NCBI GenBank assembly: GCA_947088865.1
Contig: CAMUHY010000010.1
Coordinates: 54,039 to 118,038, forward strand
Reading direction: 5' to 3'
Length of the DNA: 64,000 nucleotides
DNA from: an uncultured Eubacterium sp.
GTDB lineage: Bacteria; Bacillota; Clostridia; Lachnospirales; Lachnospiraceae
Under the pieces are notes generated by a model, which worked only from the letters and a program-made list of their open reading frames with translations, was not told the origin of the DNA and searched no databases. This document shows positions 1 through 64,000 of this stretch, piece after piece; position 1 is the stretch's first letter; the number at the start of each line of letters is the position of its first letter. The position numbers were made by a program, and so were the translations under genes.

Positions 1-94
1 ATGTAAGACACCACATTGAGAGAAGGCATTATCACAGATACTTTAATATTCATCACATTACCTGCACTTTCAAAAATTTTATTTTTTGATATTT

Positions 95-1513
95 CTATCC
101 TTTAAACAACCTATCCCAAAAATCTTTTTGATTGATATTTTTTTGTTTTTCATAAATTGTGTGGTGAGCCATATGCCCCATCGTTTCTAACTTGTCACGA
201 CTATGATATAAATATTCAATTTTATCTGTTAATAGAGCAATATCACCTACTGGAACAATAAAACCATTTTTGCCGTCAGTCACATCATCTTTTGCACCAG
301 ATACATCTGTAATCACGGGAACTGCCCCTGCTGCCATCGCTTCAGCCTGCGTTATACTGTGTCCCTCCCACTCGGAACAGCTTATCATCACATCTTGGTG
401 CCTCCAAAAATCTGGAATACATGCTCTGTCTATAACTCCTAACAGCGAAAAAGAATCCTCAAGCTTTTCAGATATCACTTGACTTTTTAACGTTTCAAAA
501 TAATCTCCTGTTCCTGCAATATTCAATTTAAACTTGACGCCTTTTTTTAATAATTCTTTTGCAATTACAATAAATAAATCGGCTCTTTTTTGTGATATAG
601 TAATCCTTCCTGCATAACCAATCTGCAAAATTTCATTATTTTTTAAATGCCGCTCAAGAACTTCATCACAAGGTATTTCCCAATCTAAATGGTAAATAAT
701 CTCTTTTCTCATTCCATAAGACAATAAATTTTCTTTTATTCGACTGCTAATATCAAGGCAACTATCTATAAAATCCTGCCATCTTGTAAATATATCATAA
801 TATAGCTTTTCATCATTATGTTGCACAGCAATAACTTTTATTTTATCAGGATAATATTTTTTCACAATACATGCTGCAACAAATATATAAGACGGAAAAT
901 TGCATACGGTTATACAAGGCAAATTTTCTACAATTGCTTGTACACAAATATCAACCATATCTTTTGTATCGACTTGATTAGCTAAATTAAGCATTTTATT
1001 TTTAAACGTATCATTAATGACTATTGATTTGAAAAAATCACCAACCAAATATAATCCGTCAAATTCATTTTCCTTCCAAATTTTTGCCTGTTGGTAAGCC
1101 CATGCTTCTACACCGCCTAATACCATACCATTTGTAAAATCAATCAAAATTTTTTGTTTTTTATCAACATTTATTTTATTGCATATAACCTTATAATTAC
1201 CCGCACTTACCATGTCATATAATAACATATTATATATATTATGTATATTGGTTATAATTCGCTTTTTATCTATTCCCATCTCAATCAATTGCTTTTGAAT
1301 TGGTTGAAAATCTTTGCAGGTTATACATACAACGGATAATGGATTTTCTTTTAATATCTGTGCTGAATAAACAGGGATTTCTTCATAATAGCCTCCCCAT
1401 AAATTTTTATTATTATCTATAAATCCAACAATGGCAATTTCACATCGTTCTGCAAATTGTTTACAGGTCTTTCCAATTTTACCAGCACCAAAAAAATATA
1501 TATCTTTTTTCAA
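95..1513 (-). CDS. Glycosyltransferase family 4 with N-terminal Rossmann-like module
   Basis: Predicted cytoplasmic retaining glycosyltransferase that would add a sugar from a nucleotide donor during surface glycan synthesis. Residues ~1-110 form a nucleotide-sugar-epimerase-like Rossmann module (FFGAGKIGKTC, then GFIDNN). The C-terminal half has the GT4 donor-site pattern EGHSITQAEAMAAG, with two Glu seven residues apart. An upstream TTG extends the frame to 1564, but a GGAGG ends seven bases before an in-frame TTG at 1513, so I chose that start (472 aa). It is the last gene of the surface operon, downstream of an HAD protein with the same Rossmann module. Donor and acceptor are unknown. Confidence 0.8.
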   Translation of the reverse strand: MKKDIYFFGAGKIGKTCKQFAERCEIAIVGFIDNNKNLWGGYYEEIPVYSAQILKENPLSVVCITCKDFQPIQKQLIEMGIDKKRIITNIHNIYNMLLYDMVSAGNYKVICNKINVDKKQKILIDFTNGMVLGGVEAWAYQQAKIWKENEFDGLYLVGDFFKSIVINDTFKNKMLNLANQVDTKDMVDICVQAIVENLPCITVCNFPSYIFVAACIVKKYYPDKIKVIAVQHNDEKLYYDIFTRWQDFIDSCLDISSRIKENLLSYGMRKEIIYHLDWEIPCDEVLERHLKNNEILQIGYAGRITISQKRADLFIVIAKELLKKGVKFKLNIAGTGDYFETLKSQVISEKLEDSFSLLGVIDRACIPDFWRHQDVMISCSEWEGHSITQAEAMAAGAVPVITDVSGAKDDVTDGKNGFIVPVGDIALLTDKIEYLYHSRDKLETMGHMAHHTIYEKQKNINQKDFWDRLFKG

Positions 1514-1628
1514 TATTTTTCCTCCAAAATCGTTTTTAGTTAAGCGGATATTTGCAATCCCCAACGCTGCTTGCTTAAATCACCTAGCTACTATCGCAGC
1601 TTTTCAGTGGAAGACTTCCTTGATGCGG

Positions 1629-3668
1629 TTAAACCCTCCGCATAATACTTATCTTTTCCATTGTCATTGTTTCAATAGATTGTCTTTTTCTAAATAATTC
1701 TGCCTCTCCATATAATTTTATTCCATCAACTAGTCCCATTAAATTATTTAATAAATCCAAATCTATTTTCCCTATATTTTTCAATGTATCTTCATATTCT
1801 TCAATATATCTGTGCATATCTAACATCATATTAATTTCATCTTTTGTTCGTTCCTCTGGTTCATAAAAAATATCTCCATTACTGTCAATTCCACTTGCTG
1901 AAGGATTGGGAGAACTTAAAACAGCCTCCAATACATCAATTCTGGAAGTTATATTATTTTTTTCTTCAGGACAATATATATATGTTATCAAATCACCTAA
2001 TTCAGACCTTGACCACCCTCCCAAATAAAATCCATCAAGATTTTGATTAAATAAATTATTAAGCGCTATATGTGATGTACCTGAAGAAATTAGTTCACAA
2101 AATAGATATTTCTTTTCTGTATTTATACCAATATTCTTAATATAGTCTTTATACATTTCTCTTTTTTTCTTAGATTCTTTTAAAATTTCTTTATCATCAT
2201 CAGAATTAAAACGCATTACCTGTTTCCAAAACTTTATATCTCTATTTGATTCTACATATTTTTCTAATGTCATTTCTATATCGTTAGAATTAAATTGTGA
2301 TATTGCCACAGCAACTTTTCTTGATATCGTAACATAATAACTTTGTGGAAGACTAGCGTCGTGTTTCCTATATTTATCATACAAATGAGAAAAGATATAT
2401 CCATCTCTAGCAGGAAATATAATGCCATCATACGAATTGCTATGTAAACATTCCAATAATTTTTTCATATAAACATGAACAATCGGCGTAATAAAAATCT
2501 CCGTAAATGTTTTTATATCCGAAATAGGAACAAATCCATTTGTATTATATAAAATAAATGGATTATTAAATAATTTAGATACAATTAAACCTATCATTAC
2601 TTTATTTTCAAAACAATATGAATTTAATAAAAGTTTTCGTATTTTCGACATCTTTAATAATTCTAAACTGCTATTAATATAAAATGCTGTTATTCCATTT
2701 TTCTCTGCTGCTAATATATCCTCAAAATAATCATCTCCAATATGTAAACATTTTAAATTCCCTATTTTTTCTCTATATACTTCAAATAATCCCTGTGATT
2801 TTGCTTTGCCATACTCACAAGAAATAAGCAAATGATTATATCCTTTTATACCTGCATTATCCAATATATCCTTCATTATATCATATGGAAGATACATATT
2901 AGATACAATCGATACCATTTTTCCTTTTTTTATTGCATAATTAAACGCTTCAACTATACAATCTCTAATTATAATATTAGCCTTCTCACATGTCAATTCT
3001 TCTTTCATAACTAAAGATAACTGTTCATCTGTTAAATTTAAACTATTTTTCAAATTTTTATATATAGCAAATATATCTGCTCCCTTTGCATTCAATTCTG
3101 CTGTACGTCTCTTCTTTTTAAAATTATAAATATCAATTCCATATTTTCTAACATTTCTTTCAACAATATCAAATATATCTGTTGGTTCAAGAACCTTTCT
3201 CATAACCAATGTATCAAAAAGGTCAAAGCTTATAGCATCATACGCATCAATAGCATCAAATAAGTCTTGTTTTGAATATCTCAAACATTGCATTTCTTCA
3301 TATGTATAATCTGCATAATAATAAGGGTGCGATAAATTCTGTCCTGAAAAATTATAGATATCCATATTAAATATTTCACCATAATGCCTGATACGTAAAA
3401 AAATTTCTCTAAAATTTTTCCGATTGCAAGCTATAATAATTACATCTGCTGTATTCTTATGTACTTCATCCCATGTAATTATCGGAATATTCTGGATAGA
3501 ACCCTCATAGCGTGTTCTGTCTACAATAGCTACAATATTAAAATCTGGCAATGCTTCAATAAATAATTTTGCATTGACTCCGCTTCCATATATTAAAATT
3601 TTTTTATTTTTTAAATGGACAAATTCAGATTTTATCCTTAATAATTTCACACTATTTTTATTTTTCAT
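1629..3668 (-). CDS. COG5610-like HAD-superfamily protein with N-terminal Rossmann-like module
   Basis: 679 aa. Residues ~22-100 are a Rossmann-like module (IYGSGVNAK, IVAIVD). An HAD domain starts near residue 145 with the nucleophile motif FDLFDTL (Asp149); a GDD acid motif (LHIGDDYFED) follows. A later region has FPARDGY, also found in the paralogue at 9322-11361. The residue two after the nucleophile is Phe instead of Asp, so classical phosphatase chemistry is uncertain. Large HAD proteins of this kind are known from polysaccharide clusters, but their reaction is not established. It lies between an ABC permease and a glycosyltransferase, and is probably cytoplasmic. Function in surface glycan assembly is inferred. 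Confidence 0.75.
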   Translation of the reverse strand: MKNKNSVKLLRIKSEFVHLKNKKILIYGSGVNAKLFIEALPDFNIVAIVDRTRYEGSIQNIPIITWDEVHKNTADVIIIACNRKNFREIFLRIRHYGEIFNMDIYNFSGQNLSHPYYYADYTYEEMQCLRYSKQDLFDAIDAYDAISFDLFDTLVMRKVLEPTDIFDIVERNVRKYGIDIYNFKKKRRTAELNAKGADIFAIYKNLKNSLNLTDEQLSLVMKEELTCEKANIIIRDCIVEAFNYAIKKGKMVSIVSNMYLPYDIMKDILDNAGIKGYNHLLISCEYGKAKSQGLFEVYREKIGNLKCLHIGDDYFEDILAAEKNGITAFYINSSLELLKMSKIRKLLLNSYCFENKVMIGLIVSKLFNNPFILYNTNGFVPISDIKTFTEIFITPIVHVYMKKLLECLHSNSYDGIIFPARDGYIFSHLYDKYRKHDASLPQSYYVTISRKVAVAISQFNSNDIEMTLEKYVESNRDIKFWKQVMRFNSDDDKEILKESKKKREMYKDYIKNIGINTEKKYLFCELISSGTSHIALNNLFNQNLDGFYLGGWSRSELGDLITYIYCPEEKNNITSRIDVLEAVLSSPNPSASGIDSNGDIFYEPEERTKDEINMMLDMHRYIEEYEDTLKNIGKIDLDLLNNLMGLVDGIKLYGEAELFRKRQSIETMTMEKISIMRRV

Positions 3669-3692
3669 TTCTATAATCCACCTTTTAATAAT

Positions 3693-4559
3693 TCATCTTT
3701 CCAAGTCTTTCCTCATATAAATAAAAAATGACAGCGCTATAAAAAGAAGCCCTACAAGCATATAAGCACATAAAATGCCAACAGAAACGCCTTTGCTTTC
3801 TATCATAAACATATTGAGCTGTTCCAGCGGATGCAACCATGTAAATTTATTTAAAATCGTTCCAATACTTTCTACAACAGAAATATCCATTTGAAACATT
3901 CTCATATAATAGGCAACAAGCTTTGGTACTTTATAGGCATTTCCTAAAAAAAAGCAGATTATAATAGCGCTTATCACAATATTGCCATACGAAAATAAAT
4001 TATTTTTTATTGTAAAATACAATATTCCTGCTCCAATCATAAAGATTATTAAGAGAATACCTGTCATTCCAACGTTAACAAAATATTCCCCAAAATCATA
4101 ACTGGTATATGTATTTTTTGCAACTACTGCCAATGCTATCTCACACTCAATAATATATCCTATCCACAATAACAATCCAGATACAATAGATGAAAGCACA
4201 CGCACTATATAATAATATATCCTGCCATGCGGCTGATAGAGAATAAAAGCATATTGTCTGAAATCAATACTATTTCCAAAAACTTTAGCACTTTGTATGG
4301 AAATCATCCCTATAACAAATAAATTTACTATTCCCATTATTATCAGTAAGACTTCTTTACATACTTCCATCTGTTTTACAGCATTCATACCTATAAGAGG
4401 AAAAAAATCTTCAGGCAATGATTCAATTAAATTTTCTCCAACAATCAGCTTATCACGAAACACGATTATTAAAATTGTAGATATAGACAAAATAACAGCA
4501 TACATCAACAATTTTTTAGCAGTGCTTATCAACGCATATTTTACACATTTTAATTCCAT
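3693..4559 (-). CDS. ABC transporter permease
   Basis: 288 aa integral membrane protein with about six hydrophobic segments, for example around residues 18-37, 75-95, 120-140 and 170-190, and a C-terminal one ending in FFIYMRKDLER. It is the membrane partner of the ATPase encoded immediately upstream; the two coding regions are two bases apart, which implies translational coupling. An upstream GTG in frame is possible, but the ATG at 4559 has AAGGTGG at the right distance. The architecture resembles ABC-2-type export permeases. Substrate is unknown; the neighbourhood of secreted proteins and glycosyltransferases points to a surface-related cargo. Confidence 0.75.
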   Translation of the reverse strand: MELKCVKYALISTAKKLLMYAVILSISTILIIVFRDKLIVGENLIESLPEDFFPLIGMNAVKQMEVCKEVLLIIMGIVNLFVIGMISIQSAKVFGNSIDFRQYAFILYQPHGRIYYYIVRVLSSIVSGLLLWIGYIIECEIALAVVAKNTYTSYDFGEYFVNVGMTGILLIIFMIGAGILYFTIKNNLFSYGNIVISAIIICFFLGNAYKVPKLVAYYMRMFQMDISVVESIGTILNKFTWLHPLEQLNMFMIESKGVSVGILCAYMLVGLLFIALSFFIYMRKDLER

Positions 4560-4561
4560 TT

Positions 4562-5434
4562 TTATTCCCACCTTGAATAATCTTTATCCCAAAATTCTTC
4601 CATATTCATTCTCTCAATCAGCAGTTCTTTATACTCGACATCACATTTTGAAAGAATCTCTAAGAGATTTCCCATACTTTCACAATATAAATACGTTTTT
4701 CCCCTATCACTGACAGCAATAGGTTCACCTAAAATTTCCTGCAATTTTTCATGATTTGCATTCAATATATTGACTGCCTTGTATAATTCAAATTGTTCAT
4801 CCGTTCTATTTGCAGCTTCAATATGCCCTTCTTTAAGGTATACATAGGAATTGCAATGCTGTGCTGCCTCCTCAAAATGTTCTGCAAGTATTACAATGGT
4901 AACGCCTGATTTTTGAATATCCTTCAAAAACGCATACAATTTCTTAATCCCTTGCTTTGTTAAAAAATTAGAAGGCTCATCTAAAATCAACAAATTGGGA
5001 TTGGTTATAACAGCTCCTATAATTGCTGTAAGCTTATTGCCCTCGTATGTCATATAATTGAGCTTTTCTGTTAAATCAATCCCAAAAAATTCAGCATAAT
5101 CTTTTATTTTATCATTATCTGTAATCTTATATGCCTTCATAATCTGTTCTAAATATTTTTGTGCTGTCGTCTTATTGCCTCTTAAAATAATATCATCTGG
5201 AACAAAACGTATATTTTGACGTTCCTTTGAAGGTATACGCAAAAGTTCTTGTTCTTTATACAAAATCTTTCCATTTGCAGGTCTGCGGATTCCTATAAGC
5301 ATTTCCATTAATTCTGTTTTTCCTGCATCATCAGGACCAAATATGACAAAAAAATCCCCTTGTTGAACATGAAAAGAAATATCCTTTAATGTTACATTAT
5401 TATAATATCCACAAATATCAACATATTCTAACAT
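4562..5434 (-). CDS. ABC transporter ATP-binding protein
   Basis: 290 aa nucleotide-binding subunit that pairs with the permease directly downstream. Walker A is GPDDAGKT (residues 33-40), Walker B is LLILDEP (148-154) and the H-loop His lies in ILAEHFEEA. The signature motif, normally LSGGQ, is replaced by TYEGNK at about 129-134, a divergent version seen in some exporters of the ABC-2 class. The last ~70 residues form an extra C-terminal domain after the ATPase core, as in other ABC-2-type ATPases. Start is the ATG with AGGA nine bases upstream. It lies in the surface operon behind the two secreted proteins. Confidence 0.85.
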   Translation of the reverse strand: MLEYVDICGYYNNVTLKDISFHVQQGDFFVIFGPDDAGKTELMEMLIGIRRPANGKILYKEQELLRIPSKERQNIRFVPDDIILRGNKTTAQKYLEQIMKAYKITDNDKIKDYAEFFGIDLTEKLNYMTYEGNKLTAIIGAVITNPNLLILDEPSNFLTKQGIKKLYAFLKDIQKSGVTIVILAEHFEEAAQHCNSYVYLKEGHIEAANRTDEQFELYKAVNILNANHEKLQEILGEPIAVSDRGKTYLYCESMGNLLEILSKCDVEYKELLIERMNMEEFWDKDYSRWE

Positions 5435-5503
5435 TCATCTTTATCCTATCATTCTATTTTTATCCATATTATCATTGAATCCATTATTTTTTATTGATAC
5501 CCT

Positions 5504-6829
5504 TTAAGGTGTCGTTTTATCAACCACTTCATAAATTACCTCTATACTTGGCTTTGCAGGATTCTTTGAAATTCTAAGTTTATGAGCATACATATCCCAT
5601 GCTTCCTGAGCTTCTTCTGCACCGTCTGTGGCGCCTGTAAGAAAAAAGCCTGCTTTATTGTACTGTATATCTTTTTTTAAATAGCTTAAAAAACGATGTT
5701 CATTAGAAGAGTCTTCCTTATCCATCATATATGTAATGGCACTGGAAGCAAAATCTGGCTTTTCAATATCAAACTCTAATGTTGCCGTAAATGTTTCTAT
5801 ACCTGTATTTTTATCCGTTTGTTTTAAAACGGGCTTTTCATTTGCAGCAGGCGTATCATCCGCAATCGCTAAATATACACTTGGCTTTGAATGGTCTGAA
5901 AAATTACTGCTGTCTGCAAAATGAAGTCCATCTCCATTTATTATATTAACTTTAACACGCACTGTCTTATCAACAGATGATTTATTAATAATCGTTGCTT
6001 TATTGGACTTATTTGTAAAATGATTTGTTGGCGGTATTAATGTTATATCGTCCTCTTTTACCTCACTGTAAGGATTATCATTGCCGACAACATCTTTTTT
6101 CTTTTTATAAATATTTTTAAACTCTACAATCGCTGAATCATCTTCATTTAAAATAATATGGTCTGCAATATGGTCTGTATCAATTTTTAAATAGTCCTCT
6201 TTATATATATGACCATCTGTTACTGTCGCCAATGTTTTGCTGCTGACTGCACTTATTGAATCAATTGCCGCACCATCACTTGTATAAACAATATCATAAT
6301 AATTGTTAATATTATCTTTTGTAATAGACTGAAATCTTCCTGCACCCTCTGCAATCTTTTCTTCACTCGAAGCATCTGGCACCCATAAATAAAATCCTTC
6401 TTCTACATCTACAATTGCACAATCAACCACTTTAACAGCATTTTTAAGCCCTTTTCCTGCTTCCAGCGAGTTTAAATGCGCATCGTCATTTACCTTCGTT
6501 TTATAATAAAAATCTGCTTCATAAGCCGACGAATCCACTATTTCAATAGAAGCAGGACTATTCTTTGTCTTAAAATACATCGTTTGAGGTGTATCGTATT
6601 CTTCTGGATTATATGTATTTAACAATCCTTGTGGGTCTAATGTAAAATTATATGTGCCTTCATCTACTGTTGGTACAACCAATTTATCAAACTTTAAATT
6701 ATCATTTCCTTGATTTTCAATTGAAATATCGCCTTCGGCCTCAAATGGAGCTGCATATACAGAAAATGACATAAAAATAAATACATTGGCACATATAAGT
6801 GCAGATAATTTTTTAAATATTCTATACAT
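5504..6829 (-). CDS. Secreted surface protein, paralogue of 6992-8575
   Basis: 441 aa with a signal peptide (charged start MYRIFKK, hydrophobic core, cleavage likely after YAA near residue 26). The mature part is acidic and rich in beta-type sequence. It aligns with the 527 aa protein encoded just upstream: both have GNDNLKFDKLVVPT / GQQGIEFDRIVLPT, then a TYNFTLDPQGLL / TYDFVLDPAGLL stretch, a VWVPDA motif, NKSS...KVKVNI, and an ALTG/SLVG segment near the C-terminus. No sorting signal or transmembrane anchor is visible. I recognise no family. Good AGGAGG site. The gene lies after a hairpin that may reduce its expression relative to its paralogue. Confidence 0.7.
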   Translation of the reverse strand: MYRIFKKLSALICANVFIFMSFSVYAAPFEAEGDISIENQGNDNLKFDKLVVPTVDEGTYNFTLDPQGLLNTYNPEEYDTPQTMYFKTKNSPASIEIVDSSAYEADFYYKTKVNDDAHLNSLEAGKGLKNAVKVVDCAIVDVEEGFYLWVPDASSEEKIAEGAGRFQSITKDNINNYYDIVYTSDGAAIDSISAVSSKTLATVTDGHIYKEDYLKIDTDHIADHIILNEDDSAIVEFKNIYKKKKDVVGNDNPYSEVKEDDITLIPPTNHFTNKSNKATIINKSSVDKTVRVKVNIINGDGLHFADSSNFSDHSKPSVYLAIADDTPAANEKPVLKQTDKNTGIETFTATLEFDIEKPDFASSAITYMMDKEDSSNEHRFLSYLKKDIQYNKAGFFLTGATDGAEEAQEAWDMYAHKLRISKNPAKPSIEVIYEVVDKTTP

Positions 6830-6867
6830 ATGCTTTACCTCCTCAACTTTTAATTTACATTATTAGC

Positions 6868-6916
6868 AAAAAACACCCAAACTATGTAACTTTAACTTAC
6901 ATCAGTTTGGATGTTT
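6868..6916 (-). terminator. Terminator or attenuator between the two secreted-protein genes
   Basis: On the minus strand an imperfect stem of about 18 bp (AACATCCAAACT with partner AGTTTGGGTGTT, extended by ATGTAA/TTACAT) is followed by TTTTTT. It sits in the 160-bp gap after the 527 aa gene and before the 441 aa gene, so it may end most transcripts or set their ratio. Confidence 0.7.
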
Positions 6917-6991
6917 TCATAGATTCAGGGAAGCTCCCTATTGATTTTTAAATATTACATGTTTATGATACAATCTACTATTTTGTAAATA

Positions 6992-8575
6992 TTACCATAA
7001 TACCTTTTCGTAAACCTTAGCACCAACTTGGATTAAAGCAGTTAACTTCTGAGGACCGCCAGCCTTAGCAGGATTTACACCAATAAATGAAGCTGATTGA
7101 GAATAATCACTAGCCTTTAAAGCATAAACTGTCTCATCACCATCTGCTGCAACAGCTACTAACTGAACTGCCGTAGGTGCGTCAGTTACACCTAAGTCAA
7201 ACCAAGCGCAACCATCTGCTGGCCATGAAATTTCACCAGCTAATGTATCTGTTTTTGGTAACTTTGTAACATCATCCTGAATATCATAAACAACTGTGAT
7301 ACCTGGTCTCATATTTGTTGCAGGAGTTCTAAGAGATTGTGCATAAGCATCCCAAGCATCTGCACCTGTGGCATCACTATTAGCTACACCTACAAGACTA
7401 AACTCAGCTTTTTGATAAGTCATTGTTGGCTTTAAATAAGCCTTAAACTGATGTCCACCAGTTGCATCCTCTGTATCACCCATATATTTTATAATATCTG
7501 TACTAGAAGCACCAACATCTACTCCAGCAACACTAATTTCTGCAACTGCACTATATGTTACTGCCTTTGTTGTTGCATCCTCTTTCTTTGTTACATAATT
7601 TTTATTTGTACCATCATTTATAGCAAGTGATACACCAGCCTTAGTCTTGTCAGTAAATGTATCAGCAGCAACAAAATCAAGTCCGTCACCATTAGTAATA
7701 TTTACTTTTACTTTTACTTTTTTATCTGAAGATGACTTATTAACAATTGTAGCCTTATCTGATGTGTCTGTATATGTGCGTGTGGCAGGAGTATACTTTA
7801 CACTAGCAATAGCTGTAACTTCTGTAAAAGCTCCGCCTGCAGTTGCTTTTGTATACATCTTATTAGATGTCAAAGCTGTAACTGCACCATCTGTAATAGT
7901 AACATAATCTGCAATTTTATCTTCACCAGCAGCAGTAAAATCAAGTGCTATTTTACCATCAATATACATCTTACCATCATTTACAGTTGATTCTGTTTTT
8001 CCAGTTTTCAATGCTACAGCAGTAACTGCACCAGAAGCATCTATAGTAACATCACAGTAATTTAAAATATTATCCTTTGTAATTTCTTTATATGTTCCTT
8101 CACTTTGTGTACTTGTAGCATCTGGAACCCATACATAAAACTTCTTTGTATTGCCAGCACCAGCAAGACCTGTTATTGTCTTTTTATCTGTGGCATCAAC
8201 CTGAATAGCTGCTTTAAGAGACGCACATGCAGTATCCTCTGCTATTCCATCACGATAAAACTTACCATCTGTACCTGTAACAGATGCATCTACTTCTAAC
8301 TTAGCTGCTGTAGCCTCTGCATTAAAATATACAGTCTTGCCAGCTGTATAATCACTTCCGCCATATGTAGCTAACAAACCAGCTGGGTCTAATACAAAAT
8401 CATATGTGCCTTCTGGCATTGTTGGAAGGACTATACGGTCAAATTCTATTCCCTGTTGTCCCATATTTTCTACTGCGCCATCACCAGTAGATGTCACTGC
8501 TGCATATGCAGGAACAGTTGACATAACTAATGCGCCAGCACATACAAGTGCTGATAATCTTTTCATCTTGTTCAT
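6992..8575 (-). CDS. Secreted surface protein (527 aa)
   Basis: Signal peptide MNKMKRLSALVCAGALVMS..AYAA (cleavage near residue 26), followed by an Ala/Thr/Val/Asp-rich acidic protein of low complexity that is probably beta-rich. It is homologous over most of its length to the 441 aa protein downstream but carries an extra ~85 residue C-terminal domain (starting near DTLAGEISWP, with WFDLGV and ending in KVYEKVLW). No cysteines suited to zinc or heme binding and no LPxTG-type signal are visible. AAGGAGG lies upstream of the ATG. The gap to the upstream membrane-anchored protein is 26 bases, so they are co-transcribed. Family not recognised; a secreted filament or surface-layer role is only a guess. 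Confidence 0.7.
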   Translation of the reverse strand: MNKMKRLSALVCAGALVMSTVPAYAAVTSTGDGAVENMGQQGIEFDRIVLPTMPEGTYDFVLDPAGLLATYGGSDYTAGKTVYFNAEATAAKLEVDASVTGTDGKFYRDGIAEDTACASLKAAIQVDATDKKTITGLAGAGNTKKFYVWVPDATSTQSEGTYKEITKDNILNYCDVTIDASGAVTAVALKTGKTESTVNDGKMYIDGKIALDFTAAGEDKIADYVTITDGAVTALTSNKMYTKATAGGAFTEVTAIASVKYTPATRTYTDTSDKATIVNKSSSDKKVKVKVNITNGDGLDFVAADTFTDKTKAGVSLAINDGTNKNYVTKKEDATTKAVTYSAVAEISVAGVDVGASSTDIIKYMGDTEDATGGHQFKAYLKPTMTYQKAEFSLVGVANSDATGADAWDAYAQSLRTPATNMRPGITVVYDIQDDVTKLPKTDTLAGEISWPADGCAWFDLGVTDAPTAVQLVAVAADGDETVYALKASDYSQSASFIGVNPAKAGGPQKLTALIQVGAKVYEKVLW

Positions 8576-8601
8576 ACTTCAATTCCTCCTTGAATTTTAA
8601 A

Positions 8602-9150
8602 TTAATTTTTGATGGTGATTGTTATTGCCACAGAAACGCTTGATATATCCTTGTAAGCTTCGTCAACCAAATGATACTTTACTACCGCGTTATGTACGCC
8701 GGCTTCCAGATTACTATCCAATGTTATATTTTCCATATGACTCCCTACTGGAATAAATGGAGATTTATATATAACATCTTCGGAATTTTCAAGAGTAACC
8801 GTAAAGTACACTGTATTGCTATTATTCACACTATTACCTACATATGCGTTAGAAGATGTTGCCTTTGCGTTATCAAAAGACCATTCATAATTCATATTCA
8901 GTTCATAAGAACCTACTGGAACACGCTCCTCCTCTTTACTCTTCGCTTCAGCTATAATATCTTCAACATTATCTGGAGTCACTACAACATTGGGTTCAAT
9001 CTTCTTGCCGGCAAATATTGCTATACCAATACCAACAACTGCTAATGCTGCAACAACTACGATAATTATCATTAGAGGAGATTTTCGGTTCTTCCTTGAC
9101 TCTGTATCTGCTCCTCCGTTGATACGCTGTGAAGCCTTATCTCTTGACAT
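8602..9150 (-). CDS. Single-pass membrane-anchored extracytoplasmic protein
   Basis: 182 aa. A basic, Ser/Arg-rich N-terminus of ~25 residues is followed by one transmembrane helix (residues ~27-47, LMIIIVVVAALAVVGIGIAI) and an outside domain of ~130 residues that looks beta-sandwich-like (PVGSYELNMNYEW..., FIPVGSHMENITL, VVKYHLVDE). Topology should be N-in/C-out. It is the first gene of the operon with the two secreted proteins and the ABC transporter, so a role as receptor, assembly factor or anchor for those proteins is a reasonable inference. No named family was recognised. Confidence 0.7.
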   Translation of the reverse strand: MSRDKASQRINGGADTESRKNRKSPLMIIIVVVAALAVVGIGIAIFAGKKIEPNVVVTPDNVEDIIAEAKSKEEERVPVGSYELNMNYEWSFDNAKATSSNAYVGNSVNNSNTVYFTVTLENSEDVIYKSPFIPVGSHMENITLDSNLEAGVHNAVVKYHLVDEAYKDISSVSVAITITIKN

Positions 9151-9183
9151 AAACTCACCACCTGTTATTTAAGTACACAAGAT

Positions 9184-9209
9184 ATATCGGCTGATATGGT
9201 TAAAACTTA
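9184..9209 (-). promoter_or_regulatory. Sigma-D (flagellar sigma) promoter of the surface operon
   Basis: Minus strand reads TAAG, 15 bp, CCGATAT. This agrees with the Gram-positive sigma-D consensus TAAA-N15-CCGATAT except for one base, and has the same form as the sites before the flagellin genes in this window. It starts transcription about 30 bases before the first gene of the operon. A run of nine G lies directly upstream of the -35 part. Confidence 0.75.
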
Positions 9210-9210
9210 A

Positions 9211-9219
9211 CCCCCCCCC
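9211..9219 (-). repeat. Homopolymer tract of nine G (minus strand)
   Basis: Nine consecutive C on the plus strand next to a G and eight A. It touches the -35 element of the sigma-D promoter at 9184-9209. Such tracts are prone to slipped-strand length changes, and a run this long is striking in so AT-rich a region. Confidence 0.85.
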
Positions 9220-9321
9220 GAAAAAAAATATGACTTTCAGCAATTCAAGAGAATTTCGATAATATATCTGCCAACAAACTATCTTGTTTAAAGTTTATTT
9301 TAGTCCTTTAGTAACAAAATG

Positions 9322-11361
9322 TCAACCATTAATTGTAAAAAATTCTTCCACCGATAATATTTTTTCAAACGGAACACCTGTTTCTACTAGAAGCTTTTTA
9401 GTAGTACTAAACACCAACTCATCTTTAATAGCTATCACAATATAGTCATATTTCTTTTCCTTTGCCGTCTTTAACGAAACAACCGACATTCCTTTTTCTT
9501 GAAGTTTCTTATAATCAATATCCGTCCATGCAACAACTTTATTGTTTGTGTTATATTTTATAGAACTATAATTTTTTATGCCATATTGACCAGCGCCATA
9601 TATAATAACATTGTAACCTTTTTTGCAAGGTCTCTTTTCTATTATTTGCTTTAAGCCATGAATCATTTTTCCATATACCTTATTATAATGCTTTTCAAGA
9701 AATTCTTTATATTTTAAATTTTTAGGGCTTGTTCTTAACAATGAATACCGAATATTCATACCTGTATAGACTTCGCTCCACAATTCATGGGTACGCCACA
9801 TATAGATTCTAAAAATATCTTTTCTTGACAACTTAGGCGCATATAAACTGCCATTATCTTTTTGCTTTTCATGGTGGGGAATATTACCAATAAATTCAAC
9901 AATACCTATCTCTGGATTTTGTAAATATTTTAAAATATCTTCACTGATATGTTTTGCTCCTGTATGGATAAATGTTATCTGAGCTGTGGCATCTGCCAGT
10001 GTTTTTGCATATAACTTTATACCTTCCAGATATTCAGACATACCACAATGCCAAAATTCACTGTCAGCAAATGCGGACAACTGCGGAACAACTTTTCCTT
10101 CTTTTATGCTGTATCCTTCTGTACACCCATGCGGCGCCCTGCACAGCACCTCGCACAAATTCCCGTCCCCATTTGAATAATGAAAACACTCACAATATGG
10201 ATAACTCTCTGCTCCCCAAAAAGTATAATAAAAGGAACGCATTTTCAAGCCTGTCTTTTTATAAAGAACTTCACCTACACAGTTCATGGTATATCCCGTT
10301 CCATTCAAATCTACAAATGCAAACACATTATCAGTGCTGTCTACTTCTTGTTCTAAATAAGCTGTCATCTGTTCATACTGTGCATCTGTTGGCTTGACGC
10401 GCCATGCCATTCTTGAGCCATATATATAATATGTTTGCAGTGGCAATTGGTACCTTGAAATCACTTCATCAGCTATTAACTTCAACACATAACCATCTCT
10501 AGCCACAAAGTACAGCCGCTTAATACCAAGTTTTACACTTTTCTTTATAATCCAATATATATAAGGAAAAAACACCATTCCACCCAAAGAAGCCCCAATT
10601 TGTCCTGCATGTGATAAAACAGTATTCTGCCTGATATATCTTGATATTCCAAAATAAATCTGAACAGCGCTGTCATCAACCATATTCGCTTTTTTTAGAA
10701 ATTCTTTTTCCCATTGCAGCAACTCTTCATAACAAACAGGATTGGCAGTGATTCCTAATAATTGCGGAATATTTACATCCGACCTTATATTATCACCATA
10801 ATGAACCCAATTTTTATAATCTGCATTTTCCTGTTTTTTCACTTCTATATAAAGAGAGCCACTCCTTTTTGTTTTACCAAACTCACAGGATACATAAATA
10901 GGTATATTAGAAAAACAAGCATCAAATTTACAGAGCATTTGTCTAATAACATCAGAGCTTAAATACATATCCGATATTAATACTACCTTTTCACCATCAT
11001 TATATAACTTTTTTACGATTTCAATGCCACTGTAAATAGGTACTATATTTTCTAACTCTGTTTCAACTTCAAGGTGTTTAAGTCCTTCTAAATCAAACGT
11101 ATCATCACAAAGAATATTGGACAACTCGCTATATATATCCGATAAAGTCACATCTTCTCTATTTTGATATGAAAAAACGGCACGTATAGACTGTTCTGCG
11201 CGGATTCTTAAAGAATCAAAAGAAGATACCCACTCATTTGCAGATATATCCATTGAATCCTTTTGTAATCGAATCAGCTTATCTTTCATTATAGAAAAAA
11301 TACCATACGGGGAATACGTCTTTCTTGTAATTAAGGTATCAAATATATCAAAGCTGTACAT
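9322..11361 (-). CDS. COG5610-like HAD-superfamily protein with C-terminal Rossmann-like module
   Basis: 679 aa, a paralogue of the protein at 1629-3668 with the opposite domain order. The HAD domain is at the N-terminus (SFDIFDTLIT from residue 3; acid motif VHYGDNIRSD near residue 190). The conserved YFVARDGYVL follows near residue 290. A Rossmann-like module ends the protein (VIIYGAGQYG, then VAWTDID). The base two after the nucleophile Asp is Phe, as in the paralogue. Last gene of the glycan operon; it starts 12 bases after the GT2 gene. Predicted cytoplasmic. The reaction is unknown; involvement in glycan or phospho-glycan processing is inferred from context. Confidence 0.75.
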   Translation of the reverse strand: MYSFDIFDTLITRKTYSPYGIFSIMKDKLIRLQKDSMDISANEWVSSFDSLRIRAEQSIRAVFSYQNREDVTLSDIYSELSNILCDDTFDLEGLKHLEVETELENIVPIYSGIEIVKKLYNDGEKVVLISDMYLSSDVIRQMLCKFDACFSNIPIYVSCEFGKTKRSGSLYIEVKKQENADYKNWVHYGDNIRSDVNIPQLLGITANPVCYEELLQWEKEFLKKANMVDDSAVQIYFGISRYIRQNTVLSHAGQIGASLGGMVFFPYIYWIIKKSVKLGIKRLYFVARDGYVLKLIADEVISRYQLPLQTYYIYGSRMAWRVKPTDAQYEQMTAYLEQEVDSTDNVFAFVDLNGTGYTMNCVGEVLYKKTGLKMRSFYYTFWGAESYPYCECFHYSNGDGNLCEVLCRAPHGCTEGYSIKEGKVVPQLSAFADSEFWHCGMSEYLEGIKLYAKTLADATAQITFIHTGAKHISEDILKYLQNPEIGIVEFIGNIPHHEKQKDNGSLYAPKLSRKDIFRIYMWRTHELWSEVYTGMNIRYSLLRTSPKNLKYKEFLEKHYNKVYGKMIHGLKQIIEKRPCKKGYNVIIYGAGQYGIKNYSSIKYNTNNKVVAWTDIDYKKLQEKGMSVVSLKTAKEKKYDYIVIAIKDELVFSTTKKLLVETGVPFEKILSVEEFFTING

Positions 11362-11373
11362 AAATACTCCATA

Positions 11374-12582
11374 TTAGGATTTTATTTCATCAAAAATCAA
11401 AAAATCTTCCGAGATAACAGTGGCGTCCATCACTGCAATTTTATCTTCTGATACGCCCATTTTCTGCAATTCTGCCACTGCCCCAAGCGCAACATTGTAA
11501 TTTAAAATAGCAACAACAATATAATTATAATCCAATTGATTTAATATTTCAACTTGCGATATAGTATACTGTCCCATCGTAACTCTTTTATTACTCTTAT
11601 CTACCCATGCAGCAACATGGTATTGGTCATTATTGGACAATGCCAGCATTATTTTATATCCAAACTTTCCTGCTCCATATATTACAATATTGCTGTTTTT
11701 CTTAACTTTTGAATAAGGATAGAGATAGTCACAATTTTTTCTAAAAAAGAGTGAAAAGTCTGTAATAGCTACTGCTTGATTCATAATGACCACCATCATT
11801 TGATAAATAGATGGAGAAACATATTCTTTTTTACAAAATTGTTTAAGCTGATTCCACAATGCTTCTAATCTTATACTAGACAGATTATTGCTGTAACTTA
11901 TTGCTTCAACCCTTCCTTGCGTATAATGATAACTTCCGCCTTCAATAACCCCGACAGAATTTGCACTTGCAAGACATTCACAAACACATGCCAAATCTTC
12001 TCCCATTGAAATTCTTTCATCTATCAAAGGCTGTTTTTCTTTAATCAGTTCCTTTTTAAATGCCCAAAGCCACATAAACATTTCTATATTTTTTTCATAA
12101 AAATGATTGGTTGATGCAAGTTTCATCAAAATTTCTTCTTGGACTTGCTGTTTTGTATAAAATCCTCTTCTTAAACTTCCTTTTACCGTAACTTGATTAT
12201 CTGGATATTCCCTTACATAACCATCCATATAAATAATATCTGCATGATACTGTTCTATCCCTCTAACCAAATTTTGTATTCGTTCTTTTTCAATCCAGTC
12301 ATCGCCGTCAACATTGATAATATAATCGCCCGTCGCTCTTTTTGTTCCAGCTTTTCTAGCACTGACAAGCCCTCCATTTGGCTTATGAATCACAATAATT
12401 CTTGAATCTTGCTTTGCATATTTATCACATATTTCTCCACAGCAATCGGTTGAACCATCATCCACTAAAATAATTTCAATATTTTTATAGGTCTGATTTA
12501 CAATGCTGTCTATACATTTATCTAAATACTCCCATTCATTATAAATAGACACTACTATACTTATCAATATCTGTTCTTCCAT
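11374..12582 (-). CDS. Glycosyltransferase family 2 with C-terminal Rossmann-like module
   Basis: 402 aa inverting glycosyltransferase. The GT-A domain covers residues ~1-230, with SIVVSIYNEWEYL at the start, VDDGSTD, and the metal-binding NVDGDDW near residue 93. Residues ~280-395 are an added Rossmann-like module (IVIYGAGKFG, VAAWVDKS). The start ATG has GGAGG nine bases upstream. It lies 18 bases after the FkbM methyltransferase gene in the glycan operon. No transmembrane segment was seen, so it acts in the cytoplasm or at the membrane face. The sugar and acceptor are not predictable. Confidence 0.85.
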   Translation of the reverse strand: MEEQILISIVVSIYNEWEYLDKCIDSIVNQTYKNIEIILVDDGSTDCCGEICDKYAKQDSRIIVIHKPNGGLVSARKAGTKRATGDYIINVDGDDWIEKERIQNLVRGIEQYHADIIYMDGYVREYPDNQVTVKGSLRRGFYTKQQVQEEILMKLASTNHFYEKNIEMFMWLWAFKKELIKEKQPLIDERISMGEDLACVCECLASANSVGVIEGGSYHYTQGRVEAISYSNNLSSIRLEALWNQLKQFCKKEYVSPSIYQMMVVIMNQAVAITDFSLFFRKNCDYLYPYSKVKKNSNIVIYGAGKFGYKIMLALSNNDQYHVAAWVDKSNKRVTMGQYTISQVEILNQLDYNYIVVAILNYNVALGAVAELQKMGVSEDKIAVMDATVISEDFLIFDEIKS

Positions 12583-12600
12583 TATAGTCCACCTCCATAA

Positions 12601-13695
12601 CTATACAACGGCATATAAAACCGTTTCCAAATCACTGTTGCTATAATGTCTGACAAACAGCCTGTATTCTGGAACCAACTTTTTTAAATACATTGGTATT
12701 TCCCACATATCCTCTGGTTTATGATAGATACAAATTGCTAATTTAGGCTTACATGTACGGATGGTATGGCTCATTCCCTTTAATGCTTCCAGCTCGGAAC
12801 CCTCAATATCCATCTTCACAAAAGTAACCTGCTCATCTGCAATAGAATCAAAATCCACAACTTGAATCTTATTTGTACCTTCTTCATCTGTCACATAAGA
12901 AGAACCATCATTTGTTTCATTAAAATAAATATCCTTACGGCTGCTCCATAACCCCATTTTAAATAACCGGAATTTTTCTTTATATGCACTATTATTTATT
13001 CGTTGTTTACAAACATCATATTGTATATTATCCGGTTCAAACGCATAAATCTTTTTAAAATTCAGGTTATTTTTATTGTTCCTTGTTATAAACTCATTAC
13101 ATGTATGTAAATCATAACAACCACCATCAACAAACACTTCATCTTGTCCAAATGTCAAAATCTGCTCATCAAAATATTGGTCTTTTGAACTTGAAAGCAT
13201 AAAATCCGAATAACGAACAATATTTGTTTCAGGAACAATCTTATTTTCAAGAATTTGTTTTCGTATATCTTCGGCAGAAAATGCGGAACAGATTATTATA
13301 TAATATTCACTATTGTCATCTAAGTTTTTAAAATATTCTGGTGACACAACAAGAATCCCCTCATAATACTGATTCCATCTTGAAGAATCATTATCTATAA
13401 CATAAGATATATGGACTCCATTTTCACCAAGCAAATCAATACAATGTTTTCCATACTTTCCACCACCCCATATAGAAACCTTTTTATTTTTTAACTCTGC
13501 ACATTTTTCTTTTTCCTTACCTTCATAATATGGTTCTAACTCTTTTCCAAATTTCTTAACAATCGTTTCTATATAGGAGTAGTCTCCTGTTTCAAGATAT
13601 TTTCTTCTATTGTCATATATTTGTTTTGACTCGTCGTCCTCTAACTGACTATACACCCAATCCATATTTTCATTTGGACTTATCTCTTTTGACAT
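12601..13695 (-). CDS. FkbM family methyltransferase with N-terminal Rossmann-like module
   Basis: 364 aa. Residues ~65-170 contain a Rossmann-like module (VSIWGGGKYGKHC, ISYVIDND). Residues ~180-364 are an FkbM-type SAM-dependent methyltransferase: VFVDGGCYDLHT (SAM loop), IYAFEPDN (acidic residue binding ribose) and VKMDIEGSELEAL, the hallmark of the family. FkbM enzymes O-methylate sugars and polyketide alcohols, so O-methylation of a glycan residue is the likely job. It sits five bases after the GT4 gene, in the same operon as deoxysugar genes. Start supported by GAGG eight bases upstream. Confidence 0.85.
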   Translation of the reverse strand: MSKEISPNENMDWVYSQLEDDESKQIYDNRRKYLETGDYSYIETIVKKFGKELEPYYEGKEKEKCAELKNKKVSIWGGGKYGKHCIDLLGENGVHISYVIDNDSSRWNQYYEGILVVSPEYFKNLDDNSEYYIIICSAFSAEDIRKQILENKIVPETNIVRYSDFMLSSSKDQYFDEQILTFGQDEVFVDGGCYDLHTCNEFITRNNKNNLNFKKIYAFEPDNIQYDVCKQRINNSAYKEKFRLFKMGLWSSRKDIYFNETNDGSSYVTDEEGTNKIQVVDFDSIADEQVTFVKMDIEGSELEALKGMSHTIRTCKPKLAICIYHKPEDMWEIPMYLKKLVPEYRLFVRHYSNSDLETVLYAVV

Positions 13696-13700
13696 TTCAC

Positions 13701-14831
13701 TTACCTCTCAAAGTTAATATTATTCTCTAAAATTTTTTCTATTTTTTCAACATGTCCTTTCATTCCAAAACCTTTATCTTCTAATACTTCTGTCATATTT
13801 TTTCTTGGATAACCTAATATATATTTTAAGATTTTGTCTCTCCATAATAAAACATCAAAAGAAAGTGCTTCTATATTTTCTGTCAAAAATGCTATTGGGG
13901 GAATTTCCTCACTGACAATACATTTTAACCCAGCCGCCTGTGCTTCAATCAATACAATGCCAAGTCCTTCAAAACGCGACGGAAGAGCAAATAAATCCAT
14001 TGCCTGCATAAGACAATTGACATCCTCTCTCTTTCCTGTAAAAATCACTTTATCTTCTAATCCCAAATTACTTACTTTATCTCTTATAGTACCTTCTAAT
14101 TCTCCTATTCCAACTAACAATAATTTTACATTATCATTAACCTTTGCAACTTCTTTAAACACTTCAATTAAAAAATCATGATTTTTTTGAAAGGCAAACC
14201 TGCCAACATGTCCTATCACAAACTCATTATTTATGCCTAATTTTTCACGATACTCTTTTCTAATCTGCGAGTTAAACTGATACTCCTCAAGCTCAATAGC
14301 ATATGGGATTATCTCTACTTTTTCCTTACTTATCTGGTTGCCATACAGCCAATCTGCTGCTTCCTGAGAACATGCCAAAAAATCGGTTGCAATATCTTCT
14401 GAAAGAAGTTCTCTTTGCTTATAATGAAGATTAATTGCATCCTCTCTTGATTGATTTTCTTTTATATGTACATTCGTATTGTGACTATGAACAATTACTT
14501 TAGGAATACCAACCTCTTTGCCAATTTCTTCGAGTGCAAATCCTCTCCACCATGATGTATGCAGATACATAACATCATATTCACCCTCTTTTAATATCTT
14601 TTTAACCTCCACTTCAAACTTTTGTCTATCGTCTTCTGCATAAGTGGAAAGATAATATATTTTACATCCTTCTTTTTCCAATTCTTGAGCAACATCTAAT
14701 GTTTTACTCATTGTAACAAAGTCAAACTGAAATCTCTCTCTGTCTATATACTTCCATAATCGAAGCATATATTTTGTTACCCCACTGCCACTGTTCGCAA
14801 TTGTAAAATGTATAACTTTTATTTTTTTCAT
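13701..14831 (-). CDS. Glycosyltransferase family 4
   Basis: 376 aa retaining glycosyltransferase of the capsule/exopolysaccharide (EpsF-like) type. The N-terminal domain has HFTIANSGSGVTKYML; the C-terminal domain has GHVGRFAFQKNHDFLIE and the donor motif SRFEGLGIVLIEAQAAG with two Glu seven apart. Two ATG codons follow GGAGG; I chose the second (14831), five bases from GGAGG, over the ATG at 14843. It lacks the Rossmann add-on of its neighbours. It lies between the SDR and the methyltransferase, so it may transfer the deoxysugar made by the preceding three genes; this is inference. Confidence 0.85.
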   Translation of the reverse strand: MKKIKVIHFTIANSGSGVTKYMLRLWKYIDRERFQFDFVTMSKTLDVAQELEKEGCKIYYLSTYAEDDRQKFEVEVKKILKEGEYDVMYLHTSWWRGFALEEIGKEVGIPKVIVHSHNTNVHIKENQSREDAINLHYKQRELLSEDIATDFLACSQEAADWLYGNQISKEKVEIIPYAIELEEYQFNSQIRKEYREKLGINNEFVIGHVGRFAFQKNHDFLIEVFKEVAKVNDNVKLLLVGIGELEGTIRDKVSNLGLEDKVIFTGKREDVNCLMQAMDLFALPSRFEGLGIVLIEAQAAGLKCIVSEEIPPIAFLTENIEALSFDVLLWRDKILKYILGYPRKNMTEVLEDKGFGMKGHVEKIEKILENNINFER

Positions 14832-14899
14832 CATTACCTCCATATTTTAGTCAAGTGAATATTCACAATCCGCTATACTGCTTGCTTATAACCATAATA

Positions 14900-15796
14900 T
14901 TATTTTTTAGCAATCCACTCTGCAAAAGTCATTTTTCTTTTATATTCTAAAATCGTGTCAATTTTATCAGAATTAAAAACGGTATCTCCTGATTCAATTT
15001 TAGCTTCAACTTCTGACCAATCAACCAAAAGCACTTTTACTCCATATTTATCCGCAATTAATTCTGCCATTTCTGCAAGACTATAATTTTCTCCTCCAAC
15101 ATTATAAATTGAATTGACACATTGACTGCATAAAGCTCCTTTTAGTAATATATTGCATAAATCTTCTATATACGTCAATGTTCGCCGCTGGCTGCCATCT
15201 CCAAACAATGTAATATCTTCACCTTTTTCTGCCTTGCGAAGCATAAATTCTGCTGTGCCATAAGATGAAGCATTTGAAATTAACGAACCATAAGGAATAC
15301 ATATTCTAAAAATACAATACTGCACATTATAAACTTTATGATATATCTGCAAATATTGTTCACAGGCAAATTTATTTATGGCATATATCGTTTTTAATTC
15401 ATTGGTCATTTCATCTTCTGTGGCATTCCCATTATTATCATAGAGCAGCCTTGTAGACGGAAACACCAATTTTGCTTTGGACTCTTGTCTGCGATATTCA
15501 TTTAAAACATTTAACAACGCCTTTTCATTAATATCTATAAAAATATCAAAATTGTCAAAACCAGCCGCACTTCCTGTTTTTCCTACAAACATAAATACAG
15601 CGTCACTGCAAAGATTGATTTTTTTAATCGATTCTTTTGACAATATATCAATTTGTTCATAATTATTAAAGCCGTCTATTTGTGCATCTGCTGCATCGTA
15701 AAGAAATAATTTGGTATCCGGCATTTGCTGTTTTATCAAATAAATCATATTTCTTGCAATATAACTATTTGCGCCAATGATTGTTATACTTAACAT
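14900..15796 (-). CDS. NAD(P)-dependent sugar epimerase/dehydratase (extended SDR), probable NDP-4-keto-sugar reductase
   Basis: 298 aa extended short-chain dehydrogenase. The nucleotide-binding loop is IIGANSYIARN, a variant of GxxGxxG, and the catalytic YxxxK is YAINK near residue 140. The body resembles nucleotide-sugar 4-ketoreductases (FGDGSQRRTLTYIEDL, YNVGGENYSL). It follows the 2,3-dehydratase and the Gfo/Idh/MocA reductase, the two enzymes that make NDP-4-keto-2,6-dideoxyhexose. I therefore predict it reduces C4 to give a 2,6-dideoxyhexose. Known of family: such reductases complete dTDP-deoxysugar pathways. Not shown: stereochemistry and donor nucleotide. Confidence 0.75.
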   Translation of the reverse strand: MLSITIIGANSYIARNMIYLIKQQMPDTKLFLYDAADAQIDGFNNYEQIDILSKESIKKINLCSDAVFMFVGKTGSAAGFDNFDIFIDINEKALLNVLNEYRRQESKAKLVFPSTRLLYDNNGNATEDEMTNELKTIYAINKFACEQYLQIYHKVYNVQYCIFRICIPYGSLISNASSYGTAEFMLRKAEKGEDITLFGDGSQRRTLTYIEDLCNILLKGALCSQCVNSIYNVGGENYSLAEMAELIADKYGVKVLLVDWSEVEAKIESGDTVFNSDKIDTILEYKRKMTFAEWIAKK

Positions 15797-15847
15797 AATT
15801 ATCCTTTCCTATAAGAGCCATTTTGTTATGAAAATTTTGCAAATTTC

Positions 15848-16885
15848 TTATCGTTTAGCAGCAAGATTTTTAAATTCATTTAAAAGAATTTCTTGTCGCT
15901 TTAATTCTTCATACGTATCTTGTCTTACTTTATCATCCATAATACAGCCATAAAATCTTTGTATGGATTTCTTAAAGGTATCATCTTCTGATAACTTGTG
16001 CATAACAACATCTTTTCCTGTTTCAATTGTGCATTCTGGAACAAAATCAATGGGCGCTGTAAATATTCTTTTTGTCAAAAGCGTTCCTTTACTTCCCCAT
16101 ACCTCCAATTCACATTTATAGCTATTATCCATTCCATAAGCAATCTGTGCTGTTATGCCTTTATCGTTAATTAATGCTGCTGAACCATAAATATCAACGT
16201 CAAATTCATTTGTATAATTCATTTGACTATACACAATAGCCGCGCTGTCGCCTAAAAGCATAGAGGCATATTTTATTGCATAGCCTCCACAATCCAATAA
16301 CGCGCCCCCTCCTAATGCCTTATTGTATCGAAAATCTTGCTTATCTCTTTGGGGAAAACCAAAAGCCATCCTATATAATCTTACTTCGCCAATCTGTCCG
16401 CTTTCTATAATACGATTGATTTCTTTTAACTGTTCATGGAATACAAACATATAATTTTCATATAACGCTAATTTTTTTTCTTCTGCCAAAGCATATAACT
16501 CCATAAATTCATCTAAACAAATGGTAGAAGGCTTTTCCACTAATATATGCTTGCCTTCCTCTAATCCAAACTTAGCCCATCTATAATGCAGCGCTGGAGG
16601 TAAAGGTATATAAATGGCATCCAATTCATTGGACTTTACCATTTCCGTATAGCTTTTCCAAATTTTCCCACCATATGTTTCCTGAAATTTTTTTGCTTTT
16701 TCACCTTCACTGATTAATGTTTTTTTTCTTACTTCCTCTGAAACATGTTCCCAATTTTTGCCGAACCATTCCTCCAAAGAAGCCATCGCCACACCACAAT
16801 ACTGTATGTCATCCACCTTCATTACAGCTGGTAAGAATCGTCTAAAGGCTATTTCCGATGGGCAAAGAACACCTATTTTTATCAT
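15848..16885 (-). CDS. Gfo/Idh/MocA oxidoreductase, probable NDP-sugar 3-ketoreductase
   Basis: 345 aa. N-terminal Rossmann domain starts MIKIGVLCPSEIAFRRF; EKPSTICLDE holds the conserved Lys of the family; the C-terminal domain has GGGALLDCGGYAIKYA. The frame extends upstream to 16945, but an AGGAGG seven bases before the ATG at 16885 decides the start. In antibiotic deoxysugar pathways KijD10-type members of this family reduce C3 after the 2,3-dehydratase. The dehydratase gene lies immediately upstream (11 bases), which supports that assignment. Predicted cytoplasmic, NADPH-dependent. Confidence 0.8.
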   Translation of the reverse strand: MIKIGVLCPSEIAFRRFLPAVMKVDDIQYCGVAMASLEEWFGKNWEHVSEEVRKKTLISEGEKAKKFQETYGGKIWKSYTEMVKSNELDAIYIPLPPALHYRWAKFGLEEGKHILVEKPSTICLDEFMELYALAEEKKLALYENYMFVFHEQLKEINRIIESGQIGEVRLYRMAFGFPQRDKQDFRYNKALGGGALLDCGGYAIKYASMLLGDSAAIVYSQMNYTNEFDVDIYGSAALINDKGITAQIAYGMDNSYKCELEVWGSKGTLLTKRIFTAPIDFVPECTIETGKDVVMHKLSEDDTFKKSIQRFYGCIMDDKVRQDTYEELKRQEILLNEFKNLAAKR

Positions 16886-16896
16886 TATAAATCCTC

Positions 16897-18285
16897 CTAT
16901 ATTTTCAATAAAGACAATAAATTTCTCAATTGTATATTTAAACAATTATTTATTTGAATCATATAATTTAATGTGCTGTAATTTACCCAAAAATAACCTT
17001 CTGGCAATTGTTTTAATTCATCATCTGCAATTTTTATGATTACATTGCGATTTTGTTCATGATAGAATCTTCCTCCCTCTTCTGAAAGAAACACATCTAA
17101 AAGAATATCTTGTTTTGCCTTTAACTTGTTTTCAAACATTATTTCCACTTCATTATATGCGCTGTCTTGATATCCCATTTCTATCTGTACACTTGGTCCT
17201 ACTTCACATTTATCAAAAACGCCAATTTCTTTTTTGACAGAAACTAAATATTTCATACAGCCTTGATGTTCACTAACTATCAATCCAAAAAGCGATTTTC
17301 CTATTGATTTAAATAATGGCTGCGTCCATTGTCGCACTTCTCTGCCTTCTATATTGATATCATAATATCGAACTTCAAAATTTGCTTTTTCTCTGCATGT
17401 AAGCCCCCATTCATCAATATCCCATGCACTTAATTGATTTAGAGGGACAATCACTCTCTCAACATTATGAAACATTTTATAATTATTAATATATCTATAT
17501 ATTTTATTTAAATCTTCAAAAGGATTTGCTATTAATGCAGAATTATAAAATGCTTGGTTATCAAATAATTTGCAAATATTTTCGTTGCTATCTTCAAAAC
17601 ATAAAGAAATAATTGGGATTCCAGACAATACTGTTCTTGTATCCATATTGACTAAATTGTCTATCTGCATCAAACTTTTTATCTGTCCCAATGTCATCCA
17701 CTTAAAATTAGGCAGTATTTCGATGTCGTCTGCAACTTCTATTATGATATTTCGGTTACGTTTTTTGTAAAATACGCCTCCTTGTTCCGACTGTATCTGG
17801 TCATAAATCACGTTATATTTTTCTATGTGATAAAAGTATTCAAAATATGCGGGCAAATTTCCTCCATGAACTCTGTCAAAATTACTTTTTGTCGCCTGTA
17901 ACGTAGGAGAAATTTGTATACAGTTAATATTTCCCGGTTCAATTTTTGCCTGCATAAGAAAATTGATAACACCGTCTATTTCTTTGCAGATAATCCCCAA
18001 ATAACCAATTTCCGGCTGAAAAATCATCGGCTTTTCATCAACAAATTTTTTATCCTCAAAATTTCTTAACCCTTTAATAGAAAAAAAACTTCTTTTTTTA
18101 TTTAATACTTCCCCATTTAAGTCATCATAAAACCAAAATGAATCATCTTTTATACTAATCTCTTTTACACTGACAAATGTAGACAAGTTAAGCTCTTTAA
18201 TCCATGATAATAGGTTCTCTGTCGTATTAACATTGCCATTTGTATTTTTCCATGATTCTATTATTTTTTCTATTACTGTTTTCAT
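16897..18285 (-). CDS. NDP-hexose 2,3-dehydratase
   Basis: 462 aa, usual length for the family (TylCVI/EvaA type). It is a tandem duplication: residues ~1-225 and ~240-460 each have an AKIEPG-/VGPSVQIE-like segment, a GGxFYxxxNRNxIIxxAD motif and an ending of the NYMIQINN..LNIQLRNLL type. QISPTLQATKSNFDRVHGG is the family hallmark. The enzyme removes the C2 hydroxyl of NDP-4-keto-6-deoxyglucose to give a 3,4-diketo-2,6-dideoxy sugar that the next gene's product would reduce. No rmlA or rmlB homologue is in the window, so the substrate must come from elsewhere. AAGGA site before the ATG. Confidence 0.9.
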   Translation of the reverse strand: MKTVIEKIIESWKNTNGNVNTTENLLSWIKELNLSTFVSVKEISIKDDSFWFYDDLNGEVLNKKRSFFSIKGLRNFEDKKFVDEKPMIFQPEIGYLGIICKEIDGVINFLMQAKIEPGNINCIQISPTLQATKSNFDRVHGGNLPAYFEYFYHIEKYNVIYDQIQSEQGGVFYKKRNRNIIIEVADDIEILPNFKWMTLGQIKSLMQIDNLVNMDTRTVLSGIPIISLCFEDSNENICKLFDNQAFYNSALIANPFEDLNKIYRYINNYKMFHNVERVIVPLNQLSAWDIDEWGLTCREKANFEVRYYDINIEGREVRQWTQPLFKSIGKSLFGLIVSEHQGCMKYLVSVKKEIGVFDKCEVGPSVQIEMGYQDSAYNEVEIMFENKLKAKQDILLDVFLSEEGGRFYHEQNRNVIIKIADDELKQLPEGYFWVNYSTLNYMIQINNCLNIQLRNLLSLLKI

Positions 18286-18340
18286 AACTTTTCCTTTTTA
18301 TTTTTTGCAATATTTTTAAAAATATCTGCTTTATTTTTTA

Positions 18341-19156
18341 TCATGTTTCAATAAGTTTTAACTTGCTAACAGGATGCACTTTTCTTTTTTCTACTGGAGG
18401 AAGCTGCATATAATCACCAAATTTAAAAGTCAAATAACTATCATAATCCTTAATTCCTTGAAATGTTACCCCTTCAAACACCGTATCGGCACTGCATTCA
18501 TACCAGCTTCTATAATATCCATATTCGTTGTTTGGCGCTGGAAACATCAATATGCGCACCATTCTTGTTTTTTTCCTATTATACCTTAAAATCATTCCAT
18601 GATAAAATGCAAATATTTCCTGTTCTGGTATTTTTGCAAGCAATTTAAACCATTTGCGTTTAAAATAATTTTTATCTGCTACCTGCCCAACCTTTGACCA
18701 CAATATTTTTCGCACGCAAAAACATTGAAAATTTTGAACACTTCTAATGATATAATTGTCTGAAACATTATCAAGCGGAAATATATCTATAAATATCCCT
18801 TGTTTATATGGCATGTGTTCTTGAAATTCTCTAAGAAAAAGTGTATTTTTTCTTCTTAATTTTCCATATCCCCAACGATACCCTTTTGTATTTCGATGGT
18901 CTTGAAAATAAAAACGTGTTGTATCAAGTTCTGTCTTACATGCCTTTCTAAATTTTTCATACTCCTCTCTTAACAATGCCACATCGGCATCATCGTCCCA
19001 AGGTATATAACCGCCGTGTCGAATTGCTCCCAATAAAGTGCCTGCTATAATGTTATAATGTATATTGCATTTTTTACATATCCGGTCTACTTCTTGGAGT
19101 AATTCTAATTGGATTAATTGTATATTGCGAAGTGTTGTACTATCTATCTCTAACAT
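18341..19156 (-). CDS. LicD family phosphotransferase
   Basis: 271 aa. The LicD core is IIAGTLLGAIRHGGYIPWDDDADVALLREEY (read as GTLLGAIRHGG followed by PWDDDADV), with the paired Asp expected to bind metal. LicD-fold enzymes move phosphocholine or other phospho-alcohols from a CDP donor to a sugar. It opens the operon that continues with the deoxysugar genes and has AAAGGAGG before its ATG. It is shorter and more divergent than the two other LicD proteins here (19500-20405, 30671-31585). Cytoplasmic, perhaps membrane-associated. The actual phospho-group is unknown. Confidence 0.85.
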   Translation of the reverse strand: MLEIDSTTLRNIQLIQLELLQEVDRICKKCNIHYNIIAGTLLGAIRHGGYIPWDDDADVALLREEYEKFRKACKTELDTTRFYFQDHRNTKGYRWGYGKLRRKNTLFLREFQEHMPYKQGIFIDIFPLDNVSDNYIIRSVQNFQCFCVRKILWSKVGQVADKNYFKRKWFKLLAKIPEQEIFAFYHGMILRYNRKKTRMVRILMFPAPNNEYGYYRSWYECSADTVFEGVTFQGIKDYDSYLTFKFGDYMQLPPVEKRKVHPVSKLKLIET

Positions 19157-19205
19157 AATCCTCCTTTATCCTGCCACAAAACCTTTACTCTTTTATTGTA
19201 AAAAA

Positions 19206-19301
19206 GACTGTCACAAAATGAATTTTCTACAAGTAAGATATCAAATGGTCGATTCATAACACTACATCATATCTTACAGAATTGTTCATTTTATAACAGC
19301 C
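19206..19301. repeat. MITE-like imperfect palindrome
   Basis: The 96-bp segment has terminal inverted repeats GACTGTCACAAAATGAA and (reverse strand of the right end) GGCTGTTATAAAATGAA, 14 of 17 identical. A second pair of arms, GTAAGATAT/ATATCTTAC, lies inside. Its right end, GTTCATTTTATA, recurs in the dyad at 23193-23280. No clear target duplication was seen. Confidence 0.5.
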
Positions 19302-19418
19302 TCTAATAGTCCTTATAACCTTATCTGTAATATAAATATAACCTTTATTATAATTCGCGATTCCATTCGCCACTATTGCAAACTCCATTTTGCAAATATT
19401 CTTATTCTTTTACCATTT

Positions 19419-19445
19419 ATATCGGCATATTCAACAGATACGTTA
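19419..19445 (-). promoter_or_regulatory. Sigma-D-like promoter upstream of the glycan operon
   Basis: Minus strand reads TAAC, 16 bp, CCGATAT, followed by AAA. It lies about 260 bases before the first gene (18341-19156) in an otherwise gene-free stretch of 343 bases. The -10 part is perfect, the -35 part has one mismatch. It would start RNA through the palindrome at 19206-19301. Confidence 0.5.
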
Positions 19446-19499
19446 ATATTTTGTTATTGTCTCTATTTTATATATGGTTTTTAATCTATTTAAGTTATC

Positions 19500-20405
19500 T
19501 TATACTAACGTTTCCCTTATATTATACAATTTTTGTCTTTTATAGAACGGATACTCATGGGCGCTTGTAGATATAACAGGATTCATATAATCCCCATATA
19601 ATACTGTAAGTATGTCATGGTATCCGCATGGCACATTAATTTCCATATCCATAAATTTCATCTTAATAACACTATCATACCATTCTTTCATATAATAAAA
19701 GGATTCTTCTCCTGTCTGTGCTATACGCAAAAATTGTGTCAATCGGTCACTTTCTTCTTCTGTACAAATAGAGGCAATATTATCATATAATTTTATAAGC
19801 TGATTGCGCAATGAATCATTATCTTGTAATGTTACATTACACATCTGTTCAATGTTTTTGATATATCCTTGTAACTGTCCTTGTTCTCGAATCTCGTCCA
19901 ATCTACATGCCACATCATAAACAATTGTATACATAGATTGCTGTAATTCTGCCATATCGTTATCAAAAGGCATATAATCCAAAGGATATATATCTACACC
20001 AACTACATACGGACAATCATAAAATTGTTTTTGTACATACTCTGGCACAGGATATACTGCAAAATTGCCTATACTGCTAAAAGGCTGACGATGGCTGACC
20101 TTTGTATAGCAACTATTTACTGAATAAAAATCTGGAAGTTCTTTTGATAAAATAGGAATTAATTTCATATAATCAGCTCTTTTTAAGCAAATATCAATAT
20201 CATCATCCCATGGAACAAATCCTTTATGCCGAACAGCGCCAAGCAATGTGCCATAATCTGCATAATATGTAATATTATACTTATCACATATGCGTATAAT
20301 CTCAGAAAGCACTTTCATTTGTGCTGCCCAAACCCGCTTCATTTCTGATTCTACTGCAAATCCTTCTATAATCTCCATCTTAAAGAAATCATCATTATAT
20401 TTCAT
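19500..20405 (-). CDS. LicD family phosphotransferase
   Basis: 301 aa with the LicD hallmark YADYGTLLGAVRHKGFVPWDDDIDICLKR (GTLLGAVRHKG then PWDDDIDI) at residues ~48-75. It is clearly paralogous to the LicD at 30671-31585: both begin with a xxEGFxxExxMKxVWAAQ segment and contain CPYVVG/IGLDIYPLDY. An in-frame GTG exists at 20417, but GGAG sits six bases before the ATG at 20405. Members transfer phospho-alcohols from CDP donors to glycans. It stands between the glycan operon and a phosphoesterase gene, with about 100 bases on the upstream side. Confidence 0.85.
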   Translation of the reverse strand: MKYNDDFFKMEIIEGFAVESEMKRVWAAQMKVLSEIIRICDKYNITYYADYGTLLGAVRHKGFVPWDDDIDICLKRADYMKLIPILSKELPDFYSVNSCYTKVSHRQPFSSIGNFAVYPVPEYVQKQFYDCPYVVGVDIYPLDYMPFDNDMAELQQSMYTIVYDVACRLDEIREQGQLQGYIKNIEQMCNVTLQDNDSLRNQLIKLYDNIASICTEEESDRLTQFLRIAQTGEESFYYMKEWYDSVIKMKFMDMEINVPCGYHDILTVLYGDYMNPVISTSAHEYPFYKRQKLYNIRETLV

Positions 20406-20516
20406 CACATTCTCCACTTTTTAACTTATTTTGCGCTTATTTATATAAACTACCCATTATCTAAAACCATTAGGATTGCAATAGCCCTATTTCAATACCT
20501 TAATATTGTTGATTTT

Positions 20517-21314
20517 TTATATATAAAATATTTTTTCATCTTCTAACCGAATACAAGCAAGCTTTGCCCCTGTCGTCTTATCGCGAAACACGCTCCCACA
20601 ATCAATATTATAAAATACACAATCTTTTTCTTTATCATAATATCGAAATACATCACCCTTATTATAAAAAAATTCATCCTTAATTATCGTAGGCGTATGT
20701 CCAGCTATAATCATGCCATGCGTTTTGCCGCCTAACTGACAGCTTTCTTTTCTGGCATACAGATAAAATTGTTCTAAACTTGAAAATGCAAAACTAATAT
20801 CTTCCAATTTTTCTGCATATCCTGCATGAACCACAATACAACTTCTATCTTTAATGACTGTCTTATAAAAATAAGGCATCTTGCGAATCAACTCTGCCCA
20901 ACGGCATAAATCATTTAAATTAACTCCAGAATCACTCAATAATTTATGAATTGTTCCATATAAATCAAAATATAAATCAGAAAGCCCTTTCTTCTTAAAA
21001 AGATATTTTACGGTTTCATACAAGACTATTGCTTCTTGATTAGAGTTAAAATCCGAATTTAATTCTTCTTCTCTGTCAAGTTGAAACATTAAATCAACAT
21101 AGGATGCAAATTCTTCTTCATGATTTCCTCTCACCAACCAAACATTATCTGGACAATGTTCTATCCACTTTAACATCTCATAACTATTTAACCCTCGTTC
21201 AATATAATCGCCTGCTCCTATTAATGTATCCGCCGCCGAAAAACCAATTTTATCCAGCATCAACAGAAATTCTTTATAACATCCATGTATATCACTTATT
21301 ACATAGGTACTCAA
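20517..21314 (-). CDS. PPP-superfamily metallophosphoesterase
   Basis: 265 aa from the TTG at 21314, which has AGAGGAG eleven bases upstream; an ATG at 21353 would add 13 residues but has only a cramped AAAGG. Motifs of the calcineurin-like PPP family are present: ISDIHGCY, GDYIERG, RGNHEEE, VVHAGY and AGHTP. The usual GDxxDRG has Glu in place of the second Asp. Relatives are bacterial Ser/Thr phosphatases and dinucleoside-tetraphosphate hydrolases; which one applies cannot be told. It lies next to LicD but on its own transcription unit or as the first gene before it. Confidence 0.8.
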   Translation of the reverse strand: MSTYVISDIHGCYKEFLLMLDKIGFSAADTLIGAGDYIERGLNSYEMLKWIEHCPDNVWLVRGNHEEEFASYVDLMFQLDREEELNSDFNSNQEAIVLYETVKYLFKKKGLSDLYFDLYGTIHKLLSDSGVNLNDLCRWAELIRKMPYFYKTVIKDRSCIVVHAGYAEKLEDISFAFSSLEQFYLYARKESCQLGGKTHGMIIAGHTPTIIKDEFFYNKGDVFRYYDKEKDCVFYNIDCGSVFRDKTTGAKLACIRLEDEKIFYI

Positions 21315-21526
21315 TCCATTTATATCTCCTCTTTCTTTATTCTTTTTATTCATCCTTTTTCATTAATCTGTTTATATATTTTCTACCATTAATATAGCAT
21401 GTTTCCTCAAAAAAAGATAACATTTTCATCTTTTTTACAAATTTTTTTACTTTTGCTATATATTATAAATTTACAAACTATTTTTTTATAATATTTGCAT
21501 GTTACTTTTACTGGTATTATTTTCCT

Positions 21527-21561
21527 TGTTATATTATAATAGGTTTATCTGTTATATTATA
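21527..21561 (+). repeat. Direct repeat TGTTATATTATA upstream of the reductase gene
   Basis: Two exact 12-base copies at 21527-21538 and 21550-21561, 23 bases apart, in the 300-base gap between divergent genes. They lie 55-90 bases before the plus-strand start codon and overlap -10-like sequence, so they could be a regulator site. The rest of the gap is AT-rich with nothing recognised. Confidence 0.5.
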
Positions 21562-21615
21562 GGCAACAATATGTAAAAAATGAAAATCAAAACATTAAAA
21601 TGGAGGAACACGATT

Positions 21616-23160
21616 ATGCCTAAAGATTATCTATCTGAATTTTTACCAGATTTAGAGGAATTTCGTAAAAAGACAATACAATTTCACAACAAAGAACTTT
21701 CTGTTGCAGAGTATAAAGCATTTTCTGGCGGCTTCGGAAGTTATGCCCAGCGAGGCGGCGAAAAACATATGTTAAGACTTCGTATGGCTGGAGGACGTCT
21801 TACAAAAGACCGACTTGAATTTGTTGTAAAAACTTGTGAAAAGTACCATATTAATTTTGTAAAACTGACAACCTGCCAATCCATTCAACTTCATAATCTG
21901 GAAGCCGAAAATTTATGTGAAATGATGGAGGAAGCTTGGAGGGCTGGTATGATTTCGCGAGGTGGCGGCGGTGATTTTCCTAGAAATATAATGGCTTCTC
22001 CTCTTTCTGGCGTACAACAAGACGAATATTTTGATGTTATGCCTTATGCTGAGGCGGCTGGAGAATATCTTATGCAATTTATCAAAGCTGTAAAATTCCC
22101 ACGCAAGCTTAAAGTATCCTTTAGCAGCAATCCTGCTAATGAACCTCATTCAACATTTCGAGATATGGGATTTTGCGCTAATGCTAATGGAACATTTGAC
22201 GTTTATATTTGCGGTGGTCTTGGCAATAATCCAAGTCTTGGCGTAAAAGTTGCCGCTAATATTGATGGAAGAAAAATTCTTTATTATATTAAGGCAATGG
22301 TAAATACATTTGTCACTTATGGAAATTACGAAAATAGAGCGAAATCAAGGACAAGATATCTAAAAGATACATTGGGAATAGATGGATTAATCAACGCATA
22401 TACCGAACAGCTTAAAAATGTTATGGAATCCGAACAGCTTGATATCGACGTTTCTCCTTGTGTTATCAACAAAACAGGCAATTCGTCTTTAAGTTATCCA
22501 CATAAACGTGCAGTTTCCCAAAAACAAAGTGGATTATACAGCATTTTTTATCAGCCATTAGGAGGAAAAATTGCTCCTGAAAAACTTAAAGAACTTTACA
22601 AAGTGATTAAAGATATGGATGATGTTGAGATACGTATTACACCAGACGAGGCATTATATGTTATCAACTGCAATGCCAGCGAAGCCCAAAAGGTGCTTGA
22701 AATCACAAATGATGGCGCCAATACGCTGTTTGAAACGTCCGTAGCCTGTGTGGGCGCCTCTACATGTCAAGTGGGGCTAGGTGATTCTCCCGCACTTCTT
22801 GCACGTTGTATTGAAGCTGTAAAAAAAGAAAATTTCCCAGATGGCGTACTTCCTAAAATTCACATTTCGGGCTGTCCTTCTTCCTGCGGTACACATCAGA
22901 TTGCTGCCATTGGTTTTCGCGGTGCAATGAAACCGACGCCTGAAGGTCCTAAACCTGCATTTGCTATCTTTGAGGGAGGTAATGACCGACAAGGCGAGGA
23001 AGTAATTGCTGGTACTGGCAAATCGATTGCCGTTGATGAAATTCCTAACTTTTTGGTAGAATTAGGACACATGGTTCATTCAGAAGGTATGATTTATGAA
23101 CAATGGATTCAATCAAATCATGATAAGCTTGTAAGCTTAATTGAAAAATATACGGCATAA
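21616..23160 (+). CDS. Nitrite/sulfite reductase family protein (siroheme, 4Fe-4S)
   Basis: 514 aa. The siroheme/4Fe-4S ligand motif is complete: ACVGASTCQ (Cys-X5-Cys) and, further on, SGCPSSCGTHQ (Cys-X3-Cys). Two ferredoxin-like half domains are visible, the first around GGFGSYAQRGGEKHML...RLTKDRLEFV. MASPLSG fits the family substrate region. The enzyme should carry out a six-electron reduction of sulfite or nitrite in the cytoplasm. The start at 21616 has GGAGG nine bases upstream; the frame continues to 21580. No electron-donor subunit or other sulfur gene is next to it, so the physiological substrate is open. Confidence 0.9.
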   Translation: MPKDYLSEFLPDLEEFRKKTIQFHNKELSVAEYKAFSGGFGSYAQRGGEKHMLRLRMAGGRLTKDRLEFVVKTCEKYHINFVKLTTCQSIQLHNLEAENLCEMMEEAWRAGMISRGGGGDFPRNIMASPLSGVQQDEYFDVMPYAEAAGEYLMQFIKAVKFPRKLKVSFSSNPANEPHSTFRDMGFCANANGTFDVYICGGLGNNPSLGVKVAANIDGRKILYYIKAMVNTFVTYGNYENRAKSRTRYLKDTLGIDGLINAYTEQLKNVMESEQLDIDVSPCVINKTGNSSLSYPHKRAVSQKQSGLYSIFYQPLGGKIAPEKLKELYKVIKDMDDVEIRITPDEALYVINCNASEAQKVLEITNDGANTLFETSVACVGASTCQVGLGDSPALLARCIEAVKKENFPDGVLPKIHISGCPSSCGTHQIAAIGFRGAMKPTPEGPKPAFAIFEGGNDRQGEEVIAGTGKSIAVDEIPNFLVELGHMVHSEGMIYEQWIQSNHDKLVSLIEKYTA

Positions 23161-23192
23161 CGCTTATTTTCAAACAATACTTTCTTTTTAAA

Positions 23193-23280
23193 GATAAAAT
23201 ATGCTCCCTCCTAAGAGACAAGTTTTTATTATTTCACTTGCCTACCTAGAAGGGAGCAGTTCATTTTATATAACAGCTTC
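23193..23280. repeat. Imperfect palindrome between converging genes
   Basis: Arms TGCTCCCT (23202-23209) and AGGGAGCA (23251-23258), with CAAGT/ACTTG inside and ATAAAAT/ATTTTAT outside. It can act as a terminator for both flanking genes. Its right end GTTCATTTTATATAACAGC resembles the right end of the 19206-19301 dyad, so a small mobile repeat is also possible. Confidence 0.5.
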
Positions 23281-23294
23281 TCTTTTAGTATTTT

Positions 23295-26210
23295 TTATTT
23301 TAATTTCAAGTCATGTCTTCTTTTTTTTACTACATAACCTGCTAAAACGGCTGCACTAAGCACTGCAAAAAGTGCATACATTACTGCATATAAGCCCTTT
23401 GTATCGCCTGTCTGAACACTCGAATTTGAATTTTGAGAGGAATCTGGAGTAACAGGCTTTGGATTATCTGGATTTTGGTCATTAGAATCTGGGTTTTCTG
23501 GATTCTCTGGATTTTCCGGATTCTCTGGAGGAGTTACATCATCAGGATTATTTACAACTTCATCTGTATATTCTACATTCAGTGAATGTATCGTTGTACG
23601 ATTTCCTGATTTGCCAGCACCTGCTGTACCTGTATGCTGTAAACCAAAACCACTGTAATGGTTTGCCTCACCCTCAAAAATATGTTTCAAATGTACCTCA
23701 TGCACAAGCTCTGCTGGTGAAGCAGAATCCTGAGGTGAAACTGTTGTTACGTCTGCTGTCAGCACATTGTCTTTCATTTCAATAACAACTGTACATCCTG
23801 GCAAAAATGCTGTGGATACAACGCCCTCTGTCAATGGTGTTGCTATACCATTTTTGTACTCCATTAATGTAAAAGTACAAGATTTTGCTGCATAATCTGC
23901 CAAAGCTGGATTGCTGATTTCTGGTACTCTGGCTATTCTTAATCCATAACCTGTCATTGTTATGGCATCATATTTAAAGTAAATATCCATAAATTGTTTT
24001 GCACTACCAAAGCCCTGTGCGGCTGTTTTGTGCGGTGACAACTCCACTGTCATTTTCATGTTTTGACGTTTCGTTGTGTCAACATAAACCAAACGCGCTC
24101 CCTGTGTAGTGGTCTGCAAACCATATGTACCCTCTGCACCCGATGCACCTGCCGCATAGGTATATGGCGCTTCATCTGCTGGCTTGTATGCCTTATCTGA
24201 CCAAATGCCGCCTTCTCTATATTCTGCTGGAAGATAGAATCCACCATACCAGTTGCCGCTCTCTAATGAATTTGTCCACTCATAATTATTTTCCTGTGTG
24301 TCATTTACTGCTGGAATGTAAGCTAAATGCTCCAAATCCACATTATAAGAGCTATCCGAATCCTTTGAGACAGCCGCCTTTTCAATCTGCACTGAGACAG
24401 CGCTAAACATGGAACTGCCTGCTTTAGAATTTGATGCTTTTGGCACAACTTCACAGAATATATATTTGCCAACATCATCATTTCTTAATACATATGCAGT
24501 ATATGGCGCTGAATCATCACGGACATATGTTGTCTGGGCAACTAATACCTTATCACTTCCATCTGCCTTTGTAGCTCTGTACCAGTTTACTTGACTGATG
24601 TCTTTTGCACCTTCTGTCAAGCCATTTAATACATACGATACCTTTATCGCACCATCTTTTGGTTCAGAAAGAACAGGTGTGCCTGCCAATGTTGGTGCGT
24701 CCACAATTGCTGGTGTCACATTAAAATACAATACCTTCTGCATTCCGTTTGATGCAGTTGCTGTCAAACAACTCTTCTTTGTTTCTAGTGTCATATTTTT
24801 TGCTGATACAACAACTGTTCCATCTGCCTGTGGTGAAATTTGAAGTGTATCGTCTGATACAGACCACTCTACCTTTTTGTCCGTACCCCCTAAAACAATT
24901 GGTGTTACAACAAGAGAATCTGTCTGATTACCTTCTAATTCTGGCAAAACATCTTTTGTGATACCTGGATAATCAAACTGAATATTCCATGTAGACACAG
25001 GCATACTATTCTTTTGTCCCAATGGGTCCCACTCTTCATAGCCTGCGCCATTAAGCAGATTATATATATTATATTCCCCATTATATTTAAATGCCTGAAG
25101 CTGCTGCTCATTTGGTGTAACAGAAAGTTCTGGACGACTTGGACTGATTACAAAATCTTGTCCATTTAACTTGTTATTATAAACAATTTGTCTTAAATCA
25201 TCGGATAAATTATTCTGTTTCCACTCCATTCCCTGCATATCACCTTTAAAGTTACAGTCAATAAACGCAAATGGTTTGGTGTTTTTACACAAAGTAATTA
25301 TTTTATTATCAGACAAATGCGTTGTAAAATCACATCCAAGATATGCCTGCATATAAAATGAAGCGCCGCCGCAAGGGGTGTTGGAATATAAGTCAAACGT
25401 ACAATTTTCAAAAATAGTAATATAACCTGTTCCTAAAGAGTCATCTGTACATTCCAAATGACAATCTTTTAACAAAGAACGCTTTGGTCTGTCATCCCTT
25501 GAAAACAAATTCAGTCTTGAAATAATATGACAATTTTCAAAAAACCATTCGTCCATATCCTCTATACCTGGAACCTTTGTTACTGCTTGTGCTTGTGTAA
25601 TAGATTCTTGTCTTTTTGGATGATTTTTTGATGGGTCTGCTTTATATACCAAATCCACATTACAATAATTGCCGATTGTAATGTCTTTCGCATGGAATCC
25701 GTCACCTACGCCAATCGTATTAAAGTTGCCGTTTGCGCCTGCATTTTGTCCTCTGTCTGATGCAATAACAACATCTTCTGGATTTCCCGTCATACCAGCT
25801 AATGTAATATAAGGCTGTGGTATGGTAAGACCAATCAAATCATTGCTTGGTCGAACTTCTGGCTTTGTATAATCATCTGTCCAATATACATCGGACGCCA
25901 GATAAATAACTGTTGGATTTTCCTTTGTACCTGGTGTTGCTGCTGCTACTGCATCCTGCAAACTTCTAAATGCAAAGCTGCCAAGCTCATCTGGACTTAA
26001 TCCTGCATCGACATACAATGAATGTTCCGATAGCTGAACGGTCGTTCCTTGATATTCAATGGAAGATAGCACTGCTCTACTCTCGCTCCTTTTTGTTGAC
26101 TCTCCGCTTTGGGCGTTTACAATAACAGAATGAAATGTACTGCTTGTACAAATCAATATTGCCGAAAGCCCTACTGCCGCAAAAGAGCCAAATAATCTTT
26201 TACGTCTCAT
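23295..26210 (-). CDS. Wall-anchored right-handed beta-helix protein (pectinesterase-like)
   Basis: 971 aa. Signal peptide MRRKRLFGSFAAVGLSAILI... with cleavage near residue 34. Residues ~60-400 resemble the pectinesterase/pectate-lyase beta helix (DGFHAKDITIGNYCN, IFENCTFDLYSN, FIDCNFKG), but the pectinesterase active-site motifs (QDTL, DFIFG) are not recognisable. Later Ig-like repeats and a C-terminal domain precede a PEN repeat spacer, then SVQTGDT, a hydrophobic helix and the tail VKKRRHDLKLK, a variant sortase signal. The start at 26210 is set by AGGGAG; the frame runs to 26270. Role in binding or cutting plant cell-wall pectin is inferred. Confidence 0.75.
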   Translation of the reverse strand: MRRKRLFGSFAAVGLSAILICTSSTFHSVIVNAQSGESTKRSESRAVLSSIEYQGTTVQLSEHSLYVDAGLSPDELGSFAFRSLQDAVAAATPGTKENPTVIYLASDVYWTDDYTKPEVRPSNDLIGLTIPQPYITLAGMTGNPEDVVIASDRGQNAGANGNFNTIGVGDGFHAKDITIGNYCNVDLVYKADPSKNHPKRQESITQAQAVTKVPGIEDMDEWFFENCHIISRLNLFSRDDRPKRSLLKDCHLECTDDSLGTGYITIFENCTFDLYSNTPCGGASFYMQAYLGCDFTTHLSDNKIITLCKNTKPFAFIDCNFKGDMQGMEWKQNNLSDDLRQIVYNNKLNGQDFVISPSRPELSVTPNEQQLQAFKYNGEYNIYNLLNGAGYEEWDPLGQKNSMPVSTWNIQFDYPGITKDVLPELEGNQTDSLVVTPIVLGGTDKKVEWSVSDDTLQISPQADGTVVVSAKNMTLETKKSCLTATASNGMQKVLYFNVTPAIVDAPTLAGTPVLSEPKDGAIKVSYVLNGLTEGAKDISQVNWYRATKADGSDKVLVAQTTYVRDDSAPYTAYVLRNDDVGKYIFCEVVPKASNSKAGSSMFSAVSVQIEKAAVSKDSDSSYNVDLEHLAYIPAVNDTQENNYEWTNSLESGNWYGGFYLPAEYREGGIWSDKAYKPADEAPYTYAAGASGAEGTYGLQTTTQGARLVYVDTTKRQNMKMTVELSPHKTAAQGFGSAKQFMDIYFKYDAITMTGYGLRIARVPEISNPALADYAAKSCTFTLMEYKNGIATPLTEGVVSTAFLPGCTVVIEMKDNVLTADVTTVSPQDSASPAELVHEVHLKHIFEGEANHYSGFGLQHTGTAGAGKSGNRTTIHSLNVEYTDEVVNNPDDVTPPENPENPENPENPDSNDQNPDNPKPVTPDSSQNSNSSVQTGDTKGLYAVMYALFAVLSAAVLAGYVVKKRRHDLKLK

Positions 26211-26226
26211 AAAAGTCTCCCTTTCT

Positions 26227-26282
26227 GCGCTGTTTTTAACAGTATTTCTGCCAACAGCGCACAGGCACAAAATAAATACTGT
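26227..26282 (-). promoter_or_regulatory. Possible pseudoknot leader of the beta-helix gene
   Basis: Two interleaved perfect helices can form on the transcript: ACAGUAUUU at 26274-26282 with 26239-26247, and GCGCUGUU at 26253-26260 with 26227-26234. The last strand lies just before the AGGGAG ribosome site. A 14-base part (26255-26268) recurs in the metK leader at 54357-54370 with one mismatch. Confidence 0.45.
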
Positions 26283-26446
26283 ATAATAACTCCTTCTGTC
26301 GTCTCCTATAAAGATTACTCCCCTTACATCTCAATAGAATATATCTATTATACTCCATTTTACATTTTTAAACTACTTAAAATCAGCATACTTTAAAACT
26401 TTTTACAAATTTTTAGAACAAATTTTATTTATGTAGTTAAACCATC

Positions 26447-26472
26447 AAAAAAACTGCTGCACGAAGCAGCAG
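26447..26472 (-). terminator. Intrinsic terminator of the fic gene
   Basis: Minus strand stem CTGCTGC / GCAGCAG with a five-base loop, followed by TTTTTTT. Eleven bases after the stop of the Fic protein gene. Confidence 0.85.
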
Positions 26473-26482
26473 GAAAATCAAT

Positions 26483-27403
26483 TTACTTTACAATCTCTAA
26501 ATATCGGTCAAGACGCTCATCCACATACTCTGCAACGAGCAATATCATGTCATCCGCTTTTTTGTCACGATAAAATGCATCAAACGCATCATAATAGCGT
26601 TTACGGTCAGCAAACTTAACATTAATTGCAGGATAGCCATTACGGATAAGTTCAAGATTTAGAATCAAACGACCAGTTCTGCCATTGCCATCGATAAAGG
26701 GATGTATCCCTTCAAAGTCAAGATGAAAACGAGCAATGTGTTCAATTGGATGCATTGTCTTTTTTCGTTCTTCATTTAAGCTAAGCAACTCGTTTAGTTT
26801 TGGTTCTATAAGGTACGGCTGAACAGGCTGTGTATATGCACCGGCAATGGTAACAGGTATACGGCGATAGACGCCTTTATCTTGGGGTCTGTTCATTAGC
26901 ACCAACGAATGAATCGCTTTAATTTCAGTATCTCTTAATTTCGTTTTATTTTGTGCAATATCTTCAATATATAAGAATGCATCTCTGTGACCAACAGCTT
27001 CAAGATGGTCTTTCAATGGTTTGCAATCTATTGTCATTCCCTCAAGTACCATAGCCGTCTCTTTCAACGTAAGAGTATTACCCTCAATAGCATTTGAATT
27101 GTAGGTAAAATCAACCATAAATTCATCACGCAGACGCTGTGTTTCACCAGCAGTAAGCGGTCGCATACCATCTAGTTTTACTTTTTTTACATCTATGGCT
27201 GTTAAAATATCTGCAAATTTGCCACACTTTCTTTTGTTTGGCAATTTGCGTTTATCTAATGGTTTTTCTGTTTCGGCAGGTATCATATATAATTTGCCTT
27301 TTCGGATAACACCGTCAATTTCTCCATTGGCACAAAGCAGCCGAACACGGCGATTAGAAATACCCCATTTTTCTGCTGCCTGTGTAACTGTTAAATATTC
27401 CAT
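26483..27403 (-). CDS. Fic domain protein with N-terminal DNA-binding-like domain
   Basis: 306 aa. Residues ~1-45 look like a MerR/excisionase-type helix-turn-helix (VTQAAEKWGISNRRVRLLCANGEI). The Fic core has HPFIDGNGRTGR near residue 238, the complete HPFx(D/E)GNGRxxR active site for AMP transfer from ATP to a protein hydroxyl. An inhibitory motif, SNAIEGN near residue 100, matches (S/T)xxxE(G/N), so the protein should be self-inhibited. No separate antitoxin gene is next to it. Good AGGAGG site. Known of family: AMPylation of target proteins; the target here is unknown. Confidence 0.9.
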   Translation of the reverse strand: MEYLTVTQAAEKWGISNRRVRLLCANGEIDGVIRKGKLYMIPAETEKPLDKRKLPNKRKCGKFADILTAIDVKKVKLDGMRPLTAGETQRLRDEFMVDFTYNSNAIEGNTLTLKETAMVLEGMTIDCKPLKDHLEAVGHRDAFLYIEDIAQNKTKLRDTEIKAIHSLVLMNRPQDKGVYRRIPVTIAGAYTQPVQPYLIEPKLNELLSLNEERKKTMHPIEHIARFHLDFEGIHPFIDGNGRTGRLILNLELIRNGYPAINVKFADRKRYYDAFDAFYRDKKADDMILLVAEYVDERLDRYLEIVK

Positions 27404-27441
27404 CTTTTATACCTCCTATTTTGAGGGTAACAAAATACAAA

Positions 27442-27478
27442 TTTAGGGACACTTTCCTTATGGAGAATGCCCCTATGA
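27442..27478 (-). terminator. Terminator-like hairpin after the oxidoreductase-GDPD gene
   Basis: AGGGGCATTCTCC and GGAAAGTGTCCCT pair with an ATAA loop (one mismatch and wobbles) on the minus strand, between the stop at 27508 and the fic gene. An AT-rich stretch follows rather than a clean T run. Confidence 0.5.
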
Positions 27479-27507
27479 CCGTTTTTTTTATCCCTATATT
27501 TTTCACA

Positions 27508-29265
27508 CTAATCCATTTTATCCTCTAAATACACCTCAGGCACATTTGTAATAATATCTGTTGCACCATATAATTTATATCGGTCAAGATGTGTGTCTTT
27601 CAGTATTCTTCCATCATTAAAAAATGGTTCTTCCACATTCCATACACGCACAGGCATTTTAGAAAACTCTTTTGGCAGCACATATCCAAGTGAACCAATA
27701 TAAGGGTGAAGTGCGTCTGCACGTACTATCTTGGCATAAAGCATACAATCATCAAGCGTTTCTGCCAATATTCCCGTCTGTGCTGTCGGGTCTATTTTTT
27801 TAATCAAGTCTACCGATTCTGGTAAAAATGAAGAATATACAATATATTTTTCTAAATGATAAGACTTTACCAAATCACAAGTTTTTTGTTCAATTCCTTC
27901 ATATCTTACCACACTTGTTTTTAATTCAATATTTATCAACAATCCATTCTTTTCACAGTATGGTTTTAACAATTCCAAAACTTCTCTCAATGTTGGTATT
28001 GTGGTATATTGCTGGTCTCCTGCCTCAATTTTAAGCGCCTTTAAAGACTCTAAAGAGAAATCTTTTACATTTCCAGTGCCATTTGTAACTCTATCTACCG
28101 TTTCATCATGAATTACAACAATTTCGCCATCACTTGTCAACTGTACATCAAGCTCTATACCTGTTATACCAGATATCTTCGCTGCTGCCTCGAAAGCTTC
28201 TAATGTATTTTCGGGATATCTCATACTGCAGCCTCTATGCGCCCATATATCTGGCATTGGTATATCTTGCTCTTTTTGTTTACACTCTTCATTAGCGGTT
28301 TCCCACAAAGGCGTATTAAATGTCAAAAATTGTTCCATAATCTGCGCAGTTGTTACGCTTTCATTTTGTGATATCATTGGCAATTGATGTGTTGTATTAT
28401 TATTTTTATCCAGTATGGCTACAAGAAAAATTGCCAACTCATATTGAAGCCCTGTTCCCTCATATGGATAATTATATTCTTCTATGCGATTAGCATCCTC
28501 AAACCGTACCTGAAATGTTTTTGTCAGCCACCAAGGCGACTTTGCCAAAATATATCCATTTGTCCCCGTTACAACAAGCTGCCCTTCCGACTTTGCTCCA
28601 AGTCCAGTCTTAACCGTTGCCATAGCGTTATTGTATTCAATAAATGCTTTTGTATATGTGTCAACCCCGCCTATATTTCTCAACGATTTAAAAGAAATAT
28701 TTGTATAGTCTGTACCTAGCAGCTTTAACACTGGCAGCAGACCATATGTCCCAAACTCTAAAAAACTGCCATTATAAATAGGATTTGTATACTCTCTTGT
28801 ATTGGTTGGCGTCAATCTTGTAAAGGTTGCCTCAACATCAACAATCCTGCCTATTTTACCACTTTTTGCAATATTGATAAGCTCATTAAATCCTGGACAG
28901 TATGCCGTTTTTACTGCTTCCATAAGAACTAAATTTTTTCTTGAAGCCAACTCATACAATTCTACCGCTTCAACTTTTGATAACGCCATAGGCTTCTCAC
29001 ACAATACATGTTTACCATTTTCAAGCATCATCTTTGTATAATAATAATGTGTTTCATGTGGTGCAGCTATATATACACAATCAACGACTTCAATCAATTC
29101 CTCAAGCTGGTCTGTATAAATGTCCAATTTATATTTTCGACCAAACTTTTCTGCACTTTCTCCATGTGGATTGTATACACAAACAACTTCTACATCAAGA
29201 CCATCAACGGCTGTTTCTATAAATCTGCTTGCGATTCTTCCTGTTCCAATAATACCTAATCTCAT
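27508..29265 (-). CDS. Gfo/Idh/MocA oxidoreductase fused to glycerophosphodiester phosphodiesterase domain
   Basis: About 585 aa. Residues ~1-330 are a Gfo/Idh/MocA oxidoreductase (MRLGIIGTGRIASRF, then CEKPMALSK with the conserved Lys, MEAVKTAYCPGF). Residues ~345-585 are a GDPD domain: WAHRGCSMRYPENTLEAF, IELDVQLTSDGEIVVIHDETVDR, the metal and catalytic set (HR, E.D, H). The first domain is very similar to the C-terminal domain of the protein encoded upstream. GDPD enzymes cleave glycerophosphodiesters. Start chosen at the ATG before the Rossmann strand; ATG at 29277 or the frame start at 29304 are alternatives. Last gene of the cassette 27508-32635; I infer recycling or trimming of a phospho-polyol. 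Confidence 0.85.
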   Translation of the reverse strand: MRLGIIGTGRIASRFIETAVDGLDVEVVCVYNPHGESAEKFGRKYKLDIYTDQLEELIEVVDCVYIAAPHETHYYYTKMMLENGKHVLCEKPMALSKVEAVELYELASRKNLVLMEAVKTAYCPGFNELINIAKSGKIGRIVDVEATFTRLTPTNTREYTNPIYNGSFLEFGTYGLLPVLKLLGTDYTNISFKSLRNIGGVDTYTKAFIEYNNAMATVKTGLGAKSEGQLVVTGTNGYILAKSPWWLTKTFQVRFEDANRIEEYNYPYEGTGLQYELAIFLVAILDKNNNTTHQLPMISQNESVTTAQIMEQFLTFNTPLWETANEECKQKEQDIPMPDIWAHRGCSMRYPENTLEAFEAAAKISGITGIELDVQLTSDGEIVVIHDETVDRVTNGTGNVKDFSLESLKALKIEAGDQQYTTIPTLREVLELLKPYCEKNGLLINIELKTSVVRYEGIEQKTCDLVKSYHLEKYIVYSSFLPESVDLIKKIDPTAQTGILAETLDDCMLYAKIVRADALHPYIGSLGYVLPKEFSKMPVRVWNVEEPFFNDGRILKDTHLDRYKLYGATDIITNVPEVYLEDKMD

Positions 29266-29330
29266 ACAAATCACCATGCCTTTCCAACTGCCTACAAACG
29301 GCAAACGGCTTGTTTTTTATAATCATAAAC

Positions 29331-30674
29331 TTATTTCATATCTCTTCTTTTCGCCATAAATTTCTCTATAAAATCAGACATAGCAATGGACTCCTGTGCT
29401 GTAAGCTTATAATCTTTTTTGTCTGTTCCATTAATTTTTGATATAAAATCGCCTATTTCATACCTTAAGCCATCACCCTGAAATGTAGGTTCATAATGTT
29501 CTACTTTGTTTGCATCTTCATATCGTACATCAAATTGCCTCATAAGCCACCATGGCGACGGTGCAACAATATATCCTTTTGTTCCTGATACAACCAATTG
29601 CCCCTCTGTCTTAACACCCACTCCTGTCTTTATCGTGGCAAAACTCTTTGGATATTTTATATTAACTTTTGTGTAGATATCTAATCCCTTTTCATTTGTA
29701 ATACTATCTATACGCATATCAATATAATCTGTCCCCAACAATTTAATAATAGGAAGCAGCGTGCTTGGACCAAATTCAAGAAATGCACCTCCATAAAGTT
29801 CATCGGTCATCTCTCTTGAATCAGGGTCTGCCAATCTTGTAAAACAAGCTTCAACATCGCAAATTTCACCAATCTTTCCACTCTTAGCCACATTGATAAG
29901 CTGCTGAAATCCTGGACAATATGCTGCTTTAATTGCTTCCATAAGCACTACGCCTTTTTTGCTTGCCTGCTCATAAAGTTCAACGCTCTCAACTCTTGTA
30001 AAGGCTAATGGCTTTTCACTCAACACGTGTTTTTTATTATAAATTGCCTTTTTAGCATACATATAATGTGTTTCATTAGGTGATGCAATATAAACAGCAT
30101 CGACATACTTAAGAAATTCATCATAATCTTCTGTAAACACTTTTATTTCATGTTTTTTCTGAAACTTCTCTGCACTTTTTTTATCTGGATTATAAGCGCA
30201 CTCAATAGAAAGTCCACTGACATATTTTGACTCTGCTATAAATCGAGGCGCAATTCTGCCTGTTCCAATTATCCCAACACGGACAATATCAAATTTACTG
30301 GAACGAAGCATTGTTGATGATACATTTGGTGTCCTGTCTAAATAAACAACATCACAATAGGCTTTCAGATAATCAAAAGCACCTTCCCAATCAGAACCAA
30401 GTGTAAATATATCAACACCATATTTTTGTATATCTTCTATCTTTTGTCCATCATGGTCTTCCACGATAATCATATCAGCAAAGCCTGTCTTTTTTACATT
30501 TTCAATTCTATCCATAATAGGGTCAATAACATTAACCTTTCCTCTGGATTCGTCAAAATGTTCTGTTGTAACGCCTACTATCAAATAATCACCAAGCTGT
30601 TTTGCTCTCTTTAATAGATTATAATGTCCTTGATGAAATAAGTCATATGTTCCGTATGTTATTACTTTTTTCAT
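29331..30674 (-). CDS. TagD-like cytidylyltransferase fused to Gfo/Idh/MocA oxidoreductase
   Basis: 447 aa. Residues ~1-130 are close to TagD, CTP:glycerol-3-phosphate cytidylyltransferase: VITYGTYDLFHQGHYNLL with HxGH, GSDWEGAFDYL, and YLDRTPNVSST, the RTxGxST-like motif. Residues ~133-447 are a Gfo/Idh/MocA oxidoreductase (VGIIGTGRIAPRF, SEKPLAFTR, EAIKAAYCPGF). The protein should join a phosphorylated polyol to CMP, and the second domain may make that polyol by reduction. Its ATG overlaps the stop of the LicD gene (ATGA), so the two are coupled. CDP-glycerol is the default guess; other polyols are possible. Confidence 0.85.
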   Translation of the reverse strand: MKKVITYGTYDLFHQGHYNLLKRAKQLGDYLIVGVTTEHFDESRGKVNVIDPIMDRIENVKKTGFADMIIVEDHDGQKIEDIQKYGVDIFTLGSDWEGAFDYLKAYCDVVYLDRTPNVSSTMLRSSKFDIVRVGIIGTGRIAPRFIAESKYVSGLSIECAYNPDKKSAEKFQKKHEIKVFTEDYDEFLKYVDAVYIASPNETHYMYAKKAIYNKKHVLSEKPLAFTRVESVELYEQASKKGVVLMEAIKAAYCPGFQQLINVAKSGKIGEICDVEACFTRLADPDSREMTDELYGGAFLEFGPSTLLPIIKLLGTDYIDMRIDSITNEKGLDIYTKVNIKYPKSFATIKTGVGVKTEGQLVVSGTKGYIVAPSPWWLMRQFDVRYEDANKVEHYEPTFQGDGLRYEIGDFISKINGTDKKDYKLTAQESIAMSDFIEKFMAKRRDMK

Positions 30675-31585
30675 GTCAATTTTAACTCCTCTAACACTAC
30701 TTGAAGCTGTTTTCTATAAAATGGATATTGATGAGAACCCCCTCCCATAATTGGGGTCATATAATCTTCTCCATATTTTTGTATCAAAATTTTTTCAGCG
30801 CCTACGGGTATTGGTATTTCTGTATATTCAAACGGAACATATACTGCACTGTCATAATATTCCTTTGGATAGACGTCGTCAGGTCTTGCCCCTGCATGGT
30901 CTGGCATAAGTGCAATATGTGTTGCTTCCTCTTCTGTATACATCATACACAATCGCTCACTGATTTTAAATAATTGTCGGTCATATGGAATATCATCTCT
31001 TATAGGTACATTGCACATATCTAGTATTTCTTTTGTCATATTTCTTTTTTCTTCCTGCGTTGCATTTTCCATACTATTTAAGTTGCCAGCAGTGATGCCT
31101 GCTATTCGTATCATTTCGCATTGAAGTTCATCTTCTTCTTTTGTCGGTGCAACATAATCCAAAGGAAATATATCTAAACCTATTACATAAGGGCATCCAT
31201 GAAACTTTTTTAAATGTTCTGGGTCATAATTTACACTTCGTCCATTAATAATCCTGCTAAGCATATGATTCCAGCCATCATCCGAATGCAAATTAACAAT
31301 TTCATATTCGCCTTTTAACTCTTCTTTTGCAATCTGACAAAAACGTATATAATCCTTTCTTTTCATTGTTATATCCATATCGTCATCCCAAGGAACAAAC
31401 CCTTTATGTCTGACTGCTCCAAGCAATGTCCCCCAATCTGCAAAATATTGTATATTATGCTTTTTACATAAATTATCTACAACATTTAATACTTCTAATT
31501 GGGCTGCCCATACTTTTTTCATCATTGTCTCTATATAAAAACCTTCTCGTATCTCACCCTTTAAAAAACCCTCTGGTATATTCAT
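30671..31585 (-). CDS. LicD family phosphotransferase
   Basis: 304 aa with YFADWGTLLGAVRHKG and PWDDDMDITMKR, the LicD core and metal-binding acids, and CPYVIGLDIFPLDY. Closest relative in the window is 19500-20405. The frame extends to a TTG at 31606, but ATG at 31585 follows AAAGGG by eleven bases; the short version aligns better with the paralogue. It ends in an ATGA overlap with the cytidylyltransferase gene. This pairing fits LicD taking a phospho-alcohol from the CDP donor made next door and placing it on a glycan. Human FKTN and FKRP, of the same fold, use CDP-ribitol. Confidence 0.85.
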   Translation of the reverse strand: MNIPEGFLKGEIREGFYIETMMKKVWAAQLEVLNVVDNLCKKHNIQYFADWGTLLGAVRHKGFVPWDDDMDITMKRKDYIRFCQIAKEELKGEYEIVNLHSDDGWNHMLSRIINGRSVNYDPEHLKKFHGCPYVIGLDIFPLDYVAPTKEEDELQCEMIRIAGITAGNLNSMENATQEEKRNMTKEILDMCNVPIRDDIPYDRQLFKISERLCMMYTEEEATHIALMPDHAGARPDDVYPKEYYDSAVYVPFEYTEIPIPVGAEKILIQKYGEDYMTPIMGGGSHQYPFYRKQLQVVLEELKLT

Positions 31586-31606
31586 CACTCCACAAACCCT
31601 TTCCAA

Positions 31607-32635
31607 CTATTTTATTGTCATTTCTTGTTCAATATAATTTTCTAATAAACGTTCTGTCATGCCCGACTTAGAAAGTTTATATAATTTCATCTGTTTTGGT
31701 ATTAAATATTCATATATCGATTTATCATAATCAAAAACTTCACTTTTTACAACATTAAATAACTCTTTATATAATTCAAAACTAATATGTTGTTCTCTGC
31801 ATTTTAAAAAGTATAGTGTCTCATAAAAATATGTATGAAGAAAATACAACTTAATCTCTTCATAAAATCGTTGAAAATAATCTTGCTTTTTTACAAATTC
31901 CCAAGTCAATAATTGTACTTTTGCATGTTGTTTCACGGTATTTTCATCTTTCATATCTTTTCTCATAGTACCGCTCATATTTTGACGATACATATAAAAT
32001 GCATCTTCCATTGTCACTATTTTGTGTACTTTAAACAACAATGGATATACAAACAATGGTTCTTCATAAATCACATGCTCTGCAAATAAAACGCCTGCTT
32101 CTTTAACAAGAGAGGTCTTATATAACTTATTCCAACAGCCATAATCCACTTTTTCCTCAATCAGTATTGATTTACGCTCTGCATCATTATTTATTTCTAA
32201 AATCTCATCTTTTACAGGCTTTTTACAAAATACTTTTACTTCATTATTATAACAATAAAAATAGTTAAATTGCAATATATCCGCATTATATTTTTTAGCT
32301 TGATGATAGGTTTTTTCACACATCGAAATATCAATCCAATCATCTGAATCAACAAATGCTATATATTCACCAGATGCATATTTTAACCCTTCATTTCTTG
32401 CTCCGCCTTGTCTTTTATTCTCTGGTAAATCAATAATAATAACGGATTCTGGATATACCTTTTCAATTTGCTGCAACATATTCCATGTTTGTCCATTATC
32501 AGTAGAGGCATCATTGACAAATATAAGCTCTAAATGTTCAATACCTATTGTCTGATTTGCTAATGATAAAAAACATTGCGGCAGCCATTGAACTGCATTA
32601 TAACAAGGTACGATTACACTAATTTTCTTTGACAT
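31607..32635 (-). CDS. Glycosyltransferase family 2
   Basis: 342 aa. GT-A fold start KISVIVPCYNAVQWL, FVNDASTDNG, and the metal-binding FVDSDDWI near residue 95; TagF/WcaA-like C-terminal extension of ~150 residues without a recognised domain. It leads the cassette with LicD and the two fusion proteins and follows the flagellin terminator. AGGAA seven bases before the ATG. Cytoplasmic or membrane-peripheral. It should add the sugar that later carries the phospho-group, perhaps on flagellin or on a wall glycan; this is inference from position only. Confidence 0.85.
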   Translation of the reverse strand: MSKKISVIVPCYNAVQWLPQCFLSLANQTIGIEHLELIFVNDASTDNGQTWNMLQQIEKVYPESVIIIDLPENKRQGGARNEGLKYASGEYIAFVDSDDWIDISMCEKTYHQAKKYNADILQFNYFYCYNNEVKVFCKKPVKDEILEINNDAERKSILIEEKVDYGCWNKLYKTSLVKEAGVLFAEHVIYEEPLFVYPLLFKVHKIVTMEDAFYMYRQNMSGTMRKDMKDENTVKQHAKVQLLTWEFVKKQDYFQRFYEEIKLYFLHTYFYETLYFLKCREQHISFELYKELFNVVKSEVFDYDKSIYEYLIPKQMKLYKLSKSGMTERLLENYIEQEMTIK

Positions 32636-32712
32636 AACATAATTCCTATTCCATTACCATTTCTTTAAAATAATAAAATCGATATAGTATGATTTATTGT
32701 CATACATTAAGA

Positions 32713-32737
32713 AAAGGCTGGCTAAAAGCCAGCCTTT
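32713..32737 (-). terminator. Intrinsic terminator of the distal flagellin gene
   Basis: Perfect ten-base stem AAAGGCTGGC / GCCAGCCTTT with a five-base loop, then TCTTAA on the minus strand. It begins 13 bases after the flagellin stop and separates flagellin from the glycosyltransferase cassette. Confidence 0.9.
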
Positions 32738-32750
32738 GAATCTTAATATA

Positions 32751-33563
32751 TTACTGAAGGAGTGAAAGAACACCTTGTGTCTGCTGATTAGCTTGAGTAA
32801 GCATTGATTGACCTGCTTGAGCAAGAATATTGTTCTTGCTGTATTCAACCATCTCCTCTGCCATATCTGTATCACGAATACGTGACTCAGCAGCTGATGT
32901 ATTCTCACTTGATGTATCAAGGTTGTTAATTGTATGCTCAAGTCTGTTCTGAATAGCACCCAATTTAGAACGCTGTTTTGATACCTTCTCAATAGCTGCC
33001 TGAACAGCTTTCATTGCAGCACCAGCAATTGAGAATGAACTTACCTTCAATCCACTTACTCCCAATGAAGCTGCATCCATATTACTGATAGAAATTGAAA
33101 TTCCTTGTCCTGAAATAGCACCAACTTGAAGATTCTTGCCAATAAATGTACCATCTAACAAATTCATTGTATTGAACTGTGTTGTTGACTGGATTCTGTT
33201 AATCTCGCTTGTAAGCTGATTAATCTCTTGTTGAATAGCATCTCTATCTGTTGAAGTATTTGTATCGTTAGCTGCCTGTGTAGCAAGCTCATTCATTCTT
33301 TGCAAAATTGCATGTGCTTCATTCAAAGCACCTTCAGCTACCTGAATAAGAGAAATACCATCTTGTGCATTAGCTGATGCTCTATCAAGACCTCTAATCT
33401 GGCTTCTCATCTTCTCTGAAATAGCAAGACCTGCGGCATCATCTGCTGCTCTGTTAATCTTAAATCCTGATGACAACTTCTCTGTTGCTCCTGCTTGAGC
33501 ATCTGTTATTATACCTAATTGCCTATTTGTATTCATTGCTGACAAATTGTGTTGTACTACCAT
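32751..33563 (-). CDS. hag: Flagellin
   Basis: 270 aa, a short flagellin consisting almost only of the D0 and D1 regions. N-terminus VVQHNLSAMNTNRQLG and C-terminus RIRDTDMAEEMVEYSKNNILAQAG...VLSLLQ are the secretion and polymerisation parts. NRAADDAAGLAISEKMR is highly conserved. It is about as long as, and very similar to, the neighbour at 33916-34728. It has its own sigma-D promoter (33650-33676), AAGGAGG, and terminator, so it is a single-gene unit. Exported by the flagellar type III system; FliS and FliW partners are encoded nearby. Confidence 0.95.
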   Translation of the reverse strand: MVVQHNLSAMNTNRQLGIITDAQAGATEKLSSGFKINRAADDAAGLAISEKMRSQIRGLDRASANAQDGISLIQVAEGALNEAHAILQRMNELATQAANDTNTSTDRDAIQQEINQLTSEINRIQSTTQFNTMNLLDGTFIGKNLQVGAISGQGISISISNMDAASLGVSGLKVSSFSIAGAAMKAVQAAIEKVSKQRSKLGAIQNRLEHTINNLDTSSENTSAAESRIRDTDMAEEMVEYSKNNILAQAGQSMLTQANQQTQGVLSLLQ

Positions 33564-33649
33564 AATTTTTTTCCTCCTTGAAAATCATCCACATAAAATA
33601 TTAGGCGATATCATCATCCATAATTTTTATTACCACCTACTTAAGCTAT

Positions 33650-33676
33650 ATATCGGAGCGTTTTTTTTAATTCTTA
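33650..33676 (-). promoter_or_regulatory. Sigma-D promoter of the distal flagellin gene
   Basis: TAAG, 16 bp, CCGATAT on the minus strand. The leader of about 80 bases contains two GGATGAT segments and AAGGAGG; GGA-type sites are what CsrA binds, as in the hag leader of Bacillus. The rest of the 352-base gap holds the terminator of the other flagellin gene and AT-rich sequence. Confidence 0.85.
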
Positions 33677-33867
33677 ACCTTTTTTTCATTTTTTTATTAA
33701 AATAATTCACCTTTTATGTAAAAATATAAAATTTTATTCCGCAGACTTTATATTTTACAAGTTATATATTCTCTTTCATAGGTATTGCACTATCACCTCA
33801 CCGTTATGATAACACACCTACAAGAAAAAGTACAGCAAATACAATATTTTCTAAAATAAATTTACAG

Positions 33868-33897
33868 AAAAAAGTTCCGCCAAAGCGGAACCTCTTT
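33868..33897 (-). terminator. Intrinsic terminator of the proximal flagellin gene
   Basis: Stem GTTCCGC / GCGGAAC with a four-base loop, then TTTTTT on the minus strand, directly after the flagellin stop. Confidence 0.9.
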
Positions 33898-33915
33898 TCC
33901 CTATAGTAGTATTGA

Positions 33916-34728
33916 TTAACCGAGAAGTGAAAGAACGCCTTGGTTAGACTGATTAGCCTGTGCAAGCATTGACTGTCCAGCCTGTGCAAGAATGTTGTTC
34001 TTGCTGTATTCAACCATCTCATCAGCCATATCTGTATCACGAATACGTGACTCAGCAGCCTGTGTATTCTCACTAGCTGTATCAAGGTTGTTAATTGTAT
34101 GCTCAAGTCTGTTCTGAAGAGCACCCAACTTAGAACGCTGTGTAGATACTAATTCAATAGCTGCCTGAACAGCTTTCATTGCAGCACCAGCACTAGTAAA
34201 TGAGCTTACACTCAAACCACTTACGCCCAATGATGTTGCATCCATATTGCTGATAGAAATACCAATCTTCTGACCTGAAAGCAAACCAACCTGAAGATTC
34301 TTGCTTGTAAAGCTACCATCTAACAAGTTCATTGTATTGAACTGTGTTGTAGATTGGATTCTGTTGATTTCGCTTGTAAGCTGATTAATTTCTTGTTGGA
34401 TAGCTGTTCTATCAGTTGAAGTATTCGTATCGTTAGCTGCTTGTGTAGCAAGCTCGTTCATTCTTTGTAAGATTGCATGAGTCTCATTCAAAGCACCTTC
34501 AGCTACTTGAATAAGAGAGATACCATTCTGTGCATTGTCAGATGCCTTATTAAGACCTCTGATTGCATATCTCATCTTCTCTGAAATTGAAAGACCTGCT
34601 GCATCATCACCTGCACGATTTACTCTGTAACCTGATGATAACTTCTCTGTTGCCTTAGCCTGGCTTCCTTGTACCATACCAAGCTGTCTACTTGTGTTCA
34701 TTGCTGTTAGATTATGTTGTACTACCAT
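33916..34728 (-). CDS. hag: Flagellin
   Basis: 270 aa with the same layout as its neighbour: VVQHNLTAMNTSRQLGM at the start, RAGDDAAGLSISEKMRYAIRG, and NNILAQAGQSMLAQANQ near the end. Differences from the other copy are spread over the central region (residues ~140-190). The frame runs to 34770, but AAGGAGG eight bases before the ATG at 34728 sets the start and makes both flagellins the same length. Own sigma-D promoter. Both flagellins may form one mixed filament. Ser/Thr residues in the short middle part could carry the glycans made by nearby genes. Confidence 0.95.
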   Translation of the reverse strand: MVVQHNLTAMNTSRQLGMVQGSQAKATEKLSSGYRVNRAGDDAAGLSISEKMRYAIRGLNKASDNAQNGISLIQVAEGALNETHAILQRMNELATQAANDTNTSTDRTAIQQEINQLTSEINRIQSTTQFNTMNLLDGSFTSKNLQVGLLSGQKIGISISNMDATSLGVSGLSVSSFTSAGAAMKAVQAAIELVSTQRSKLGALQNRLEHTINNLDTASENTQAAESRIRDTDMADEMVEYSKNNILAQAGQSMLAQANQSNQGVLSLLG

Positions 34729-34754
34729 ATGTTTTTCCTCCTTGAAAATTATTC

Positions 34755-34770
34755 GTGGCTTCCCTTCCAC
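34755..34770 (-). promoter_or_regulatory. Small hairpin with GGA loop in flagellin leader, possible CsrA site
   Basis: GTGG-AAGGGAAG-CCAC on the minus strand, 11 bases before AAGGAGG of the flagellin gene. A GGA/GGGA in a short hairpin loop near the ribosome site is typical of CsrA-controlled leaders. CsrA and its antagonist FliW are encoded in this cluster. Confidence 0.45.
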
Positions 34771-34811
34771 TTAATTTTTTAATATTGCAACTTTTGTTGC
34801 TTGCATTTATT

Positions 34812-34837
34812 ATATCGGATAAAGTTTTATAAACTTA
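34812..34837 (-). promoter_or_regulatory. Sigma-D promoter of the proximal flagellin gene
   Basis: TAAG, 15 bp, CCGATAT on the minus strand, close to the ideal spacing and sequence. Confidence 0.9.
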
Positions 34838-34869
34838 ACCGTTATAATTAAAAAAATTTAAAATAATAT

Positions 34870-35340
34870 TTATTGCTTACGGTCCATAAACTGAGATTCA
34901 AAACCCATCTTATTCATATTTTTATAATAGGAATTCATCTTATTAGCATTATCCTTTGCGCTATAAATATCCTTTTTTAATGTAAAAAATTGTTTTTCAA
35001 TCAAACTCTTATTGCGCTTTTCCTGCGCTTCAACTCGTACAGACAGCGCTGTTACATCACGTATCAACTGTTGAATCTGCTCAATTTGACTTTTATATTT
35101 ATCCTTATTGCCCTCAAGAGCCTTTTTAACCCTCTCAAACAAAGAGTTAAAACCGTCATCCAGTCTTACTATATTATCTATGAGTTCTGATTTTTTGTCA
35201 ACAACTTTTAAAAAATTTTCTTCATCAAACTCAGACTCAGCCAATTTCCTCTGTTCTTCATTGAGAATCGTGATTTTTTCTAATATACTCTTCTTCATAA
35301 TAAGACTGTCTATCATCATCTGAAGATAATTATTCTGCAT
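34870..35340 (-). CDS. fliT: FliT-like flagellar chaperone (coiled coil)
   Basis: 156 aa, nearly all alpha-helical with heptad-like spacing (residues ~10-60 and ~70-130) and very rich in Lys, Glu and Gln. No strong sequence signature is visible; the call rests on the place directly after fliS, where fliT sits in Bacillus, and on size and helical content. FliT binds FliD before export. The frame starts at 35421, but GAGG nine bases before ATG 35340 and the poor sequence before it support the shorter start. An alternative is another flagellar-type chaperone. Confidence 0.6.
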   Translation of the reverse strand: MQNNYLQMMIDSLIMKKSILEKITILNEEQRKLAESEFDEENFLKVVDKKSELIDNIVRLDDGFNSLFERVKKALEGNKDKYKSQIEQIQQLIRDVTALSVRVEAQEKRNKSLIEKQFFTLKKDIYSAKDNANKMNSYYKNMNKMGFESQFMDRKQ

Positions 35341-35441
35341 ATATTTATTACCTCTTATTATTGGCTTAAGCCTTTTGTATGAAAAAAACATTTTACTTAA
35401 AGCAACGAATTGTCTGTGCATTTAATAACATTACAAAATTT

Positions 35442-35873
35442 TTACACATTGGTTCCATTCTTTGTCTTAAACATAATTTCTTTCCATGTGTCACGCATAC
35501 CGCGCAATTCTGCCAACGCCTTTTCAAGCACTTCCTTATCTTTTTTAACATTTGCCTCAACAAGAAGGTCATAAATGTAATTATAAATTTTATTAAAATC
35601 TTCAGCAACTGGATATTTTCTGTTAAGAGTTGACTGAAACTCTACAATAATATCCTCAACCTTCTTAATATTTGTATGAACCTTTACCAAATCATTTTGC
35701 TCTAAACCAACAAGTGCTAAATTACAAAATTTAATTGCTCCTTCATATAAAAACAAAGTTAACTCTGCTGGAGTTGCTGTCATTATTTTATTTTTATTAT
35801 ATTGTTGTGCATACGCTGTTCCAGCGCCCTGCTTTCCATATGCCTGATTAAACGCTTGATTATTAAATGCCAT
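35442..35873 (-). CDS. fliS: Flagellar secretion chaperone FliS
   Basis: 143 aa. N-terminal YAQQYNKNKIMTATPAELTLFLYEGAIKFCN is diagnostic of FliS; the rest is four helices, as expected. FliS binds the disordered C-terminus of flagellin in the cytoplasm and prevents early polymerisation. It follows fliD by 25 bases and precedes the fliT-like gene. Start with AGGAGG about 11 bases upstream. Confidence 0.95.
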   Translation of the reverse strand: MAFNNQAFNQAYGKQGAGTAYAQQYNKNKIMTATPAELTLFLYEGAIKFCNLALVGLEQNDLVKVHTNIKKVEDIIVEFQSTLNRKYPVAEDFNKIYNYIYDLLVEANVKKDKEVLEKALAELRGMRDTWKEIMFKTKNGTNV

Positions 35874-35898
35874 TATATTGTTGCCTCCTCTTTACTAT

Positions 35899-37995
35899 TT
35901 ATGAGAAAAATCCTGAAAGAGATGTCTGTGTCTGATTAAGCTTTGCCAACGCAGTCTCCATAGCTGTAAACTTCTTATAATAGTAATCTTCCATTCTTGT
36001 TATATAGTCTTCTTTATCTTTAATCTTCGTATTATAACTTGAATACTCTGTTGCCATCTGCTTATCATTATAGAGTGTATACATACTGCTTAACTTTGTT
36101 GAACTCATCTTCTTTCCTAAGTCATCATAAACTTTTGAAGATAACTTTGAAAAGAATTCTATAACAACATCTGGGTCGCTGGCAAGCATAGCTTTTAACT
36201 TGTCATCATTACCTGCTGATACTGTATCATCAGGGTCTCCGTCAATATGATAAACACCTTTTTCATTTTTTCCCGAATCAAAATATCCCTGTGTCTTGAT
36301 TCCAAAACTTGCAAGTGAATACTTCTTTCCATTAATCTCAATTGCTGAATTCATTAATGTTTTCATAGCAGAAGCGGCGCTGCTTAATGTGGAGTCTTTT
36401 CTAAGAAGGGAATCTTTAATCTTCTTTTCCCACTTCTCAATATCATCATCCGTCATCGCTTCTTTTTCTTCACTTGTAAGCGGTTCATAGCCTTTTGAAC
36501 TATCTGCATTATATGCTGTATCCATAGCCATTATCAAGGTATTATACTCTTTAAAAAATTCCTTAATATTATTATATACGGCATCGATATCAGCTTCTGT
36601 TGTAATCGTTACTGCTGTATCTGTTTTTTCTGTTACTTGAATAGTAAGTCCATTTATTGCAAAATTGTTTGTATTACTTACAAATGTAGCGCCATTTAAT
36701 TCAATGATAGCATCATCACCCTTAATACGAACAGCACCTTCTGCATCCTGCATAGAATCATATGCCGCTTTCATTTGAACAGAATATGCTACTTTTGCAT
36801 CCAGACTGTCACTGATACTTTGCTTTAAATTATCATTTTCCAACTGAACTTCAGCTATAATCTTAGCATCTTCAGGATTAGCAATTGCCTTGCCATCCTT
36901 GTCAAATTTTACATAGTCTTTTGTAGCATCAACTGTCTTTTTGCTGTCTTCATACAGCTTAATATTTGATTCTTGAGCAGCAATTGCTTTAGAACGAACC
37001 TCAAATTCTTTGCGCTGAGTTTCATCCATTTTACTTGTATCATATGAACCATCAGCTTTTTTAAATGAACCAAATGTATTATCAAATTCCGTTTTATCTT
37101 GATTTAATTTATCTTTGGCTGGCTGTAAGCCTCCCCATGTGTCATCACTCGCAATGCGGTCCATAACTGCCATTGCATCATTATATTTATTTGCATAGGC
37201 TTGCGCTCTATCTTCAACCTTTACTTCAACCTTTTCATACTCAGCCTGTTTAATTGCTGCTAACTCTGCTGCATTGGCAGGGTCTGCATATGATGCCCAC
37301 TTGCTATACTCTTCTTTATCTTTATCATTTTTGGTAAAAAGTCCTAAACTTTGTAAAGCTTTAAGACCGTCTGCATCGTTAGCTGTCAATGAAAAATCAT
37401 GGTCTTTACCAGACTTTGCTGCACTGACAAAAAATCGCTGATTGCCTTCATCAAAATTCGCACTTAATCCTGCATCTTTTAACTTAGCAATAAACTGATT
37501 GACATTCAAATCCTTATCTATATAGATATCCGTTCTCTTTCCATCAATTGCAACAGAAAAAGAACCTCCTGTGATACTGTCCATACCTTTTATATCACTA
37601 AGCTTTGTGCTGCCTGTAATCTTTGTAGAACCATCTTTGTCAGGCTTTGCACTGATTTGACCACCTGTAAGATAACCCATAGCGGCAAGATTTGTCACCT
37701 TCAATGTCTGTGAACCTGTAACAGCATTAGAAGATGCCGAAACCTTTGCAATATTGCTATTTGATATCGAAGCCTTTTTTAAATTATATGTCTTAGACAT
37801 TCTTGCTGAAGCAAGCCTTCCCTTATAAAAGTTATATATGCTTGTATTCATTGTTTTCCAAGCATCTTGCTTCCACTCAAGCTTTGTTCTTGCTTTGACA
37901 AGGTTATCCTTTTGTACATTATACCCTGATACAAGAGCTTTAACTAAAGACTCTGTATCCATTCCTGATGATAGACCAGATAATCTTATTGGCAT
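35899..37995 (-). CDS. fliD: Flagellar filament cap protein FliD
   Basis: 698 aa, longer than the ~500 aa Bacillus protein. N-terminus RLSGLSSGMDTESLVKALVSG is the FliD hallmark; the C-terminal part has coiled-coil helices (YNTKIKDKEDYITRMEDYYYKKFTAMETALAKLN). A large Asp/Lys/Ala-rich insert occupies the middle. FliD is exported, caps the growing filament and helps flagellin polymerise. It lies 20 bases after flaG and is transcribed from the sigma-D site at 38525. AAAGGGG before the ATG. Confidence 0.95.
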   Translation of the reverse strand: MPIRLSGLSSGMDTESLVKALVSGYNVQKDNLVKARTKLEWKQDAWKTMNTSIYNFYKGRLASARMSKTYNLKKASISNSNIAKVSASSNAVTGSQTLKVTNLAAMGYLTGGQISAKPDKDGSTKITGSTKLSDIKGMDSITGGSFSVAIDGKRTDIYIDKDLNVNQFIAKLKDAGLSANFDEGNQRFFVSAAKSGKDHDFSLTANDADGLKALQSLGLFTKNDKDKEEYSKWASYADPANAAELAAIKQAEYEKVEVKVEDRAQAYANKYNDAMAVMDRIASDDTWGGLQPAKDKLNQDKTEFDNTFGSFKKADGSYDTSKMDETQRKEFEVRSKAIAAQESNIKLYEDSKKTVDATKDYVKFDKDGKAIANPEDAKIIAEVQLENDNLKQSISDSLDAKVAYSVQMKAAYDSMQDAEGAVRIKGDDAIIELNGATFVSNTNNFAINGLTIQVTEKTDTAVTITTEADIDAVYNNIKEFFKEYNTLIMAMDTAYNADSSKGYEPLTSEEKEAMTDDDIEKWEKKIKDSLLRKDSTLSSAASAMKTLMNSAIEINGKKYSLASFGIKTQGYFDSGKNEKGVYHIDGDPDDTVSAGNDDKLKAMLASDPDVVIEFFSKLSSKVYDDLGKKMSSTKLSSMYTLYNDKQMATEYSSYNTKIKDKEDYITRMEDYYYKKFTAMETALAKLNQTQTSLSGFFS

Positions 37996-38015
37996 ATTAA
38001 CAACCCCTTTCTATC

Positions 38016-38459
38016 TTATCTCTTTTCATCCACAAGAAGACCAGCAAGTTCCCATGCCTTTGCAAGCATCTCTAATGCTTTTTCAGATGGGATTTCTTTT
38101 ATAACCTCGTTGGTCTCTTTATCCTTAATCTTAATAGTCACTCTATTAGTTGGTTCATTATAGCCAAATTCAGCTATGGTATTTTGATTAATAACTTTAT
38201 TAATCTCACTAATATCTTTCATAGTAGCAGTCTTTTTTTCACTTTTAGCGCCATTCTTATCAGAGTTTTGACCATCCTTGTCATCACCTCTTGACTGCTC
38301 GTTGCTTGATTTTACAACGGTACTCTGTGTTATAGCAACACTGGCTGCAACTGCCTCTTGAGCATTATTTACTACCTGCTCTGGTTCTTTTACCGGCTTA
38401 ACAGCCGTACTTTGATATCCTGTTGAGCTCACAACTCTGCTAATTGAATCAATTGCCAT
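38016..38459 (-). CDS. flaG: FlaG family flagellar protein
   Basis: 147 aa. The C-terminal ~70 residues are the FlaG domain: INQNTIAEFGYNEPTNRVTIKIKDKETNEVIKEIPSEKALEMLAK. The N-terminal half is Ser/Gln/Lys-rich and disordered. The frame starts at 38483; GGAGG lies upstream of both ATG options, and the ATG at 38459 fits better. First gene of flaG-fliD-fliS-fliT, as in Bacillus (yvyC). FlaG affects filament length in some bacteria. Confidence 0.9.
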   Translation of the reverse strand: MAIDSISRVVSSTGYQSTAVKPVKEPEQVVNNAQEAVAASVAITQSTVVKSSNEQSRGDDKDGQNSDKNGAKSEKKTATMKDISEINKVINQNTIAEFGYNEPTNRVTIKIKDKETNEVIKEIPSEKALEMLAKAWELAGLLVDEKR

Positions 38460-38524
38460 TATTCCACCTCCATGTGTTTTCATCTTAATTTTTATGCCGC
38501 ATTATTCCAATCCTCGTAATTGTT

Positions 38525-38551
38525 ATATCGGAAAATATATATCATAATTTA
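38525..38551 (-). promoter_or_regulatory. Sigma-D promoter of flaG-fliD-fliS
   Basis: Minus strand reads TAAA, 16 bp, CCGATAT, about 65 bases before flaG. This is the closest match to the -35 consensus in the window. Confidence 0.85.
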
Positions 38552-38699
38552 GAGATATTACTAAAATAATTTTTTTTATCTTAAAAATAAGGCATATTTT
38601 TATTTTAATATTATTAAATGTATATTATCACTTTTATCTTATTTATATATTACAATAACTTTTATTCATTGCTATAATGCAGTTATTATTATCGTATCT

Positions 38700-38921
38700 T
38701 TATTTTTTAAATAATTTGTTTAATTCTTTAATATCTATGGAACCTGCTGCTTCCTTATTTGCATTCTGTATCTGAACATAAACCTCTTTTCTGTAAATAG
38801 GAATTGACTTCGGGGCAGATATACCAAGCTTAACCTGGTCTCCTTTAATATCGATAACGGTTATCTCAATATTATCATTAACTACGATTGCTTCATCTTT
38901 TTTTCTTGACAAGGCTAGCAT
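38700..38921 (-). CDS. csrA: Carbon storage regulator CsrA
   Basis: 73 aa, standard size. Canonical start MLALSRKKDEAIVVNDNIEI and KLGISAPKSIPIYRKEVY carry the RNA-binding strands and the Arg of the family. CsrA binds GGA sites in leaders and represses flagellin translation until FliW frees it. The ATG begins one base after the fliW stop (TAG G ATG), so translation is coupled. In-frame codons upstream reach 38954 but lie inside fliW and would not give the conserved N-terminus. Confidence 0.95.
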   Translation of the reverse strand: MLALSRKKDEAIVVNDNIEITVIDIKGDQVKLGISAPKSIPIYRKEVYVQIQNANKEAAGSIDIKELNKLFKK

Positions 38922-38922
38922 C

Positions 38923-39390
38923 CTAATCACCATCCTTTCTGCTGTTTTGCTCAAGTATATTATAAATAGGATACCTTACCATATAATCATCATTATCTGC
39001 TATGAGCTGAATACCTTTCATCGTATCAACATTAATGATAATTGGCGCCTTAAGATTACATGTCATTTCCTTAATATCTTGTGTAACTGTCAGTGTGACA
39101 AGTACCAACAATTCTGCATCTTTAATATTTTCTCCCAATGAATTAATCAATTCATCCTCAACAATTGGGTCGTAATGTTCAAATATAAGTTCTGGCTTAA
39201 TCACGGGTAACGCCAGAGATACCTCGTCAAGTGACTGTAACCACATTGTTGAAGATTGTGCATCTTTTTGCGCATCATACACAATGGTAAATTGTTTAAA
39301 TTCATCAAATCCAATGATACCTCTGTCAAATGTTATAACTTTATCTTTGTCTATTTCAATTTCTCCAAACCATTTTGTTTGTATTTTCAT
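38923..39390 (-). CDS. fliW: Flagellar assembly factor FliW
   Basis: 155 aa, usual length. Typical parts are IDKDKVITFDRGIIGFDEFKQFTIV at the start, LPVIKPELIFEHYDP in the middle, and the conserved NLKAPIIINVDTMKG. FliW binds free flagellin or CsrA, so flagellin export frees FliW to sequester CsrA. AAAGG before the ATG. It is 47 bases after flgL and overlaps the csrA start region. Confidence 0.95.
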   Translation of the reverse strand: MKIQTKWFGEIEIDKDKVITFDRGIIGFDEFKQFTIVYDAQKDAQSSTMWLQSLDEVSLALPVIKPELIFEHYDPIVEDELINSLGENIKDAELLVLVTLTVTQDIKEMTCNLKAPIIINVDTMKGIQLIADNDDYMVRYPIYNILEQNSRKDGD

Positions 39391-39437
39391 TGTTATTCAC
39401 ACCTTTCTGGCATCTACCCAATCAATATTTTTATATC

Positions 39438-40916
39438 TTATAAGAAATCAAGCAATGTCTGCTGTACCACTTTACTAGCTGCTGTGAGAGAAGCATTGTA
39501 AACCAGCTCTGCTGCCGTATAACTTATAACAACTTCCTCAAGGTCAATATCCTCATTTTCAGATTTCAGCTTTGTAAAATTCGTTTTTTGTTCTGTAAGC
39601 CTACTCTTTGTCAAATTAAGACGATTCATTCTGTTACCGACATCTGCTTTTGCCAAAGAAGCTTGCTGCTGATAATCCTGTGTCTGTTTAATACCTCTCT
39701 CAAAAGCATTTGTCATCTCTTCTTCTGCAAGCTCTTTTTGTTTTGTCAACCCTTCTTTGATTGTATTTAACTTATACTGAGAATCTTCATCTTGATATCT
39801 TGACTCGCCTAACATATTATCAACTTGTTTAATTTGATTTTCTATATCAATTACATTATTAACCGCATTTATAAGGTCGTCTATATCTCTTCCAAGATAC
39901 ATATTAAAAGCATCATTTGCCTCTGTATTTACTTTAAGTTTCTGTGCAAAATTAATATTATATTCAATATCTTCTGCTTCTTTTGTATATACAACACCAA
40001 CATTTTTATAATTATCTACACAATCATAATACATAACAGGATTGACATCATTTTTTATAAAATTATCTTTTCTATATGTAAAAGAATATTCCTCTGCATT
40101 ATAAAGTCTCTGATACACATCTTTTCCTATAAGAATCTCACCTGTCGTTGCATTAAATGCTATCTCTCCGTCTGCTGGAATGTAATTCGGGTCGGTTACT
40201 GTATTATCAACTGTCAAGGTAGTCTGTGTTCCATTTTCTGTAACAGTCATAGAAAAATCGTTTGTAAGCACTTCTTTATAACCAAGCCTAAAACGATATA
40301 CCTCCTCCACATTTGGTGTTATCACTTCTTGTGTTGTAGGGTCTTTCTTATACTGCAAATTCAGTATATCATCATTTGTATACGCATTTGTATAGACTGT
40401 TTTTGTCTCTAAATTATTTCTGTCAAAATGCTGTGTAATTGTATAATCTACACCTTTTGCATCCTCGTCTGATTGATAAGTGAGTGGGGTGTCTGTCATA
40501 TATCCTGTAAATAAATATCTTCCTGCATAGTCAACATTGCCTTGGTCATAATATGCTTCTTTTAATTTTGTCAAACTTGAAGCAAGTGTATCACGCTCGG
40601 CTGTTGAATAAGAATCAGAAGCTCCCTGTGTACAATATCCATATAAATCTGTAAGAATTTCATAAGCTTCATCAATCGCCCCTTCAGTTGTCTTTAACCA
40701 TGACTCCGCATCTGGAATATTCTTATCTAAATATCGCACAACTTGGTCAAGACTAGAGCGAAGTCTTAATGCTCTAATTGCTATAACAGGGTCGTCGGAT
40801 GGTCTGTTAATCTTTTTTTGTGTTGAAAGTTGTGTATCTAAATCATTGAGCTGATATTTATTAATCTGCACATTGGACATGGTGTTGTTTATCATCATCT
40901 GATTTGTTATTCTCAT
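39438..40916 (-). CDS. flgL: Flagellar hook-filament junction protein FlgL
   Basis: 492 aa, much longer than the ~300 aa Bacillus protein. Flagellin-like ends are present: MRITNQMMINNTMSNVQINKYQLNDLD at the N-terminus with NRPSDDPVIAIRAL, and EEVVISYTAAELVYNASLTAASKVVQ at the C-terminus. The extra length is a central beta-rich insert around residues ~150-330. It joins hook and filament together with FlgK. Start with GGAGG eight bases before the ATG; 16 bases after flgK. Confidence 0.9.
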   Translation of the reverse strand: MRITNQMMINNTMSNVQINKYQLNDLDTQLSTQKKINRPSDDPVIAIRALRLRSSLDQVVRYLDKNIPDAESWLKTTEGAIDEAYEILTDLYGYCTQGASDSYSTAERDTLASSLTKLKEAYYDQGNVDYAGRYLFTGYMTDTPLTYQSDEDAKGVDYTITQHFDRNNLETKTVYTNAYTNDDILNLQYKKDPTTQEVITPNVEEVYRFRLGYKEVLTNDFSMTVTENGTQTTLTVDNTVTDPNYIPADGEIAFNATTGEILIGKDVYQRLYNAEEYSFTYRKDNFIKNDVNPVMYYDCVDNYKNVGVVYTKEAEDIEYNINFAQKLKVNTEANDAFNMYLGRDIDDLINAVNNVIDIENQIKQVDNMLGESRYQDEDSQYKLNTIKEGLTKQKELAEEEMTNAFERGIKQTQDYQQQASLAKADVGNRMNRLNLTKSRLTEQKTNFTKLKSENEDIDLEEVVISYTAAELVYNASLTAASKVVQQTLLDFL

Positions 40917-40932
40917 GTTTAACCTCCATTCA

Positions 40933-42492
40933 TTAAATACCTGTTTGATTAATTAATTTGTCATATATCTGATTCATAACGGATAACATCTTAGAGCTTA
41001 GATTATATGCCTGTTGAAATCGCATAAGGTCCATAGCTTCCTCGTCTGTATCAACACCCATAACAGATAATCGCTGATTGTGTATTGTATCCTTCAAATT
41101 CGTATAATTTTTAAACAAATCTCTTGATTTACTTGTATCAATAGACAAATCACTGACTATACTCTCCAAAAAGTAAGTTGGTGAACCTCCATCAAATGCT
41201 GTCGATTTTTGAAGTTTATTTAATTCCTCCATAACCTTCTCATTGGCTTCACCTGTATTAAATACCTTTTTGATAGCAATTCGCTCTGGATGGTCTAGTA
41301 AGTTTTGATTAATTCCTACACTGGCTCCTGTCATTACCTCTGCATCGTTTACTGTTACAAACAATGATTCTCCTTTATACATTCCATCTGAAGAAAGACC
41401 ATCTTTAAGAATTTTATTTACTTCATCTGAAAATGTATTTACAAATTGATTTAACTGTGCCTGATAATATGGAACCCCTTTATATTCTGTATTTTTATTT
41501 GGCTGCGGCGTTGTCTGCATAATCTTATTGCCGTCTGAATCCGTAATATAATTGCCATTATTATCTTGTGCAATACTTTCTATCTCACCATTACAGCCAT
41601 CTCGAATATCCAGCAAACCTTTTAATTCGCCTCCCAAACTGATGCTATACATATTAAATTCCTGCCCAGAATTCCAATAAATATCATATAAACCAGGAGC
41701 ATCGGATGCATTTCTTGGCACTTCTCTTGCCTCTACTTCCAGTGTATTATATCCATATCCATTGACTAAGGTCTGACCATTAATTCTCACTGTAAAATTG
41801 GTAAGATTGTTTCCTAAATCTTCCTCTGTTGCACTGATATTGACAATATCTGAAAGCTCATCTAAAGCTTCATTTCTCCTGTCTCTCAAGTCATTGGCAT
41901 TGCCATAGCAAGCTTCTATCTGGTTAATCTGCTTATTAAGACTAGCAATCGTTTTTGCCAATGAATTAATATGTTCAACTGCATCTTTAATTTCATTATT
42001 TGCATCTGCTTGAACATTTCTTAAATTTGTACTGAGGGTATTAAAGTAATCTGCCATACTTTTTGCATTATTGACAAGCTGATTTTTAGCCGCATTATCA
42101 CCTGGTGTCAATGTTAGCTGATTTACAGCTCCAAAGAAATTTTCATATTCTTGTGTAAATCCTTGCAGGATAAACTCATTCATATAATTTTCTACTTGTA
42201 TCATATAATTTTGCTTCGATGCATATTCGCCATAATGCGACTGATTATTATAATATTTTACATCATAATAACTGTCTCTTAAACGGTTGATTGCTGCGAC
42301 AGTAACACCAGCGCCCAACGTACCATATGTGCCATTTGTTCTTATTGCATCAGCAGCTATCGTAAAAGCCTGCTGTCTGCTATATCCTGTTGTATTAATA
42401 TTTGAAACATTATGACCAGCAACAGTCAATGATGTGTTTGCTGCCTGCAAGCCTGTATACGCTATTGTTAAGCCAAAAAATGTTGATGCCAT
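40933..42492 (-). CDS. flgK: Flagellar hook-associated protein FlgK (519 aa copy)
   Basis: FlgK hallmark near the N-terminus (GLQAANTSLTVAGHNVSNINTTGYSRQQAF) and C-terminus (TDEEAMDLMRFQQAYNLSSKMLSVMNQIYDKLI). Of usual length. It lies in one transcription unit with flgL, fliW and csrA, and has AAAGGAG before the ATG. The second, longer FlgK homologue is encoded 345 bases upstream and has its own promoter; the two are only moderately similar. Exported hook-filament junction protein. Which copy is the main one cannot be told. Confidence 0.9.
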   Translation of the reverse strand: MASTFFGLTIAYTGLQAANTSLTVAGHNVSNINTTGYSRQQAFTIAADAIRTNGTYGTLGAGVTVAAINRLRDSYYDVKYYNNQSHYGEYASKQNYMIQVENYMNEFILQGFTQEYENFFGAVNQLTLTPGDNAAKNQLVNNAKSMADYFNTLSTNLRNVQADANNEIKDAVEHINSLAKTIASLNKQINQIEACYGNANDLRDRRNEALDELSDIVNISATEEDLGNNLTNFTVRINGQTLVNGYGYNTLEVEAREVPRNASDAPGLYDIYWNSGQEFNMYSISLGGELKGLLDIRDGCNGEIESIAQDNNGNYITDSDGNKIMQTTPQPNKNTEYKGVPYYQAQLNQFVNTFSDEVNKILKDGLSSDGMYKGESLFVTVNDAEVMTGASVGINQNLLDHPERIAIKKVFNTGEANEKVMEELNKLQKSTAFDGGSPTYFLESIVSDLSIDTSKSRDLFKNYTNLKDTIHNQRLSVMGVDTDEEAMDLMRFQQAYNLSSKMLSVMNQIYDKLINQTGI

Positions 42493-42745
42493 ACATTCTC
42501 CTTTCTGATTGTGCCATTATCCGATAAATGCAAAAACAAAATTTCACATGGTTTATTATGTAAAATAAAGAATCCATCACAAGACACGCTTGCACTATTT
42601 GGCACTTTTAATGATTATACAATACTGAAATAAATATGCAATCATTAACTGTTCCAAAGTGTTCCATGAATGAACTTATTTATTTTGCACAATATACACA
42701 GTAAAATAATATGTTTCGCCTTTATCTATACATTGCTAACAACAA

Positions 42746-42799
42746 TGCCGATAACTGTTGGTAATAAGGGTAAAGCCCTTACTAATACAGTTATCGGCA
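42746..42799 (-). terminator. Strong hairpin terminator after the 645 aa flgK
   Basis: Perfect 13-base arms TGCCGATAACTGT / ACAGTTATCGGCA with an inner GGG/CCC stem; no clean T run follows. It lies 38 bases after the flgK copy's stop. Because the arm contains CCGATAA, it also forms the -10 part of a sigma-D-like site. Confidence 0.7.
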
Positions 42800-42817
42800 A
42801 TTATTAAATGAATCTTA
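42791..42817 (-). promoter_or_regulatory. Sigma-D-like site within the flgK terminator
   Basis: Minus strand TAAG, 16 bp, CCGATAA, about 300 bases before the 519 aa flgK. It overlaps the hairpin arm, so the match may partly be coincidence. Confidence 0.35.
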
Positions 42818-42836
42818 ATCAATACATATAAAGTTT

Positions 42837-44774
42837 TTACGAACCAAGTGATGTTACCAGATGTTCTAACATCTCACTAATAACATTAATATATCTTGAT
42901 GAAGCGTTATACGCCTGCTGATACTTAATCATTTTTTGCAGCTCTTCATCTGATGAAACGCCTTCTGTCTGCAACCTTTGATGGTCATAGCCACTTACCA
43001 TCGTCTGCCAGTGACCAACAAAATCCTCAAGTACATTACCTGCTATGGCATACTGACTAGTAAAATTATCATAATATTCTGAAAATGTGCCAACAGAATA
43101 CTGTTCAGGATTTACGGATGCAAAATCCATACTCCATATGTCAAGAAGCTCTTGTCCCCTTGCCATATCTTCCTTTCCTTGAAGAGTTGTCATCGCAATT
43201 TTTCCAACATCCTGTGCAACAACAGCGTTAATATGAAGATTACTGACAGAATATTCTGTACGATTTCCTCTTTCATTTTGGTTATTATGAACATACATCT
43301 TTCCACCATTTCCATCGTCCATAACAATGTATCTTGGTGTATCTGCTCTGGAAAATATCTCCTCACCAACAGTCTTGTCATCATCCATTCCATAGTCGGT
43401 TTTATCCATATCAAGAATGGTGTAATTATAACTGCTTACCGTTGCTGCATTTGTATGCTCTTTATCGGTATATAACTTTTCTTTTGATATATACGTATAT
43501 GTTCCATTCTCACTTCTGCCCTTTACTTCATTGCCATAAACATCATACATTACGTCTTGGGCAATCCCAGAATATGTATAGGTGTTTGGCATCACCTCTT
43601 CTCCATTATTCATCAGAGGAGCTGTCAGTGTCATCTCTTTTTCTGGACATAAAACATCATTAATTGCTGTAACAAGCCCATTTACCAATTTATCCAAACC
43701 TGATATTGCTGTCAATATAGCTGACGAGTCAATGTATTTATTATAATATGCCTGCTTATCAAGATATTCTGCATAATCATTTTCATACTTTTGTTTTCCC
43801 TCATTCGTTGTAAGGTCATAATCTTTTTGTTCTGGCTTTACTGGAACATCATCATAACTTACAAGAATACTTCCTCTTGCCAAAAGCAATCCTTTCAACT
43901 CCGCCTTATCATAATTATCTGTAATTTTATTCATTACAGACTCTGGATATACATCTCTTTCAAATGCTGGCCACGTAGGTATATACAGCATTGTTCCGTC
44001 CGTTGTTCGTGTAGACATCTCTAAAGTTCCTGTTAAAGTAACAAATGGAACACCCTCTGCATTCACAACAACTTCTCCATTTGGCTCTTCAAAATAAGAG
44101 ATATTGATATATCCGCTCAATTCATCTAATGCGTTATCCCTTGCATCTCTGTAATCGTTTGCGTCTTCTCGTCCCATGCTTTCTATTTTAGCAATCTGTT
44201 TATTGAGGTCAAATATTTCTTTTCCAAGCTTATTGATTTTATTTACCATATTTTCGACTTCAATATTCAATGTAGCCTGATAATCGGTAAGACCCTTATA
44301 TACAGCTGTTGACCTTGTTAAAAAGGCAGACGCACTCTGTATCAATGAAGAACGCTTTGTTGTGCTTGATGGCTCTTTGCTCAATTCGTTGATTGCATCG
44401 CGCAAATTCTCAAGACTTTCTTGATAAGTAACGCCTTGTAATTCACCAAATTGGTCTTCAATCTCTTCAATCGTTTTATATTGGCTTGAATAATAACCTA
44501 ATCTACAATTTTCAGACCTATATGCTCTATCTATAAACTCATCTCTAATTCTTCTAATCTCATTAACGCCTACACCCAAACCATATGTCGAAGTAACTGG
44601 ACATTTATAATTTCCTGATACCCTTACATACTGTGTATCTTTAAACGCAATCTGCTGGCGTGTATATCCTTTTGTATCAATATTAGCTAAATTGTGTGCT
44701 GTTGTATTTAAAGCTGCCTGTGATGATTTCAACCCTGTTGCACCAACCATCAAACTAGCCATACCATTTGCCAT
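42837..44774 (-). CDS. flgK: Flagellar hook-associated protein FlgK (645 aa copy)
   Basis: 645 aa. N-terminus GLKSSQAALNTTAHNLANIDTKGYTRQQIAF and C-terminus SDEELQKMIKYQQAYNASSRYINVISEMLEHLV are classical FlgK. A ~125 residue insert relative to the other copy lies in the middle (around residues 300-480) and is rich in Lys, Tyr and Asp. The frame starts at 44798; AAGGAGG favours the ATG at 44774. It follows flgN, where the single flgK sits in Bacillus, but is separated by a terminator and has a consensus-type sigma-A promoter. Exported junction protein; why two copies exist is unclear. Confidence 0.9.
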   Translation of the reverse strand: MANGMASLMVGATGLKSSQAALNTTAHNLANIDTKGYTRQQIAFKDTQYVRVSGNYKCPVTSTYGLGVGVNEIRRIRDEFIDRAYRSENCRLGYYSSQYKTIEEIEDQFGELQGVTYQESLENLRDAINELSKEPSSTTKRSSLIQSASAFLTRSTAVYKGLTDYQATLNIEVENMVNKINKLGKEIFDLNKQIAKIESMGREDANDYRDARDNALDELSGYINISYFEEPNGEVVVNAEGVPFVTLTGTLEMSTRTTDGTMLYIPTWPAFERDVYPESVMNKITDNYDKAELKGLLLARGSILVSYDDVPVKPEQKDYDLTTNEGKQKYENDYAEYLDKQAYYNKYIDSSAILTAISGLDKLVNGLVTAINDVLCPEKEMTLTAPLMNNGEEVMPNTYTYSGIAQDVMYDVYGNEVKGRSENGTYTYISKEKLYTDKEHTNAATVSSYNYTILDMDKTDYGMDDDKTVGEEIFSRADTPRYIVMDDGNGGKMYVHNNQNERGNRTEYSVSNLHINAVVAQDVGKIAMTTLQGKEDMARGQELLDIWSMDFASVNPEQYSVGTFSEYYDNFTSQYAIAGNVLEDFVGHWQTMVSGYDHQRLQTEGVSSDEELQKMIKYQQAYNASSRYINVISEMLEHLVTSLGS

Positions 44775-44839
44775 AATCCGCCCTCCTTGTATGCTCACTT
44801 TCTTTTCCGTAAAACATTTTATATATTTTCAAAATAAAA

Positions 44840-44868
44840 TATATATTTTAAATTTACTTATCTGTCAA
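44840..44868 (-). promoter_or_regulatory. Sigma-A-type promoter of the 645 aa flgK
   Basis: Minus strand TTGACA, 17 bp, TATATA: perfect -35, ideal spacing, near-perfect -10. It lies between the flgN terminator and the gene, with ~65 bases of leader. Confidence 0.7.
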
Positions 44869-44896
44869 AAAATAAAAAATTTTATCTTTCTAATTT

Positions 44897-44926
44897 ATAA
44901 AAAAAGAACCTCATAGTGAAGTTCTT
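44897..44926 (-). terminator. Intrinsic terminator after flgN
   Basis: Stem AAGAACTTCA / TGAGGTTCTT (one wobble) with a three-base loop, then TTTTTTT on the minus strand, touching the flgN stop codon. Confidence 0.85.
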
Positions 44927-45439
44927 TTACTGCTTTGCATCAAAACTGCCCGTTGAACTATATCCTACCTGTTCACATGCGCCTTTGCTATAATTTGCTG
45001 TCTGTGGCGCCATCACCGAATTTCTTGCAAGATTAAGCTCAAATTCAATCATATCCATTGATTCTTGTAATAACACTTTATTGTTCTCATTAATACGCAT
45101 AAGATAATCTAATGTTTTTTTCAATTTCATATGAATATCTTGCAGAGCTTTTTGTTCTTTTGGTTGTTTGGACAACATCTCTATAATCATATCAATACGC
45201 ATACCTTTTTGAGAAAGATTCAATACACAACATATATCCTTCACACAATCTTCTCTATTGGCTTCAAGCTTATTAATAATATCTATACTTCTTTGTTCAA
45301 GTCCAAGTATATCTTGGAGCTTATCGACATCATTATTAACAATAGCAGAAGTTTTATCTTCTGACAGTTTAATTAATTCTTGATATTGCGAATTTTCCTT
45401 ATTAAGAACATCTATAAGATTTTCAATTAAACTTGCCAT
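44927..45439 (-). CDS. flgN: Flagellar chaperone FlgN
   Basis: 170 aa, all alpha-helical. Typical parts are LIDVLNKENSQYQELIKLSEDKTSAIVNNDVDKLQDILGLEQ and a C-terminal YLMRINENNKVLLQESMDMIEFELNL. FlgN holds FlgK and FlgL unfolded for export. It lies 14 bases after flgM, in the Bacillus order (yvyG). The ribosome site is weak (GGGG), so translation may depend on coupling to flgM. Confidence 0.85.
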   Translation of the reverse strand: MASLIENLIDVLNKENSQYQELIKLSEDKTSAIVNNDVDKLQDILGLEQRSIDIINKLEANREDCVKDICCVLNLSQKGMRIDMIIEMLSKQPKEQKALQDIHMKLKKTLDYLMRINENNKVLLQESMDMIEFELNLARNSVMAPQTANYSKGACEQVGYSSTGSFDAKQ

Positions 45440-45453
45440 CTATAAAACCCCGC

Positions 45454-45735
45454 TTAAAATATTAACGTTGATATATTCTCCAATATCTTATCTGCAACTG
45501 CTTCTGAACTTATATGGTAAGAACCTGCCTCTATCTGCGCCTTTACCTGAGCAACTTTGTCAGCTCGGATATCTGGTGCATTGTCAACAGCCGCTTTTGC
45601 TGTCTTAAAAGTCTTAGCTGTCTGTGAAATTTCCAATTTATCGCTAAAGGACTTCTTATTATCAGCCTTTTTTACCACTGGTGTGCTATTAGACCGATAC
45701 ACCTGGCTAACTGCATTATATGCATCAATACGCAT
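45454..45735 (-). CDS. flgM: Anti-sigma factor FlgM
   Basis: 93 aa. The C-terminal part IRADKVAQVKAQIEAGSYHISSEAVADKILE is the sigma-28-binding region of FlgM; the N-terminus MRIDAYNAVSQVYRSN is also typical. FlgM holds sigma-D inactive until it is exported or the hook is complete. GGAGG before the ATG; a sigma-D site (45771-45797) gives feedback control. Confidence 0.95.
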   Translation of the reverse strand: MRIDAYNAVSQVYRSNSTPVVKKADNKKSFSDKLEISQTAKTFKTAKAAVDNAPDIRADKVAQVKAQIEAGSYHISSEAVADKILENISTLIF

Positions 45736-45770
45736 ACTACCGCCTCCGTTTCATTTTGTTCTTAAATACT

Positions 45771-45797
45771 TTATCGGACAGTTGTTCATATTACTTA
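45771..45797 (-). promoter_or_regulatory. Sigma-D promoter of flgM-flgN
   Basis: Minus strand TAAG, 16 bp, CCGATAA, 36 bases before flgM. Confidence 0.8.
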
Positions 45798-45843
45798 ATA
45801 CCTAAAATGAAAAAATAAAATGAAGTCTTTTGCCCTTATTTTT

Positions 45844-46260
45844 TTACTGTTTATCCAAATATCTCATTCTTGCCGCATCTTTTTGATTGGTTTTCTTTGT
45901 TGACTGTGGCTTTTTCTCTTTATATACATTTCCTAATTGGTTCGCCATTGTCGATTTGCAATTTTCACAGTATTTTCCTGATTTAATCGTTGCTCCGCAC
46001 ATCTCACATTCAATGCCAATAGGCGAGTCGTCTGAAAAATATAACCGCTCTTCCCTTATCCACTGCTCAATCTGCTTGATACTGACATCACAATCCTTTG
46101 ATATCTGACTAATACTTGCCATAGGATTATCGTTTATATATATTTTAACATCTTGAAACTTATCTTCAAGTGCGCTGACGCAGCTAGGGCACATATTTCT
46201 ATATGCGCCGCCAATATAATTATATAAACGTCCACATACTCTACAATTCCTTACATCCAT
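45844..46260 (-). CDS. yvyF: YvyF-like flagellar operon protein (zinc ribbon)
   Basis: 138 aa. N-terminal CRVCGRLYNYIGGAYRNMCPSC and C-terminal CEMCGATIKSGKYCENC are two Cys4 clusters that should bind zinc; between them a helix-turn-helix-like segment (ASISQISKDCDVSIKQIEQWI). It is the conserved gene between comFC and flgM (TIGR03826). Its role is not firmly known; regulation of flagellar genes is assumed. Start with a GGGGGAAA site. Confidence 0.9.
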   Translation of the reverse strand: MDVRNCRVCGRLYNYIGGAYRNMCPSCVSALEDKFQDVKIYINDNPMASISQISKDCDVSIKQIEQWIREERLYFSDDSPIGIECEMCGATIKSGKYCENCKSTMANQLGNVYKEKKPQSTKKTNQKDAARMRYLDKQ

Positions 46261-46302
46261 AGTATCTTTCCCCCATTCCGCTGTTAAACAGCAATATACA
46301 AA

Positions 46303-47070
46303 TTAACTAAATCCTCTTCCAATGCACAGACAGACACCATATATCTCTTTCACTCCCTGTCTTTTCAGTGCGTTTGCACAGGCATCAAGTGTTGCTCCTG
46401 TGGTATATATATCATCTAAAAGAAGTACCTTATTATATTCTACCATTTTCCTTTTTACAATGAAAGCATTTTCCAGATTTTTTATTCGTTCTATTGCATG
46501 AAGTTTTTTCATAGGTGCTGTCCTTCTAATTCTGAACAATAATTTAGTGTCTATATCAACACCTAATAATTTTGATACATTTTGAGCTATCAACTCTGTT
46601 TGATTATATCCTCTTACTTTTTCCTTTGTATGATACATTGGAACAGGAACAATAATATCTGGATTCCATATTCTTATCTGTCTTCCACAATATTTTTCTA
46701 TAATATTTGCATACCACCATGCGTATTCTCTACAACCACCATACTTAAAGCGATATATGGATTGCTTTATCTCCCCTTCATAAGGCAATGCTGCAATACA
46801 TTGCGTATATTGATGTTTTGTATGTTTACAATCATAACAATATTCACTGTTATTATCATTTAAAATCTTTCCGCATTTCATACATTGAGCTTCGCTTATC
46901 GGTTTTATTTTATCGGTGCAATTACTGCACAAATCGCCATATTCCTGCCATGCCGAAAAATTGACTTCCATCTTTTTATCTGTCGGCTTGCCGCATATCG
47001 GACATGCCAAAGGATATATGCTATTTACCATAAACTTTATGGCTCTATTTATCAGTTTGTGTTGAATCAA
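46303..47070 (-). CDS. comFC: ComF family phosphoribosyltransferase-like protein ComFC
   Basis: 255 aa. N-terminal zinc cluster CPICGKP...CSNC, a second pair CMKCG/CYDC, and the PRPP-binding signature VLLLDDIYTTGATLDACANAL near residue 205. ComFC/GntX proteins help take up DNA or supply nucleotides during transformation; in many anaerobes the gene stays next to flagellar genes. Start is a TTG with AAAGG eleven bases before it; the ATG at 47031 would shorten it by 13 residues. Follows recD2 by 40 bases. Confidence 0.9.
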   Translation of the reverse strand: MIQHKLINRAIKFMVNSIYPLACPICGKPTDKKMEVNFSAWQEYGDLCSNCTDKIKPISEAQCMKCGKILNDNNSEYCYDCKHTKHQYTQCIAALPYEGEIKQSIYRFKYGGCREYAWWYANIIEKYCGRQIRIWNPDIIVPVPMYHTKEKVRGYNQTELIAQNVSKLLGVDIDTKLLFRIRRTAPMKKLHAIERIKNLENAFIVKRKMVEYNKVLLLDDIYTTGATLDACANALKRQGVKEIYGVCLCIGRGFS

Positions 47071-47110
47071 TCAATAAAATACCTTTCCAAAAATTTCTAC
47101 TTTTAATTCT

Positions 47111-49351
47111 TTATTCATTAAATAATAATTCTTTAATTCGTATATCTAAAGAGGAATATCTTTTTTGCTCCGCTTCATTTTCTGCCATTTGATGAAACAC
47201 ATCTTCGTTGCCGACCAAGCACACACATTTTTTTGCTCTTGTCACTGCTGTATACAATAAATTTTTATTCATAAGAAGTCTTGGTCCTGAATACATTGGA
47301 ATAATCACTGCTGGATATTCACTTCCTTGTGATTTGTGTACAGTAATAGCATATGCAAGTTCTAATTCCTCGAGCATATCAAAATCATAAACTACTTCTC
47401 TTGCATCGTCAAATTTTATAAGTACTTGTTCTGAAAAAACATTAATTTTTTGTATAATTCCTGTATCCCCATTAAAAACACCGCTACCTGTATCATAGAC
47501 TATATTGTTTTTATTGCGCTTTTCCCACTGAAGCTGATAATTATTTTTTGTTTGAATCACTTTATCGTTTTCTCGAAAAATAGTATCTTTTACTTTTCTT
47601 TCCATTTTTGAAGGACATGGAGGATTTAATCGTTCCTGCATCAATTGATTTAACCGCTCCACTCCTACGGAGGACTTTCTTGAAGGTGTTAATATCTGAA
47701 GTTCTCCCACATCAACGCCTATATACTTTGGCAATTTTTCTTTAATCAATGTGTACATTGCATTAATAATTTCTTCCGGCGTCTTTCGATGTATAAATAA
47801 AAAGTCTTTGCTATATTTATTAAGGACAACTTTCTTTCCCTTATTAATTTCATGGGCATGTGTCACAATTTCGCTTTCTGCTGCCTGACGAAATATTTTT
47901 TCCAACTTGACAACGGGAAATGCTTTCGATGCAATAATATCTTTTAATACATTGCCCGCCCCTACGCTTGGAAGCTGGTCTGTATCGCCTACCAATATCA
48001 GCCTTGTTCCTACTGCAACCGCTTTTAACAATGAATTCATAAGGCTGATATCAACCATAGACATCTCATCAACAATAATAACATCCGTCTCTAATGGATT
48101 ATCTTCATTTCTTTCAAAATGTGTTTTTGCTGTCAATTCACCTACTGTTTTACCGCTTACCTCAAGCAATCTGTGTATAGTCTGCGCTTCATAACCACAT
48201 GTTTCCGTCATTCTTTTTGCCGCTCTGCCAGTAGGTGCAGCAAGACGTATATCCATGCCTTCCATCTGAAAATACTCTATAATGGCATTAATTGTCGTTG
48301 TTTTTCCTGTACCAGGACCTCCTGTCATCACCATCAGCCCATTATGGACAGCCGTTTTTACAGCTGTCTTTTGAATATCATCTAAATTAATTTCTAATAA
48401 ATGTTCTATTTGCGATATTCTCTCATCAATTTCTTTATCTGGGCAATCATACTCTATATCACAATCTTTTAACAACTTTGCAACACCAGTCTCCATATGA
48501 TAATATCGTGCTACATAGACACATTGTTTATCCTGTATCTTCTTAATTACAACTCGATTATCAATAGCCATATCAATAAGACAATCATCAAAATTTGGCA
48601 TCTCAATCAATAAAAGACTTTTTACTTGTGTAAACAGCTCTTCTATGGGCAAATATACATGACCTTGCGCTACTGCCTGATAAAGACAATAATATATTCC
48701 ACTCTTAATGCGAAAATCCGAATCTGCCCGAATCCCTACTTTTGCTGCAATTTCATCGGCTATCTTAAATCCAATGCCATCAATATCATCCGCCAATTTA
48801 TAGGGATTTTCTTTTAATATTTTATATATATCTGAATTATATTTAGAATAAATTTTATTAGCCATCTTCATGCTTATGCCATATTTTTGCATAAACATCA
48901 TCGCACTTCGCAGCTCTTTTTTATCGTTTAACTGCTCTGCTATTTCCATCGCTTTTTTTATACTAATTCCCTTAATTTCTGCAAGACGTTCTGGCTCTTC
49001 CTCCATAATTCTAAAAGTATCGTCACCAAATTTATTGACAATATTTTCAGACATTTTCTCGCCTATACCTTTGATTGCACCAGAACTTAGATAGCGCTTT
49101 ACAGAATTTTCATCTGACGGCGCTTTAAATTCATAAGATGTGATTGTAAACTGCATATAATAAGATGGGTGTTTTACAAAATTCCCCTCAGCAACGATAA
49201 ATTCACCTGCGCTAATGTAACCTAATACACCAACGCAGGTAATATCTTCATTTTTATAAATTATGTTAAATACCGTATATCCATTGTCCTCATTGCGAAA
49301 TATAATATTTTCAACAAATCCTTCAACGTGTTTTACAGTTTCATAATCCAC
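47111..49351 (-). CDS. recD2: ATP-dependent DNA helicase RecD2
   Basis: 746 aa, the normal RecD2 size. Long N-terminal extension with helix-hairpin-helix repeats (IKGIGEKMSENIVNKFGDDTF, GIGFKIADEIAAKVGI), then the 1B-2A helicase with Walker A TGGPGTGKTTTINAI and Walker B VIIVDEMSMVD, and the C-terminal VHKSQGSEYPAVIIP. It unwinds DNA 5' to 3' and acts in repair without RecBC. A GTG start with GGAGG nine bases upstream is clear. Confidence 0.95.
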   Translation of the reverse strand: MDYETVKHVEGFVENIIFRNEDNGYTVFNIIYKNEDITCVGVLGYISAGEFIVAEGNFVKHPSYYMQFTITSYEFKAPSDENSVKRYLSSGAIKGIGEKMSENIVNKFGDDTFRIMEEEPERLAEIKGISIKKAMEIAEQLNDKKELRSAMMFMQKYGISMKMANKIYSKYNSDIYKILKENPYKLADDIDGIGFKIADEIAAKVGIRADSDFRIKSGIYYCLYQAVAQGHVYLPIEELFTQVKSLLLIEMPNFDDCLIDMAIDNRVVIKKIQDKQCVYVARYYHMETGVAKLLKDCDIEYDCPDKEIDERISQIEHLLEINLDDIQKTAVKTAVHNGLMVMTGGPGTGKTTTINAIIEYFQMEGMDIRLAAPTGRAAKRMTETCGYEAQTIHRLLEVSGKTVGELTAKTHFERNEDNPLETDVIIVDEMSMVDISLMNSLLKAVAVGTRLILVGDTDQLPSVGAGNVLKDIIASKAFPVVKLEKIFRQAAESEIVTHAHEINKGKKVVLNKYSKDFLFIHRKTPEEIINAMYTLIKEKLPKYIGVDVGELQILTPSRKSSVGVERLNQLMQERLNPPCPSKMERKVKDTIFRENDKVIQTKNNYQLQWEKRNKNNIVYDTGSGVFNGDTGIIQKINVFSEQVLIKFDDAREVVYDFDMLEELELAYAITVHKSQGSEYPAVIIPMYSGPRLLMNKNLLYTAVTRAKKCVCLVGNEDVFHQMAENEAEQKRYSSLDIRIKELLFNE

Positions 49352-49379
49352 GTCAATGAACCTCCATTCTTATGCCATT

Positions 49380-49793
49380 TCATTCGATTTCTTCCACAGC
49401 ATAATTCCTCTTCATTTGTTCATATAACTGCTGTGCAAGTCCAAGTCCGCCGCCGCCATTTGAATCAACTACTTTATCAGCCACATTCTTTATCATCTCA
49501 TCTCCAAAATAACTTGACAGTGTACTCATACCTGTATCGGAACTTCCTGTCACACCAAACAGACCAGAGTACATATTGTCATCAGAGCCTCCATCTACTT
49601 TAGACATCTTAATCATTGCCTTTAACATCTGCTCTACAAAATATCCCTCAAAGTCTTTACAGACTTCCATAAGCTCCTCATCGGTTGCCTTAGACAAGTC
49701 ACTGTTATTTATCTTGTCTTCAATAGCATTTGTTGATGGATTATATATATTATTAGCATATGTTGATGAAATACCATTTATAAAATTATCCAT
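49380..49793 (-). CDS. flgJ: Rod-binding protein (FlgJ N-terminal domain)
   Basis: 137 aa. The domain EELMEVCKDFEGYFVEQMLKAMIKM is the FlgJ rod-binding signature; no muramidase domain is present, as in many Gram-positives. It binds rod subunits and helps them assemble through the wall. The ATG at 49793 has GAGGG five bases upstream; one at 49805 has none. It follows the flgG-type gene by 23 bases. Confidence 0.85.
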   Translation of the reverse strand: MDNFINGISSTYANNIYNPSTNAIEDKINNSDLSKATDEELMEVCKDFEGYFVEQMLKAMIKMSKVDGGSDDNMYSGLFGVTGSSDTGMSTLSSYFGDEMIKNVADKVVDSNGGGGLGLAQQLYEQMKRNYAVEEIE

Positions 49794-49816
49794 ATTTACC
49801 CTCATTTCTGTGGTTA

Positions 49817-50635
49817 TTATCTCTTAAGATTGTTTGCCTGCTCCATCATGGTGTCTGATGTAGTAATTGCCTTAGAGCAAAGCTCATAAGCTCTCTGTGC
49901 TATAATCAGATTAACCATCTCTGTTGCAACATTGACATTAGAACCTTCAAGATATTTTGACTTTAAAGCGCTCTTTTTGCCAATATCATCATAAGCCTCA
50001 TTCAATGGTACTCCTGAAGCATCGGTTGCTCTCAAATAGTTGTCACCAATCTTTTCAAGACCAGAAGGATTTGTAAACTGGAACAATGCAATCTGCATAC
50101 CGCCTATTGGCTGCGGATTACCAGCCTCATCCGGATAACAGGCATTACCATCTGCATCAAATGTAACCTTTAAAGGATTATACTCTGATGTAAGTATAAT
50201 TGGCATACCATCTGAACTTAAAACAGGACAGCCATCCGCTGTACATAAAGCAGAACCTTGTGCATCAATAGCAAAATAAAAGTTACCATTTCTTGTATAT
50301 ACAGTCTCTCCATCCAAATTTTGTATAGCAAAGAAACCATCACCATTAATTAAAAAGTCGGTGTTGCTCTCGGTCTCCATTGCAGAGCCTTGTGTATAAT
50401 GAGAAGTTATAGAAGACACTCTTGTACCCAGTCCAACTTGCGCGCTGACTGGCTTAAATTCTCCATTCGCTGTTGTTGTTCTCGCCTGCAAATCTTGATA
50501 CAACAACGTCTTAAAACTTGCGCTTTGACCTTTATAACCTACTGTATTAACATTAGAGAGGTTATGTGAAATAACATCTACGTTTGTCTGCTGTGCTATC
50601 ATACCTGATGCAGCAGAATATAATGACCTAACCAT
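49817..50635 (-). CDS. flhP: Flagellar basal-body rod protein (FlhP/FlgG type)
   Basis: 272 aa. SLYSAASGMIAQQTNVDVISHNLSNVNTVGYKGQ at the start is the rod/hook N-terminal motif, and VNVATEMVNLIIAQRAYELCSKAITTSDTMM the C-terminal FlgG motif. It should be the distal-rod protein, exported by the flagellar apparatus. It follows its paralogue by 35 bases, with a GC-rich hairpin (50653-50666) just before AAAGGAAG. Bacillus has the order mbl-flhO-flhP, as seen here. Confidence 0.85.
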   Translation of the reverse strand: MVRSLYSAASGMIAQQTNVDVISHNLSNVNTVGYKGQSASFKTLLYQDLQARTTTANGEFKPVSAQVGLGTRVSSITSHYTQGSAMETESNTDFLINGDGFFAIQNLDGETVYTRNGNFYFAIDAQGSALCTADGCPVLSSDGMPIILTSEYNPLKVTFDADGNACYPDEAGNPQPIGGMQIALFQFTNPSGLEKIGDNYLRATDASGVPLNEAYDDIGKKSALKSKYLEGSNVNVATEMVNLIIAQRAYELCSKAITTSDTMMEQANNLKR

Positions 50636-50670
50636 AATTATCTTCCTTTCTGTGCGCGTCAGCGCAAATA

Positions 50671-51447
50671 TTATAATTCAGACATACTTACCATACCGCC
50701 TAACATACTGTCGACGGTCTGAATAAGCTTTTGATTGCTTTCATATTCTCTGGCAAGACTTATCATTTCAACCATCTCTGAAACAACATTGATATTAGAA
50801 GCCTCTTTGTAACCTTGAATAACAGCCGCATTAACATCTTGCGTCTGTGTTGCTCCCTCTACTGCTCGAAACAAATTTTCGCCATATTTTTCAAGATAAT
50901 TATAATCTTCAAAATCGGTTATTAAAAATGTATCAACATACATATTATCAGCATATATCTCGCCGGTCTTTTCAACTCGCAAATCTGCTATATTGGTAGG
51001 TAATTGAATGGGTGCGCCACTCTCACCTAATACATAATCACCATCCTTGGTAACCAGATAACCTTCTGCGTTCATCTGGAACGACCCATCCCTGGAATAC
51101 ATGGTTGATGTCACTCCACTTTTACTCGTAAAGGAAATGTTAAAAAATCCCTTATCTGCTAATGCAAAATCATATGTACTATCTGTGTTAATAAGAGAAC
51201 CTTGCGTCCAGTCACGATATGTTTCGCCAATCTTAGCTCCAAGTGAAAGTTTACCAATCCTTTGGTTAAGGGTGCCAACGGTTCTATCCTTAATCTTAAT
51301 ACCAAACATCTCATCAAATGATTTTGTTGTGCAGCCCTCTTTCTTATAACCTGTTGTTGAAGAGTTTGCAAGATTATTGGTAATAACATCCATTCTACGT
51401 TGGCTATCCACCATACCTGTATATGCAGTGTACAATCCTTTAACCAT
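50671..51447 (-). CDS. flhO: Flagellar basal-body rod protein (FlhO/FlgF type)
   Basis: 258 aa. VKGLYTAYTGMVDSQRRMDVITNNLANSSTTGYKKE carries the rod N-terminal motif; NINVVSEMVEMISLAREYESNQKLIQT the C-terminal one. A proximal-rod or transition part is likely. The frame begins at 51510, but GAGGTG eight bases before ATG 51447 and the motif set the start. A near-sigma-D site lies at 51492-51517. Start of the flhO-flhP-flgJ unit, downstream of mbl. Confidence 0.85.
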   Translation of the reverse strand: MVKGLYTAYTGMVDSQRRMDVITNNLANSSTTGYKKEGCTTKSFDEMFGIKIKDRTVGTLNQRIGKLSLGAKIGETYRDWTQGSLINTDSTYDFALADKGFFNISFTSKSGVTSTMYSRDGSFQMNAEGYLVTKDGDYVLGESGAPIQLPTNIADLRVEKTGEIYADNMYVDTFLITDFEDYNYLEKYGENLFRAVEGATQTQDVNAAVIQGYKEASNINVVSEMVEMISLAREYESNQKLIQTVDSMLGGMVSMSEL

Positions 51448-51491
51448 AATTTCACCTCGTTCCTTCATTAATAAATAATCGCCTGTAAGCA

Positions 51492-51517
51492 ATATCGTCA
51501 CAATTTGCAAAAACTTA
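51492..51517 (-). promoter_or_regulatory. Sigma-D-like promoter of the rod genes
   Basis: Minus strand TAAG, 15 bp, ACGATAT, one mismatch in the -10, 45 bases before the flhO-like gene. Confidence 0.55.
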
Positions 51518-51633
51518 ATAGCTTACCTGCATAAAAGTATAATTTTTTATCTTTATGGTATAATTTGCCAATTATCCAAATATATTAACATTATAAAAAT
51601 CAGGCTTTTTATAATGAAACTTATCAATTTATG

Positions 51634-52626
51634 TTAATCTTCTCTGTGTCCAGACAAAAATTCAATAAACTTACCTGTTCCAATAGCTACACATGTCATT
51701 GGGTCTTCTGCTGTCATTGTATTGATTCCCGTTTTTGACTCAATTAAGTCTTCCAATCCATTTAATAATGCACCGCCGCCAGTAAGGACAATACCCCTGT
51801 CTGCAATATCCGATGCAAGTTCTGGAGGTGTTTTTTCCAAAACGCTGTGTACCGCTTCAACAATCTGTGAAGTTGCCTCTCTCAATGCTTCTTCGGTCTC
51901 TTCTGATGTCACTTCAACCGTTTTAGGCAGACCCGTGACAAGATTACGTCCTCTTACATTCATTACAGCAATCTCTGCTCTCTGATATGCTGAGCCAATA
52001 TTAATTTTAATGTCCTCTGCTGTTCGTTCTCCGATAAGAAGATTATGCTTTTTTCTCATAAATCGAACAAGCGCCTCATCAAAATCATCTCCAGCAATCT
52101 TGATTGACGTACTTACAACAATACCGCCAAGCGATATAACAGCTATATCTGTTGTACCGCCGCCAATATCCACTATCATATTACCGCATGGTCTAGCAAT
52201 ATCAATACCAGCACCTATTGCCGCTGCAATAGGCTCCTCAATAATTGCAACTTCTCTGGCGCCTGCCTGCAATGTTGCATCTTCTACCGCCTTCTTTTCT
52301 ACCTCAGTTACACCAGAAGGCACACAAACGCTGATTCTTGGCTTTTTTAACATTCTCTTGCCAATAGCTTTTTGAATAAAATATTTAAGCATCTTTTCTG
52401 TCACAGTATAATCTGAAATAACACCTTGTCTCAATGGTCTGACAGCCACAATATTGCCTGGTGTTCTGCCAAGCATAAGACGAGCTTCCTCCCCTATCGC
52501 CTTAATTTTATTTGTATCTCTGTCAAATGCAACAACTGAAGGCTCTTTTAACACAACGCCTTTACCTTTTATATAAACTAGAATGCTAGCTGTTCCTAAA
52601 TCAATACCAATGTCCGTAGATAACAT
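51634..52626 (-). CDS. mbl: MreB-family actin homologue (Mbl type)
   Basis: 330 aa. ATP-binding motifs of the actin fold: GIDLGTASILVYI (phosphate 1), MIVDIGGGTTDIAVISLGGIV (phosphate 2) and IVLTGGGALLNGL (adenosine). MreB/Mbl guide wall synthesis along the cell cylinder. Identification as Mbl is from position before flhO/flhP, as in Bacillus; it could equally be called MreB. The start ATG at 52626 has AAAGGGG eight bases upstream; an ATG at 52644 is less likely. Confidence 0.9.
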   Translation of the reverse strand: MLSTDIGIDLGTASILVYIKGKGVVLKEPSVVAFDRDTNKIKAIGEEARLMLGRTPGNIVAVRPLRQGVISDYTVTEKMLKYFIQKAIGKRMLKKPRISVCVPSGVTEVEKKAVEDATLQAGAREVAIIEEPIAAAIGAGIDIARPCGNMIVDIGGGTTDIAVISLGGIVVSTSIKIAGDDFDEALVRFMRKKHNLLIGERTAEDIKINIGSAYQRAEIAVMNVRGRNLVTGLPKTVEVTSEETEEALREATSQIVEAVHSVLEKTPPELASDIADRGIVLTGGGALLNGLEDLIESKTGINTMTAEDPMTCVAIGTGKFIEFLSGHRED

Positions 52627-53104
52627 CACAAAATCCCCTTTCATGTTTGTATCACAAATCTTCTATCTTCTTCTATATTTATCAAATATCCTGCAATAAA
52701 CAATCCGATATTTGACCATCGCAGTATTCGCTAATATGCAAATCAATCAAAAATTGGCTTTTTTATAGCACTTAGCTCATTACTCGCGGAAATAAACTCA
52801 AATAAGTAACTATATCATATATACGAATGCATCGCATTTTGCGACTAGTTATCATTATATACAACCTTCTGGAAATTTAAAAGAGAAAATTTAATTATTT
52901 TTCATTTTTTAACAAAAAAACAAAAATATTTTTAGATTACTTTAAAAATTAAAGCTTATTTCCTATAAATATGTGTAGTCAAGCAATATTTCCAATCCAC
53001 TTTTTTCCTTGATGAGGTTAAAAAAACAACTGTGCAAAATACACAGTTGTCTTTTTATTCATTTAAAAGCTTCTTTATTATATTGTAATATTATAGTTCT
53101 TAAA
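52627..53104 (-). other. Gene-free region between metK and mbl
   Basis: 478 bases. It contains the metK terminator (53021-53050), a minus-strand TATAAT-like element at 52854-52859 that could serve mbl, and a CGCA-TTT-TGCG hairpin at 52833-52843. In Bacillus spoIIID lies before mbl; no such gene is present here. Confidence 0.6.
53021..53050 (-). terminator. metK: Intrinsic terminator of metK
   Basis: Nine-base perfect stem ACAACTGTG / CACAGTTGT, then TTTTTT on the minus strand; the other strand also has a T run, so it may work both ways. Confidence 0.85.
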
Positions 53105-54292
53105 TTAGTTAAGCGCTTTTTTAAGGTCTTCTACCTTATCAAGTTTTTCCCATGGGAGGTCTAAATCAATTCTTCCAAAATGACCATATGCAGCAGTCTG
53201 CTTGTAAATTGGTCTTCTAAGGTCTAACATCTTAATAATTCCTGCTGGTCTTAAATCAAAATTATTTCTGATAATCTCTACAATCTTAGCATCTTCAATC
53301 TTTCCTGTTCCAAATGTCTCAACCATAATTGATGTAGGATGTGCAACACCAATTGCATATGAAAGCTGAATTTCACATCTATCTGCAATACCTGCTGCCA
53401 CAATATTTTTTGCAACATAACGTGCAGCATATGCAGCCGAACGGTCAACCTTTGTACAGTCCTTACCTGAAAATGCTCCGCCGCCGTGTCTTGCAGCGCC
53501 GCCATAAGTATCTACAATAATCTTACGTCCAGTAAGACCACTATCTCCGTTTGGTCCGCCAATAACAAATCTTCCAGTAGGATTGATAAATATTTTTGTA
53601 TTTTCATCAATCATGTTTTCATCTACAATTTCATCAATAACATACTTTTTAATATCAGCATGAATCTGCTCTTGTGTTACTTCAGGCGCATGTTGTGAAG
53701 ATACAACAATCGCATCCAAACGAACAGGCACATTATTGTCATCATATTCAACCGTAACCTGTGTTTTTCCATCTGCTCTCAAATAAGCAAGAGTGCCATC
53801 TTTACGCACCTTTGTCAACTGTTTTGAAAGTTTTTGTGCAAGGGCAGCAGAATATGGCATATACTCTTCTGTCTCATTTGTCGCATAACCAAACATCATT
53901 CCTTGGTCACCAGCACCAATAGAATCAATAAGTGTATCCTCATCTCCATTCTTTAATTCATAAGACTTATCAACACCCATTGCAATATCTGGCGACTGCT
54001 TGTCCAATGCTAACAATACAGCACATGTATTTCCATCAAAACCCTTATCTGAGCTATCATATCCAATCTCACATATAGTATCTCTTACAATCTGTGTAAT
54101 ATCTACATTTGCCTTTGTTGTGATTTCGCCCATTACCACTACAAATCCTGTATTTGTAAGTGTCTCGCAAGCTACTCTTGAATATGGGTCTTGTGCATAC
54201 ATTGCATCAAGCACAGCATCTGAAATCTGGTCACAAATTTTATCAGGATGACCTTCTGTTACTGATTCTGAAGTAAATAATCTCTTTTCCAT
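53105..54292 (-). CDS. metK: S-adenosylmethionine synthetase
   Basis: 395 aa, normal length. Signature stretches: [37 protein letters not shown] and [23 protein letters not shown]. It makes SAM from methionine and ATP in the cytoplasm; the methyltransferase at 12601 will use SAM. A SAM-I riboswitch upstream gives feedback control. GAGG lies six bases before the ATG. Confidence 0.97.
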
Positions 54293-54302
54293 TTTTTCCT
54301 CA

Positions 54303-54370
54303 TTTCTGCGTTGCTTTTACACAAAAAACTAAAAATTCTTATGGGGTTGTGACAAGCAGCGCACAGACAC
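54303..54370 (-). other. Stem-loop in the metK leader
   Basis: Between the riboswitch terminator and metK, GCGCTGCTT (near 54355-54363) can pair with AAGCAACGC (near 54309-54317) with one mismatch, placing CGCAGAAA just before the ribosome site. GTGTCTGTGCGCTG (54357-54370) also occurs in the beta-helix gene leader with one mismatch. Confidence 0.4.
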
Positions 54371-54492
54371 AAATCCCACAATTGACAATTACATTGTTTC
54401 TCTGTTTACTATGCAAAGCACAGCTAATCGAAGGATATTCATAATCTGCTTTGCTGCTTGGTCATCATCCATTCTTCATATACTTTACATGT

Positions 54493-54520
54493 AAAAAACG
54501 AGCCCTCATTAAAGGACTCG
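54493..54520 (-). terminator. SAM riboswitch expression-platform terminator
   Basis: Stem CGAGTCC / GGGCTCG with an eight-base loop, then TTTTTT on the minus strand, just after the aptamer. Confidence 0.85.
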
Positions 54521-54538
54521 CAATCATCTGACTGGAAA

Positions 54539-54666
54539 TCCTCTTATTGTTCGAATCACTGCAATTCATACCACAGCACATCTCCGCTCAGGTTGGCACC
54601 TTCCAATAATTATGGGGTTGCCGGGCTTCATCGATCCTATGTATCTCCACCACTCATAATAAGGGA
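54539..54666 (-). ncRNA. SAM-I (S-box) riboswitch aptamer
   Basis: Minus-strand conserved core: GATGAAGCCCGGCAACC, then GGTGCCAACCTGAGCGG. The P1 helix TCC CTTATT pairs with AATAAG A GGA at the two ends. It controls metK: with SAM bound the terminator at 54493-54520 forms and transcription stops. The rest of the 551-base gap before the acetyltransferase gene is AT-rich with nothing recognised. Confidence 0.93.
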
Positions 54667-54843
54667 CGTAATCGTTATATTTAATTCACGTGTATTGTTA
54701 CATACAAATATCATCTTGTCAACTACCAAATTATAATTTTTTAAAATTTTTTATTTTAAGCTATTATTCTAAAACATAGCATAAAAATTAAATTTTATTT
54801 ATAATGACATTGCTAAAATCTATTTTTAATATTGTAACAAAAA

Positions 54844-55473
54844 TTAACTATATTGTTTTTTTCTTGACCTTTCCACATAATGTATATACTTAATTGTATT
54901 AACAAACTTTTTTATAGGGGGCTGTCTATCAAGATGCGCGCCTATCATTTTTTCCATACATACCATATGATACCACCTATTAAACTTATATCCGCAGTTA
55001 TTAAATTGCCCTACTTTATAAAATCCCAAACATTCATGGAATAACTCACTGTCATTTGTAAGATATTCATCAGGCACTTCTGGAACAGCAATACAGACAT
55101 TCATATTAACAATTCCCTGTGATTTTAAACAATCTTCAAGTTCCTCATACAACTGCCTTCCAATTCCCATCCCTCTATAATGATTGTCAACATATATTGA
55201 TGATTCAACAGCCCAATCATAAGCCTTTCTATTTTTAAATGTATCTGCATATGTATAACCTACAATCTGTCCATCAAGTTCGCCTACAAGAAAAGGATAT
55301 TTTTCACTAATTCTTGCTATTCTATCGCCAAATTCCTCGACCGTTGGCACCTCATATTCAAATGAAATTGCCGTGTTTTTTACATAGTATGAATATATAT
55401 CCAACAAATGATATGCATCTGTTTTTTGCGCTAATCTAATATCAATTTGAGGTATTAATGCAATTTCTTCCAT
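54844..55473 (-). CDS. GNAT family N-acetyltransferase
   Basis: 209 aa, similar to phosphinothricin-type acetyltransferases. The acetyl-CoA loop is HYRGMGIGRQLYEEL (R/QxxGxG/A) near residue 97; the fold starts with DIRLAQKTDAYHLLDIYSYYV. Extra basic C-terminal tail (VERSRKKQYS). It would move an acetyl group from acetyl-CoA to a small amine. GGAG site before the ATG. Stands alone; substrate unknown. Confidence 0.85.
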   Translation of the reverse strand: MEEIALIPQIDIRLAQKTDAYHLLDIYSYYVKNTAISFEYEVPTVEEFGDRIARISEKYPFLVGELDGQIVGYTYADTFKNRKAYDWAVESSIYVDNHYRGMGIGRQLYEELEDCLKSQGIVNMNVCIAVPEVPDEYLTNDSELFHECLGFYKVGQFNNCGYKFNRWYHMVCMEKMIGAHLDRQPPIKKFVNTIKYIHYVERSRKKQYS

Positions 55474-55607
55474 ATTAATTATATCTCCTTACTCCATTTA
55501 TAAATTTAAAGAACGATACTCATTATTTTTATTAATAATAACTTGCTCTTTTTATAAATATGTATTTATCAAGTAAATTTTATTAAACTTACAAAAAATA
55601 ATTTTAT

Positions 55608-55701
55608 GCCACAGCTTTACTGCGGCTATTCATAATTTTGTGCTTCTTTTTGCACATAAGCAAGTTTGCTCTGCAAACTTGTATAGCTCGGCTTTGTCGA
55701 G
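55608..55701. other. Array of four small hairpins before the phosphatase gene
   Basis: GCCACAG/CTGCGGC, TGTGC/GCACA, CAAGTTTGC/GCAAACTTG (perfect) and CTCG/CGAG follow one another in 94 bases. They lie in the 385-base gap upstream of the promoter at 55769. The rest of that gap is AT-rich without features. Confidence 0.55.
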
Positions 55702-55768
55702 ATTATTATACCATAATAAGGCTATAATTGTCCTATTTTTTCTTACTTATCATTATGTTTTAATGTTT

Positions 55769-55798
55769 TTGACACTATATAAAATACTATGCTATAAT
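55769..55798 (+). promoter_or_regulatory. Sigma-A promoter of the phosphatase-kinase pair
   Basis: TTGACA, 18 bp, TATAAT: both hexamers perfect. 60 bases before the start at 55859. Confidence 0.85.
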
Positions 55799-55858
55799 AA
55801 CAGACAATTACTGAAAATTTCAGTATATCAAATCAATAATATTTTGGAGGAAATTATT

Positions 55859-56461
55859 ATGTACATTACCTGTTTAGACCTTGAGGGCGTATTAGTACCA
55901 GAAATATGGATTGCATTTGCAGAAGCAAGCAATATCCCTGAATTAAAAAGAACAACACGTGATGAACCCGATTACAACAAGCTTATGAATTGGCGTTTAG
56001 AAATTCTTAAACAACATAATCTTGGACTTAAAGAAATACAAGATACCATCGCTACAATTGACCCTATTCCTGGCGCAAAGGAATTTCTTGATGAACTTCG
56101 TTCTATCACACAGGTAATTATTATAAGCGATACATTTACACAATTTGCAACCCCTTTAATGAAAAAATTAGGATGGCCTACAATCTTTTGCAATTCACTT
56201 GAAGTTGCTCCAGACGGTGAAATTACAGGCTTTAAAATGAGAATAGAAAACTCTAAATACACCACAGTAAAAGCACTTCAATCTATTGGTTATGAAACAA
56301 TTGCCAGCGGTGACAGCTACAACGACCTTGGTATGATTCACGCTAGTAAAGCCGGTTTTCTTTTTAAAAGCACTGATAAAATTAAAGCAGATAACCCAAA
56401 CCTTATGGCATATGAAACATATGATGAACTGTTAGAGGCAATTAAAAAAGCAATGGAGTAA
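55859..56461 (+). CDS. thrH: ThrH-like HAD phosphatase / phosphoserine-homoserine phosphotransferase
   Basis: 200 aa. DLEGVLVPEIWIAFAEASNI is the ThrH signature (Asp nucleophile, Glu two later); the acid motif GDSYNDLGM is typical. ThrH removes phosphate from phosphoserine and can move it to homoserine. The start has GGAGG eight bases upstream and gives the family length; the frame extends upstream to 55640. Eight bases before a pyridoxal-kinase gene, so they share the promoter at 55769. Confidence 0.85.
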   Translation: MYITCLDLEGVLVPEIWIAFAEASNIPELKRTTRDEPDYNKLMNWRLEILKQHNLGLKEIQDTIATIDPIPGAKEFLDELRSITQVIIISDTFTQFATPLMKKLGWPTIFCNSLEVAPDGEITGFKMRIENSKYTTVKALQSIGYETIASGDSYNDLGMIHASKAGFLFKSTDKIKADNPNLMAYETYDELLEAIKKAME

Positions 56462-56469
56462 TCGTTAAA

Positions 56470-57324
56470 ATGCCTAGTAATAAAAATATGATAAAGCCTT
56501 ATAAACGCCTGCTAACCATTCAAGATATTTCTTGTGTTGGGCAATGTTCCCTTACGGTAGCGCTTCCTATTTTATCAGCATGTGGACATGAGACAGCAGT
56601 ATTACCGTCTGCTGTACTGTCTGCTCATACGGCATTTAATCATTTCAGCTTTCGAGATTTGACAGAAGATATGCCAATTATTGAACAATATTGGAATCAA
56701 GAACAGATTAAATTTGATGCATTTTATATAGGATATCTTGGAAATCGCAATCAGATTCAATACGTTAAAAGTATTATGAAATCAACTGCCAATGCAAACT
56801 GTCTTAAAATTATTGACCCTGCAATGGCGGACAATGGAAAATTATATACAGGATTTGACCAATCTTATGTTGAATCCATGAAAAAACTATGTGAAGAAGC
56901 CGACTATTTACTTCCAAATCTTACAGAATTATGTCTGCTGACAGACACCAATTACAGGGAAGAATATGACGAATCTTACATTGACAAAATGTTATCTAAA
57001 CTAAAAATGTTTTGCTCTGGAACAATCATATTGACGGGTGTTAACTTTATACATGGTTATACGGGAGTTATCATTTATGACGGCAAAACAAAATCATACT
57101 ATAAACACAAACAATTACCACAAAATTGTCATGGTACAGGAGATGTTTTTGCCTCTACATTTACTGGGGTCTTATTAAAAAATAACGACGTTTACGATGC
57201 TGTTAAAATTGCTTGTGATTACACTTTAGAATGTATGATTCATACTATTCAGGACAATAGTCATTGGTATGGCACCAAATTTGAAATCACTCTGCCAAAT
57301 TTGATTTCAAGGCTTTCTAAATAA
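56470..57324 (+). CDS. pdxY: Pyridoxal kinase family protein
   Basis: 284 aa, PdxK/PdxY type. N-terminal QDISCVGQCSLTVALPILSACGHE and the ATP/anion-hole motif HGTGDVFASTFTG near the end carry the ribokinase-fold active site, with NLTELCLLT in the middle. It should phosphorylate pyridoxal to PLP. The gene follows thrH with a ribosome site inside the end of that gene. Pairing of a phosphoserine-linked enzyme with PLP supply suggests a serine/threonine metabolic role, by inference. Confidence 0.8.
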   Translation: MPSNKNMIKPYKRLLTIQDISCVGQCSLTVALPILSACGHETAVLPSAVLSAHTAFNHFSFRDLTEDMPIIEQYWNQEQIKFDAFYIGYLGNRNQIQYVKSIMKSTANANCLKIIDPAMADNGKLYTGFDQSYVESMKKLCEEADYLLPNLTELCLLTDTNYREEYDESYIDKMLSKLKMFCSGTIILTGVNFIHGYTGVIIYDGKTKSYYKHKQLPQNCHGTGDVFASTFTGVLLKNNDVYDAVKIACDYTLECMIHTIQDNSHWYGTKFEITLPNLISRLSK

Positions 57325-57392
57325 ACAAAGAAGTCCTTGCTAAATAAAAATATTATAAAATATAAATTCTAATCAATAAAACTAAAACATAG

Positions 57393-57449
57393 ATGAGCTG
57401 CTGCAAGATAAAAAATTCCATATAGAAAATTTTTCTTACAGCAGCTCAT
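57393..57449. terminator. Bidirectional terminator between converging genes
   Basis: Perfect 11-base arms ATGAGCTGCTG / CAGCAGCTCAT plus an inner A/T stem. It closes the pyridoxal-kinase unit on the plus strand and the HD-GYP gene on the minus strand. Confidence 0.75.
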
Positions 57450-57539
57450 TTATATATTAATCATTTATAACTTACCATTATACACTATTTTAAAAAATAA
57501 TATGAATATGTATACATTTATCTAAAAAATCCAAATTTC

Positions 57540-58640
57540 TTATTCTCTTCCTCTGTTAGAATCTGCATAAGAAAGTAATTCTGATGTTTTAAACAAATCC
57601 AATTTTGCCAAATCAAAACAATCCAAAATCTTTGGTGAAAATACGCCACATTCATTATTATGAATCATTCGGACTGCCTCATCTTCCGCATATGGCATCT
57701 TATATACGCGCTTACTAACCAACGCATCATATACATCCACAATAGACACAACCTGCGCCCAAATAGGAATATCCTCCCCTACTAAACCATCTGGATAGCC
57801 ATTGCCATCATATCGCTCGTGATGATGACGGCAAATATCATAACAATAACGGTAAAAATCACTGTCTTCCTGTCTAAAATTTTTCAAAATTTCACAGCCA
57901 TATATCGTGTGTTTTTTCATTTCTTCAAATTCATCGGATGTAAGCTTTCCAGGTTTTAACAAAATACTATCAGGAATGGCAATCTTACCAATATCATGCA
58001 ATATGGATGCATTCACAATCAAATCAATTTGTTCCTTAGTCAAATTATATTCTGGATAATATTCCTTTAAATAATTCAAAAGAATACGAGTAAAATATCG
58101 CACCCTCTTAATATGTTCTCCAGACTCTAAACTTCTAAATTCTACAACCGAACTTAACGCATTTATCAAAAATTCATTATTATTTTGAAGTTTTGCCTGT
58201 ACAGCAACAAGCTCTTTTGTACGCTCTTTAAGTTTTGTCTCTATATTAATTCTATTTTCAAACAATTCCATAATATTAATTGTTCGGCGCATAACAACTC
58301 TTGCATTAAAAGGTTTATATATAACATCAGAAGCGCCATAGACATATGCTTGCTCTTCTGCTTCAGCAGTAGCCTCACCTGTAATCATAATAACAGGAAT
58401 TGTACTCATATATCCCTTATTTTTCATATGCTCCATAACTTCAAGTCCCGTTTTTTCAGGCATTATCAAATCCAAAAATAACATTACAATCTTATCATGG
58501 TGAGCATCTAAAAGTTCGATTGTTTCTTTACCATCTGCAGCTTCAAGGATATTAAACTGCTCTTCAAAAATCAATTTTATAATATCACGATTAACCTCCA
58601 TATCATCTGCTATCAATATCGTTTTTTCTTCAATATCCAT
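57540..58640 (-). CDS. Response regulator with HD-GYP domain
   Basis: 366 aa. Receiver domain at residues ~1-125 with LIADDMEVNRD and the phosphate-accepting Asp in LFLDLIMPEKTG; linker; HD-GYP domain with ILHDIGKIAIPDSILLKPG and HHHERYDGNGYPDGL. Such proteins degrade cyclic di-GMP when active. No sensor kinase is next to it. Start with AAGGATT before the ATG; a TTGCGT, 18 bp, TACAAT promoter is at 58689-58718. Cytoplasmic. Confidence 0.9.
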   Translation of the reverse strand: MDIEEKTILIADDMEVNRDIIKLIFEEQFNILEAADGKETIELLDAHHDKIVMLFLDLIMPEKTGLEVMEHMKNKGYMSTIPVIMITGEATAEAEEQAYVYGASDVIYKPFNARVVMRRTINIMELFENRINIETKLKERTKELVAVQAKLQNNNEFLINALSSVVEFRSLESGEHIKRVRYFTRILLNYLKEYYPEYNLTKEQIDLIVNASILHDIGKIAIPDSILLKPGKLTSDEFEEMKKHTIYGCEILKNFRQEDSDFYRYCYDICRHHHERYDGNGYPDGLVGEDIPIWAQVVSIVDVYDALVSKRVYKMPYAEDEAVRMIHNNECGVFSPKILDCFDLAKLDLFKTSELLSYADSNRGRE

Positions 58641-58688
58641 GAAAATCTAATCCTTCCTTAATTTAATCGAATTTGCATATATATTGTC

Positions 58689-58718
58689 ATTGTAACTTTT
58701 TTATATACTATAACGCAA
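58689..58718 (-). promoter_or_regulatory. Putative sigma-A promoter of the HD-GYP gene
   Basis: Minus strand TTGCGT, 18 bp, TACAAT, 50 bases before the start codon. Confidence 0.5.
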
Positions 58719-58864
58719 GTATTTTTTTGCAAAACATTTTTAACTTAAAAAACAATTTTTTTATATTTATCAACTTCCCTGCAATTCCAAATATTACCTA
58801 AAAAAACTTGAATTTATCTCTTTTATTATTTTTTACATTGTAAATAATTTATATAGGCTTATTT

Positions 58865-58894
58865 TTGTAAAACATATTTTATAACAATTATAAT
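58865..58894 (+). promoter_or_regulatory. Sigma-A promoter of the ribbon-helix-helix gene
   Basis: TTGTAA, 18 bp, TATAAT, 57 bases before the start at 58951. With the site at 58689 this explains the 310-base divergent gap. Confidence 0.65.
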
Positions 58895-58950
58895 AACATA
58901 TGTTGATTTGCTCTTCAAATATATATTTATGAATAGGGAGGTAATTGCTA

Positions 58951-59148
58951 ATGAATGAGGAGAATTTAATTATTAAAAAGAAGCGTCCGAAAGGCGAAGA
59001 CGGCTACAAAACATTTTCAATTAGAATTAAAGAGGAGCTCGTGTTTGAGATTGATGAACTATCATCTAAAACAGGTCGCAGTAGGAATGAACTGATAGGA
59101 ATTTTATTACAATATTCTATTAAACATTGCAAAATTGAAGATGAATAA
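58951..59148 (+). CDS. Small ribbon-helix-helix (CopG/Arc-like) protein
   Basis: 65 aa, basic N-terminus (KKKRPKGED) then KTFSIRIKEELVFEIDELSSKTGRSRNELIGILLQYSI, a ribbon-helix-helix pattern: beta strand, helix, turn, helix. It should bind DNA as a dimer. GGGAGG nine bases before the ATG at 58951 supports this start over TTG at 58945. Alone in its unit; target unknown. No toxin gene beside it. Confidence 0.75.
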   Translation: MNEENLIIKKKRPKGEDGYKTFSIRIKEELVFEIDELSSKTGRSRNELIGILLQYSIKHCKIEDE

Positions 59149-59174
59149 TAAAATTTAATTATCAGCATATTATC

Positions 59175-59270
59175 AAAAGTCCCCTTTCTCAACATTGCAA
59201 TATTATTTATCATATTTACTTATTTATGATAATATAGCAAAAATTTATTATTTAGAGAAAGGGGATTTTT
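59175..59270. repeat. Long double palindrome (terminator- or MITE-like)
   Basis: Outer arms AAGTCCCCTTTCTC / GAGAAAGGGGATTT and inner arms TTGC..TATTATTTATCATA / TATGATAATATAGCAA in 96 bases, between converging genes. It can terminate both transcripts. Confidence 0.6.
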
Positions 59271-59294
59271 AAATTTTATATTGTTTTACTGTAT

Positions 59295-59744
59295 TTATTC
59301 TATACTTTCCAATAATTTTTGACATCCTTCTAGCACTTGTTCATAAGTCGTATCAAAATCTCCAGAATACCATGGGTCTGCTATATCACCAGGACTGTCT
59401 GTAAAATCTCTTAACTTATATACTTTATTATCCGAATCACTGCCTATAATACGCATTATATTACGGATATTCATACTGTCCATTCCTATAAGATAATCAT
59501 ATTTATCATAATCGGATTTTCTCAACTGTACGGCATATTTCCCATCAACCCGAATGCCAACCTCTGCTAACTTCTTTCTTGCAGACGGATACACTGGATT
59601 GCCAATTTCTTCCGTACTTGTAGCTGCTGACGCTATATAAAAATCAGCTTCTCGATTTTGCTTTTTCACTAAATCTTTCATAACAAATTCTGCCATTGGG
59701 CTTCGGCAGATATTGCCGTGACAGATGAATAATATCTTTATCAT
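59295..59744 (-). CDS. Low-molecular-weight protein tyrosine phosphatase
   Basis: 149 aa. Active-site loop ICHGNICRSPMAEF (Cys-X5-Arg) at residues ~7-20 and the general acid in DPWYSGDFDTTYEQV near residue 122. Hydrolyses phosphotyrosine; may act with exopolysaccharide or arsenate-type functions. Its promoter lies toward the mobile element (59842-59870), so the insertion may have changed its control. AAGGA before the ATG. Confidence 0.9.
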   Translation of the reverse strand: MIKILFICHGNICRSPMAEFVMKDLVKKQNREADFYIASAATSTEEIGNPVYPSARKKLAEVGIRVDGKYAVQLRKSDYDKYDYLIGMDSMNIRNIMRIIGSDSDNKVYKLRDFTDSPGDIADPWYSGDFDTTYEQVLEGCQKLLESIE

Positions 59745-59841
59745 ATCCTTAAAACCTTTGAAAATGCTGTATTTTCGGCGTTTTTACAGATTTTCTTGTC
59801 CTTTCCGTTTTCTTGATTTTCCTCATATATTATCATAAATT

Positions 59842-59870
59842 ATTATAGTTTTGTATGAATTTGAGGTAAA
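59842..59870 (-). promoter_or_regulatory. Putative sigma-A promoter of the tyrosine phosphatase gene
   Basis: Minus strand TTTACC, 17 bp, TATAAT. The -35 lies within one copy of the TTGAGGTAAA repeat. Confidence 0.5.
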
Positions 59871-59966
59871 AATTGAGGTAAATTTAAAATTTGTACCTCA
59901 AGGCAAATGCCCATAAAATGGGCGAACGCAGCTATATAACAGATTTCTGTTTTGATTTTACCTCAA
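59861..59966. repeat. Four TTGAGGTA(AA) repeats at the element end
   Basis: Exact ten-base copies TTGAGGTAAA at 59861-59870 and 59873-59882 (plus strand, 12 bases apart) and, reversed, at 59957-59966; an eight-base reversed copy at 59894-59901. The last lies in the 3' end of the integrase gene. The pattern fits arm-type sites of a tyrosine integrase, or an operator. Confidence 0.6.
59909..59923. terminator. Short perfect hairpin after the integrase gene
   Basis: GCCCAT-AAA-ATGGGC, nine bases past the integrase stop. No T run, so terminator function is only possible. Confidence 0.35.
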
Positions 59967-61149
59967 ATATCTCATTCATTTCTTTCTTTGCATCTTCATA
60001 CTGCACATGAGTATATGTATTTAGTGTTACGCCTATATCACTATGTCCCATAAGGTATTGTAGTGTTTTAGGGTTCATTCCTGACTTTGCCATATTGCTA
60101 CAAAACGTATGACGGCATACATGAGGGGTTATTTTTGGCATTTGTACCTTGTAAATACTATTGTACTTCTCTCTGATATGCTGAAAGTATTTCTCCCAAT
60201 GCAGGGCAACCATAGGCATATTATTTTTATCAAGATATAAAAAGCCACTTTTACCATCAATCATAGGTTCAACCTTTGGATTTTTCCTTTTTTTGATAAT
60301 CTGCTTAAAACACTCATATATACTATCCGTCATAGGAATTTCTCTTGTTCCACAAATGGTTTTTGTATCTTCAATTACATATTGCATATCCCTTGTACGC
60401 TGTAGCTGATGGTCTATGACTATCTTTCTATTTTTCATATCTAAATCAGATATTGTTAATCCAACAAATTCCGAAATTCTTAATCCTGTTTTAAAAAGAA
60501 TATAAATACCCTCATAATATTTACAAAAATGCTTATCATTCTTGATAAATTCCAAAAACTGCTGTTCTTGTTTTTGTGTAATAGCTTCTCTTGTTACACT
60601 ATCATTTACAATAATTGTCGCAAGCTGAAATTCAAAAGGATTTTTTAGAAGAAAATCATCATCAACAGCCATTTGGAACGCTGGTTTTACTACACCGCGA
60701 ATTGCATGAATTGTACTATATCCTCTGCCATCTGATTGTAATTTAATCAACCATGCTTTTGCATCAGATAATTTCACTTTATTAATCTGTTTCACTCCAA
60801 ATTCTTCCTTTTTAATAATGTTAATAACGAAATTATAGTTCGCTTGTGTATTATGTCGTACCCCTGCCTTTTGGGATATGTACTTTTCAACAAGTTCTAA
60901 AACTGTCATATTCCCACTACAAGGGATAATTCCACTGTTCAAATCTGCCGTTATCTGCTTTTCTTTCTCTCTAAGAGACAACCCTTTTCGTTTTCCACTA
61001 GGCGTTTTATCAGAGGGCAGCAGTTTCCAACTGTAAACGGACTTTCGATTTCCTAAAACATCTGTATACTGATATGTATATCTTCCATCTGCCCTTTGGC
61101 TTTCTCCATCGTTTAATACACGACCTTTATTGTCCTTTCTTCGTACCAT
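59932..61149 (-). CDS. int: Tyrosine-type site-specific integrase (Tn916-family-like)
   Basis: 405 aa. Arm-binding N-terminus (RKDNKGRVLNDGESQRADGRYTYQYTD), core-binding domain, and catalytic domain with KTGLRISEFVG (Arg), HVCRHTFC (His-X2-Arg), and YLMGHSDIGVTLNTYTHV (His then Tyr). Layout is as in Tn916-type integrases. It integrates and excises the element whose left end is in the window. AAAGGAG before the ATG. The direction is toward the element end, which is usual. The att core is not identifiable. Confidence 0.93.
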   Translation of the reverse strand: MVRRKDNKGRVLNDGESQRADGRYTYQYTDVLGNRKSVYSWKLLPSDKTPSGKRKGLSLREKEKQITADLNSGIIPCSGNMTVLELVEKYISQKAGVRHNTQANYNFVINIIKKEEFGVKQINKVKLSDAKAWLIKLQSDGRGYSTIHAIRGVVKPAFQMAVDDDFLLKNPFEFQLATIIVNDSVTREAITQKQEQQFLEFIKNDKHFCKYYEGIYILFKTGLRISEFVGLTISDLDMKNRKIVIDHQLQRTRDMQYVIEDTKTICGTREIPMTDSIYECFKQIIKKRKNPKVEPMIDGKSGFLYLDKNNMPMVALHWEKYFQHIREKYNSIYKVQMPKITPHVCRHTFCSNMAKSGMNPKTLQYLMGHSDIGVTLNTYTHVQYEDAKKEMNEIFEVKSKQKSVI

Positions 61150-61253
61150 AGTAACTCCTTTCTAAATGAAAAGAGCGTTGCAAGTGACATAAATATACCA
61201 CAAACACCGCTCTTTTTCAACTTTCACAATAAATTATGATAAGTTATGACAAT

Positions 61254-61457
61254 TTATATTGCGTCCACTCTCTCTAAATATTTTTCAAACGGTTTCCGTT
61301 TAATCATAGTCTTTGTACCATTTTTAAGGATAAAATCATATTCACCCTCCCGCAATCTTCCTCTAAGCGTTGTCTCACTAATACCGCTGTATGCTGCTGC
61401 CTCTCCCACTGTTAGTAAAATCTTATCTTTTATTTCAACTTTTGGTACTTTTTTCAT
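61254..61457 (-). CDS. xis: Excisionase-like helix-turn-helix protein
   Basis: 67 aa. LLTVGEAAAYSGISETTLRGRLREGEYDFILKNGTKTMIKRKPFEKYLE is a MerR/Xis-type winged helix. Position directly upstream of int (104 bases) and size match Tn916-type Xis, which directs excision. AAAGGA is present but far (about 13 bases) from the ATG. Confidence 0.8.
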   Translation of the reverse strand: MKKVPKVEIKDKILLTVGEAAAYSGISETTLRGRLREGEYDFILKNGTKTMIKRKPFEKYLERVDAI

Positions 61458-61482
61458 GTTTATATAATGTTCCTTTCTAAAC

Positions 61483-61716
61483 CTAATTTTTTACTTCCTG
61501 TTTACAGATAAAATCCATATTTATTAATCTATATTGTGATGAATAATCATACTTTCTGATAATAATACCTTCTTCCACCAATTTATTCATATGCACATGA
61601 ACAGTTGATTTTGTCCTATTAACACCTTCTGCAATTTCATCATAGCTTGGATAAAATTGAGTTTTCTTATAGTAATCAACAATAAAGTTAATGATACTTT
61701 CTTTAATTGATGTCAT
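61483..61716 (-). CDS. Small winged-helix DNA-binding protein (LexA-N-like)
   Basis: 77 aa. IKESIINFIVDYYKKTQFYPSYDEIAEGVNRTKSTVHVHMNKLVEEGIIIRK resembles the LexA/MarR-type winged helix. It probably regulates element genes. The ATG at 61716 has AGGTG seven bases upstream; a GTG three codons earlier is possible. Ends 25 bases before the excisionase-like gene. Confidence 0.75.
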   Translation of the reverse strand: MTSIKESIINFIVDYYKKTQFYPSYDEIAEGVNRTKSTVHVHMNKLVEEGIIIRKYDYSSQYRLINMDFICKQEVKN

Positions 61717-61873
61717 TTTTCTCACCTTCTTTCAAATTTCCTTCTCTATTTCTTTCAACGCCTACTCTGCTTCTGGTCTTGTGAGAAAAACTGTTTTGCA
61801 TACTCTCCATTTCTCACCTAACCACTTCTTTTTAATTGGCATTGTTGGTTTTAGATTGTTCTCCTTATTTTTC

Positions 61874-62251
61874 TTACTTTTTTGATTTTTTTACCTTTAC
61901 ATCAATATGACCAACAATCTTTTCAAATTTTTCAAGTTTCAATCCTGCAACAACCACTCCATCAGCGAGATAATATCCTCTGAAAGTATCATCATCAATA
62001 CATGTAACAACTACTTTATCATGATAACCATTATCTGTTACCACATCTCCGACTTTTATTACTTCTGTAGCCTTATGTATTGCTGGTTTAATTACATTTC
62101 TATATGCTGGTTCTGAAAATACCTTTATAATTTGTTTTGCACCACCTTTTCTTTTAATAACCAGTCCATCATCACAATTATGTAATATCCATCTTGCTAT
62201 AAAACAACCTATTTTATTAATAATTTCCCCTTTAATTATTTTCATTAACAT
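61874..62251 (-). CDS. Hypothetical protein of the mobile element
   Basis: 125 aa, basic. The C-terminal half (VIKVGDVVTDNGYHDKVVVTCIDDDTFRGYYLADGVVV) looks like a small beta-barrel, with a Lys-rich end (VKVKKSKK). No family recognised. GGAGG lies eleven bases before the ATG; a GTG at 62269 in the same frame is possible. In the minus-strand series of element genes. Confidence 0.6.
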   Translation of the reverse strand: MLMKIIKGEIINKIGCFIARWILHNCDDGLVIKRKGGAKQIIKVFSEPAYRNVIKPAIHKATEVIKVGDVVTDNGYHDKVVVTCIDDDTFRGYYLADGVVVAGLKLEKFEKIVGHIDVKVKKSKK

Positions 62252-62394
62252 TCTTTTCCATTCCTCCACTGATTTACTCCATATTGGTCTACATTTTATT
62301 TACTTTTAATTGTTATTATTTTTTATGTTTATATTGTAGGGTTCTGGCAACCTAGCCTCGCACGTAATTCCATTCCAATTTAACCTCAATCCTC

Positions 62395-62604
62395 TTAGCT
62401 TCTTTTGTATATTTGTATTGTTCCATCTGCCATTTTTACGCTTATTGAAGTTGGATAACCTTTCATATTCTGTGCAAGACTAATATACTTTGCTTCAATA
62501 ATTTCTAATGGTTTACAATGGTTCTTCTCACAATCAATAGCTTTTTGTCTTTCGTTATATTCTGTGTTGCAAATTTCACAAATGTAATGTTTTACCTCTT
62601 TCAA
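62395..62604 (-). CDS. Small zinc-finger-like protein
   Basis: 69 aa starting at a TTG with GGAGG eight bases upstream. YICEICNTEY...CEKNHCK (Cys-X2-Cys, later Cys-X3-His-Cys) could bind one zinc. The rest is a short beta-type tail (ISVKMADGTIQIYK). Probably a phage/ICE accessory protein; function unknown. Confidence 0.65.
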   Translation of the reverse strand: MKEVKHYICEICNTEYNERQKAIDCEKNHCKPLEIIEAKYISLAQNMKGYPTSISVKMADGTIQIYKRS

Positions 62605-62643
62605 ACTTCTTTCCTCCTCTGTTATTTTTACAAGTTATAAGAT

Positions 62644-63318
62644 TCAGACAATGGTTACTCCATTCTTAATGCTTATAATTTTCTTTTGGAAATACCTCTT
62701 CAATATCCACAAATCCATCAAATCAATACATATAGCATGTGATTGCATAGCTGCATGAAAATGACGACAATCTTCAAATATGCCATCTCCAAAAATTTCT
62801 ATCAACTTGTCCATAAACTCTTTAACCCAAAGATAATCAACCCAAACAACAAATTGTACATCATTTATCCAGCCAAATTCAGATACATAAGGAAAACCAC
62901 AATTAGCCCTCTCTATAATCAATTTGTAAAGTTCAAGTTCACAATTCTTCTCTGCCTTTCTTTCAATTCCTTTCTCTTCATTTTCATTTAAAATAGGTTT
63001 ATTACTCCTCTGCCTTTCCATTGCCTCCCGACATTCATTGACCGTTCCGATTGCTCGGTACTGATGGATTTCGCTTTCGACTTCATTCAATACGGTTTCT
63101 TTGATATATTTTGCAATATTTCTGGTACATCCTTCTCCGTCTTTTATTTCACACGGATTATCTCTGCATACCTTGCAAAATCCACAACCGCTACCGTTTA
63201 GTAAAAGCCATGCGATTTGTTCAATTTTTCCTTTTGGCATACCTTTGTCTTTTAAACGCAGATATGGTGTTAATCCATCTTCCCCGTCTAACCAAATTTT
63301 CTTTTCATTCTCCGTCAT
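62644..63318 (-). CDS. Hypothetical cysteine-rich protein
   Basis: 224 aa. N-terminal cluster CGFCKVCRDNPCEIKDGEGCTRN (residues ~45-70) with five Cys; the C-terminal half is Trp/Phe/Glu-rich (FGWINDVQFVVWVDYLWVKEFMDKLIEIFGDG). No family recognised. GGAGG eight bases before the ATG. It lies 84 bases before the next gene upstream, in the same orientation. Confidence 0.6.
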   Translation of the reverse strand: MTENEKKIWLDGEDGLTPYLRLKDKGMPKGKIEQIAWLLLNGSGCGFCKVCRDNPCEIKDGEGCTRNIAKYIKETVLNEVESEIHQYRAIGTVNECREAMERQRSNKPILNENEEKGIERKAEKNCELELYKLIIERANCGFPYVSEFGWINDVQFVVWVDYLWVKEFMDKLIEIFGDGIFEDCRHFHAAMQSHAICIDLMDLWILKRYFQKKIISIKNGVTIV

Positions 63319-63401
63319 TCCAAAACCTCCAATCTTTCTAATCTTTTAAGTCAATTTCTTTCTTCATCTACAACACCTACACTTTCATTTATTTTAAATA
63401 C

Positions 63402-63932
63402 CTACATAATACTTTTATATTTACGTGTTCTTTTTCCCTTTTCTTGTTTTTCTTTTAATTTCTTATAGGCTTTATTAAGCGCATTTTCCAATCTTTTTAA
63501 TTCTTCCTCCATATTATTTATGTTCACTCCTTCAAAACATCCAAGCATTTCATTTATCATATTCCCCTTCAAAGACATGGATTGTGTAAAAGCAATACGT
63601 TTTTTATATAAAATAAGTTCTTCTCTCGCTTTCTCAACTTTCATTATTTCAGAAGCACAATACTGTTCCAAATATTCACGCCTTTTCTCTGCTTGTATTT
63701 TTTCTTGTTTCTTTTTCTTTTCCTTTTTTAGTTTCCTATAAGAATAACTCATTTGTTTTGCTTGTTTATTATAATAACTCTCTATCCACTGGTCTAAATC
63801 AGTATCATCATCAAAATCACAACATGGTGGTTCAATCGGAGTTCCACTTGGTGAAGATGTCCAATAACCTGTACATATTTCTTCTTTCTTCAATGGACAT
63901 TGTTCACAATCATCAATTTCTGAATATTTCAT
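63402..63932 (-). CDS. Hypothetical coiled-coil protein with N-terminal cysteines
   Basis: 176 aa. CEQCPLKKEEICTGYW and EPPCCDFDDDTDLDQW at the N-terminus could bind metal; residues ~60-176 are a long Lys/Glu-rich helix. Unknown family; similar small proteins occur in phages and conjugative elements. AGGG before the ATG. The last gene seen before the right edge. Confidence 0.6.
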   Translation of the reverse strand: MKYSEIDDCEQCPLKKEEICTGYWTSSPSGTPIEPPCCDFDDDTDLDQWIESYYNKQAKQMSYSYRKLKKEKKKKQEKIQAEKRREYLEQYCASEIMKVEKAREELILYKKRIAFTQSMSLKGNMINEMLGCFEGVNINNMEEELKRLENALNKAYKKLKEKQEKGKRTRKYKSIM

Positions 63933-64000
63933 TTTCTTACCCTATTTTTTCATCAACTTACCTTTCTTTTTTGCTTCTTTTCTTTTTCTTTATTCGTAGC

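Follow-up and report, generated by a model that had tools for sequence, protein, structure and literature searches.

CDP-linked alcohols supply the phosphodiester decorations of surface glycans, as in teichoic acids, flagellin and, in animals, dystroglycan. The locus described here raises the question of how such an alcohol is supplied when the cytidylyltransferase is fused to an oxidoreductase and a paralogue of that oxidoreductase is fused to a phosphodiesterase.

A four-gene cassette with two fusions

The window is the whole stretch of 64,000 nt that was analysed, on contig C10 (CAMUHY010000010.1) of a genome of 3.29 Mb in 48 contigs. A preliminary description had noted a cassette of GT2, LicD, CTD-Gfo and Gfo-GDPD. 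CTD-Gfo is a TagD-like cytidylyltransferase domain (CTD) fused to a Gfo/Idh/MocA domain, and Gfo-GDPD is a paralogous Gfo domain fused to a GDPD domain. Open reading frames and Pfam domain calls, the latter above curated cut-offs, confirm all four genes on the minus strand:

32751..34770, minus strand: two flagellin genes directly upstream of the cassette (context; open reading frames, flagellin named from sequence)
31607..32635, minus strand: GT2 glycosyltransferase, 342 aa (PF00535, E 3e-32)
30671..31606, minus strand: LicD-family phosphotransferase (PF04991, 126.5 bits against a cut-off of 22.6)
30671..30674, minus strand: ATGA overlap of LicD stop and CTD-Gfo start (sequence)
29331..30674, minus strand: CTD-Gfo fusion, 447 aa; cytidylyltransferase aa 1-126, Gfo aa 131-447 (Pfam and homologues)
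30297..30674, minus strand: cytidylyltransferase domain of CTD-Gfo, HxGH and RTxxxSS intact (invariant columns, TagD comparison)
30012..30014, minus strand: codon of K221, the EKP lysine of CTD-Gfo, kept (alignment)
29763..29765, minus strand: codon of S304 in CTD-Gfo, where the predicted catalytic Tyr would stand (Tyr lost in the window clade)
27508..29265, minus strand: Gfo-GDPD fusion, 585 aa from the likely ATG at 29265; the ORF extends to TTG 29304 (Pfam and alignment)
28993..28995, minus strand: codon of K104 (598-aa numbering), the EKP lysine of Gfo-GDPD, intact (alignment)
28744..28746, minus strand: codon of Y187 (598-aa numbering), the predicted catalytic Tyr of Gfo-GDPD, intact (alignment)
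27535..28239, minus strand: GDPD domain (PF03009, 114.9 bits; sole PF03009 match found in the genome; closest solved chain 2pz0)

For LicD the probable start is ATG 31585. The start of Gfo-GDPD is probably ATG 29265 rather than TTG 29304, since several homologues begin there. Pfam places PF01467 at aa 5-124 of CTD-Gfo and PF01408 with PF22725 at aa 131-369; in the 598-aa ORF of Gfo-GDPD (27508-29304), PF01408 and PF22725 span aa 15-252 and PF03009 spans aa 356-590. PF01408 scores 89.2 and 94.7 bits in the two Gfo domains (cut-off 24). Both the close paralogy of these domains, which are 54% identical, and the ATGA overlap shared by the LicD stop and the CTD-Gfo start are as previously described. 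The genome holds four LicD genes, three of them inside the window; a search of it for PF04464 found none. Homologues of the upstream flagellin genes occupy the same place in four other loci (L089, L091, L092 and L094).

Both fusions recur in other genomes, which bears them out as real architectures and argues against a frameshift or assembly artefact. Counting the window genome each time, CTD-Gfo was found at full or nearly full length in 14 of 150 sampled genomes from the family and in 9 of 398 from the phylum; six of the latter lie in five other families. The gene is also present in 15 named loci, one of which is cut at a contig end. Lactobacillus rogosae ATCC 27753 carries it, in a locus close to flagellin, as does a genome with the same genus code as the window genome (G008). 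The Gfo-GDPD fusion was found in 13 loci besides the window. In L040 three successive genes encode CTD-Gfo, Gfo and GDPD, and in L042 CTD-Gfo is followed by GDPD, which suggests that the Gfo-GDPD fusion arose when adjacent genes were joined. When the tree is rooted at its midpoint, the CTD-Gfo rows fall into one supported group of 65, which takes in one stand-alone Gfo (L127), and the GfoB rows, fused and single, are intermixed. Among the open-access literature matches listed, no title or abstract opening treats such a fusion. By its sequence, CTD-Gfo is a predicted variant on known CDP-alcohol supply, a fused enzyme that recurs among gut Bacillota.

State of the fused domains

The cytidylyltransferase domain shares its sequence family and catalytic motifs with TagD/TarD. 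The HxGH and RTxxxS(S/T) motifs are invariant in 60/60 aligned CTD-Gfo fusions, and the closest solved structures by sequence are TagD/TarD (1coz, 2b7l). In contrast, the domain scores 106.7 bits against the NCBIfam TagD model TIGR01518, under the cut-off of 165.4, and differs at TagD-conserved positions R63, W74, D93 and T119, which presumably have a role in acceptor binding. The R63 position is Gly in 61/62 fusions with a residue there, W74 is Trp in 0/63, and the D93 and T119 positions are both Ser in 64/64. In 13 single-domain TagDs of the same family, the R63 position is Arg in 10, Lys in 2 and Ile in 1, W74 is Trp in 13/13, D93 is Asp in 12/13 and T119 is Thr in 13/13. In the literature looked through for the roles of these residues, PMC13228409, in its available text, treats an enzyme of another fold. 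Because of the score, the shifted positions and the different gene neighbours, the domain is no typical TagD and forms a separate subfamily. The activation of glycerol-3-phosphate, for which TagD had been invoked, is for this reason not safely transferable.

In the Gfo domains we take the EKP Lys and the Tyr/His of GGxxxxxGxY to be the catalytic pair of Gfo/Idh/MocA enzymes. The window CTD-Gfo has the Lys and, in place of the Tyr, a Ser; the window Gfo-GDPD has both residues. The pair is intact in 39/71 CTD-Gfo rows, with Tyr in 36 and His in 3. In all 8 rows of the window clade Ser replaces Tyr and the Lys is kept, and in a related clade of 7 rows the replacement is Asn. A third clade has lost both residues in 17/17 rows; there the third Gly of the Rossmann motif is kept in 1/17 and its Arg in 0/17. 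Impairment needs two changes on the tree. Mean identity in the third clade is 78% for the CTD and 49% for the Gfo domain, and in the intact group 74% and 57%. The cytidylyltransferase half is thus conserved while the fused Gfo loses predicted catalytic residues, which makes CTD-Gfo a clear example of how a domain can shed such residues yet remain fused. In the Gfo domain of Gfo-GDPD the Tyr is present in 14/14 and the Lys in 12/14. The Lys is found in 11/11 Gfo-GDPD proteins whose locus or genome also has a CTD-Gfo, and in 1/3 from genomes where no CTD-Gfo was found (kept in G252; lost in G112 and G139).

The preliminary description had proposed a reduction step within the cassette. Since the predicted catalytic Tyr is missing, the CTD-linked Gfo of this genome is an unlikely place for it; the reduction could instead sit in the GDPD-linked Gfo, where Lys and Tyr are intact. 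Loss of the Tyr may be compatible with remaining activity and does not prove the CTD-linked domain inactive.

The GDPD domain of the fusion, the only one in the genome, belongs to a set in which R357, E384, D386 and H399 are invariant (13/13 aligned) and H356 is kept in 12/13. These HR..E.D..HD residues are, we assume, the functional residues of glycerophosphodiester phosphodiesterase. The N-terminus of Gfo-GDPD enters the Rossmann motif directly and, judged by eye, has no signal peptide, so the protein should act in the cytosol. Two genomes of the Asn clade (G008 and G305) have one GDPD each, away from the CTD-Gfo locus and of membrane type by eye.

Inositol chemistry is only an idea, prompted by weak Gfo matches (inositol dehydrogenase is among them, all scores lying far under cut-offs) and by TIM barrels in relatives. 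TIM-barrel genes lie between CTD-Gfo and Gfo-GDPD in L091 and L092, and the window genome has two homologues of the L091 protein, at C10:46672-47607 (42% identity) and C10:47997-48848 (23%).

Partner genes and a model for the cassette

We compared the neighbours of 71 CTD-Gfo loci with those of 20 TagD control loci, identifying neighbours with BLAST against a few representatives per family, or only one; many of the CTD-Gfo loci were retrieved as query matches, so the sample is non-random. LicD lies within 3 genes at 38/71 CTD-Gfo loci vs 1/20 controls, which supports the previously proposed LicD-linked CDP-alcohol logic. Within 6 genes, GDPD occurs at 28/71 vs 0/20, a PF04464 homologue at 15/71 vs 16/20, and flagellin at 17/71 vs 0/20 (54/71 are without it), so that the flagellin neighbourhood holds as adjacency. 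An aminotransferase lies within 4 genes at 18/71 vs 0/20. Fisher values for these comparisons run from 2.4e-6 to 0.019, with kinship ignored.

The partners differ with the state of the fused Gfo. GDPD lies within 6 genes at 22/39 intact and 6/8 window-clade loci and at 0/24 other impaired loci, an absence that refers to the neighbourhood. Aminotransferases lie within 4 genes at 1/39, 0/8 and 17/24 loci, respectively. There are exceptions: 17/39 intact loci have no GDPD and 7/24 other impaired loci no aminotransferase within these distances, and two intact loci have an aminotransferase homologue, at -1 (L126) and at +5, outside the counted distance (L041). Of the two window-clade loci without a nearby GDPD, one is on a 4.3 kb contig (L090), and the genome of the other (L132) carries a Gfo-GDPD on a different contig (L111). 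GDPD neighbours thus accompany an intact Gfo or Gfo-GDPD and aminotransferases accompany an impaired Gfo, a pattern and not a proof: impairment arose about two times, so few independent events underlie the association and significance is out of reach for an independent-pairs test.

Aminotransferase representatives are either HisC-like or of class V; for class V, 3f0h is the closest solved chain and the likeness to PhnW/AepZ falls below cut-off. A phosphonate pathway was considered for nine class V loci and rejected, since no PEP mutase was recognised by eye in the first 75 residues of the genes displayed. A further neighbour of ~850 aa without a Pfam match (L040, L042, L043 and others) is TagF-like by eye; hhalign gives a probability of 27% and E 7e-4, and no solved relative was found. 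Clusters of PF01128- and PF01370-type genes, each typed by a Pfam scan of one member, lie near CTD-Gfo, the former at 9 loci (8 if the duplicate L097 is discounted) and the latter at 8, and are perhaps a second route.

Architecture, conservation, motif states and genome context are established; from these we infer the catalytic steps, substrate identity, step order and acceptor of the reading that we tentatively favour, at somewhat less than even odds. The cassette would be a CDP-alcohol supply and LicD transfer module that decorates flagellin or a surface glycan, with the redox step moved to the GDPD-linked Gfo. GT2 would add a sugar. The CTD half of CTD-Gfo would couple CTP to a phospho-alcohol, probably other than sn-glycerol-3-phosphate, and LicD would hand the phospho-alcohol to the sugar with release of CMP. 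The GDPD-linked Gfo, with its Lys/Tyr pair, would interconvert hydroxyl and ketone on the alcohol or its precursor; the Gfo half of CTD-Gfo would not, or no longer, be redox-active, its main role being structural or in binding. The GDPD would most likely split a cytosolic phosphodiester, and the alcohol or alcohol phosphate set free would enter the same pool. CTD-Gfo makes a candidate flagellar or surface decoration in gut Bacillota directly testable.

The scheme first put forward, in which a polyol phosphate is reduced, activated and then attached, stands in its real fusions and LicD-linked logic; reduction before activation is not established, and one parallel system activates first (available text of PMC10918830). 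By analogy, the known parallels would permit either order. An unlikely alternative is that CTD-Gfo is a bifunctional CDP-polyol synthase that reduces a keto-sugar phosphate and then activates it, the GDPD trimming the product. Bcs1 is a known bifunctional precedent (accessible part of PMC10299916), and more than half of the CTD-Gfo loci keep both Lys and Tyr/His; however, the window CTD-Gfo lacks the Tyr, the Lys is also gone in 17/71 relatives, and trimming in the cytosol would presumably be futile. We also consider it improbable that the CTD yields a CDP-ketose or CDP-aldehyde whose CDP-linked carbonyl is then reduced by the GDPD-linked Gfo. This order would fit the window, where activation and the intact reductase are on two separate proteins, and it follows the Campylobacter HS:5 conversion of CDP-6-fructose to CDP-6-glucitol, although that precedent uses other families, PF01128 and PF01370 (PMC10918830, in the text available), and binding of CDP-linked substrates by the present enzymes is conjecture.

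The view of CTD-Gfo as a plain TagD that produces CDP-glycerol and carries an inert passenger domain would agree with 1coz and 2b7l as its nearest solved structures. The TIGR01518 score, the four shifted positions and the differing gene neighbours argue against it and leave it quite unlikely. A broader proposal, which goes beyond our favoured CDP-alcohol and LicD module and which we regard as doubtful though conceivable, is that CTD-Gfo founds a new class of CDP-alcohol supplier whose fused Gfo is turning non-catalytic and whose chemistry depends on a partner gene: an intact Gfo together with GDPD would lead to a polyol, and a PLP aminotransferase with an impaired Gfo to an amino-alcohol. If this were true, related loci would attach differing CDP-activated alcohols to flagellin or surface glycans.

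Comparison with known systems

The two families joined in Bcs1 are IspD and SDR. In Haemophilus influenzae type b, its reductase and cytidylyltransferase supply CDP-ribitol from one protein (PMC10299916, available text), and the title of Zolli 2001, which that paper cites, has the reduction come first. CTD-Gfo likewise joins a reductase-type domain and a cytidylyltransferase in one protein. It differs in that the families are TagD-like and Gfo, the Gfo is impaired in the window clade, and a GDPD-fused paralogue is added.

The CDP-6-glucitol pathway of Campylobacter HS:5, in which activation precedes reduction, also pairs a cytidylyltransferase with an NAD(P) oxidoreductase for a CDP-alditol; as described in the accessible sections of PMC10918830, its enzymes are separate proteins of PF01128 and PF01370. 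Neither family matches either window fusion at E 0.001 in Pfam. Gtp1-3 of S. pneumoniae are the CDP-2-glycerol enzymes. The term CDP-2-glycerol is absent among the open-access literature matches listed, where some pneumococcal genome papers name gtp1-3.

PntC-type phosphonate cytidylyltransferases, like CTD-Gfo, fuse nucleotidyl activation to precursor-making enzymes (PMC6697681, in the part available); they differ from the nine class V aminotransferase loci, which show by eye no PEP mutase among the genes displayed. The Type A flagellin glycan locus of Clostridioides difficile (CD0240-CD0244) encodes a glycosyltransferase, a nucleotidyltransferase proposed to make CDP-threonine, and a TagF-like phosphotransferase beside the flagellar cluster. 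The available text of PMC10714395 names no LicD, Gfo or GDPD there, the nucleotidyltransferase is of another family and the proposed compound is an amino acid. In both systems predicted activation and transfer genes adjoin flagellar genes, as the window cassette adjoins its flagellins, and the C. difficile model is a phospho-decorated flagellin (same source).

Other glycan and flanking genes in the window

The window contains a second surface-glycan cluster, formed by a further pair of LicD genes and the genes that follow it in the direction of transcription, which encode an NDP-hexose 2,3-dehydratase, a Gfo oxidoreductase, an epimerase, a GT4, an FkbM methyltransferase and a GT2. The same region holds a GT1 gene and an ABC-transporter ATPase, several neighbours of which are without a Pfam match.

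95-1564, GT1 gene
4562-5434, ABC-transporter ATPase
18341-20417, two further LicD genes
23295-26270, 991-aa protein
26483-27403, Fic-domain protein

The Fic-domain protein is encoded downstream of the cassette, and its N-terminal HTH_17 match reaches 26.9 bits, slightly below the Pfam cut-off of 27. Pfam gave no match for the 991-aa protein. Its C-terminal end carries a hydrophobic and basic tail, which by eye looks like a wall or membrane anchor.

Further cytidylyltransferase and GDPD proteins

A second, distant cytidylyltransferase is present in the same genome, as the C-terminal part of a 787-aa ORF that adjoins two TIM-barrel-like genes on the contig of the window, approximately 35 kb away from the cassette. 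At locus L120, a fusion of GDPD with a calcineurin-like phosphoesterase adjoins CTD-Gfo and represents another recruitment of GDPD; the product of L112 4067-6298 groups with it in clustering. The cytidylyltransferase-like domain of a 491-aa fusion at L163 is joined to what looks, on inspection of the sequence, like a PdxA-type protein.

L056 10667-15357, two TIM-barrel-like genes and adjoining 787-aa ORF
L120 6731-9025, GDPD-calcineurin-like phosphoesterase fusion
L163 86-1561, cytidylyltransferase-like domain fusion

Proteins encoded near CTD-Gfo

A fragment of CTD-Gfo was found at L102, on a contig titled Alistipes sp. that may be mis-binned. Members of a family of approximately 850 aa, with shorter relatives included in the count, occur near CTD-Gfo in 25 of the 71 loci.

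L040 10940-13489, family member
L042 4763-7312, family member
L043 5724-8264, family member

No credible Pfam match was obtained for the three members scanned; the family is perhaps a distant TagF-like transferase.
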